From: an uncultured Elusimicrobiales bacterium
GTDB taxonomy: Bacteria; Elusimicrobiota; Elusimicrobia; Elusimicrobiales; Elusimicrobiaceae
Reading direction: 5' to 3'
Assembly (NCBI GenBank): GCA_944325055.1
Contig: CALUYP010000054.1
Coordinates: 1 to 36,477 of the forward strand
DNA length: 36,477 nt
The notes beneath the pieces are model-generated. The model was given only the letters and a program-made list of their open reading frames with translations. It searched no databases and was not told the DNA's origin. This document shows, in pieces, positions 1 to 36,477 of the stretch; the first letter of the stretch is position 1, and the number at the start of each line of letters is the position of its first letter. A program made the translations under genes and the position numbers.

Positions 1-3000
1 GAAGCTTACCTGAGCGATACCGTCAATTCATGGAATTTTCTCTCACAAATCAGTTCCAAAAATATACCTGTTTTTTTAGACCGTACCCCTTTTAAAACGG
101 TTACAACCACTGTTTCGTATGAAAAGCCGTACCGTTCTAAAGAAGTTTCCATCCAACTGCCGGAACTGGAGAAAGGGTTTTACGTGTCGCTCAGCAGTTG
201 GGATGAATCGTTCGACTCCACAAAATCTCCGGTACTTGCTACGGTCCTCAACATTACAGATTTAGCTCTTTTCATCACGGCTGCTATTGAGGACGATCCG
301 GACAAATATACGGCCACGCTAGGAGCTCAATCCAAAACCTACCGTCCGGACTTGTTCCGTTTCTATACCGTTAATTTAAAAACGGGTGATCCGGCGGGAA
401 ATGCGGATTTGGACATTATTACCGCTTGGAACGGTACCCGTAAGCGCGGGTTTACGACTGAGGACGGCACTTCTACGCTGGCGGGAGAAATTACCGTTTC
501 GCCAAATGATTCCAAACGCAGTTCCCATTTTGTAAATGTGTTAGCCCAAAAAGAAGGCAGCAGCGCCTATACGGCCAATGCCGTCTATTTTCACTTCTAC
601 AATAAAGATCTGATCCGGCTCTATACCCAAACCGACCGTCCGATTTACCGGCCGGGTCAAAACGTCAAACTGGCGGTAAACGCCTTTGAGGTGCTGCCCC
701 GCGGGTTAAAAGTGTTTCCGAACCGTCCGGTAGAAATTGAAATTACAAACGCTTCCGGCGAAAAAGTTTTTTCCGCAGCGCCCTTTTTAAATGAAATGGG
801 TACCGCCCAATCAGCATTTAATATTCCGGAAAATGTTATGCTGGGTACGTTTCAAATACGTGCTTCGGTAACGGTTAACGGCCGCGCATTCCGCACTTAT
901 GAAACATTCCGGGTGGAAGATTTCAAACGTCCGGACTACGAGCTGACGCTCTTAGAGCCTGAAAAAACATTGGAATATGGAAAGGCGGCGTCAATCACAG
1001 GACATGCGCAATATTATTTTGGAACGCCTCTGCAAAACGCGACGGTCAAATATACGGTTCTGCGTCAAGATTATGTTCCCCCTTTCTATTGGTGGAGAGT
1101 ATATGCGCTGCGTCCTGAAAGCACCTCTATTGCCCAAGGCGAGACCTCTACGGATGAAAAAGGCGATTTTAAGATCAGCTTTACGCCTTCTTTATCACAA
1201 AAAAATGAGCAGTTTGCCAAATATGTGGTCAAGGCGGAAGTATACGATGAAAGCGGTCGTCCGGTTACGGCTTCCAACACGTATACCGTCAGCGCCCAGC
1301 CGAAACTGTTTAAGGTGGAATTCTCCCAAGGATTCTACAACGCCCAGGAAGCAACTCCATCCTTCGCCCAAATCGATTTAACGGATGCAAACGGACAATC
1401 CATCTCCGGTAAAATCACCCTGCAAGCGCATCGGTTGGAAAACAAACTGCCTGTTTTGAAAGACCCCGAATTCTACCCCGCCCGCAATCCTTCTTTGGAA
1501 CAATGGTACGAAAACGCCAAAGCAGAGGAAACCGCTTTTACAAAAACCTTAAATTTTAAAAATCCAGGTTCTCAAACAATAGACTTGCCTGCTTTGGCTG
1601 AAGGCGTTTACCGCTTAACGCTGAAAGCGGAAAAAGCAGACGCCCAGCAGCTGATTTTTATTGTTGCAAATGAAGAAAGCAACTTGGCGTTACCCGATGT
1701 CACGCTGGCACAGCATGCCGCCTACTATCCGGGCGAAACGGCGCGCATTTTACTGGGTGCAGGCGATTTAAAAGGCTCCAAACGGGTAGAAGTCTATTAC
1801 GGAGACACTTTTCTCAAACGCAAAGAAATGCTTGCCGGAGGGGTGTCGGTCTATTCGTTTCCGGTGGAACAAGAAGAACGCGGCGGATTGGCCGTTGCAT
1901 GGTTTGGGGCAAGCGATTATAAATTTCATCAAGGGTCCGCTAATATAGAAGTGCCGTTTGATAACAAAGAATTGGGCGTTACGTTTCAGGTGCCTTCTTC
2001 CGTGCGGCCGGGAGAGACCGCTACTTGGAAACTTACCGCCAAAGACATTACCGGCAACCCGGTGCAAGGACAGGCCAGCGTCACGGTATATGATAAATCC
2101 TTAGATTATTATGCCAAGAAAGAAAATCCGTTTACGCTCTCCTCTTTATTTAGCCAGACGGCCCATACGGCGGACCATGCCGACAGTGCATTGAACGGAA
2201 TTTCCAGCATTTATTACCAGCAAGCAATGCAGCCCTTTCTGGCGCCTCCGCTATTGCCGCTGTTAAACTTAAAGATGCAAAGGTATCTTTACCGTAATAC
2301 AGTCCAAGGAGCGCTGTCTTCCCCGAAAATGATGATGAAAAGCGCATTTTCCAACCAAACGGCTGAAGCCGAAGAAACCCTGTCCGTCTTGGACACGGCG
2401 GCTTCCGCTCCGGCCGCCGGCGCATTTGAATTTGCCGAGGCAGAAGACGCCCGGGAAGAAACGGGAGAAACCGCCGCCGCGGTGCGTACGGATTTTTCGG
2501 AAACCGCCTACTTCAATGCGGCGCTTCCGTTAATCAACGGACAAGCTTCCGTACGGTTTACCCTTCCGCAAAGTTTGACCGCTTGGAATATTTTAGGGTT
2601 TGTGCTGACAAAAAATGCGGATTTTGGCGCGTTTACCGCCCAAACCGTTACCCGCAAAGATTTTATGGTAAGACTGCAAATGCCGCGTTTTTACCGCGAA
2701 GGAGATAAAGGGGTACTGCAAGCGGCAATTACCAATTTAACGTCAAAAAAACTTTCCGCGGACATAGAAATAATTATCAACAAAGATAACGCCAATTCCA
2801 ATGCGTTATTTAATCTTTCCAAATCCAAAAAAACTGTTTCCGTCGGCGCCAACGCAACGGAGTTTGTAACGTGGGATATGACCGCTCCGTTCGAACCGGC
2901 GCTCTATAATATAACGGTAACAGCCCGAAGCGGCAAGAACAGCGACGCAGAGCAGAAAATATTGCCGGTGTATCCGGGGGAAGAACGTTTAATGGCTACC

Positions 3001-4755
3001 GCCAATTTGGCTCTTAAAAATGGGATGAATGAGTTATCGCTTTCCGAGTTGAAAGGGGTAGCGGCTGAGAAACTTCAAACCGCTTCGTTGACGTTGCATC
3101 CGAGCCTTGTATTATCCATACTCAATTCGATGCCCGCTGTTCTTTCTCAATCCTACAACGATTTGGTTTCGGCTCTGAACCGCTATATTCCGCTGGCGGT
3201 AATTAATAAATTCTACACACAATATCCCCAGCTACAACAAGCGGTTGCGAAACTGCCGAAACGTACGGGGACAAACGCTTCTTGGAATGAATCGGATCCG
3301 CTGCGGCTGACTCTTTTGGAACAAACGCCGTGGCTGCTTCAATCTCTGGGGAAGCAAACCCATACCGCGGATATTATTGATTTATTCAATCCGCAAATCG
3401 TAAGCTCGGTAAAAACCAAAGAAATGGCTAAAATTCTTAAATTTCAAAATAAAAACGGTTCATTCTCCTGGTTTCCTGGCGGGCAGGAAGACGAATACTT
3501 AACGCTTTATACGCTCAACGCTTTTGCGCAAGCACTTGCATATGGAGCGGATATTCCACAAAAATCCGCCCAACAAGCCTTCAGCTATATTGTTCCCCGT
3601 ATAGAGAAACGGCTGCAGGAAGATAAAACCGGTTCGGAATCAACGGTGGCCTATGCCTTGTACGCAGCGTATACGCTTTCAGGTTTTCCGCCCAACTGGG
3701 CACAAACCTCCGAAGCAAAGCCTTATATTAAACGCTGGGCCGATTATGCCGACCAACAGTCCCGTTTTATGACGGCGTTAGGCCAAATATACGCCGCCGC
3801 CGTGTACCACCGGTTAGGCGACGACATAAAGGCCAACCGCTATTTGGATTTGGTGCTTTCCCGTATGAAACAAAACGATTTGACCGGCGCCTATTTTGCA
3901 CCTGAGGCTGAAAGCTGGGTATGGTACCGCGATACGCTTTCCACCCAAACGGTAACGCTTCGCACTTTATTGGAGCTGCGGCCCCAGTCGGATAAAATTG
4001 ATCCGATGACCCAATGGCTTTTATTTAACCGCCAAACAAACAGCTGGTCTGATCCCAAAGCCGCAGCCCAAGCCGTATTTACCTTATTAGATGTTATGAA
4101 ATACAAAGGAGCTCTTTCTCTGCCGGCGGAATATCAGGTTGATTGGGCCGGGGAAAAGAAAACTTTCTCCTTTGAGCCGTTTGACTGGACGGAAGATTTG
4201 CAATGGGTGCTTCAAGAACAACAAATTACGTCTTCGGCACTGCAGGCTAAAATTGAGAAGAAAGGAGTATTGACGGATTTTGCTTCTTTGTCTGTGCTTT
4301 ACAAATCAGCAGAGGCGAAAGAATCTCCGAAAGGCGTTATCAACGTAACGCGCGAATATTTTACCCGTTTTACACAAGACGGCGTACAAAAGATCCGTCC
4401 GGTAAAAGATTTAGGAGAAATCCAAGTAGGAGAAGAAGTAGAAGTACATCTAAAAATCACATCCGACAGCGCGTTTGAATACGTTTTGTTGTCCGATCCG
4501 AAACCGGCCGGATTTGAGAGTGAAGAATTAACAAGCGGATGGACGTCAGATCCAATCTGGCTTTACCGGGAAAACCGCGACGCCGCCACCCGTTTCTTTA
4601 TTAACCAACTGCCTGCGGGAACCGTCACCCTGCGTTATGTGCTTCGCCCAACCTTGGAAGGTTCTTTCCACGCTTTACCCGCACAAATACAATCGATGTA
4701 CGCGCCGGAATTCGGCGCGCACACGGCGGCAGAAATACTTAGCGTAAATAAGTAA
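1..4755 (+). CDS. Bacterial alpha-2-macroglobulin family protein, 5'-truncated by the window edge
   Basis: Large periplasmic protein, 1584 residues visible. The frame is open from base 1 with no stop, and the residues before the first possible start (GTG at 184) already look like macroglobulin sequence, so the true start lies upstream. Visible signatures are the MG-domain motif YTQTDRPIYRPGQ (about 630-670), the A2M-domain segment around SLTAWNILGF (about 2570-2610), a helical thioester-type domain (about 3100-4100, including NSWSDPKAAAQAVFTLLDV) and a C-terminal receptor-like domain. Family members trap proteases, often through a Cys-Gln thioester in a CxEQ motif. Here the equivalent region (3121-3200, ending LNRYIP) has no Cys, and none of the visible residues is Cys. 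It therefore belongs to the thioester-less class, like E. coli YfaS (from memory). The frequent partner pbpC is not downstream. The family call is firm; the role is inferred. Confidence 0.9.
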   Translation, partial: EAYLSDTVNSWNFLSQISSKNIPVFLDRTPFKTVTTTVSYEKPYRSKEVSIQLPELEKGFYVSLSSWDESFDSTKSPVLATVLNITDLALFITAAIEDDPDKYTATLGAQSKTYRPDLFRFYTVNLKTGDPAGNADLDIITAWNGTRKRGFTTEDGTSTLAGEITVSPNDSKRSSHFVNVLAQKEGSSAYTANAVYFHFYNKDLIRLYTQTDRPIYRPGQNVKLAVNAFEVLPRGLKVFPNRPVEIEITNASGEKVFSAAPFLNEMGTAQSAFNIPENVMLGTFQIRASVTVNGRAFRTYETFRVEDFKRPDYELTLLEPEKTLEYGKAASITGHAQYYFGTPLQNATVKYTVLRQDYVPPFYWWRVYALRPESTSIAQGETSTDEKGDFKISFTPSLSQKNEQFAKYVVKAEVYDESGRPVTASNTYTVSAQPKLFKVEFSQGFYNAQEATPSFAQIDLTDANGQSISGKITLQAHRLENKLPVLKDPEFYPARNPSLEQWYENAKAEETAFTKTLNFKNPGSQTIDLPALAEGVYRLTLKAEKADAQQLIFIVANEESNLALPDVTLAQHAAYYPGETARILLGAGDLKGSKRVEVYYGDTFLKRKEMLAGGVSVYSFPVEQEERGGLAVAWFGASDYKFHQGSANIEVPFDNKELGVTFQVPSSVRPGETATWKLTAKDITGNPVQGQASVTVYDKSLDYYAKKENPFTLSSLFSQTAHTADHADSALNGISSIYYQQAMQPFLAPPLLPLLNLKMQRYLYRNTVQGALSSPKMMMKSAFSNQTAEAEETLSVLDTAASAPAAGAFEFAEAEDAREETGETAAAVRTDFSETAYFNAALPLINGQASVRFTLPQSLTAWNILGFVLTKNADFGAFTAQTVTRKDFMVRLQMPRFYREGDKGVLQAAITNLTSKKLSADIEIIINKDNANSNALFNLSKSKKTVSVGANATEFVTWDMTAPFEPALYNITVTARSGKNSDAEQKILPVYPGEERLMATANLALKNGMNELSLSELKGVAAEKLQTASLTLHPSLVLSILNSMPAVLSQSYNDLVSALNRYIPLAVINKFYTQYPQLQQAVAKLPKRTGTNASWNESDPLRLTLLEQTPWLLQSLGKQTHTADIIDLFNPQIVSSVKTKEMAKILKFQNKNGSFSWFPGGQEDEYLTLYTLNAFAQALAYGADIPQKSAQQAFSYIVPRIEKRLQEDKTGSESTVAYALYAAYTLSGFPPNWAQTSEAKPYIKRWADYADQQSRFMTALGQIYAAAVYHRLGDDIKANRYLDLVLSRMKQNDLTGAYFAPEAESWVWYRDTLSTQTVTLRTLLELRPQSDKIDPMTQWLLFNRQTNSWSDPKAAAQAVFTLLDVMKYKGALSLPAEYQVDWAGEKKTFSFEPFDWTEDLQWVLQEQQITSSALQAKIEKKGVLTDFASLSVLYKSAEAKESPKGVINVTREYFTRFTQDGVQKIRPVKDLGEIQVGEEVEVHLKITSDSAFEYVLLSDPKPAGFESEELTSGWTSDPIWLYRENRDAATRFFINQLPAGTVTLRYVLRPTLEGSFHALPAQIQSMYAPEFGAHTAAEILSVNK

Positions 4756-4759
4756 ATTT

Positions 4760-4795
4760 GATAAATAGCCCCCGTCAAAACGGGGGCTATTTATC
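4760..4795 (+). terminator. Terminator after the macroglobulin gene
   Basis: A perfect 15-bp inverted repeat (GATAAATAGCCCCCG and its complement) with a 6-nt TCAAAA loop, starting 5 bp after the stop codon. The A/T-rich outer stem supplies the U-rich 3' side. The symmetry would also let it stop transcription from the other strand. Confidence 0.85.
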
Positions 4796-4863
4796 AGATA
4801 ATATATCAACCCCCGATATCCATCCATTTTTTTCTTGTCGATTTTCTCATTATTCTCATAATA

Positions 4864-4893
4864 TACTATAATGGAGATAATTCTATTAAGGAG
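4864..4893 (+). promoter_or_regulatory. Candidate -10 region and ribosome binding site of the nag operon
   Basis: TACTATAATGG contains TATAAT at 4867-4872, and AAGGAG lies at 4888-4893, five bases before the ATG at 4899. No good -35 is seen at 16-18 bp: TTGTCG at 4835 is too far and the TTTTCT-like sequence near 4842 is weak. The same TTTACTATAATGG-like string recurs in front of the potassium transporter gene at 18.55 kb. Confidence 0.4.
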
Positions 4894-4898
4894 CTTCT

Positions 4899-7361
4899 AT
4901 GCCCCATACATTAACCGTTTATGCGCCGGTAGGCGGAGCTGCTTTTCCATTAGAACAAGTCCCTGACCCCGTTTTTAGCGAACATATGTTGGGAGATGGC
5001 ATCGCCATCGACCCCGCTGAAGATATTATTATTGCCCCTTTCGACGGTAAAATTATCCATTTTAACAAAGAGTCCCATGCCCTTGTAATAGGACAAAATG
5101 GGGTGGAATTAATGATTCACGTCGGATTAGAAACCGTAAATTTAAAAGGAGAAGGATTTTCTCCCTTAGTCAAAACGGGGGATTCTATCAAAAAAGGTCA
5201 GCCGCTGTTACAATTTGATCCGGAGGTTTTGGCGAAAAAACAAGTTAGCCCGTTTGTGATTATTGTGGTTACTAATCCGGCAGAAGTGCTCATCAAACGC
5301 AAGGCAGAAGGGCTTGTCCAAGCAGGCAACATGTTGTTTGAAGTCTCTTATTCCGCCCAAGAAACAAAAACTGATTCAGCTGAAGAAAAATTTACCGAAT
5401 CACGACCCCTTACCGTTATCAACCCTAACGGCCTGCATGCCCGGCCGGCGGGGCGGCTGGCGCAGGCGGCGATGAAATATCCATTTGAAGTAGAAATAGT
5501 CAAGGGGAAAGAACACGCCAACGCCAAGAGTGTATTGTCAATCATGAGCATGGGGCTGGGTCATAACGATGTTATTACGCTTCGAGCGGGTGGACCGGAA
5601 AGCCAGGCAAAAAACTTTTTGGCGCAAATGGAGACTTGTTTTAAGGAAGGATTTGGAGAAGAGAAAATTTCTCTTGAAAAACAGTCCAACCGCGGCATTT
5701 TGACTGTCTGCGGCGGCTTAGCTTGCGGAAAAGCATTTGTATACACTGCCCTTTCCGTCTCGTTTGAAGAAAACGCCAAGAACCAAACGGAAGAAAAAAA
5801 ACGACTGGAAGAAGCTTTGCAAACAAAAATATCGGAAAAGAAAACCCGCATTGCTACAGCTAAAAATGAAGACGCTAAAAATATTTTAAGAGCTCATCTA
5901 AGCATACTGCAAGATCCGGAATTGACGCAAGCAATCCAAGAAATGATTGCGCAAGGGAAAACGGCCGCTTACGCCATAGATCAAGCTATGTGTAAAGCAA
6001 TGGCCTTGTTACGGAAAACAGGCAATTCGCTGCTAATAGAACGCGTATCCGATTTAAAAGATTTGCGTCAAGATTTACTGTTGCTTATAAACGGTGAAAA
6101 ACAAGCCATGCCTTCCATTCCGAAAGGTTGTATTGTCATAGCAGATGAATTACTGCCTTCGGAGGCGGCGGCTTTGGAAGGATATGCGGCGGGAGTATTA
6201 TTGGCGCATGGTTCTCCCACGGCGCATACGAGCATATTGCTGCGCAATATGGGCATTCCCACCTTGGTGCAAGCGGGTGAGGAAGTGCTTCAGATTACTG
6301 CGGGAACAATGCTCTGTCTGGATGCAGAGCAAGCGGTCTATACCGTTCATCCTACGGCCGAGCAACTAGCCTCTTTCAAAAAGCGTTTAGAAACACGCCG
6401 TGCTGAACAGCTGTTGCAGCGTCAAAACGCTCGCAAACCGGCAAAAACGTTGGACGGCACAGAAATTCGGGTGGAAGGAAACGTTTCAAATGAAAAAGAA
6501 GCCATCCAAGCTATTTCCAACGGAGCGGACGGATTGGGGCTGGTACGCACAGAATTCTTATTTCACGGCAAATCAAAAGCTCCTTCCTTGGCAGAACAAC
6601 AGGCCGTCTATCAAGCTGTTTTAAATGCCGCGCAGAACCGCCCTGTTACATTTCGTTTATTAGACGCCGGTGGCGACAAACCGATTCCGTACGTCAATAT
6701 TCCACGTGAAGAAAATCCTATTGTCGGGGTTCGTGGTATACGTGCATTTAAATATAATGAAGAATTTTTCCGCACGCAGCTGCGGGCCATGTTAAGTCTG
6801 CACCAGGAAAACCAATTGCGCATTCTGCTTCCAATGGTCACATTTGAAGAAGAAATCGGTTTTTTTAATGACGTAATTAGACAAGAAAAGAACGCTTTGG
6901 GTTTAGAAAGCGACGTCGAAACCGGAATTATGATAGAAGTTCCTTCCGCGGCTCTGCTCAGCAGCCAGATGGCGAGAAAGACGGGATTTTTTTCGATTGG
7001 GACCAATGACTTAACGCAATATACTTTAGCCATAGACAGAGGCCACCCGGAATTAAGCTCCTTATCCGATCCACTCCACCCGGCCGTACTGAAATTAATT
7101 GGACTAACTTGCAGCGGAGCCAAACAATACGGGAAACCGGTTTCCGTCTGCGGGGCCATGGCGGGCGACTTGGCGGCGATACCGTTTTTAATCGGATTAG
7201 GGGTGACGGAACTGGCGGTAGGAGCCTCTTTAATAGCTCCGGTAAAAACGCTCATCCGACGGCTTGAATATCCCCTCTGTGCAGAAGCCGCCCGTAAAGC
7301 ATTAGAATTAGTCGATGCCCAAGAAGTACGCGCTTTAGCCCGGTCGGAATTTGGCCTTTAA
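4899..7361 (+). CDS. nagF: PTS multiphosphoryl transfer protein, EIIA(Glc/Nag)-HPr-EI fusion (NagF type)
   Basis: A single 820-residue protein carries the soluble part of a phosphotransferase system. The order is EIIA of the glucose/GlcNAc family (about 1-150; His60 and active-site His74 in IHVGLETVNLKG), HPr (about 168-255; active His180 in NGLHARPAG; Ser211 at the regulatory Ser46 position) and Enzyme I (about 265-820; phospho-His443 in SPTAHTS, DAGGDKP, Cys751 in VCGAMAGD). It should pass phosphate from PEP to a membrane EIIBC. The same domain order is known for NagF of Pseudomonas and relatives, and the downstream nagB and nagA support GlcNAc as substrate. Enzyme I proteins usually have CGE(M/L)AGD, but here Glu is Ala753. 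No EIIBC gene is in the window. The linker around 150-168 is charged and low in complexity. Domain calls are firm; substrate is inferred from neighbours. Confidence 0.93.
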   Translation: MPHTLTVYAPVGGAAFPLEQVPDPVFSEHMLGDGIAIDPAEDIIIAPFDGKIIHFNKESHALVIGQNGVELMIHVGLETVNLKGEGFSPLVKTGDSIKKGQPLLQFDPEVLAKKQVSPFVIIVVTNPAEVLIKRKAEGLVQAGNMLFEVSYSAQETKTDSAEEKFTESRPLTVINPNGLHARPAGRLAQAAMKYPFEVEIVKGKEHANAKSVLSIMSMGLGHNDVITLRAGGPESQAKNFLAQMETCFKEGFGEEKISLEKQSNRGILTVCGGLACGKAFVYTALSVSFEENAKNQTEEKKRLEEALQTKISEKKTRIATAKNEDAKNILRAHLSILQDPELTQAIQEMIAQGKTAAYAIDQAMCKAMALLRKTGNSLLIERVSDLKDLRQDLLLLINGEKQAMPSIPKGCIVIADELLPSEAAALEGYAAGVLLAHGSPTAHTSILLRNMGIPTLVQAGEEVLQITAGTMLCLDAEQAVYTVHPTAEQLASFKKRLETRRAEQLLQRQNARKPAKTLDGTEIRVEGNVSNEKEAIQAISNGADGLGLVRTEFLFHGKSKAPSLAEQQAVYQAVLNAAQNRPVTFRLLDAGGDKPIPYVNIPREENPIVGVRGIRAFKYNEEFFRTQLRAMLSLHQENQLRILLPMVTFEEEIGFFNDVIRQEKNALGLESDVETGIMIEVPSAALLSSQMARKTGFFSIGTNDLTQYTLAIDRGHPELSSLSDPLHPAVLKLIGLTCSGAKQYGKPVSVCGAMAGDLAAIPFLIGLGVTELAVGASLIAPVKTLIRRLEYPLCAEAARKALELVDAQEVRALARSEFGL

Positions 7362-7402
7362 ATTTGGTTTCCGAAATATCTTATAAGAGGCAGAGAAAAG
7401 GA

Positions 7403-8230
7403 ATGCGTCTGATAGTAACCGATATGAATTTGGGATTGTGGGCGGCGGCATACGTCAAAGAAAAAATAAACAGCTTCCGCCCCACATCGGACAAACCGTT
7501 TGTATTAGGACTTCCCACCGGGGGAACGATGGTGGATTTCTATGCTAATTTACGGTTGTTTTACAAAGAAGGGCTGCTGGATTTTAAACATGTAGTTACT
7601 TTTAATATGGATGAATACGCCGGTTTACCGGCGGACCATCCGCAAAGCTATTGCAGTTATATGCAGCGTCACCTTTTTCAAGAAGTAAATATTCCCCGTC
7701 AAAACATTCACTTGCTAAACAGCCAATCATCCAATTACACCGAAGAATGCAACCGTTACGAACAAGTTATCCGGAGTTACGGCGGTATTGACTTGTTTGT
7801 TGGCGGAGTAGGACGCAACGGACACATTGCATTCAATGAACCGGGTTCTTCCTTAGAAAGCCGTACCCGGAAAGTAGAACTAACCGCTTCCACCCGTCAA
7901 GCCAATGCTCGATTTTTTTTAAATGATATGAACCGCGTTCCCACACATGCTTTAACTGTTGGAATAGGCACCATTTTTGAAGCCAAAGAATTATTATTTT
8001 TGGCCGCAGGTGCAAAAAAAGCGGCAGCAGTAGCCCATTTCAGCCGCCCTGGAATTAGCGCCGAGTGCCCGTTAACTATCTTAAAAAAACATCCATACGC
8101 CACTTTACTAGTCGATCCGTCCGCTTTTTCTTTAGTAGAAGGAACGCCTAAAAAAGTATTAGAACAAATGACACAAACCGCTCCTGACGCGGCGCATTGG
8201 GCATTGGAATTAAAGGAGGAACAGCTATGA
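7403..8230 (+). CDS. nagB: Glucosamine-6-phosphate deaminase
   Basis: Converts glucosamine-6-phosphate to fructose-6-phosphate and ammonia, the last step of amino-sugar catabolism before glycolysis. It has 275 residues (E. coli 266). The N-terminus MRLIVTD matches the usual MRLI start of the family, so I choose ATG 7403 over a TTG at 7364 that has no ribosome site. The purine-rich AGAAAAGGA abuts this ATG, an unusually tight spacing; AAGAGG further upstream may serve instead. Motifs are GLPTGGTM (substrate loop), Asp70 in NMDEYAG (catalytic base position) and GRNGHIAFNE with His141 and Glu146. Asn139 replaces the Asp of E. coli, as in Bacillus-type enzymes. It starts 42 bp after nagF and its stop overlaps the nagA start (ATGA), so translation is probably coupled. 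Confidence 0.95.
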   Translation: MRLIVTDMNLGLWAAAYVKEKINSFRPTSDKPFVLGLPTGGTMVDFYANLRLFYKEGLLDFKHVVTFNMDEYAGLPADHPQSYCSYMQRHLFQEVNIPRQNIHLLNSQSSNYTEECNRYEQVIRSYGGIDLFVGGVGRNGHIAFNEPGSSLESRTRKVELTASTRQANARFFLNDMNRVPTHALTVGIGTIFEAKELLFLAAGAKKAAAVAHFSRPGISAECPLTILKKHPYATLLVDPSAFSLVEGTPKKVLEQMTQTAPDAAHWALELKEEQL

Positions 8231-9393
8231 ACGAATTCTTAATTACCCATGTGTGCGTGGTAACGCCGCAAGAAACACTTCAGAATGTTTCTTTATGGAT
8301 ACAAAACGATACGATCTTTCGTATCCTTCCAGAAGGAGATTTGCCGCCGGAAACGAAAAAACTGCCTCGTATAGAGGCAAAAGGCTGTACAGCTATACCC
8401 GGATTTATTGATTTGCACATTCATGGTTATGCTGGTTTTGGACCGGAACTGGGAGACCCTCAATCGCTGTTGCAAATGTCGGAATCCTTAGCCCAAACGG
8501 GCGTATCCGCTTTTTGTCCTACTCTGTACTGCGCCAAACCAGAAGAAATGGAAAAAAGAATCAAAAAATTGATTCCAGCTTTGGGTCTTGAACGGGGATC
8601 CCGTATCATTGGCTTTCATCTGGAAGGCCCTTTTATCTCTCCCCAAAAACCGGGAGTCATGAAACCAGAAGATATCGCACCGGTGGATTTAGAATCCTTT
8701 AAACGGATTTATAAAGCCGCCCAAGGAAAAATTGCCGCGGTAACCTTGGCGCCGGAATTGCCGGGCATCGAATCCGTCATCTTATTCGCCCGGTCAAACG
8801 GTATTGTAGTGCAAGCGGGGCATACCAACGCCACTTATGACGAGTTTCTGCTAGGCGCAGCACAAGGGGTAACCCATGTTACCCACCTGTTTAACGCAAT
8901 GAGTCCCTTTACCCACCGGGAACCCGGCGTAGCAGGGGCGGCGCTTATGCATCCGGGGATATCCTGCGAAATCATCGCGGACGGAATGCATGTACACCCA
9001 GACGTGATTTCCTTTCTCCGTACCGTTAAACCGGTTGAAAACATTTTGGCGGTCACGGATTCACTTCTGCCCACGGGACAAACAAAAGGCCCTTTCCAAG
9101 CAAACGGCGAAGCCGTTTTATTAGAACAAGGCATATGGAAACGCCGTTCAGACGGAGTAATAGCCGGCTCAGCACTGACCATGGCCAAAAGTTTTAAAAA
9201 TTTATTGAATTTCGGATATACCCTGCCTCAAGCGGTCGCCTGTACGGCAGGCAATGCGGCACGGTTGATGGGGCTCTCCAAACAAGGGTCATTAAAAGAA
9301 GGTTTTCAAGCTGATATTGTCTTATTAAATGACTCTTTCGAACTGCAATCCGTTTTTCTGCGAGGCAACCCACTCTATTCTCCTAAAGAATAA
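8227..9393 (+). CDS. nagA: N-acetylglucosamine-6-phosphate deacetylase
   Basis: Removes acetate from GlcNAc-6-phosphate, feeding nagB. It is an amidohydrolase-fold metalloenzyme of 388 residues, the usual length. Visible are HIHG at residues 64-67, metal ligand Glu133 in HLEGPF, His199 in GHTNAT, His220 in THLFNAM and catalytic Asp278 in AVTDS. Another in-frame start at 8197 lies inside nagB. ATG 8227 has an excellent AAGGAGG site 8 bp upstream and overlaps the nagB stop by ATGA, so it is preferred. It is the last gene of the nagF-nagB-nagA operon, closed by the terminator at 9431. The histidines of HIHG fit the two-metal type rather than the E. coli variant that lacks them. Confidence 0.95.
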   Translation: MNEFLITHVCVVTPQETLQNVSLWIQNDTIFRILPEGDLPPETKKLPRIEAKGCTAIPGFIDLHIHGYAGFGPELGDPQSLLQMSESLAQTGVSAFCPTLYCAKPEEMEKRIKKLIPALGLERGSRIIGFHLEGPFISPQKPGVMKPEDIAPVDLESFKRIYKAAQGKIAAVTLAPELPGIESVILFARSNGIVVQAGHTNATYDEFLLGAAQGVTHVTHLFNAMSPFTHREPGVAGAALMHPGISCEIIADGMHVHPDVISFLRTVKPVENILAVTDSLLPTGQTKGPFQANGEAVLLEQGIWKRRSDGVIAGSALTMAKSFKNLLNFGYTLPQAVACTAGNAARLMGLSKQGSLKEGFQADIVLLNDSFELQSVFLRGNPLYSPKE

Positions 9394-9430
9394 ATTAATG
9401 AAACGTCCTCGGCCCAACTGCATTTAAATA

Positions 9431-9467
9431 CAAAAACACTCCCTATACGCTGAAGGGAGTGTTTTTG
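9431..9467. terminator. Bidirectional terminator between nagA and the pilin cluster
   Basis: A perfect 14-bp stem (CAAAAACACTCCCT and complement) with a 9-nt loop lies between two convergent transcription units. A-runs on one side and T-runs on the other make it a good terminator for nagA (plus) and for the pilin operon (minus). Confidence 0.85.
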
Positions 9468-9514
9468 ATGTTTATTGATTGACAAAAAGCTGCGTTCAAG
9501 TCGCTTAACCGTTT

Positions 9515-10048
9515 TTAAAGGCTGCACCAGCCGGACGATTTAGAATCCAAGCCGTACACTTCACAAGAACCTCCGGATGATCCATTGTTACAAAGTAATT
9601 TATCTCTGCTGGAATCGGTTTCTAATTCTCCCAAATACAAGAAATTGACTCCCGCATTATCCCCCTTTCTCCTTACCGCACAAACAGTATTTGCCAATGT
9701 AGCAACAGAACCAAAAGCGCTTCCGGTAGGCAAAAGGGTATATTTAAAATCTTTTGTATAGATAGTGTTCCCCGTGCAACGGGAAAGGCGTGCGCCGGTA
9801 GAGGAGTCGACGCATGGGATAGAAACATCTAAATTTTCGAATCCGAATAAATCTTCGGAATACACATCTTTATCCATACTGTCCAATGTACGCAACTTCG
9901 ATTCCATAATTTTTTTCATTAAGGTACGCGCCTCCGCCATACGCGATTTCTCCACCGTTCTATCATACATTGGAACAGCCATCGTAACCAACAATGCCAT
10001 AATCATCACAGCCACCAAAATTTCCACCAACGTAAAACCTGTTTTCAT
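9515..10048 (-). CDS. Type IV pilin-like protein (prepilin leader MKTGFTLVEILV)
   Basis: A 177-residue protein with a class III signal peptide. The very short leader MKTG is cut before Phe, Glu stands at +5, and a hydrophobic helix follows (about residues 4-30), as in type IV pilins and type II secretion pseudopilins. After the helix comes an amphipathic stretch (TVEKSRMAEARTLMKKI) and a globular domain with several cysteines, ending C-x8-C-EVYGLDSKSSGWC. The start is ATG 10048, eight bases after AAGGAG; a GTG at 10054 would be too close to it. It is the last of three tandem minus-strand pilin genes, with a 12-bp gap to the previous one. Whether it is a major pilin, minor pilin or pseudopilin cannot be told from sequence. 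No assembly ATPase or peptidase is nearby. Confidence 0.85.
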   Translation of the reverse strand: MKTGFTLVEILVAVMIMALLVTMAVPMYDRTVEKSRMAEARTLMKKIMESKLRTLDSMDKDVYSEDLFGFENLDVSIPCVDSSTGARLSRCTGNTIYTKDFKYTLLPTGSAFGSVATLANTVCAVRRKGDNAGVNFLYLGELETDSSRDKLLCNNGSSGGSCEVYGLDSKSSGWCSL

Positions 10049-10060
10049 AATCACAACTCC

Positions 10061-10564
10061 TTAAAATGAAACGCCGCTGCGTGTATCCAACCCAAACACA
10101 TCACAGGCTTCGGCGCCGGACTTAGCTTCTTGGCAATAAATCTGCTGCTCATTTCGGTCAAACAAAATCAAGGTGTCTTTGTAAGGGGTATTGAGTTTCT
10201 TAGCGGCCACATAAGGAATGCTGTTCCCTACTACATAAGGCTTATAAGAAAATGATGGGCACTCCAATAAGTTATATTGATATAAAGAACAATCGCTTGG
10301 TAAATTATCCGCGTCAAACATATCCATACGGGCAAATGAATAATTGGATTCTCCTTTCTGATTCACTAACGCGCCATAAGAACGATATCCAAATTCTCCC
10401 GCCAGCCGTTCGCTGGAATCATAAATCGTCCTCAGAATGGACTGCGCCTCCGACACATGCGCTTTTTCAATTACTTTTCTATACTGGGGCAACGCCACTC
10501 CGGATAAAATAGCCACAATCAGCACTACGGTCAACAATTCCATTAAAGTGAACCCTTTTTTCAT
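10061..10564 (-). CDS. Type IV pilin-like protein (prepilin leader MKKGFTLMELL)
   Basis: A 167-residue protein with leader MKKG, mature N-terminus FTLMELLTVVLIVAILSGVALP and the typical PQYRKVIEKAHVSEAQ after the helix. The C-terminal domain has a Cys pair (IYCQEAKSGAEACDVFGLD) that resembles the C-terminal block of the gene at 9515, so the two are paralogues, though their middle parts differ. The ribosome site AGAGG is 7 bases before ATG 10564. It is the middle gene of the three-pilin operon, 15 bp after the previous gene. A membrane-anchored subunit of a pilus or secretion pseudopilus is the likely role. Confidence 0.85.
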   Translation of the reverse strand: MKKGFTLMELLTVVLIVAILSGVALPQYRKVIEKAHVSEAQSILRTIYDSSERLAGEFGYRSYGALVNQKGESNYSFARMDMFDADNLPSDCSLYQYNLLECPSFSYKPYVVGNSIPYVAAKKLNTPYKDTLILFDRNEQQIYCQEAKSGAEACDVFGLDTRSGVSF

Positions 10565-10579
10565 ATAAACCTCTTTATT

Positions 10580-11062
10580 TTAATATGAAGGACAAGTCGA
10601 TTTTTCCAAATTTAAACGTTCGCAAGCATCACTTACACTGTTTTTTCCCGGACAACATAAAAATTTTCCATTTCTGTAGTATACGATTGTTCCCTTATAT
10701 GTTCCTTTCAACAGCGTACCCGAAACCCATGGTTCATCGGTACAAACGGTACCGGCGCAAGAGGCCTCCAAATTATAAGTAAAATTTTCAGTATTCCAAG
10801 TTTTCTCATCTGCGATCTTTCCTTTCAGCTCTATATCCATCTTTAGAAAAGAAACAGCCGGCTGGCTGCCCGGCTTCCAAGCCCAACCGCGTTCCGTAAC
10901 CAATCTTTCGCGTGCGTCATAGATAGCAGGAAGCACCTGCAAAGCCTCCGCTACGCGGGTGCGTTCTACGCTGCGGCGGTATTGAGGCAAAGCGATAGCT
11001 GTCAAAATCCCCATAATTAATACGACAGCCAGTAATTCAATCAAAGTAAACCCTTTTCTCAT
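10580..11062 (-). CDS. Type IV pilin-like protein (prepilin leader MRKGFTLIELL)
   Basis: A 160-residue protein with leader MRKG, cleavage before FTLIELLAVVLIMGILTAIALP and the classic PQYRRSVERTRVAEALQ continuation. The C-terminal region has Cys-rich blocks (SCAGTVC, FLCCPG, ACERLNLEKSTC). ATG 11062 is preferred to an ATG nine codons earlier because it gives the standard short leader and lies 6 bases after GGAG. It is the first gene of the operon, with a near-consensus promoter 40-70 bp upstream, so it may be the most highly expressed subunit of the three. Confidence 0.87.
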   Translation of the reverse strand: MRKGFTLIELLAVVLIMGILTAIALPQYRRSVERTRVAEALQVLPAIYDARERLVTERGWAWKPGSQPAVSFLKMDIELKGKIADEKTWNTENFTYNLEASCAGTVCTDEPWVSGTLLKGTYKGTIVYYRNGKFLCCPGKNSVSDACERLNLEKSTCPSY

Positions 11063-11102
11063 AACAACTCCGTATATGGAATTTTTCAAAACTACAATAA
11101 TT

Positions 11103-11131
11103 ATTATAACTTAAAAATCCAGTTCTGCCAA
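11103..11131 (-). promoter_or_regulatory. Sigma-70 promoter of the three-pilin operon
   Basis: On the minus strand TTGGCA (-35), exactly 17 bp, then a perfect TATAAT (-10). The predicted start is near 11096, giving a leader of about 35 nt with GGAG before the ATG at 11062. It is one of the best promoters in the window. Confidence 0.8.
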
Positions 11132-11175
11132 TGTAAGGAAAAATCAAATTTAGTATGATATAAATTAAGCTGATA

Positions 11176-11195
11176 TTAGGGTGTTGTATCCCTAA
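11176..11195 (+). promoter_or_regulatory. Inverted repeat before guaC, possible operator or leader hairpin
   Basis: TTAGGG and CCCTAA separated by 8 nt, directly before the AAAAGGAG ribosome site (11197-11204) of guaC. It sits downstream of a possible -10 (TATGAT, 11154-11159), so it could be a repressor site or an mRNA hairpin affecting initiation. Function is inferred only from position. Confidence 0.4.
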
Positions 11196-11209
11196 GAAAA
11201 GGAGATTTT

Positions 11210-12313
11210 ATGCGCATTTATGATGATATCCAACTGGATTATTGTGATGTCTTATTGAGGCCCAAAAGATCGACGCTTGCTTCGCGATCAGAAGTGGTTG
11301 TAGAACGGGAATATGCTTTTAAATGGTGTCCTCGCCCGATAACGGCCACGGGTATTATTGCGGCCAATATGGCAACCACCGGCACTTTTGAAATCGCGAA
11401 AGAAATGCAAAAACTCCGCTTGATGAGCGCCTTGCATAAACATTATACCGCACAAGAATTAATTGATTTTTTAAAAGAAAACACAAAGGAATTTGGAAAT
11501 AATGATCTGCTTTTTATCAGTTCCGGTGTATCCGATGCCGATTTTGAAAAATTAAAACAAGTCATGTCCACCCACTTGATTTCCAACATTTGCGTAGATG
11601 TAGCGAATGGATATTCGCCGTACCTGATTAACTACATCCGCAAGGTACGCAAAGAATGGCCGGAATGTTTGATTATGGCCGGAAATGTCGTAACGGGAGA
11701 TATGTGTGAAGATTTGATATTAAACGGAGCGGATGTGGTAAAAGTAGGAATTGGACCGGGTTCGGTATGCACCACACGCAAGCTGACGGGGGTAGGCCGA
11801 CCGCAATTTTCGACGGTAATTGAATGTGCCGACGCCGCGCACGGCGTGGGCGGAATGATTTGTGCAGACGGCGGCTGTACCGTACCGGGAGACGTCTGCA
11901 AGAGTTTATGTGCTGGGGCTGACTTTGTGATGCTGGGAGGATTACTGGCCGGGCATACCGAAAGCGGCGGAGAAATGTGCACTAAATCCTTCCAAACAGG
12001 CGAAGTGGAAATGATTGATGATAAAACCTGCGCGTTGCGTATAGAAGAAAAGCAGTACAAAAAATTCTACGGTATGAGCTCTGAATATGCACAAGACAAA
12101 CATTACGGCGGGATGAAAAAATACCGTGCCAGCGAAGGAAAAGTAGTAGAAATTCCTTTCCGTGGCCCCATTGAGCATACGCTTTTAGCGATCTTAGGCG
12201 GCATTCGCAGCTGTATGACCTATATTGGCGCCAAACGGCTTAAAGATATGCCCAAATGCGCCACCTTTTACCGTGTTAACCGCCAGCTCAACACGATATT
12301 TGGAAATGAATAG
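11210..12313 (+). CDS. guaC: GMP reductase
   Basis: Reduces GMP to IMP with NADPH, returning guanine nucleotides to the purine pool. The protein has 367 residues (E. coli 347) and the N-terminus RPKRSTLASRSEV is characteristic of GuaC rather than of IMP dehydrogenase, which also carries CBS domains missing here. The catalytic loop GIGPGSVCTTR contains Cys187, and ADGGCTVPGDV and MLGGLLAGH are the phosphate-binding segments of the IMPDH/GMPR barrel. The ATG at 11210 follows AAAAGGAG by 5 bases. It is a single-gene unit, divergent from the pilin operon and closed by a strong terminator at 12329. Confidence 0.93.
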   Translation: MRIYDDIQLDYCDVLLRPKRSTLASRSEVVVEREYAFKWCPRPITATGIIAANMATTGTFEIAKEMQKLRLMSALHKHYTAQELIDFLKENTKEFGNNDLLFISSGVSDADFEKLKQVMSTHLISNICVDVANGYSPYLINYIRKVRKEWPECLIMAGNVVTGDMCEDLILNGADVVKVGIGPGSVCTTRKLTGVGRPQFSTVIECADAAHGVGGMICADGGCTVPGDVCKSLCAGADFVMLGGLLAGHTESGGEMCTKSFQTGEVEMIDDKTCALRIEEKQYKKFYGMSSEYAQDKHYGGMKKYRASEGKVVEIPFRGPIEHTLLAILGGIRSCMTYIGAKRLKDMPKCATFYRVNRQLNTIFGNE

Positions 12314-12328
12314 TTACTCTTTCTTTTG

Positions 12329-12362
12329 AAAAGCGCGCCGATTAAACTCGGCGCGCTTTTTT
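12329..12362 (+). terminator. Terminator of guaC
   Basis: A perfect 13-bp stem (AAAAGCGCGCCGA and complement) with a 6-nt loop, followed by a run of T to 12362. It begins 15 bp after the stop codon. Confidence 0.93.
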
Positions 12363-12434
12363 ATCGGCCTAACCCTGGCAGACTAATCCTTTTTTAGGGT
12401 TGAGAAATATATGCCAAAGAGCCATACTTTTTTA

Positions 12435-12559
12435 TACTCGGACGCATATCATTGAAAACAGGAATCAGTGTATCTCTTATCTGATCTCCGAAGCAAAAGC
12501 AAAGCTGTTTTTAGCCCCAAACCAACATGTTGGTACCCCCGTCTTTTGACGGGGGTTTT
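12435..12559 (+). ncRNA. Candidate small RNA between guaC and the FKBP gene
   Basis: This gene-free stretch lies between the guaC terminator and a second intrinsic terminator at 12536-12559, with no convincing ORF between them. A plausible promoter, TTGAGA (12400-12405), 17 bp, CATACT (12423-12428), would start a transcript of about 125 nt near 12435. Inside it are a hairpin CATTGA/TCAGTG with a 9-nt loop (12450-12470), the palindrome ACCAACATGTTGGT (12521-12534) and the terminator stem. I cannot match it to a known RNA family such as 6S by eye. The remaining 12363-12434 shows only the promoter-like motifs. Confidence 0.4.
12536..12559 (+). terminator. Second terminator, not attached to a protein gene
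   Basis: CCCCCGTC, loop TTTT, GACGGGGG, then TTTT. It is about 220 bp beyond the guaC stop and after guaC's own terminator, so it probably ends a separate short transcript. Confidence 0.8.
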
Positions 12560-12664
12560 GGCTGATTAGATAAACAGAAAAAATCCATAGACCCTTTTTA
12601 GATAAAACTGTTACAATGTATTATTATATTCTCGCCCAAAAATATGCGGCATAAGGAGATAACA

Positions 12665-13081
12665 ATGATCAAAGAAGGTTCCAAGGTAAAATTTGACTAT
12701 ACTTTAACGGTAGACGGCCAAACCGCCGATACCTCCGCAGGCCGCGGGCCGCTGGAATACGTACACGGCGCCGGACATATTATTCCGGGATTGGAAGAAG
12801 AATTGACCGGAATGAAAGTAGGGGAAAAAAAGACGGTAAAAGTTGCTCCCGAAAAAGGATACGGAAAAGTCTTGCCGGAAGCCGTCCGCCGGGTACCTAA
12901 AGAAGCCATCGGCGGGGCAGAAAATTTGAAAGTGGGCGATATGGTAGGAGCCAGCAATGCAGGCCATACCTTCCGCGCCGTAGTAAAAGAGATTACCGAT
13001 AAGGAAGTAGTGTTGGATTTTAACCATCCGCTGGCCGGGAAAGAATTGACTTTTGACGTCGAAATTAAAGAAATCAATTAA
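12665..13081 (+). CDS. FKBP-type peptidyl-prolyl isomerase, SlyD-like
   Basis: A cytoplasmic prolyl isomerase and chaperone of 138 residues. The FKBP core (GSKVKFDYTLTVDGQ, HGAGHIIPGLEEEL, KVGEKKTVKVAPEKGYG) is split by an insert-in-flap segment and ends in DFNHPLAGKELTFDVEI, the hallmark of SlyD-type proteins. The His/Cys-rich metal-binding tail of E. coli SlyD is absent, as in many other bacteria. ATG 12665 follows AAGGAG by 6 bases; an in-frame ATG at 12644 lies upstream of that site and is rejected. It stands alone, with a terminator behind it. Confidence 0.92.
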   Translation: MIKEGSKVKFDYTLTVDGQTADTSAGRGPLEYVHGAGHIIPGLEEELTGMKVGEKKTVKVAPEKGYGKVLPEAVRRVPKEAIGGAENLKVGDMVGASNAGHTFRAVVKEITDKEVVLDFNHPLAGKELTFDVEIKEIN

Positions 13082-13136
13082 TTTGAAATCAAAAAGATAT
13101 CCCCCGGTTACGCTAGGGAATTTTATATACAAAAAA

Positions 13137-13163
13137 TTCACGGAAGAAATCCGTGGATTTTTT
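13137..13163 (+). terminator. Terminator of the FKBP gene
   Basis: The stem CACGGA/TCCGTG, extended by a G-U and an A-T pair, has a 5-nt loop (AGAAA) and a tail of six T (13158-13163). It lies 55 bp after the stop codon. Confidence 0.8.
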
Positions 13164-13248
13164 ATATTTCTCCAAGCATTATCCAAAAATTGCTTTTATA
13201 CAAATTGGGCCGAGAAATACTTCTCCAATTCCTTTTCAGAACAACATT

Positions 13249-13632
13249 TTATTTAACTTCCACCGTATACGTAATATCTTCTCGCAAGCTGTTATGCACA
13301 GGGCAAGTCTGGGCCGCGCGGGCATAGAATTTTTTCTGTTCATCGGTCAGCGTAGACGGGAATAAAAACGACAAGGCGATTTTCAGCACGCGGCTGTGTT
13401 TTTCATCAAACTGCGGAACGACTTCCAGTTCCGTTCCGGCTACATTCTCTCCGCGTTTGGAAGCCATAAATCCCACCATCGTCAACATACACGCCCCTAA
13501 CGCAGCCGCCAGCAATTCTCCCGGCTGCATATCTTCGCGCGGTTCTAAAAAAGCAGAGCGGACTTCCCCTTTTTTTCCTTCAACGACACTTTTCGTTTGT
13601 AAATTATCTTCCAACACTGTTTTAATTGCCAT
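13249..13632 (-). CDS. OsmC/Ohr family protein
   Basis: A 127-residue OsmC-fold protein. These are dimeric thiol peroxidases that reduce organic hydroperoxides with two cysteines. The two conserved positions are present: Cys in ALGACMLTMVG (mid-protein) and Cys in TCPVHNSL near the C-terminus. The N-terminal arm is short, nearer to YhfA-like members than to Ohr. The start ATG 13632 has AAGGAG 6 bases upstream. The gene follows a paralogue after 40 bp on the same strand, probably one transcript. Exact substrate is unknown. Confidence 0.85.
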   Translation of the reverse strand: MAIKTVLEDNLQTKSVVEGKKGEVRSAFLEPREDMQPGELLAAALGACMLTMVGFMASKRGENVAGTELEVVPQFDEKHSRVLKIALSFLFPSTLTDEQKKFYARAAQTCPVHNSLREDITYTVEVK

Positions 13633-13672
13633 AGATTTCTCCTTAATTATTTGTGGTGGTTTTTAATACACA

Positions 13673-14071
13673 CTATAAAATATGAACCGTTATTTTTACG
13701 TCTTCCCGAAGCGTTTGGTGAACGGGGCAGGCGTTTACGGCCGTTTGATAAAACTTCTTCTGCTCGGGCGTAAAATGCGCCGGGAACGTAATGTTTAATA
13801 CAAATTCTCCCACCCGGCGCGGATTTTGCGCCATAATTTTTTCTATCTCAATTTTTGCGCCTTCAAAATTTTCTTTGCGGGCGGTGGCCATTTTGCCCAT
13901 AATGGTCAGCACGCAGGAAGCAAAAGCCGAAGCCAACAGATCCGTCGGCGAGAAACGGCGTCCTTTTCCGCCGTTGTCCGGCGGCAGATCCGTTTGAATG
14001 ATGCTGCCGGTCGGGCCGTGGACTAATTCCGTTTCGCCGTCTCCGGTATAAGTACAAGTAATTGCCGTCAT
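13673..14071 (-). CDS. OsmC/Ohr family protein, second paralogue
   Basis: A 132-residue OsmC-fold protein beginning MTAITCTYTGDGETEL. The catalytic-type cysteines are in SAFASCVLTIMG and NACPVHQTL. It shares the pattern FSPTDLLASAFASC and a C-terminal LREDVKITV with its neighbour at 13249 but is clearly diverged, so the tandem pair is old rather than a recent duplication. ATG 14071 follows GGGAG; an in-frame start ten codons earlier would overlap the upstream hairpin. Peroxide or electrophile detoxification is the likely role. Confidence 0.85.
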   Translation of the reverse strand: MTAITCTYTGDGETELVHGPTGSIIQTDLPPDNGGKGRRFSPTDLLASAFASCVLTIMGKMATARKENFEGAKIEIEKIMAQNPRRVGEFVLNITFPAHFTPEQKKFYQTAVNACPVHQTLREDVKITVHIL

Positions 14072-14091
14072 AAAAATCTCCCGTAAAATAC

Positions 14092-14114
14092 GCGTCCGCA
14101 ACCCCTGCGGACGC
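14092..14114 (-). terminator. Terminator-like hairpin between cbpA and the OsmC pair
   Basis: GCGTCCGCA and TGCGGACGC around a 5-nt loop, just after the cbpA stop on the minus strand. The T-run behind it in that direction is short (GTATTTTAC), so some read-through into the OsmC genes is possible. Confidence 0.6.
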
Positions 14115-14122
14115 TTTTCGTA

Positions 14123-15097
14123 TTAACTAATTTGAGCCAATTTCGCAAACAGATCTTTTTGTTCCTTGCTTAGCGTACGAGGTACGTCAATGGTTAGCGT
14201 TACATACAAGCTGCCTTTATTGCTTAATCCTTTGCCGCTTAATTTGAGTTTTTTGCCATTGTGCGTACCGGCTGGCACTTTCACTTTGACGGGGCCGTCC
14301 AAGGTCGGCACAAAAATCGTACCGCCCAAAGCGGCTGTCCACGGCATTACAATAACCGGCACGTGCAAATCCTCCCCTTCCAACCGAAACATTGCGTGCG
14401 GGCGGATTTTGACAATTAAATACAGGTCGCCGTTTCCTTTGCGCGTGGGATTGCCCATTGCTTTGAGTTTAATCTTTTTACCCTCACTGACTCCGGCAGG
14501 CAATTTGACGGTAACGGTACGTCCGTTGGGGAGCGTCATCTGCATATTGCCGCCGCGGTGTGCGTCTTCTAAATTGAGCGCCAGTTCGGCTTCCACATCA
14601 CCGGCGGCCTGGCCAGACGCGGCGCTGCGGCCGAAATTCTGGCCAAACCCGCCGAATCCGCCGCCCATCCCGCCAAAAATGCTTTGGAAGAAATCACTGA
14701 AGTCTCCGCCGGAAAAAGCTTCCGCTCCGCTGTTGCCGGCGAACCCGGAAAAACCTCCTCCGTTTCCGCCGTAGGTATATTGCTGGTACCGCTGATAGGG
14801 ATTTTCCCCTGCATAAGAGGAAGACCGCGCACGCGAAGAAGCGCCGCCGCCGCGCGCATAATCCTGATAGCCTTGTTCGCCCACTTGATCGTAAATGGTA
14901 CGTTTTTGTTTATCGGACAGAACGGTATAAGCCTCGTTGATATCCTTAAATTTTTCGGTCATTTTAGCCTTTTCCGCCTCGGAGTGCATATCCGGGTGGT
15001 ATTTGCGGGCCATGGTTTTGAACGCTTTTTTAATTTCCGCGTCCGTAGCGTTTTTGTTGACGCCGAGAATTTTATAATAATCCTTATATTCAGCCAT
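14123..15097 (-). CDS. cbpA: J-domain co-chaperone, CbpA-like (DnaJ family without zinc finger)
   Basis: A 324-residue Hsp40. The J domain (residues 5-70) has the essential HPD in RKYHPDMHS and is followed by a Gly/Phe/Ser-rich linker (about 78-155, rich in GGG and GF pairs) and the two-part C-terminal substrate-binding domain (about 165-320; LPAGVSEGKKIKLKAMG, LGGTIFVPTLDGPVKVKVPAG). The four CxxCxGxG zinc repeats of DnaJ are missing, which defines the class B/CbpA type. It stimulates DnaK ATPase and delivers clients; no dnaK or grpE is adjacent. It is divergent from the MFS gene, with only 50 bp between the starts. Confidence 0.9.
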   Translation of the reverse strand: MAEYKDYYKILGVNKNATDAEIKKAFKTMARKYHPDMHSEAEKAKMTEKFKDINEAYTVLSDKQKRTIYDQVGEQGYQDYARGGGASSRARSSSYAGENPYQRYQQYTYGGNGGGFSGFAGNSGAEAFSGGDFSDFFQSIFGGMGGGFGGFGQNFGRSAASGQAAGDVEAELALNLEDAHRGGNMQMTLPNGRTVTVKLPAGVSEGKKIKLKAMGNPTRKGNGDLYLIVKIRPHAMFRLEGEDLHVPVIVMPWTAALGGTIFVPTLDGPVKVKVPAGTHNGKKLKLSGKGLSNKGSLYVTLTIDVPRTLSKEQKDLFAKLAQIS

Positions 15098-15124
15098 AAC
15101 TCCCCCTATCTAGTTACCATTTTA

Positions 15125-15130
15125 TATAAT
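15125..15130 (+). promoter_or_regulatory. Candidate -10 box of the MFS gene
   Basis: TATAAT in the 50-bp gap between the divergent cbpA and MFS genes. The -35 position is not recognisable. The gap is AT-rich enough to hold overlapping divergent promoters. Confidence 0.35.
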
Positions 15131-15147
15131 TTTTTAAGGTATGCAAT

Positions 15148-16407
15148 ATGCTATTACTGACTAGAAAAACGCACAAAACGCCGCTTAAACTCTTATTGAC
15201 GACGGAGGCTTTTTCGTCGCTGACCAACCAGTTTATGCAAATTTTACTGCCGTGGTACATTCTTTCCACCACCGGCAGCGTACTCTGGACGGGTTTTGTG
15301 GGCTTTTGCGCACTGCTGCCCAATATCTTTTCTTCTCTGTTTGGCGCGTCCGTCATAGACAAGCTCGGCCGCTCCACTACGATGCTTTCCTGCGAGGTCA
15401 TCCAGCTGGCCTTGCTGGGAATGATTCCCGTATTAATGGCTACCGGGCACGACTGGCCGTGGCTGATCGGAATGATTATTTTCCTGAGTTCTTTTTTTGA
15501 CGCGCCCGGCCAGCTGGCGCGCACGGCGCTGTCGCCCACGTTTTCACGCTATGCCGACGTGCCTTTATCCAAAACGTCAGGTATTATAGAAGCTTTTGAC
15601 GGAATTATGTCCGTAGTCGGGCCGCTTTTGGGAGGAGCTGTTATCGCATTGTACGGATTATTGGCGGCCTGGATCATCTGTGTGGGATTCTGTATGCTTA
15701 TCGTAACGCTGTGTATTTTGGTGTTTTCCAACCGCCGTCCACGCCAGCTTCACCCGACTGCTTCCTATAGGGAAGTAATGGAACACTTAAAATCCGACAG
15801 CATTCTTTGGAAATCCATTTTGTTTACCATTCCTACTTTTATTTTGGGCCAATCTTGGGAACTCATTTTATTGCCTACCTATATTTATGAACGCGGATTT
15901 AACTCCGTCTATCTAGGTTTTCTGGGTGCGGCTTTTGGGCTGGGCGCTTTTGCCGGAGCGTTGTGTTTTGCCGGACTGTCTAAGAAATTTACCTTCTTTA
16001 ATTTATTAACGTTTAATTACGCCGGTTACTTGCTTTCCGTCTTGATATTATATTTTCACCTGCCCGCTTCAATTGTCTTGGCGGCAACCGCTTTGTGCGG
16101 CATTCCGTTTGGCGCGTTTGGCGCGATGATTATCAGCATCATCCTCCTACGCACGCCTAGGGCGTACCGCAGCAAAATGCTGGGCCTATACGCCACCGCC
16201 ACTTATACGGTGGAAAGCATCTGCGTGCTGGGCCTTGCAGTGCTCATTCAATGGGCAGGGCTTCAAACTACTTTATTGAGCGTAATGATTGCCTTTGTTA
16301 TTTTGATAATCATCAGCATCGCAGCACGCAGAACAACCGATTTCTGGACTGCTTTATCATCGGAAAACAAAAAGTATTTACAAAACAGAACAGATTTAAT
16401 ACAATAA
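15148..16407 (+). CDS. Major facilitator superfamily transporter
   Basis: A 419-residue integral membrane protein with about twelve hydrophobic segments in two halves and a polar central loop (around FSNRRPRQLHPTASYREVMEHL). The segment after the second helix, FGASVIDKLGRSTTML, fits the MFS GxxxDrxGRr loop. The overall layout resembles the drug or siderophore exporter branch (EntS-like MFS), but substrate cannot be read from the sequence. ATG 15148 follows a weak AAGG site. The gene stands alone, divergent from cbpA and followed by a tRNA gene. Confidence 0.8.
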   Translation: MLLLTRKTHKTPLKLLLTTEAFSSLTNQFMQILLPWYILSTTGSVLWTGFVGFCALLPNIFSSLFGASVIDKLGRSTTMLSCEVIQLALLGMIPVLMATGHDWPWLIGMIIFLSSFFDAPGQLARTALSPTFSRYADVPLSKTSGIIEAFDGIMSVVGPLLGGAVIALYGLLAAWIICVGFCMLIVTLCILVFSNRRPRQLHPTASYREVMEHLKSDSILWKSILFTIPTFILGQSWELILLPTYIYERGFNSVYLGFLGAAFGLGAFAGALCFAGLSKKFTFFNLLTFNYAGYLLSVLILYFHLPASIVLAATALCGIPFGAFGAMIISIILLRTPRAYRSKMLGLYATATYTVESICVLGLAVLIQWAGLQTTLLSVMIAFVILIIISIAARRTTDFWTALSSENKKYLQNRTDLIQ

Positions 16408-16446
16408 ATAGGTAGCAAGAATAAACCCTTGCAAAGACCAGCTTTT

Positions 16447-16518
16447 TCCCCGATAGCTCAATGGTGGAGCGACCGGCTGTTAACCGGTAGGTTGTAGGTT
16501 CGAGTCCTACTCGGGGAG
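16447..16518 (+). tRNA. tRNA-Asn (anticodon GTT)
   Basis: Full cloverleaf by eye. The acceptor stem is TCCCCGA/TCGGGGA with discriminator G. The D arm is GCTC/GAGC. The anticodon stem ACCGG/CCGGT encloses loop CTGTTAA, anticodon GTT. The T arm is GTAGG-TTCGAGT-CCTAC. The 3' CCA is not encoded (GCA follows position 17 of the arm region). Asparagine follows from the anticodon. Confidence 0.95.
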
Positions 16519-16526
16519 CATTTAGA

Positions 16527-16552
16527 AGAGCGCCTAACGGCGCTCTTTTTTT
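16527..16552 (+). terminator. Terminator of tRNA-Asn
   Basis: AGAGCGCC, loop TAAC, GGCGCTCT, then seven T, starting 9 bp after the tRNA. It is a textbook intrinsic terminator. Confidence 0.93.
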
Positions 16553-16842
16553 CGTTTATAAGGCCTGTTTTTGTCATTTTCTTCTTCGAAGAATTAGGAA
16601 CACGACACGCGCGGGAAAAGCGAACATAGGAAAAACGCGTGTCAGCAGCTCGTCATCAGTAAAAACCTGCCCTTGTGTCAAAATCGCAATTTTAACAATA
16701 AAGTCTACTATATTCTCTGAACAACCAGTAAACGGTTTCGTAAAATAACAGCAAAACTCGGTGTGAGGGCAGCAGAAAAAATAATTTTGTAATATTTTTA
16801 TTTGGACTGCGTATTTATTAATGACAGGCCGGAAATAAAACT
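16553..16842. other. Gene-free leader region of the sigma factor unit, with inverted repeats
   Basis: 290 bp without a gene. It holds the 12-bp palindrome TTCTTCGAAGAA (16582-16593) and an 8-bp inverted repeat GACACGCG/CGCGTGTC (16604-16611 and 16636-16643, 24-nt loop). AT-rich promoter-like sequence follows (TTAACA near 16691, TATATT near 16708), but without a convincing -35/-10 pair. Either repeat could be an operator or leader structure for the sigma factor gene. Confidence 0.5.
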
Positions 16843-17361
16843 ATGAGCTTTGAGCATTTTTACCAATCTTTTTTTGCGCGGGTATATAATTATGCGCGGT
16901 ATCATACTTCTTCGGATTCGGAAGCCGAGGATCTAACCGCCGCCATCTTTGAAAAATGCTACCGCCGCTTTGAAGATTATCAGGAAGGGAAAGCGTCGCT
17001 TGCGGTATGGACGTTTACCATTGCCCGAAGCGTGACGGTTGATTTCTTTCGAAGGAAAAAAATACGGGCCTTCTTTGCCTTAACAGAGGCGAAAGAAGAA
17101 CAACTAGCATCGGATCAAAACATCCTGGCTGAGCTGGAAAAAAGCGAGGAAGAGAAATTTCTCTCCTTGGCATTAAGCCAACTTAGCCATCGGGAACGGG
17201 AACTGCTAAACCTGCATTTTTTTCAACGTTTCAAACAGGCAGAAATCGCCGAAATCACAGGGATGACGCAAAGCTATGTAGGTGTTTTATTACACCGATC
17301 TGTACAAAAATTAAAACAATATATGGAAAGGAATTATGGCTCGACTTCACCCGAAAAATAA
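16843..17361 (+). CDS. ECF-type RNA polymerase sigma factor
   Basis: A 172-residue sigma-70 factor with only regions 2 and 4. Region 2 (about 1-85) contains the DLTAAIFEKCYRRF core-binding helix and WTFTIARSVTVDFFRRKK, the -10 recognition helix. An acidic linker (about 90-110) follows. Region 4 (about 112-165) has LSHRERELLNLHFFQ and the helix-turn-helix FKQAEIAEITGMTQSYVGVLLHRSV. The gene for a small membrane protein overlaps its 3' end by 26 bp, the usual arrangement of an ECF sigma with its anti-sigma factor. Promoters bearing its own recognition sequence are unknown; the leader at 16553 is the first place to look. Confidence 0.9.
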   Translation: MSFEHFYQSFFARVYNYARYHTSSDSEAEDLTAAIFEKCYRRFEDYQEGKASLAVWTFTIARSVTVDFFRRKKIRAFFALTEAKEEQLASDQNILAELEKSEEEKFLSLALSQLSHRERELLNLHFFQRFKQAEIAEITGMTQSYVGVLLHRSVQKLKQYMERNYGSTSPEK

Positions 17362-17653
17362 ATTGCCGTCGCTGTTAGAAACAGGTTTTACGATTCCCGC
17401 CAACGCCCAGGAACGCGTATGGCAGCGTCTGAACCTTCGGGAAAAAGTCCCCTTCTCCAAACGCTTGGGATGGCTCGCTGCGTTCGCCTGTGCGGTCTTG
17501 TTGGCAATCGTATATAGTTGGCCGGAATTTGACAGACCCCAACACGACATGATGCGCTACAAGCCCCACACCGCACAGCTGTATTCGCAAGCCGTAGGAG
17601 AAGCCGGCCCGTGCGGATTAGAACAAAGCGGACATTATATTCCTTTTCAGTAA
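17336..17653 (+). CDS. Small single-pass membrane protein, candidate anti-sigma factor
   Basis: 105 residues with no recognisable family domain. A cytoplasmic N-terminal part of about 43 residues (containing ERVWQRLNLREK) precedes one hydrophobic segment (about residues 45-61, LGWLAAFACAVLLAIVY). A short outer tail of about 43 residues, rich in His, Tyr and Gln, follows. There is no zinc-binding HxxxCxxC motif of ZAS anti-sigma factors. The start overlaps the sigma gene and follows AAAGGA, so the two are translationally coupled. Its position and topology argue for an anti-sigma or sensor role, but this is inference. Confidence 0.6.
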   Translation: MARLHPKNKLPSLLETGFTIPANAQERVWQRLNLREKVPFSKRLGWLAAFACAVLLAIVYSWPEFDRPQHDMMRYKPHTAQLYSQAVGEAGPCGLEQSGHYIPFQ

Positions 17654-17662
17654 GGAGCAAAT

Positions 17663-18472
17663 ATGAACTGGAAAATACTGACACTTACCGCCATCTTATG
17701 TACGGCTTTCGCCTATCATGCAGAGGCCAGACCGGATTGCAAAGCCGTTTTCCCAAATGAAGTTTTGAACGAAAAAGTCGACGCCGTCAACCTGCCTTTT
17801 GAAAATGATGCGGAGCTGATAGGCCGCTGGGAAGCGGTGGATTTTGTTCAATCCCCAAAAGACTTTAACCCTAAACAGCCGAATTACAATCCGGAAGAAT
17901 TATTTCTGAAAGAAATTATTTTCTTGCCGGAAGGGAAAATCCTAAATTCCAGATCAACTTGGACGAAAGGACACATTCTGGATCCCCAAGATCAAACGGA
18001 CGAACTGTATGAATTGCGGGAAATCAACGGGACAACCTATTTATTCCGCCAATGGAAAAGCGGAGACTATATTTGCTTGGGAAAAACGCCCTTTTACTAT
18101 GTGCTTAAAAAAACAAACGGTATCCGTATGGACGATATTAATCTGTCCTTCAAAAACGACAAAAAAGTACTTGGAAAATGGAAAACTATAGATTTTGTTT
18201 TTAACCCGGCAGATTTTACGCCGGGAGAAAAAAACTGGGCGGGAGAATTGTATATGAAAACACTGACGTTTCTGCCCAAAGGGAAAACGCCCCAATCCCC
18301 CTATATTAATTGGACAAAAGGAAAAGTGATCCACAACGTGGATCAAACCGTCTCCGCTTATGAAATAAAAAAAATAAATGGCAAAGAGTTTATGTTCTTT
18401 GAATGGAAAAGCGGCGATTATACCTTCCGCGGCAAAGATCCCGCCTATTATGTATTGGAACGTATGGATTAA
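17663..18472 (+). CDS. Secreted protein with two tandem copies of a WKSGDY-type domain
   Basis: 269 residues. A Sec signal peptide (1-22, cut after HAEA) is followed by two homologous domains at about 42-150 and 159-267. Both copies share the order GRW/GKW, a DFV...DF segment, L..K...FLP.GK, WTKG, DQT..Y.....NG, WKSGDY, G..P.YYVL. From memory, similar units occur at the C-terminus of some Firmicute BlaR1/M56-type membrane proteins and in stand-alone secreted proteins of unknown function, perhaps with a lipocalin-like beta fold. The AAGGAG site overlaps the stop of the preceding gene, so it belongs to the sigma operon and is probably the extracytoplasmic sensor or effector of that pathway. Confidence 0.75.
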   Translation: MNWKILTLTAILCTAFAYHAEARPDCKAVFPNEVLNEKVDAVNLPFENDAELIGRWEAVDFVQSPKDFNPKQPNYNPEELFLKEIIFLPEGKILNSRSTWTKGHILDPQDQTDELYELREINGTTYLFRQWKSGDYICLGKTPFYYVLKKTNGIRMDDINLSFKNDKKVLGKWKTIDFVFNPADFTPGEKNWAGELYMKTLTFLPKGKTPQSPYINWTKGKVIHNVDQTVSAYEIKKINGKEFMFFEWKSGDYTFRGKDPAYYVLERMD

Positions 18473-18481
18473 TATTTCTCT

Positions 18482-18510
18482 AACGCCCCAGCCCATCATA
18501 TTGGGGCGTT
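18482..18510 (+). terminator. Terminator of the sigma factor operon
   Basis: AACGCCCCA and TGGGGCGTT around an 11-nt loop, just after the third gene. The T-run is short (GTTTCC), so it is moderate in strength. Confidence 0.7.
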
Positions 18511-18546
18511 TCCTTGGATTAGTTTTTGTTTCCGAAGCTTATTTAC

Positions 18547-18552
18547 TATAAT
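18547..18552 (+). promoter_or_regulatory. -10 box of the potassium transporter gene, possibly leaderless
   Basis: TATAAT ends six bases before the ATG at 18559, so the expected transcription start falls on or next to the start codon. The -35 is weak (TTTTGT at 17 bp). The same spacing is found at 30113. Confidence 0.5.
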
Positions 18553-18558
18553 GGAAGT

Positions 18559-19947
18559 ATGGAACCCATTAACTGGCGGGAAGTATATACCCGGACAAAA
18601 GAATTTATTAAAATTTCTCTTAAAAAATACTCTGTTTTCCTCTTGCGGCTTACTCCCCACCAAAATATTGCGCAAGCAGTTCTTTCCTACACCTTAGTGG
18701 GCTGGATTTTACTGTCTTTGCCGTTTATGAATACAACGGACGTTTCCTTTATTGATAATCTATTTACCTCCGCCTCTGCCGTTTCCACCACCGGATTAAA
18801 CAGTGTAAACTTTGCCGAATCATATACCTTTCTAGGACAAATGATAGTTTTATTGTTAATTCAGATTGGTGGGGTAGGCTATATGACGTTCTCCTCTTTT
18901 GTGTTCTTATCTTTTTCCCAACGCCACCGCCTGCGCAAAAGCCAGCAGGAAGCTTTGTCCGCTGAAGTATCCCTGCCCAATACGTTAAAATTATCCGACT
19001 TTCTTTGGTCCGCCGTCGTATTTACCATTATTGCAGAAAGTATTGGCGCCGTTTTCTTATTTAACTATTTCCGTCATCATAATTACGGTATTTTTGATGC
19101 TGCATGGTACAGCGTTTTTCACAGCGTATCAGCTTTTTGTACGGCCGGTTTTGCGCTGTGGAGTAATGGACTAGAAAATTTTGCGGACAGCAAAACAATT
19201 AATTTTGTTATCTCGGCATTATCACTTGCCGGCGCCATGGGTTTTATTGTAGCAACTGATTTTTTTAATTTTGTACGTCGAAAAACTAAAGAAATTTCTT
19301 ATACTACAAAAATTATTATTGTTATTACTCTCTGTTTAGTTTGCGTAGGCACTTTTACGCTCTTCATAACCTCTCCGAGGATTACCCTTTTAGAAGCTTT
19401 CTTCCAATCGGTAACCGCTATGACTACGGCGGGATATAATACCATTAATATTGGAGAACTTTCTTCCTGCTCTCTTCTTATCCTAATTTTACTGATGAGT
19501 ATCGGCGGATCTCCTTCCGGTACGGCAGGCGGTATCAAAACGACGGCCTTTGCCAGCGTACTGGCGATTATGTACAACCGTTTGCGTTTAAACAACCGCA
19601 TAGAATTTTTGGGTCGGCGTATCCCGTTGGTGCGTTTGTACGCCGCCACATCTACGCTGATGGTTTATATTCTTTCTCTCTTTGCCAGTATATTTCTATT
19701 GACATGGACGGAAAATTTGCCTTTTTTGAGCCTTGTCTTTGAATCAGCCTCCGCCTTGGGTACGGCGGGCCTTTCTACCGGGATTACCATGGAACTTTCT
19801 GCATGGGGAAAAATTATTATTATTGCCACCATGCTTGTAGGACGCATCGGCGTGGTTACTTTTGGAATGGCTATCTTGGGAACCGATGAAGACGAACATG
19901 ATGAGAACGAGGAAAAACCGGCCGAACGAGAAGATGTGGCTGTCTAA
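18559..19947 (+). CDS. Potassium uptake channel subunit, TrkH/KtrB family
   Basis: Translocates K+ (or Na+/K+) through a pore of four membrane-pore-membrane repeats. 462 residues from ATG 18559; a TTG in frame at 18526 lies upstream of the promoter and is rejected. The four filter segments each keep the key glycine: STTGLNS, CTAGFAL, TTAGYNT and GTAGLST. SIGGSPSGTAGGIKT is the family's gating-loop region. The C-terminal 20 residues are strongly acidic (DEDEHDENEEKP). A cytoplasmic regulatory partner (TrkA/KtrA) is required in known systems but is not adjacent. rimO follows after 20 bp, probably in the same transcript. Confidence 0.9.
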   Translation: MEPINWREVYTRTKEFIKISLKKYSVFLLRLTPHQNIAQAVLSYTLVGWILLSLPFMNTTDVSFIDNLFTSASAVSTTGLNSVNFAESYTFLGQMIVLLLIQIGGVGYMTFSSFVFLSFSQRHRLRKSQQEALSAEVSLPNTLKLSDFLWSAVVFTIIAESIGAVFLFNYFRHHNYGIFDAAWYSVFHSVSAFCTAGFALWSNGLENFADSKTINFVISALSLAGAMGFIVATDFFNFVRRKTKEISYTTKIIIVITLCLVCVGTFTLFITSPRITLLEAFFQSVTAMTTAGYNTINIGELSSCSLLILILLMSIGGSPSGTAGGIKTTAFASVLAIMYNRLRLNNRIEFLGRRIPLVRLYAATSTLMVYILSLFASIFLLTWTENLPFLSLVFESASALGTAGLSTGITMELSAWGKIIIIATMLVGRIGVVTFGMAILGTDEDEHDENEEKPAEREDVAV

Positions 19948-19967
19948 AAAAGAAGGAATTTAAATTT

Positions 19968-21263
19968 ATGAAATTTTATGTGATTAGTTTAGGATGTCCC
20001 AAAAATTTAACCAACAGTGAGGAATTCTCCGCCCGGCTGCTAGCCAAAGGACACAAAATGGTGTTTGATCCCGCCAAAGCCGACGAAATCATCATCAATA
20101 CCTGCGGTTTTATTGCTTCCGCCGTGAAAGAAGCCAAAGCTGAAATCCGCTATGCGCTGGATCTGAAAAAGGAAGGAAAAGTTAAAAGAGTGGCTGTAAC
20201 GGGATGTTTGGTAGAACGGCTTCAAGAAAAAATAGCTAAGGAATTTCCAGAACTGGATACCTTATTTTCTATTGCCGCCCAAGAAACAGTTGAAAACACC
20301 CTCAAAGAGCGCGGAACGATTTTAAAGCCGCTTCCCAAGAAACTCTGGATTCCCAAGTACAAAATGAGTTTAACCGCCCCCCACACGGCCTATTTAAAAG
20401 TAGCCGACGGCTGCAATAACCGCTGCGCCTATTGCACGATTCCGTTTATCCGAGGTTCATACCGTTCCAAACCCATAAAGCAGGTTATACAAGAAGCCAA
20501 ACTGATGATTGAAAACGGGGTCAGAGAAATTTCACTGATTGCCCAAGATACTACTTCCTATGGAATGGATTTATACGGCAAACCGCAATTGTTAGAACTT
20601 TTAGAAAAATTATTAAAATTAAAAGGCTTGGGACGCCTGCGCATTATGTACGGATACCCGCACCGCGTAACCAAGGAAATCGCCCGGTTGATGGCCAGTA
20701 CCGACAAGATTTTCCATTATATTGATATTCCGCTCCAGCACATTGCAGACCCGGTTCTTACCCGTATGAACCGCCATTGCGACGCCGCTCAGATCCGCCG
20801 TACGCTGGATATGCTTAAAACGGAAGTGCCGGATATCTCCCTGCGCACTAATTTTATTGTGGGCTTCCCTGGAGAAACGAAAAAAGATTTCAACGAACTC
20901 AAAAAATTCGTCAAAGAATACGAATTTGACAATATGGGCGTATTTGAATTTTTCCGTGAAAAAGGTACCGCCGCTTATGCGATGGAACAAATTCCCGCTC
21001 AGGTAAAACACGAACGCGCGCGCGAACTGGAAGAGGTGCAAAGCCGCGTAATAGACAAAATAAATAAGCGTCTGCTGGGCACGGTACTGGAAGCCATTTC
21101 TGACGGAGCCGACTTCGGACGCACCTATAAAGACGCTCCGGATGTGGATGGAAAGGTAACCTTTACCTGTCCCGTGGAACCGGGCCGTATTTTTAAAGCG
21201 CGCGTAATAGCGGCGCAAGGATATGAACGGGAGTTAGAACCGCTGGAAATGAATTTGGTTTAA
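19968..21263 (+). CDS. rimO: Ribosomal protein S12 methylthiotransferase
   Basis: A radical-SAM enzyme that adds a methylthio group to an aspartate of ribosomal protein S12. 431 residues, close to the family length. The N-terminal UPF0004 domain has cluster ligands Cys10 (LGCPKN), Cys46 (NTCGF) and Cys80 (TGCLVER). The radical-SAM core has Cys149, Cys153 and Cys156 in CNNRCAYC. A TRAM domain occupies the last 65 residues or so. LGCPKNLTNSE favours RimO over the related MiaB. It lies 20 bp behind the TrkH-like gene with AAGGA upstream. Confidence 0.93.
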   Translation: MKFYVISLGCPKNLTNSEEFSARLLAKGHKMVFDPAKADEIIINTCGFIASAVKEAKAEIRYALDLKKEGKVKRVAVTGCLVERLQEKIAKEFPELDTLFSIAAQETVENTLKERGTILKPLPKKLWIPKYKMSLTAPHTAYLKVADGCNNRCAYCTIPFIRGSYRSKPIKQVIQEAKLMIENGVREISLIAQDTTSYGMDLYGKPQLLELLEKLLKLKGLGRLRIMYGYPHRVTKEIARLMASTDKIFHYIDIPLQHIADPVLTRMNRHCDAAQIRRTLDMLKTEVPDISLRTNFIVGFPGETKKDFNELKKFVKEYEFDNMGVFEFFREKGTAAYAMEQIPAQVKHERARELEEVQSRVIDKINKRLLGTVLEAISDGADFGRTYKDAPDVDGKVTFTCPVEPGRIFKARVIAAQGYERELEPLEMNLV

Positions 21264-21427
21264 AAAACAGCACTCCTTTCAATTTCCTGTACCGTTAAAA
21301 ATTTTTTATTATCCGATCAGCTTTTCATTTTTATCTATTCTTTACGAAAAAGAGAAAAAATGTTCTAATCTAATATTTAACCTGCCAAAAAAACCTTTTT
21401 CCAGTAAGATAGAAGAGAGACACAAAG

Positions 21428-21970
21428 ATGACTCATTCTTTAAACTGGTTTCGGCCCGGACGGATAATTAGGGTCAACGATAAAATGCAGTCGGGATACA
21501 TCTACGCACTTACCGCATGGCCCGGACGAATTGATTCGCCCGGTTTTCATCCGGAACTTACCCCTATGCAAATGTTAGGATTAGGCGTATTTGAAGGGCA
21601 TTATCTCAATGACTGCGTGGAAGAATTTCCCGCAGAATGGTTTTCGCAGGCGGCAGGAAAGCTATCACCGCACACTCCCGACGAGACAAAAAACTGCTTT
21701 GGCGTAAAATCGCGCCAGCCCCGAAGCGAATGGCTCCGCCGCGGCTGGATTCTGCCTTTTGACCCAGACCCGCGAGGCTGGTTTCAATGGTATTGCCATT
21801 ATTGGCTGGGCAGAAGACTTCCGGAAACAGATGAACGTCAAATCAAACGCTGGGCCGCCTTTACCCGACACCGGGCCCAAGTCCTTAAAAATTGCCGTCC
21901 GGGCGACTCGAGCTGCCGCCCGCGCCAACGGCAAGCGCTTTTGCAATGGGCTTATAATCCGTTTATTTAA
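21428..21970 (+). CDS. Conserved protein of unknown function, rich in Trp and Arg
   Basis: A soluble basic 180-residue protein with no signal peptide or membrane segment. I do not recognise a named family. The C-terminal half contains a dense aromatic/charged block, DPDPRGWFQWYCHYWLGRR, then RQIKRWAAFTRHRAQ, NCRPGDSSCRPRQRQ and ALLQWAYNP. From memory, similar blocks occur in uncharacterised proteins of bacteria and fungi. The N-terminal half contains LTPMQMLGLGVFEGHYLNDC. Coding character is good and the ATG at 21428 is preceded by a purine-rich AGAAGAGAGA. It converges with the phospholipase gene, 6 bp apart, and the 160 bp upstream show no other gene. Confidence 0.8.
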   Translation: MTHSLNWFRPGRIIRVNDKMQSGYIYALTAWPGRIDSPGFHPELTPMQMLGLGVFEGHYLNDCVEEFPAEWFSQAAGKLSPHTPDETKNCFGVKSRQPRSEWLRRGWILPFDPDPRGWFQWYCHYWLGRRLPETDERQIKRWAAFTRHRAQVLKNCRPGDSSCRPRQRQALLQWAYNPFI

Positions 21971-21976
21971 CGGAAG

Positions 21977-23995
21977 CTACATTTGGTTTGTTAACGCCGT
22001 AACAATAACAGAAGTCCAAGTGATATCAATCGGCTCGGTTAATTCTTCGGAATTTTGGAAATCTTTTTCAAACAAACGCTCCGTTAATTCCTCAACAAAA
22101 GCAGGATCAGAAATTCCCAAACTCATTTCTTTATTAATATAAAGGCTCATCTTATCAAAATTAGAAGATCCGACCACCGCCCAGCCGTCATATACAGCGG
22201 CTTTGACATGGCTCATCCCGTTGTAAAAATACACCCGTACGCCATTTTTAAAAAGTTTATTAGCCATCACACGATTGTTTACATCCATAATACCAACGTC
22301 ATTTTTATCGGGCAGAATTACGCGCACGTCTACTCCGCGTCCGCGTGCGTTAATCAGTTCTTTGACGATACGGTCATCGGAAAAATAAGCGTTTTGAATA
22401 TAAATCCGTTTTTTGGCGCGCCGTATGGCTTCGCGCTGCGCGTCAAAAATTTCGGAATCATTCGGTTTAGTATACATCAAACGCACATCTATCATACCGG
22501 GCGCTTCTCGGTTAACTTCACGCTGCCGCTTACTAAAAAGTTTACGGTAAGCAGCGGCATAATCGCCGCCCCAACCGGTAAAAGACCAATTTTCATAAAA
22601 ATTTTTTACCAACCGTCCTACCACGGGTCCCTGTAAAGCCACCATCATATCATGCCAAGTATAGCGGTATTCCTGCCCAATATTCATTCCGCCCGTATAA
22701 GCGATTTTACGGTCCACGATATATACTTTACTGTGATCAAAAGTACCCCACGGATTTAAATGGGTACGGGCTTTTACCTTGGAATTTTTCCGTAAATAAG
22801 ACGTAATGTATTTAGGCATGATGAAGTTTTCATCCGTTTTTAACTCCGGGTTTTTTCCGGAATTAAGCACGGTGTTTAATTCGTCAACCACCACACGCAC
22901 GTCTATCCCTTCATTCGCCCGTTCTTTCATAACATCGGCGATGGAAAGGCCGTAGGGGTCGGCCATAAAAATGTATACATTCGTAAAAATGCTTTCCTTG
23001 GCGCGCTGCATGGCAAGCATAAAATGCGGAAAGAATTCCTCTCCGTCAATCAGCAAGGTTACAAAAGCCTTATAATTTTGTTTGCTGATTTTTTTATCCA
23101 GCCAACGGTTAAAATCCGCTAAATTCATCTCTTCCCCCGATTGGTTTAACGGCGGCACCTCATCTAAATCCCACGCGTGCGGCGGCAGGGCGGCATAGAG
23201 GGTAGAGGTACCAAAGGCCACCAACCGGTGCATCGTTGTAAAAGGCGCTTTGACGGTGCTAAATAAATGGCTTTTAACAAAAAATGAATAAATAAAAGAG
23301 AGAGAAAAACCAAGAGAGGTCATCTCCTTCTGGACTTCATAATAATCGGGCAGCTGCAGCTGCAGATTAATGTTTTTCTCCGTATCTAAATAAATAAAAG
23401 GAGAGGAAGGTACCCTGTCCAGACGCAGCAGAAAACGCGTATAAGGCTCCCCGGCAGAAGAAACCATTTTTTTGAGCTGTTCGTTTACCATCACGTCAAA
23501 TTGACGTGCATCAATCTTGCCAATGATTTCAACATCTCCGGGAGCGTCTTTTAATTGCACTAAGTCCGGCGTTCCGTCAGCGCGCCGCAAGAGCATGGTT
23601 TCATAATTTTGTATAAACAAGAGAACGCCCTGTCCTTCTCTAGGTGGGATCAACGGTTCAATGGTATTCTTTAATACATCAGTCCATTCTCTTCCTACAA
23701 TTACCACACGACGGCTGTGGTCCAATTTGGCGGAATCTTTGACGCGCTGCGGAGATAATAAAGCGATATCCACATTTCCTTCCCGCCATGCTTGACTTAA
23801 ATCCGCGGTAAAGAAAAAAGACTCACCTTGGTAATCATATTGGACGTAGAGCTGATTCCCATCCAGAAATGAATCCGAAGGATCAACTTGGTGGGAAGCC
23901 ACCTTGCGCAAAGCGTCTTGTCGTCTGGAAGAATGGCTGCAAGCGCATAGACAAACAGAAAGAAACAAACACAACAGCGTGCGAAAATAATCCAT
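21977..23995 (-). CDS. Phospholipase D-like lipoprotein (cardiolipin synthase-type)
   Basis: 672 residues. A lipoprotein signal (MDYFRTLLCLFLSVCLCAC, lipobox cysteine about 19) puts it on the outer or inner membrane surface. The last 350 residues form a bilobal PLD domain with two complete HxKx4D motifs: His421 in HSKVYIVD followed by GGMN, and His596 in HVKAAVYD followed by GSSNFD. This matches phosphatidyltransferases or phospholipases such as cardiolipin synthases. The first 320 residues or so are unlike ordinary cardiolipin synthases, which begin with two membrane helices, and I do not recognise them. The gene is followed, on the opposite strand, by the converging 180-residue gene. Confidence 0.88.
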   Translation of the reverse strand: MDYFRTLLCLFLSVCLCACSHSSRRQDALRKVASHQVDPSDSFLDGNQLYVQYDYQGESFFFTADLSQAWREGNVDIALLSPQRVKDSAKLDHSRRVVIVGREWTDVLKNTIEPLIPPREGQGVLLFIQNYETMLLRRADGTPDLVQLKDAPGDVEIIGKIDARQFDVMVNEQLKKMVSSAGEPYTRFLLRLDRVPSSPFIYLDTEKNINLQLQLPDYYEVQKEMTSLGFSLSFIYSFFVKSHLFSTVKAPFTTMHRLVAFGTSTLYAALPPHAWDLDEVPPLNQSGEEMNLADFNRWLDKKISKQNYKAFVTLLIDGEEFFPHFMLAMQRAKESIFTNVYIFMADPYGLSIADVMKERANEGIDVRVVVDELNTVLNSGKNPELKTDENFIMPKYITSYLRKNSKVKARTHLNPWGTFDHSKVYIVDRKIAYTGGMNIGQEYRYTWHDMMVALQGPVVGRLVKNFYENWSFTGWGGDYAAAYRKLFSKRQREVNREAPGMIDVRLMYTKPNDSEIFDAQREAIRRAKKRIYIQNAYFSDDRIVKELINARGRGVDVRVILPDKNDVGIMDVNNRVMANKLFKNGVRVYFYNGMSHVKAAVYDGWAVVGSSNFDKMSLYINKEMSLGISDPAFVEELTERLFEKDFQNSEELTEPIDITWTSVIVTALTNQM

Positions 23996-24040
23996 AGAAG
24001 TATTGTAGCAAATCCTTCAAAAGAGAACGGAGTATACAGT

Positions 24041-24643
24041 CTATTTTTTCAGATACGGTTTTATTGCTTCATATATCCGGTCGGCTATTATTTCGTATCC
24101 GTCGGCATTGGGATGAACCATATCGGATTTATATTGTTTTTTATTAAAAATTCCTTTTAAAATAGCGGGTACAAAAACCGCTTCTTTATCCCTGGCTAAT
24201 TTTTTATAGGCGTTGGAATATTCCCCCATACCCGGACCGCCCGTATCCACAATCACGGCGACAGCCCCCGCCTGTTGGACGGAATCGACGATTTGGCTCA
24301 CCGCTTCTACAGCATTTTGCATACTTCGTCCCTGCATATAATCATTGGCGCCAAACTCAATTAATACCATATAAGGATTCTGTGCCAACACCTCCGGCAG
24401 TCGTGCAGGAGCATTTACGGCCGTTTCGCCGGACAAACCCAAATTAATCACTTCTTGCCCCAAACGTCTGGCCAAAAAATCTGGATAAGAAGATCCTTTT
24501 GGCGCGCCATATCCCGCGGTCAGGCTGTCTCCAAACGCTACAATCGAACTGGCCGGGTTATTGACATTTTTGACTGTAGTTTTATCCCTCATAAAATAAC
24601 AAATGCACCCGATGATTAAAAGAAGAATGATTATTTTTTTCAT
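24041..24643 (-). CDS. GDSL/SGNH-type esterase (TesA-like)
   Basis: A 200-residue hydrolase of the SGNH superfamily, related to E. coli TesA (acyl-CoA thioesterase I/lysophospholipase L1). The four blocks are visible: Ser40 in FGDSLTAGYG, Gly in NLGLSGE, Asn in EFGANDY, and Asp174/His177 in DMVHPNADGY. The N-terminus is KK followed by nine hydrophobic residues and IIGC, so it is exported, either as a lipoprotein (Cys13) or with a membrane anchor. It lies 45 bp upstream of the phospholipase-like gene on the same strand, so the two may form a lipid-remodelling operon. Confidence 0.88.
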   Translation of the reverse strand: MKKIIILLLIIGCICYFMRDKTTVKNVNNPASSIVAFGDSLTAGYGAPKGSSYPDFLARRLGQEVINLGLSGETAVNAPARLPEVLAQNPYMVLIEFGANDYMQGRSMQNAVEAVSQIVDSVQQAGAVAVIVDTGGPGMGEYSNAYKKLARDKEAVFVPAILKGIFNKKQYKSDMVHPNADGYEIIADRIYEAIKPYLKK

Positions 24644-24705
24644 AAGTGTTTTTTTATTATAACAAATATTCTTATTAAACCCTGTATAAACAAAATAAAA
24701 AAAGG

Positions 24706-24731
24706 TTGACTTTTCTCTTCTTTATTATAAG
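24706..24731 (+). promoter_or_regulatory. Candidate promoter of cdd
   Basis: TTGACT (24706-24711) is a strong -35. The best -10 is TATAAG (24726-24731) at a short 14-bp spacing, or an overlapping AAGAAT at 17 bp. The leader to ATG 24741 would be only a few bases. Confidence 0.45.
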
Positions 24732-24740
24732 AATAAGGAT

Positions 24741-25172
24741 ATGGCAGCTCCGTTAACAAAATCCGAAGAAAATGCTTTATTAGAAGCCGCGCAAGTGGCG
24801 CGGCAAAGGTCTTATTCTCCGTATTCAGGTTTTGCGGTGGGAGCTGCGGTGCTTACGGAGGACGGGAACATTTTTGCGGGTACCAACATCGAGAATGTTT
24901 CTTACGGACTGACCGTCTGCGCCGAACGAAATGCTATTTTTACCGCCGTTGGAGCGGGTGCAAGAAAGCTGCGGGCATTGGTTTTGGTAACGCAAAAAGT
25001 ACCGGGTGCTTTGTTTAATTCTCCGTGCGGCGCCTGCCGTCAAGTGATGGCCGAATTTATGGAGCCGCATACGCCCGTTCTGATTGCCGTTTTGAAGCAA
25101 AACAAACGCACCGTTTACCGTAAAACGTTGCGGGATTTAATGCCTTTTCCGTTTGAAAATTTTGCAAGATAG
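24741..25172 (+). CDS. cdd: Cytidine deaminase
   Basis: Deaminates cytidine and deoxycytidine to uridine forms in pyrimidine salvage. 143 residues, matching the small tetrameric class. The zinc site is Cys60 with catalytic Glu62 (CAERNA) plus Cys96 and Cys99 (PCGACRQ). SPYSGFAVGAA is the substrate-binding N-terminal motif. AAGG stands just before the ATG. A terminator follows, so it is probably its own unit, although the gal genes begin only 36 bp later. Confidence 0.94.
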   Translation: MAAPLTKSEENALLEAAQVARQRSYSPYSGFAVGAAVLTEDGNIFAGTNIENVSYGLTVCAERNAIFTAVGAGARKLRALVLVTQKVPGALFNSPCGACRQVMAEFMEPHTPVLIAVLKQNKRTVYRKTLRDLMPFPFENFAR

Positions 25173-25174
25173 AC

Positions 25175-25199
25175 ACGCGGCTTTTGCCGCGTATTTTTT
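25175..25199 (+). terminator. Terminator or attenuator between cdd and galM
   Basis: ACGCGGC, loop TTTT, GCCGCGT, A, then six T. It ends nine bases before the galM ATG and adjoins its GGGGG ribosome site. No promoter fits between it and galM, so gal transcription must read through it or start inside cdd. Confidence 0.8.
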
Positions 25200-25208
25200 G
25201 GGGGATTT

Positions 25209-26153
25209 ATGCAACAAACCGTCTATAAAGGACTGACTGCTTGGAAATTGGAAAATGATGTATTATGCGCCGCGTTCCTGCCTGGCTACGCCTGCAAAAT
25301 GGCAAGTCTGGTTCATAAAAAAACCGGACGCGAATTTCTGTTTCAATCCTCTGATGAAACATTACGCGTACCCGAATACGGCGCTTCTTTTGCCGATTAT
25401 GATTCCAGCGGATTTGACGAAGTTTTCCCCTCTATAGACGCTTGCCCGTATCCGGACGGAGCCTGGAAGGGGTTGCCCATTCCGGACCACGGCGAAGTAT
25501 GGGCCTTGCCTTGGGAGAGTGTCTGCGCGCCGAACGGTCTGTCTATAAAAGCGGTGGTGCATAGTCCGGTTTTTCCCTATATATTTTCAAAAAACATCTC
25601 CCTAAAAGGAAATGAAATTATTTTTGAGTACCGCGTGGAAAATACGGCAACCGAAGAATTCAAATTTATCTGGACGCCCCATTGCCTGTTAAATTGTTCT
25701 GCAGCTACTCGCATTTTAACACCCGCCCAGTTAACCCAAGTTATGACGGTGGAACATTCCACCAAACACTTAGGTCCTTGGGGAACCTTGCATAACTACC
25801 CGCTAACGACGGATGTACGCGGTCTCAAAATGGATCTTTCCGCCACCGAACCGCGCAGCGTATGCAATTGTGAAAAATTTTACTTTACCGATAAAAATAC
25901 CGCCGGCTGGTGCGGCATTGAACACACCGACACGCACGAAAAACTCATCTATACCTATGACGCCGAAAAAGTGCCTTATCTGGGCATATGGAAAACGCAA
26001 GGTGGTTACCGTGGCGATTATAATATAGCATTGGAACCCTGCACGGGAATTTACGACGATTTGTATGTAGCGAATAAAATCCGCCGGGCGGCGGTTATCG
26101 GTCCCCAAAGCGGTTATGAGTGGGACTTTAAGATGAAGGTGGAATCAATTTAA
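25209..26153 (+). CDS. galM: Aldose 1-epimerase (galactose mutarotase-like)
   Basis: Interconverts the alpha and beta anomers of galactose, supplying the alpha form to galactokinase. A 314-residue protein of the galactose-mutarotase-like beta-sandwich fold. Visible are PDHGEVWALPW (the conserved His-Gly segment), TPHCLLNC (second His region) and ALEPCTGIYDDL (the acidic catalytic segment). It belongs to the divergent branch (COG2017-like) rather than E. coli GalM, so the exact sugar is uncertain, but its place as first gene of galM-galK-galE-galT supports galactose. A hairpin and 33 bp separate it from galK. Confidence 0.82.
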   Translation: MQQTVYKGLTAWKLENDVLCAAFLPGYACKMASLVHKKTGREFLFQSSDETLRVPEYGASFADYDSSGFDEVFPSIDACPYPDGAWKGLPIPDHGEVWALPWESVCAPNGLSIKAVVHSPVFPYIFSKNISLKGNEIIFEYRVENTATEEFKFIWTPHCLLNCSAATRILTPAQLTQVMTVEHSTKHLGPWGTLHNYPLTTDVRGLKMDLSATEPRSVCNCEKFYFTDKNTAGWCGIEHTDTHEKLIYTYDAEKVPYLGIWKTQGGYRGDYNIALEPCTGIYDDLYVANKIRRAAVIGPQSGYEWDFKMKVESI

Positions 26154-26174
26154 TTCGGACGCTGCACGTCCGAA
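26154..26174 (+). repeat. Intercistronic hairpin between galM and galK
   Basis: A perfect 8-bp stem (TTCGGACG/CGTCCGAA) with a 5-nt loop directly after the galM stop and directly before AGGGGAG of galK. There is no T-run, so it is probably an mRNA stability or translation element rather than a terminator. Confidence 0.65.
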
Positions 26175-26186
26175 AGGGGAGAAATT

Positions 26187-27359
26187 ATGAACCAATTAGC
26201 ATTAAGAAGCAAATTCAATGAAGTGTTTAAAAAAGAAAAGTTATACTTTTTTGCCCCGGGCAGAGTCAATCTCATCGGAGAACACACCGATTATAACGGC
26301 GGACACGTGTTTCCCTGCGCGCTTTCTTTTGGTACGCACTGCGTATTTTGCAAACGCGACGATCGAAAAATACGGCTCTACTCCCTCAACTTTCCCCAGC
26401 AGGGCATTATTGACGCCGACCTGGATAACATCTCCTATAATAAAAAACAGGATTGGGCCAATTATCCGCTGGGAGTGATCAGAACACTGCAAAATCACGG
26501 TTATAAAATAGACCAAGGGTTTGAACTGATGTTCTGGGGAGACATCCCGAACGGGGCGGGTCTCTCTTCTTCCGCTTCGATCGAGCTGGTAACCGCGGTG
26601 GCGATGAACAGCGTTTTTAAACTCTATATCCCGCCGGTAGAACTGGTAAAATTCTGTCAAGAAGCGGAAAATAAATTTGTCGGTATGAACTGCGGTATTA
26701 TGGATCAGTTCGCCATCGGCATGGGTAAAGAAGGCTGTGCCATTTTGCTGGATTGTAATACGCTGGATTACGATTATGCACCCTTGGATTTAAAAGGAAT
26801 TTCCATCGTAATCATGAACACCAACAAACGCCGTGAGCTGGCCGACTCCAAATATAACGAACGCCGCGGCGAATGTGAACGCGCGTTAAAAGCGCTGCAA
26901 ACGCAATTGCCGATTAAATCGTTGGGAGAGCTAAGCATAGAAGAATTTGAAAAACACAAAGATTTAATCGTCAATTCCACCGAGCGTAAACGCGCCAAAC
27001 ACGCCGTTTACGAAAACCAGCGGACGTTGGAAGCCGTTAAAAAATTAAATGAGGGAGATTTGGAAACTTTCGGGAAACTGATGAATGAGTCGCACATTTC
27101 ACTGCGGGATGATTACGAAGTAACCGGAAAAGAATTAGACGCCTTGGCCGAAGCCGCCTGGCAACAAAAGGGCGTATTAGGCGCGCGGATGACCGGAGCG
27201 GGATTTGGCGGCTGCGCCATTGCGTTGGTAAAAGATGAAAACTTAAAAGATTTTATAGACAATGTAGGAAAGATCTATCAAGAAAAGACCGGATTAAAAG
27301 CTGATTTTTATATCGCTTCCATCGGCGGGCCGGCTCGTCAGGAAGAAAAGAGATATTAA
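26187..27359 (+). CDS. galK: Galactokinase
   Basis: Phosphorylates alpha-D-galactose at C1 with ATP. A 390-residue GHMP kinase. It has the galactokinase signature PGRVNLIGEHTDYNGGHVFP (about residues 25-44), the ATP loop GAGLSSSASIEL, catalytic Asp173 in NCGIMDQFAIGMG and the C-terminal TGAGFGGCAIAL. The length equals known bacterial galactokinases. The ribosome site GGGGAG is 6 bases upstream. Second gene of the Leloir operon. Confidence 0.96.
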   Translation: MNQLALRSKFNEVFKKEKLYFFAPGRVNLIGEHTDYNGGHVFPCALSFGTHCVFCKRDDRKIRLYSLNFPQQGIIDADLDNISYNKKQDWANYPLGVIRTLQNHGYKIDQGFELMFWGDIPNGAGLSSSASIELVTAVAMNSVFKLYIPPVELVKFCQEAENKFVGMNCGIMDQFAIGMGKEGCAILLDCNTLDYDYAPLDLKGISIVIMNTNKRRELADSKYNERRGECERALKALQTQLPIKSLGELSIEEFEKHKDLIVNSTERKRAKHAVYENQRTLEAVKKLNEGDLETFGKLMNESHISLRDDYEVTGKELDALAEAAWQQKGVLGARMTGAGFGGCAIALVKDENLKDFIDNVGKIYQEKTGLKADFYIASIGGPARQEEKRY

Positions 27360-27383
27360 TTTTAAGGGTTACAGGAGATTTTT

Positions 27384-28358
27384 ATGAAAAACATTTTAGT
27401 GATTGGCGGAGCAGGATACATTGGATCGCACACCGTAAAAATGTTGGCGGAAAAAGGATATAATCCCGTCGTATTGGACAATCTATCCAAAGGCCATCGC
27501 GAAGCCGTTCGCAATTATCCGTTTGAACTGGGCGACCTGGGCGACAAAGCCACCCTGTCTGAAGTGTTTAAGAAACATAAAATAGACGCTGTAATGCACT
27601 TTGCCGCTTTTATTGAAGTTGGCGAAAGCGTCAAAGAACCGTCTAAATACTACCACAACAACGTAGCTAAAGTGCTTAATTTATTGGATGCCATGGTGGA
27701 AAATAATATTAAATACTTTGTATTCTCTTCCACCGCCGCCACTTTCGGCGAACCGGTAAAAGAAAAGATAGATGAAACGCACCCCCAGCTGCCCATCAAC
27801 CCCTATGGGAACACCAAATTAATGGTGGAAAAAATGCTCTCGGATTTTGATACGGCCTATGGTCTTAAAGCTACCGCCCTACGCTATTTTAACGCCAGCG
27901 GCGCGGACGATTCGGGCGAAATCGGCGAGTCGCACAACCCGGAAACGCATTTGATTCCGATTGTTTTACAAGCCGCCGCCGGCAAACGTCCGTCCATCAA
28001 AATGTTCGGAAACGACTACCCCACCCCCGACGGCACGTGTATCCGCGATTACGTACACGTCAACGATCTGGCTCGCGCGCACATTTTGGCCTTGGAAAAA
28101 ATGTTTAAAGACAACGTCAGCGAACGCTTTAACCTGGGCAGCGGAAACGGCTTCTCCGTGGCGGAACTGGTCAAAGAAGCCAAGCGCATTACCGGCATTG
28201 ATTTTAAAGTGGAAGTAGCGCCCCGCCGCGCGGGAGACCCCGCCGTATTGGTGGCCGACAGCGCCAAAGCGCAAAAAGTACTCGGCTGGAAACCCGAATA
28301 CAACCTCACGCGCATCATTGAAACCGCGTGGAACTGGGAACAACACCGCAAATTTTAG
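27384..28358 (+). CDS. galE: UDP-glucose 4-epimerase
   Basis: Interconverts UDP-galactose and UDP-glucose using bound NAD. A 324-residue extended short-chain dehydrogenase. Visible are the Rossmann motif GGAGYIGSHT at residues 6-15, the SST segment in VFSSTAATFGEP, catalytic Tyr141-x3-Lys145 (YGNTK), RYFNASGAD and the UDP-sugar segment RDYVHVNDLARAH. It lies 24 bp after galK and 9 bp before galT, and lets UDP-glucose be recycled in the Leloir cycle. Confidence 0.96.
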   Translation: MKNILVIGGAGYIGSHTVKMLAEKGYNPVVLDNLSKGHREAVRNYPFELGDLGDKATLSEVFKKHKIDAVMHFAAFIEVGESVKEPSKYYHNNVAKVLNLLDAMVENNIKYFVFSSTAATFGEPVKEKIDETHPQLPINPYGNTKLMVEKMLSDFDTAYGLKATALRYFNASGADDSGEIGESHNPETHLIPIVLQAAAGKRPSIKMFGNDYPTPDGTCIRDYVHVNDLARAHILALEKMFKDNVSERFNLGSGNGFSVAELVKEAKRITGIDFKVEVAPRRAGDPAVLVADSAKAQKVLGWKPEYNLTRIIETAWNWEQHRKF

Positions 28359-28367
28359 GAGAATATT

Positions 28368-29873
28368 ATGGATATTAATCTATTAATTGACCAATTAGTC
28401 GCTTTTGCCATAAACGAAAATTTGCTCCCCGCGCGCGACCGCGCATGGGCCGTCAACCAGTTGTTGGATATTCTGCATTTATCCGACTATACTCCCAGCG
28501 GTTTTAAAGGGAAAACGCCGCCCTATCCTTGTGAAATTCTAAAAAATATCTGCGATTGGGCTGCCAAACAAGGCCTTATTGAACCGGATACCGTTACGAT
28601 GCGCGACTTGTTTGACACTAAGCTCATGGGCGTATTTGCCGGACAGCCTTCATCCGTAACAAATGAATTTTTTGTCCTACACAAAAAAAATCCCAAAAAG
28701 GCTACGGACAAATTTTACCACGACGCCCGCGCTTTGGATTATATCCGGACCGAACGCATCGCCAAAAATCGGGTTTGGAAAGCGCGCACGCCATACGGCA
28801 ATTTGGATATTACGATTAATATGTCCAAACCGGAAAAAGACCCCAAAGACATTGCCGCCGCCCTTAAGGTAAAAGCGTCGGCCTATCCGTCGTGCCTTTT
28901 GTGCAAGGAAAACGAAGGCTACGCAGGGCGTATTAACCACCCGGCGCGGCAAAACCTGCGGTTAGTGCCGCTGGATTTATTAAAAGACGGAAAACCGTGG
29001 TATCTGCAGTATTCGCCATACGTTTATTACAACGAACATTGCATTTTCCTGTCGGATCAGCACGAGCCGATGAAGCTGACGAAAAAAAGTTTTGAGCGGT
29101 TGCTCAATTTTGTGGATTTTCTGCCGCATTACTTTATTGGCTCTAACGCCGATCTGCCGATCGTCGGCGGATCTATCTTGACGCACGACCATTTCCAAGG
29201 CGGCCGCTATGTGTTTGCGATGGAAAAAGCGCCGGTGGAAAAAACGTTTAAACTCAAAAAATTTCCGCGCGTCAAAGCCGGCATCGTTAAATGGCCGATG
29301 AGCGTCATCCGCTTAACCGGCCCTAAAAAAGACCTTATTGAAGCCGGAGATTACATCCTCAAAAAATGGCGCACTTACAGCGACCCGAAAGCCGATATTC
29401 TGGCCAAAACAGGTGATACGCCGCATAATACGGTAACGCCTATCGCCCGTCGACGCGGAAAAGCGTTTGAACTGGATATCGTGCTGCGCAATAACCGCAC
29501 TACGGAAGAATTTCCGATGGGCATTTTCCACCCCCACGCCGAAGTACACCATATTAAAAAAGAAAATATCGGTCTTATTGAAGTAATGGGGCTGGCGGTA
29601 CTGCCGGCGCGGCTGGCCAAAGAATTGAAGGATCTGGAAACGCCTTTGATTAAAAAAGACTTAACCGCTATTCAAAAAAATGAAGCGCTTGCCAAACACG
29701 CGCCTTGGGCGGAAGAACTGCTTAAAAAGTATACGTTTACCGCCAAAAATGCGGCTGAAATCCTGCGCGCCGAAGTAGGAAAAGTATTTGCACGCGTACT
29801 GGAATACGCGGGTGTATATAAACGGACTCCGGAAGGGAAAGCCGCTTTTGAACGGTTTATCCAAAAGCTGTAA
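28368..29873 (+). CDS. galT: Galactose-1-phosphate uridylyltransferase, Firmicute-type (class II)
   Basis: Transfers UMP from UDP-glucose to galactose-1-phosphate. 501 residues, the length of the Bacillus/Lactobacillus class rather than the roughly 350-residue E. coli class. Recognisable are the N-terminal helical part (residues 1-60), ARTPYGNLDITINMSKPEKDP, GGSILTHDHFQGGRY (the His-rich active-site segment of this class) and HNTVTPIARRRG. ATG 28368 follows AGGAG. It ends the operon and completes the Leloir pathway. The bulky class II form next to a galE and galK of ordinary type is what this class usually shows. Confidence 0.94.
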   Translation: MDINLLIDQLVAFAINENLLPARDRAWAVNQLLDILHLSDYTPSGFKGKTPPYPCEILKNICDWAAKQGLIEPDTVTMRDLFDTKLMGVFAGQPSSVTNEFFVLHKKNPKKATDKFYHDARALDYIRTERIAKNRVWKARTPYGNLDITINMSKPEKDPKDIAAALKVKASAYPSCLLCKENEGYAGRINHPARQNLRLVPLDLLKDGKPWYLQYSPYVYYNEHCIFLSDQHEPMKLTKKSFERLLNFVDFLPHYFIGSNADLPIVGGSILTHDHFQGGRYVFAMEKAPVEKTFKLKKFPRVKAGIVKWPMSVIRLTGPKKDLIEAGDYILKKWRTYSDPKADILAKTGDTPHNTVTPIARRRGKAFELDIVLRNNRTTEEFPMGIFHPHAEVHHIKKENIGLIEVMGLAVLPARLAKELKDLETPLIKKDLTAIQKNEALAKHAPWAEELLKKYTFTAKNAAEILRAEVGKVFARVLEYAGVYKRTPEGKAAFERFIQKL

Positions 29874-29885
29874 ACTCTATTATAT

Positions 29886-29908
29886 CCCCCGGAGACCATA
29901 CCCGGGGG
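29886..29908 (+). terminator. Terminator-like hairpin after galT
   Basis: CCCCCGG and CCGGGGG with a 9-nt loop, 12 bp after the galT stop. A T-run is lacking (GCTCTCTAAC follows), so termination may be partial or Rho-assisted. Confidence 0.6.
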
Positions 29909-30112
29909 CTCTCTAACACACAAAAATCTGAGGTTGCTAGCGGATGATTATAAGCTGTTTTTAAGATATAACTTTAAGAATATAATAATCTCTCTATTCA
30001 CTCAGGAATTTAATAATAGGAGTTATCAAAAGTAATTCAATAATCAAGATATAAGTTAATTTGTTATCTACTACTATACTTTTTAACTCGGCTTTATAAC
30101 TAAAACTTATGT

Positions 30113-30118
30113 TATAAT
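30113..30118 (+). promoter_or_regulatory. -10 box of the sulfotransferase-like gene, possibly leaderless
   Basis: TATAAT ends six bases before ATG 30125, the same geometry as at 18547. No ribosome binding site is seen. The upstream 29909-30112 is AT-rich with no gene and no clear -35. Confidence 0.5.
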
Positions 30119-30124
30119 GACAAA

Positions 30125-31630
30125 ATGAGACAAAAAAGAAAAGTTTCCCTTTTTATAATATTTCTTGTGGTAGCAGCTGTTGTTGTTATTTATCAATTTC
30201 GTCCACACTTTACATTAAACCCCAGCGGCAGAACACCCCTATCGGGGGTATATAAACTTCCTTTTACCAACAAAGCCCCTCTGACCGTTACTATAGCCGG
30301 ACAACAAGGTGATGCGGACATTACACACACTTTTCCTGCCGGATATGGAAAAAATTTTCCCATCCACGGCTTATACCCTAAAGCTCAAAACCGGGTAACT
30401 ATCTTATATAAAGATAAGAAAAAGGAATTGATAGTAAATATACCAGAAATAATGGTCAACAACGAATATGTACCATATAGACAGGTTGTAATATTAGATA
30501 AAGACTCTTCGCAAGAACATACAGATGATATTTATTTTATCAGTGCTATGATAGGAACTCAATACCCCTCTTGCAGTTGGGTAATTTTAGGATACAGTCG
30601 CAAAGGTAACTTACGCTATTTGAATATAGACGATAATCCGCGCCTAAATGAATTGCAACGTATCGTACCAGGGGAAAAAGAAATGATTTTAGTCACCGAT
30701 ATTGGTTCTGAAACGCTACTGAGCCAAAGATTGTTGGATTTAAGTGATGAAAATAAAATTGGACATCACGACCGAGTCCCAAAAGGAGACCATTTTATTT
30801 CTTTAGCTAATTCCCAATGGGGAATAGAAGATCGTATCATAGAAATAGATAAAAGAGGAAACATCATTCGGGATTTATCTGCTGGAGACTTGGTACGTAA
30901 AATTGTTCACGCCAAAAACAACCCAACTGAATTAGAACTATTAAACCGTGTGGTATTTGATGAAAAAAATATCTATATTACTAAAAAAGGGAAAAAACAG
31001 GCCATAGACTGGGCGCATATTAATTCTATTGTATATGATGAGAAAGATGATATTTTATATTGTTCTTTCCGTAATTTAGGTATAGTAGCGGTTAAATATA
31101 CACCATGGGAACTTATTTGGTGGATGGTAAGTGATGATTTGGATTTTCTTCCGCCAACTGATCCAACAGCCAAACACCGCGGATTCTTAGATTTGCTTCC
31201 CTCTTTGCAAGACTATCGCGTAAAAGGAGACGGCTTAACAGACGGCCCAAAGCACCACCACGCCTTGTTTTTATGGCCTGACGGAACTATTGGGCTTTTT
31301 GATAACCGAGGCTACCCCAATAACAAAAGCCGCTATGTGGAGTATAAAATTTCAGGTAGGCATCCTAACTGGATGGCTAAAAAAGTTTATGAATATTTTG
31401 ACCCTAAACTCACGGATAACGATTTCACATCTGATATAGATGTCCTGCCCAGCGGAAATCTGCTGATCCTTTACGGAATGGAACAAGCAATTGTAGAAGT
31501 AAATAAAGATACGAAAGACAAGCTCTACCAACTGAATTTTGCCCTTCCTACTAACATGATATATCGTGTAGATAAAATGCCCTTCTATCCAACACCAGGC
31601 AGGCAATATCCAAAAGAACACAAATTCTAA
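30125..31630 (+). CDS. Arylsulfate sulfotransferase-like protein (AssT family)
   Basis: 501 residues with an N-terminal membrane anchor or uncleaved signal (about 8-24) and a large periplasmic beta-propeller. AssT enzymes move sulfate from one phenol to another through a phospho-like histidine intermediate. Candidate active-site residues are His214-His215 in GHHDRVP, His298 and Asn300 in WAHINS, Arg in CSFRN and His377-379 in KHHHALFL, which fit the histidine and arginine pattern known from E. coli AssT (from memory). Typical propeller strands such as DVLPSGNLLILYG are present. The DsbL/DsbI partners found with some AssT genes are absent. The gene is AT-richer than the gal genes and may have been acquired with this segment. 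Confidence 0.8.
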   Translation: MRQKRKVSLFIIFLVVAAVVVIYQFRPHFTLNPSGRTPLSGVYKLPFTNKAPLTVTIAGQQGDADITHTFPAGYGKNFPIHGLYPKAQNRVTILYKDKKKELIVNIPEIMVNNEYVPYRQVVILDKDSSQEHTDDIYFISAMIGTQYPSCSWVILGYSRKGNLRYLNIDDNPRLNELQRIVPGEKEMILVTDIGSETLLSQRLLDLSDENKIGHHDRVPKGDHFISLANSQWGIEDRIIEIDKRGNIIRDLSAGDLVRKIVHAKNNPTELELLNRVVFDEKNIYITKKGKKQAIDWAHINSIVYDEKDDILYCSFRNLGIVAVKYTPWELIWWMVSDDLDFLPPTDPTAKHRGFLDLLPSLQDYRVKGDGLTDGPKHHHALFLWPDGTIGLFDNRGYPNNKSRYVEYKISGRHPNWMAKKVYEYFDPKLTDNDFTSDIDVLPSGNLLILYGMEQAIVEVNKDTKDKLYQLNFALPTNMIYRVDKMPFYPTPGRQYPKEHKF

Positions 31631-31778
31631 GTTAAAATTATTTTTTACCTTAGTTTCTGTTTATTGATTATGCCATTAGAGATTGAGCTTTCTTCTCCTG
31701 TATTATTTTGTTTTAATAAATTACATAACAAATTAATTTTTAAAAAATCAAAACTTATAGATAAAACATGAAAAACAA

Positions 31779-33341
31779 TTAATCTATTTTTTGTACACGG
31801 CAAATAGCTAAATCAGTAGAATAGATTGTAAAATTGGTAACAAATCGTTGACAATCCTCTCTTTTTCCTTGCAGGCCGAAACGGGCCAAGGTAACCGGAT
31901 TAACAATCATTGGCCAATCTACTGAAATAATATAAATCGGCCCCTGATGCTGCGTAATTTTCTCACGTTGTAATTCTTCAAAATCAAAACGATAATACTG
32001 CGCTGATATATTATTGCGTTGAGCCGCCTGTTTTTGAAACTCTTCAGGATATTCTTCTATTTTTGAAAAAAATCCGCCCATATAAGTAGCCTTCGGATTT
32101 AATATTGGAGCCAAATAAGAAGAAGGCAAGTGCATAAAAAACACTAAACTATTATCTTCAATTTGAGGCTTTTTATCAAAAACAACAGCTTGTTCTAAAA
32201 ATATCTCATGGTGCCACTCTGGAGCTTTATATCCCCACATACTAATACCCACTAAAAATAGTGCCAAATATAGTCCCCAACGCTTTTTATTTATAGAGGC
32301 ACATAAACCTATCAGCACCATTCCACACAAGGCTTCCAGAACAGCAGCATAACGCAAAATAGAAAATTGCACCAGCCATACCACATAACTTATTCCACAA
32401 TAAATTACTAACGAAATTGCCACCTCTTTTTTTACTCCGCCCAATCGATTTTTAATGATTAATACTATCCATATAATAAGTGCAACTAAAAACAAGGCCA
32501 AACGACTGTCCAGCATAGCATCTTCTGATACATATGTTCCCTCAGTAAAGGCCCAAAAAAACGGATAGAACAACCATTGTATCCAGGTAGTAGGGAAAAA
32601 ATGTGTTTCTGTCAGATTGAAATTGTCAAAATAAGGAGACTGAAAAATTGCATTATAATACGGAAACATAGGATTACCATATAAGGAAAAATTCTTCCAC
32701 ATAAAGTAGCCATTAGTCAGCACAAATCCACTTATACCGCATAGTGCATATAAGAAAAAAAGCCTCCAAGTTTTTTCAAAGCGGTAGAGAAAAAACAGCA
32801 GAACAGCTGTAAGTGCTACGCAAAAGGAAGCACCTGTTAGTTTAAGACCAGCCGCCGTGCCAGCGATAAATGCTGCTAAGTATAGAAGATAAGTTTTTTT
32901 TCTATTTTGAACCGCACGAATCAACAGCCATAGAGCCAAAATATGAAAAACAGCCAATGGAATTTCATTAGTACTCGTTCCAACTTGAGACAATATCCCC
33001 GCAGCACTGCAGCCAATTAAAGTAGCTAGTATTGCATAAGCTCTGGGATACATTGTACGGCAAAAAACATCACGCGCCAGATAATAAACCAACTAAATCA
33101 ATACACCGTAAGAAAGCCCCATAAAGAAACCTATCCACTTAGTGGAATTGAAAAAAGTAAAAAACACCCAATAAAAATACAAATCTGGTAACGGATTTAA
33201 TGTGGAATGAACCCCCGCTGTAAAAAGATCTTGTCCTATTTTCCCGTTAAGAAAAGCATAAGGATTATAAAGATGATAATTCAATAAATCAAAATTAACA
33301 TCTATACCTAGCCAAATGCTATACATTCCACTCAATATCAT
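31779..33341 (-). pseudogene. Polytopic membrane glycosyltransferase-like gene, interrupted by an in-frame TAG
   Basis: One reading frame of about 520 codons is broken by TAG at 33093-33095. The 82 codons before and the 437 after it are in the same frame and continue each other. The product would have about ten membrane segments. A loop near the start, FDLLNYHLYNPYAFL, and a soluble C-terminal part resemble membrane glycosyltransferases of the GT-C/PMT-like type, but the family is not certain. The first ATG (33341) has no ribosome site, and the hydrophobic signal continues in frame upstream of it (…IFLFFSFILLILL), so the 5' end also looks damaged; an ATG at 33388 is out of frame. TAG is a normal stop for guaC and cdd here, so recoding is less likely than decay. 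Confidence 0.7.
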
Positions 33342-34220
33342 TAATAGTATTAATAGAATAAAAGAAAAGAAAAGAAAAATTTTTTCATAACTGAATTTTT
33401 AAAAAATTTTTAATAGAATGAATAAATGTCTAAATCAATCTTTCTATGGTTACAAATGCGGCTTATTCACAATGAACAAAGCCAAATCATAGCGGTACTT
33501 CTAAATAATTTCTCATCAATATTTTTGCAAAATACCCTCCTCCTATCCTACAATCATAATCTTATATACCGTACAACCACCGGATTAATACCAAGAAATA
33601 CATGAATTCCAAAATATCGGTTTACATCTCTTTCTTACCTATTCTTCAAGCCGCTTTCTAACACAGAATCCTCTCTATTTCACAAAAATAGGCTTTATTA
33701 TTTGGCTATGTCATCAAATCAGTAAGAGCTTGATCTGAAAAGCAACAATAAAAATATCTCTTTTGGCTGTTAAAATATTAACGTTTACAGATGAACCCTA
33801 TCTATGTTTAACAACCTAATACTACTGATCCTAAAAAGACTGAGTTACTGGAAAATTCCCATCTGTCTATTTATTATCCATCATTAGGATTTCATAAGGA
33901 ATATTCATCTGTATCGCTATGGGTCTAATTTCAGCTAAACAAACCGGAATATACAGTTTTCGTGTACAATTTAGACATAATTATATTAAACATAAAAGAA
34001 GAGAATCTAAGATAAGAATCCTCTTCTTTTATAATAAAATTGAGTGTACGCAAATTCTCTCTAGTCCGGTTCCATCCTGTGAAAAAATTACAATTAAGAA
34101 TTTTTTATCTTCAGAAAAAGTATAGAATGGGCATAATAATACGAAAAAATAAAATTTTCAAACTAAAAAGAATCTGTTTCCACCAAGACAAAATTTTTCT
34201 ATTTATCAAAAATTATAAGA
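33342..34220. other. AT-rich region without a convincing gene
   Basis: About 880 bp of very AT-rich DNA. Two small ORFs (33919-34125 and 34040-34249) have no ribosome site, overlap each other and read as low-complexity residues, so I do not call them. The only clear structure is the inverted repeat at 33994-34030. The region probably holds remains of an older gene or the decayed 5' end of the neighbouring membrane protein gene. Confidence 0.6.
33994..34030. repeat. 10-bp inverted repeat, possible bidirectional terminator
   Basis: AAAAGAAGAG and CTCTTCTTTT around a 17-nt loop. Both outer arms end in A or T runs, so it could stop transcription from either side, including that of the pilin at 34221, which reads towards it from 190 bp away. 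Confidence 0.5.
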
Positions 34221-34718
34221 TTATTCGACATAACATGTTTGCCCACTGAGACAGGCAGAACTATCAACCGAAGCATTTCCCAAAATAGCTTTACATTTCG
34301 CTATACTGTCTTCCTCGTTATATATAACACTACATGTTCTACGTCCGTTACTTAGGTTTAGGAAAATATCATTTTTTTTACCCCATGCCCCTGCGGGGTC
34401 TTTTTGAGGCCGCAAATCAAATCCTTGAAGAATAAAATTATAATCTCCCAACGAAAAAGCATTCCTCGTAGCCGGATTCCCGTTTTCATCCACAAAAGAT
34501 ACAGAGAGCTCCTCAAACGGATAAACCACATCTGTGGTGCCCCTCTCCAAGTTAGCTAATTGTTCTGCTGTATTTATAGCTCTAATAAGCTGATAAGCAT
34601 TAGCAGCACGAGACTTTATTACTGCTTTTTGGTATTGAGGCAACGCTACACTAGCTAAAATACCAATAATCAAAACTACTACCAATAACTCTATTAACGT
34701 AAAACCCTTGTTCCTCAT
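34221..34718 (-). CDS. Type IV pilin-like protein (prepilin leader MRNKGFTLIELL)
   Basis: A 165-residue prepilin with leader MRNKG, mature N-terminus FTLIELLVVVLIIGILASVALP, then PQYQKAVIKSRAANAYQLI, as in the cluster at 9.5-11.1 kb. The C-terminal part has cysteines in RRTCSVIY, AKCKAIL, SACLSGQTC. ATG 34718 follows AAGGAG by 6 bases; an in-frame start 19 codons earlier lies inside the promoter. It is a lone gene in an AT-rich surrounding, separated by 23 kb from its paralogues. It may be an alternative pilin subunit. Confidence 0.86.
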   Translation of the reverse strand: MRNKGFTLIELLVVVLIIGILASVALPQYQKAVIKSRAANAYQLIRAINTAEQLANLERGTTDVVYPFEELSVSFVDENGNPATRNAFSLGDYNFILQGFDLRPQKDPAGAWGKKNDIFLNLSNGRRTCSVIYNEEDSIAKCKAILGNASVDSSACLSGQTCYVE

Positions 34719-34746
34719 AAGTGCTCCTTTTTCATAATATTTATTT

Positions 34747-34775
34747 TGTATAGAAATTTTATTCTGTAATTTCAA
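34747..34775 (-). promoter_or_regulatory. Promoter of the single pilin gene
   Basis: On the minus strand TTGAAA (-35), 17 bp, TATACA (-10), with a leader of about 20 nt and AAGGAG before the ATG at 34718. It parallels the consensus promoter of the three-pilin cluster. Confidence 0.6.
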
Positions 34776-35027
34776 TATTCGTATCTATTAAATACTATCC
34801 ATCTAGCAACGGGAGCAAGATCTTTACTTTATAGCTTCCTTTCATATACTTTCATCAACCCTGACACGGCAAAAAATTAAAATAAATCTTTTATGTTTAA
34901 TTTTTATGGGAAGAAGTCTTTCAACACCCTCTTTTAAAACAGCGTGTTTTAGAATTCTTCCTTTTCATAAAAACAGTTATCCCTCTCTAAACGTGAATCT
35001 GGATACGGACTTTCTATAAAAATTTAA
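34776..35027. other. Divergent intergenic region between the pilin and lexA, with a nested hairpin
   Basis: No gene seen. An inverted repeat GGAAGAA/TTCTTCC (34909-34915, 34955-34961) encloses an inner AACAC/GTGTT pair (34923-34927, 34944-34948) and the palindrome TTTTAAAA. It could be RNA structure or a protein site; nothing else is recognised. Confidence 0.4.
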
Positions 35028-35072
35028 TTGACAATTTTTTCTAAAATTTATAGAACAAAATATAGAACAAAA
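35028..35072 (+). promoter_or_regulatory. lexA-like promoter with 12-bp tandem repeat operator
   Basis: A perfect -35 TTGACA (35028-35033) is followed at 15-17 bp by two exact head-to-tail copies of TATAGAACAAAA (35049-35060 and 35061-35072). The repeat contains both the -10-like TATAGA and GAAC, a half-site common in LexA operators, spaced 12 bp apart (about one helix turn). Binding there would block the gene's own promoter. Confidence 0.6.
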
Positions 35073-35092
35073 TAAAAGTTATAGGAGCCTTT

Positions 35093-35701
35093 ATGAAAGC
35101 CCTACATCCCAAACAAGCTGAATTGTTAGAAATTTTGAAAACGCATATTTCAGATCCGCTGACTATGGAAGAATTGGCGGACCGATTAAATATAAGTGCA
35201 AAAAGCGTAGTGTTTCATCATATTAAACAACTGGAAAAAAAGGGATATCTCAAGCGAAATCCAGCCAATCCGCGGGATTATATTATCCTAAAAGATCCGG
35301 AGCGAAACGTGATTTATTTAAAGATGTATGGTATGGCAAAATGCGGCCCGGAAGGAACGATTTTAGATGGGACGCCTACACGCATTGTACCGGTAGATCC
35401 CAGTATGATTTATTTTCCAGCCTGCAAAGGGTTTATGGTGGAAGCCAAAGGCGACTCTATGCAGCATTTGATCGCGCCGCACGACTGGTTGATTGTGGAA
35501 CAAAACCATAATCCAAAAAATAAAGACGTCGTCGTTTGCGTCAACAATGGAGAAGTGCTGGTAAAGCGTTTCACGCAAGACGGAGAAAATGTAATCTTAC
35601 AATCTGAAAACCCGGAATATAACCCCATTATTGCCGATAAAGATTCTTTTCATGTGGAAGGAATTGTGCGCAGTATTATTAAGCGCAGCGTAAGCTGCTG
35701 A
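35093..35701 (+). CDS. lexA: LexA-like self-cleaving repressor (S24 peptidase)
   Basis: 202 residues, the size of LexA. The N-terminal winged helix (about 1-70) has the helix-turn-helix TMEELADRLNISAKSVVFHHIKQLEKKGYL. The C-terminal S24 domain contains the Ser122/Lys158 dyad (AKGDSMQ, EVLVKRF). The self-cleavage bond aligned with Ala84-Gly85 of E. coli LexA is Cys84-Gly85 here (MAKCGPEG), the pair used by UmuD. In the SOS response RecA filaments trigger this cleavage and free target promoters. The tandem operator in its own promoter suggests autoregulation. It could instead be a phage-type or special-purpose repressor, as no other SOS gene is in the window. Confidence 0.85.
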   Translation: MKALHPKQAELLEILKTHISDPLTMEELADRLNISAKSVVFHHIKQLEKKGYLKRNPANPRDYIILKDPERNVIYLKMYGMAKCGPEGTILDGTPTRIVPVDPSMIYFPACKGFMVEAKGDSMQHLIAPHDWLIVEQNHNPKNKDVVVCVNNGEVLVKRFTQDGENVILQSENPEYNPIIADKDSFHVEGIVRSIIKRSVSC

Positions 35702-35713
35702 TTTTTCTGCCGT

Positions 35714-35779
35714 CCCAGGCGGTCGAAACCTGGGGCAATGAGTCGTAACCTCACCGGGGCCGCTTATCTAGCGGCCCCG
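35714..35779 (+). terminator. Structured 3' region and terminator of lexA
   Basis: Two main hairpins: CCCAGG/CCTGGG with a 9-nt loop (35714-35734), then CGGGGCCGC/GCGGCCCCG with a 7-nt loop (35755-35779) followed by AATATTTATT. The second is the likely terminator. A small TGAG/CTCA stem between them is possible. Confidence 0.6.
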
Positions 35780-35930
35780 AATATTTATTCCACTTAATAA
35801 TTTATCTGGATCCCATATGTATTTCCGCTTTGAAACTTTTGTCATATATTTTCTTATTTGAACCTTTATAGATCTCAACCTAATGAATAATATAACATCG
35901 GCGCAGTGTATTTTCTAAACGAATAAATAT

Positions 35931-35955
35931 CCCCCGGCGTAGCCGGGGGTTTTTC
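35931..35955 (-). repeat. Terminal hairpin of the IS200-type element
   Basis: CCCCCGGC, loop GTA, GCCGGGGG, then five T, 60 bp beyond the transposase stop. A GC-rich hairpin near the 3' side of the gene is the usual right-end feature of IS200/IS605 elements, which have no inverted-repeat ends and no target duplication. It could also act as a terminator for plus-strand transcripts. Confidence 0.6.
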
Positions 35956-36014
35956 TCAATACGGGCCTAGCCCTCTCTCTACTAGCTACTACTTGAAGTA
36001 GTTCCCACGACCTG

Positions 36015-36476
36015 TCATTTGCGTCCCCTTCCATCTAAGGGGTTCGTGTCAAACGCAAGCAAACTCCCCGCCTCATCTGCCTTTAACTGCTCCTTTATAT
36101 ATTCTTCTATCCGCTTTTTATTCTTCCCTACCGTATCTACATAATACCCTCTGCACCACAACTCCCGGTTCCTAAACTTATACTTCACATTTCCCCACTT
36201 CTCATATATCATTAGACTGCTCTTGCCTTTTAAGTATCCCATGAAGCTTGATACGCTATATTTCGGAGGTATGGATACCAGCATGTGGATATGATCAGGG
36301 CATAGTTCGGCTTCTTCTATACGGCTTTCCTTCCATTCGCATGACTGCCTCAATATCTTGCCTACTTCTACTTTCTTCTCTTTATAAAAGAATCTTCTGC
36401 GGTACTTCGGGGCAAACACTATGTGATATTTGCAATTCCACTGCGTATGTGATAGTTTATTTATGTCATTGGTCAT
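36015..36476 (-). CDS. tnpA: IS200-type transposase TnpA (Y1 HUH)
   Basis: 153 residues, the standard length. The HUH metal site is CPDHIHMLVSIP and the nucleophilic tyrosine is in YYVDTVGKNKKRIEEYI, within the Y1 helix. WNCKYHIVFAPKYRRR is the typical N-terminal strand. It cuts and joins single-stranded DNA at the IS ends by a 5'-phosphotyrosine. The gene appears intact. The start ATG is at 36476, one base before the window edge, so its ribosome site cannot be seen and a few upstream codons are possible. Confidence 0.92.
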   Translation of the reverse strand: MTNDINKLSHTQWNCKYHIVFAPKYRRRFFYKEKKVEVGKILRQSCEWKESRIEEAELCPDHIHMLVSIPPKYSVSSFMGYLKGKSSLMIYEKWGNVKYKFRNRELWCRGYYVDTVGKNKKRIEEYIKEQLKADEAGSLLAFDTNPLDGRGRK

Positions 36477-36477
36477 A

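What the first reader, a model, noticed from the sequence alone, without database searches (positions are those of the whole stretch)
35028..35701. LexA-like repressor with a Cys-Gly cleavage site and an unusual tandem direct-repeat operator
The predicted scissile bond is Cys84-Gly85 rather than the Ala-Gly of most LexA proteins; UmuD uses Cys-Gly. The promoter has two exact head-to-tail copies of TATAGAACAAAA over the -10 region. Known LexA sites are mostly palindromic (CTG-N10-CAG, GAAC-N4-GTTC); direct repeats are known from Alphaproteobacteria (GTTC-N7-GTTC), but with a different unit. This may be a new lineage-specific SOS operator.
Basis: partly seen in the sequence, partly recalled or inferred. 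Interest (0 to 1): 0.58.

Follow-up and report, generated by a model that had tools for sequence, protein, structure and literature searches.

The report
A bacterial SOS repressor's direct-repeat switch
A DNA-damage repressor (LexA) of gut Elusimicrobia seems to sit on two same-facing copies of TAGAAC in front of its own gene, a switch kept in nearly every relative that has the repressor, and in two relatives also in front of recA.

Summary
Observation confirmed. Window 35093-35701 encodes a 202-aa LexA-type repressor (winged helix plus S24 peptidase) with Cys84-Gly85, Ser122 and Lys158; two exact copies of TATAGAACAAAA lie at 35049-35072. The host is an Elusimicrobiaceae MAG. The repeat is no accident: GAAC-N8-GAAC, with a varying spacer, precedes 66 of 67 full-length lexA orthologues in 90 family genomes (the other is GAAT-N8-GAAC). 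In the window's genus 60 of 60 genomes with full-length lexA have the site as best motif hit, and 0 of 6 without it. In two other genera the same repeat stands before recA, as an SOS operator should. In the window's genus recA lies 10-26 bp behind a clpB-like gene with no site, and no convincing site except lexA's was found: the regulon looks cut back to self-regulation. Read on the other strand the box is GTTC-N8-GTTC, one base longer than the alphaproteobacterial GTTC-N7-GTTC; the half-site is not new. Cys-Gly marks the same clade (18 of 18 sampled, one branch, 100/100); other sampled Elusimicrobiota LexAs are mostly Ala-Gly (28 of 29). New variant of a known kind; no binding or cleavage data.

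The parts
35028..35033 (+). TTGACA, likely -35 element of the lexA promoter (-10 not certain; the operator overlaps the place where it should lie)
   Evidence: read by eye; TTGACA/TTTACA/TTGC-like sequence at this distance in most of 52 aligned promoters
35049..35056 (+). first operator half-site TATAGAAC (core TAGAAC 35051-35056)
   Evidence: T, A, G, A, A of the core invariant and C in 51 of 52 lexA promoters
35061..35068 (+). second operator half-site TATAGAAC, 12 bp downstream (GAAC-N8-GAAC; GTTC-N8-GTTC on the other strand)
   Evidence: all eight columns invariant in 52 lexA promoters
35083..35087 (+). AGGAG, likely ribosome-binding site
   Evidence: read by eye
35093..35701 (+). lexA: LexA-type autocleaving repressor, 202 aa; Cys84-Gly85 scissile bond, Ser122/Lys158 dyad
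35755..35779 (+). GC-rich inverted repeat CGGGGCCGCT-TATCT-AGCGGCCCCG behind lexA, probable terminator
   Evidence: read by eye, not tested

Best explanation
The gene is a true lexA of Elusimicrobiaceae. A LexA dimer is inferred to bind the two TAGAAC half-sites in the same orientation, 12 bp apart, across the lexA promoter, and so represses its own gene. On DNA damage RecA filaments would trigger self-cleavage between Cys84 and Gly85 by Ser122/Lys158, freeing the promoter. Shown here: domains, catalytic residues, conservation of the repeat, its presence or absence together with the gene, and its presence before recA in two relatives. Inferred: binding, repression, cleavage. In the window's genus the circuit seems reduced to self-regulation.
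For: LexA_DNA_bind plus Peptidase_S24; LexA is the best structure match by sequence and fold. Ser and Lys columns are S and K in 47 of 47 LexA rows. Repeat upstream of 52 of 52 lexA genes (51 loci plus window), half-sites invariant while spacer bases vary. 67 full-length orthologues in 90 family genomes; 64 have a site within one mismatch 20-59 bp upstream on the same strand, the other three a more diverged GAAC-N8-GAAC (G079 and G080; G086). Genus: sequence model R1 finds the lexA site in 60 of 66 genomes and nothing in the 6 without full-length lexA. Of 20 pattern sites not at lexA in 90 genomes, 17 lie in ORFs (16 looked at; one, G048, judged by a 19-mer identical to inspected ones), three are intergenic, and two of these three are directly before recA (G067, G080). 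The place relative to the promoter differs (over -10, just upstream of -35, next to the start codon; by eye) while the 12-bp period stays.
Against: No binding, induction or cleavage experiment exists here. TIGR00498 score 110.4 is just under its cut-off 110.95. In the window's own genome only lexA has the box, so 'SOS' rests on relatives: a GAAC-N7/8-GAAC box was found at 2 of 57 recA loci whose start was found and at 0 of 22 dinB-type genes. The genome is 90% complete, so targets may be missing.
Confidence: 0.87

Rival explanations
1. The repeat is a promoter element (doubled -10 region) or a recent tandem duplication and not a repressor site.
For: In the window it lies where the -10 should be, and TATAGA resembles a -10 hexamer.
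Against: The half-sites are invariant while the spacer varies, against a recent duplication; the box sits at different places relative to the promoter in g2/g5 (e.g. just upstream of a -35 in G079 and G080; by eye); it is absent where lexA is absent.
Confidence: 0.04
2. The box is an operator, but of another regulator that controls lexA and, in some relatives, recA.
For: There is no direct binding evidence for LexA in this family.
Against: Presence follows the lexA gene: 60 of 60 against 0 of 6 genomes in the genus; GAAC/GTTC is a LexA half-site in Gram-positives and Alphaproteobacteria (PMC3323433 passage).
Confidence: 0.05
3. Compatible with the main reading but a different history: this LexA descends from a transfer from an alphaproteobacterium-like donor with a GTTC-N7-GTTC operator that then gained one base.
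For: Same half-site and same direct orientation; such transfer is reported for Acidobacterium capsulatum (recalled; only the start of that title was seen, in the reference list of PMC7739468).
Against: Spacing differs in the window and orthologues. Within the sampled Elusimicrobiota the clade is one branch, but no alphaproteobacterial LexA was put in the tree, so this is open.
Confidence: 0.1

Closest known systems
Alphaproteobacterial LexA box GTTC-N7-GTTC
   Same: Same GTTC/GAAC half-site in direct (same-facing) orientation (PMC8565304 and PMC3323433 passages).
   Different: Spacing is N8 (12-bp period) in all 67 orthologues (66 exact GAAC-N8-GAAC, one GAAT-N8-GAAC); the conserved half-site is longer, TAGAAC; the repressor has Cys-Gly.
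Balneolaeota LexA direct repeat TTACACATATTTTWTACATA
   Same: Another independently arisen direct-repeat LexA box in a little-studied phylum, found by comparative genomics (PMC7739468 passages).
   Different: Other half-site; there lexA, recA, polymerases IV and V and more are in the regulon, and EMSAs were done.
Gram-positive LexA box GAAC-N4-GTTC
   Same: Same half-site (PMC3323433 passage).
   Different: Palindrome, not a direct repeat.
UmuD
   Same: Cys-Gly scissile bond (PMC8565304 passage) and S24 fold.
   Different: UmuD has no DNA-binding domain (recalled); this protein has a LexA winged helix.

Membership tests
LexA repressor (S24) | N-terminal LexA winged helix | tested here: met
   PF01726 43 bits against cut-off 23.7
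LexA repressor (S24) | C-terminal S24 peptidase with Ser-Lys dyad | tested here: met
   PF00717 76.7 bits; Ser122 and Lys158 columns S and K in 47 of 47 rows
LexA repressor (S24) | Ala-Gly or Cys-Gly bond before the peptidase domain | tested here: met
   Cys84-Gly85; 18 of 18 rows of this clade CG
LexA repressor (S24) | NCBIfam TIGR00498 equivalog cut-off | tested here: not met
   110.4 against 110.95 bits; a near miss, and several orthologues pass it. A score cut-off, not a biological feature; I file the protein as LexA on the others.
LexA repressor (S24) | conserved operator before its own gene | tested here: met
   (sequence only)
LexA repressor (S24) | controls other SOS genes, recA at least | tested here: inconclusive
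   not seen in the window's genome; by sequence yes in G067 and G080
LexA repressor (S24) | RecA-stimulated self-cleavage | not testable with these tools
   needs protein; a recA gene is present
Alphaproteobacterial GTTC-N7-GTTC box | seven-base spacer | tested here: not met
   N8 in the window and orthologues
Gram-positive GAAC-N4-GTTC box | palindrome | tested here: not met
   two same-facing GAAC
UmuD | lacks the DNA-binding domain | tested here: not met

The most novel reading that the evidence does not exclude
In a whole genus (60 of 66 genomes) LexA guards only its own promoter: the SOS regulon has shrunk to a self-regulating, damage-cleaved repressor, after the recA operator was lost and recA became tied to a clpB-like gene, with the same direct-repeat box kept for recA in sister genera.
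Probability: 0.35. Interest if true: 0.65.

Novelty: new variant of a known kind. Interest (0 to 1): 0.5.

Why it matters
I found no description of a LexA box for Elusimicrobiota in the papers searched (listings; open-access PMC only). Direct-repeat LexA boxes have arisen several times; here the change can be set beside a sampled phylum in which LexA is otherwise mostly Ala-Gly and often has a palindromic site. The nearly self-only regulon raises a testable question: what is LexA for when it controls little but itself?

Tried and rejected
Secondary places: 16 of the 20 non-lexA pattern sites and all 11 weak R1 matches (9; G024:C39 and G004:C34) lie in ORFs. In the window's genome C6:5913 (exact TATAGAACAAAA) lies in a release-factor-like ORF (identified by eye); C11:4974 (2 mismatches) is intergenic beside an infC-like gene and not convincing; C31 and C23 matches lie in ORFs.

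Scripts replaced: searches (recA; dinB) looked at one strand only; others (57 of 59 recA loci found, G070 and G089 not; 22 of 22) replace them. A labelling slip (f11-f18 marked as direct repeat) was corrected; the tree is the same. In the palindrome test most single promoters are not significant, so only the shared TACA-N2-TGTA count is used; there L278, L279, L291 and L310 were left out and L290 was read from a wrong start. The same four were left out of the tree (paralogue, or wrong ORF chosen): 47 rows, 29 of them outside the clade.

The AlphaFold model (pTM 0.63, the five models ranging from mean pLDDT 84.9 to 47.0) is good enough to recognise LexA but not to claim the geometry of the cleavage loop or of the dimer.

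Full report
Observation. The window lies in a 1,324,648-base, 81-contig genome, 90% complete. Its closest lexA loci come from Elusimicrobiales/Elusimicrobium MAGs, many from rumen or gut by their record titles. ORF 35093-35701 encodes 202 aa with PF01726 LexA_DNA_bind and PF00717 Peptidase_S24 above cut-off and a TIGR00498 score of 110.4, just under the cut-off of 110.95. Cys84-Gly85, Ser122 and Lys158 are where LexA needs them. LexA is the top hit among solved structures by sequence and by fold. The two TATAGAACAAAA copies are at 35049-35060 and 35061-35072.

Conservation. 51 related loci were fetched. In all 51, and in the window, TAGAA[C/T]-N6-TAGAAC precedes the gene. In the 24-column alignment 13 columns are invariant, all of them in the two half-sites; three of the four spacer columns vary freely, the first is A in 51 of 52, and the bases behind the second copy vary. 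One sequence (L039) has GAAT in the first copy. So the conserved thing is TAGAAC twice, 12 bp apart, not the AAAA. This set overlaps with the genomes used next and is not independent of them.

Presence with the gene. Of 90 family genomes, 67 hold a full-length orthologue of 63-100% identity. 64 of 67 have ATAGAAC-N4-TATAGAAC within one mismatch 20-59 bp upstream on the same strand. The other three have GAAC-N8-GAAC in more diverged form: G079 and G080 and G086. Thus 66 of 67 have exact GAAC-N8-GAAC and one (G017) GAAT-N8-GAAC. In the window's genus 60 of 66 genomes have full-length lexA; a sequence model of the box (R1) has its best match at lexA in all 60 and none at E <= 0.1 in the other six, of which one (G035) has lexA cut by a contig end and two (G005, G050) only a distant S24 protein of about 30% identity.

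recA. Beyond lexA, 20 pattern sites were found in the 90 genomes. 17 lie in ORFs (16 inspected; G048 judged by a 19-mer identical to inspected ones). Three are intergenic. Two of these three are directly upstream of recA: ATAGAACAAAAGATAGAAC between a clpB-like gene and recA in G067, and TTAGAACAAAATATAGAAC upstream of recA in G080. By a rough hand estimate (20 sites, about 126 Mb of genomes, 200 bp per recA) about 0.003 such coincidences are expected. Against the SOS reading: only 2 of 57 recA loci whose start was found have a GAAC-N7/8-GAAC box, and none of 31 in the window's genus, where recA follows a clpB-like gene by 10-26 bp in 31 of 31 ('clpB' is my reading of the C-terminal sequence, not a family search). 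The IMS polymerase family is found in 22 of 90 family genomes and not in the window's, and no box lies within 300 bp upstream in 22 of 22.

Regulon of the window's genome. Beyond lexA, pattern and model searches give only weak matches; those opened lie in ORFs or look unconvincing. All 11 further R1 matches at E <= 0.1 in the genus lie in ORFs. Weak or degenerate targets cannot be excluded, since the genome is incomplete, the model comes from lexA sites only, and one search used stricter filters.

Evolution. LexA loci from other families of the phylum were found with TIGR00498 and 40 were fetched. In a 47-row tree the 18 rows with direct repeat and Cys-Gly (window, nine genus members, G067, six g5 genomes, and G145 of another family of the order) are one side of a branch with 100/100 support. 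Of the other 29, 28 have Ala-Gly and one Leu-Gly. G145 has ATAGAACATAGATTAGAAC. Two Cys-Gly S24 proteins of f2 g10 (L278, L279) without the repeat were left out of the tree, so Cys-Gly alone is not tied to the repeat. In the 29 others, TACA-N2-TGTA within one mismatch is found upstream in 12 (2.24 expected from shuffles), which suggests a palindromic site elsewhere in the phylum, but not shown for all.

How it works. Shown: gene, residues, conserved box, its presence and absence with lexA, its reuse at recA. Inferred: a LexA dimer binds with both winged helices facing the same way, as is reported for Alphaproteobacteria; repression by covering the promoter; RecA-driven cleavage at Cys84-Gly85. 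The place of the box against the promoter changes between genera (by eye: over the -10/start in the window and G088, just upstream of the -35 in G079 and G080), while the 12-bp period does not, which speaks for a protein site and not a promoter element.

Known or new. Read on the other strand the box is GTTC-N8-GTTC. The known alphaproteobacterial box is GTTC-N7-GTTC (passages of PMC8565304 and PMC3323433); a further direct repeat was found in Balneolaeota (passages of PMC7739468). Cys-Gly is known from UmuD (passage of PMC8565304) and is named with Ala-Gly for this protein family in a passage of PMC10020695. So this is a new variant of a known kind. I saw no paper on LexA boxes in Elusimicrobiota (search listings). 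The Verrucomicrobia LexA paper was not held, and the Patescibacteria and Acidobacterium papers were seen only as references, so a published GAAC-N8-GAAC box there is not excluded.

Noticed in passing
L442:6672-6689 (G076:C39) and L438:1496-1513 (G088:C1): Two related prophage-like regions carry TAGAAC-N6-TAGAAC, a third TAGAAC 18-19 bp on and an inverted GTTCTA further on, between early genes, some 5-6 kb from an HTH+S24 repressor-like gene ('prophage-like' by eye): possible phage use of the host LexA box.
   Followed up: partly
L284, L287, L289, L293, L295, L296, L297, L300, L304, L307, L309, L311: LexA genes of other Elusimicrobiota families often have a palindrome TACA-N2-TGTA upstream (12 of 29, 2.24 expected), perhaps an older LexA box of the phylum.
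   Followed up: partly
genomes G071-G088 (genus g5): Only 6 of 18 g5 genomes have a full-length lexA orthologue, some lacking it at 96-99% completeness: lexA seems to be lost repeatedly.
   Followed up: no
L281 (G145) upstream of lexA: Besides the direct repeat there is GAACAAGTCAATATGTTC (GAAC-N10-GTTC), a possible inverted third half-site.
   Followed up: no
window 34221-34775 (-) and many lexA loci: Pilin-like ORFs (GFTLIELLVVVLIIG) lie next to lexA in the window (by eye) and near it in many relatives.
   Followed up: no
window 36015-36476 (-): A 153-aa ORF runs to the window end; by eye it looks like an IS200-type transposase, not tested.
   Followed up: no
G003, G004, G005, G017, G020, G023, G037, G050, G054, G065: Second, distant S24 proteins (28-31% identity to this LexA, mostly 211-aa frames) occur in several genus members.
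   Followed up: no
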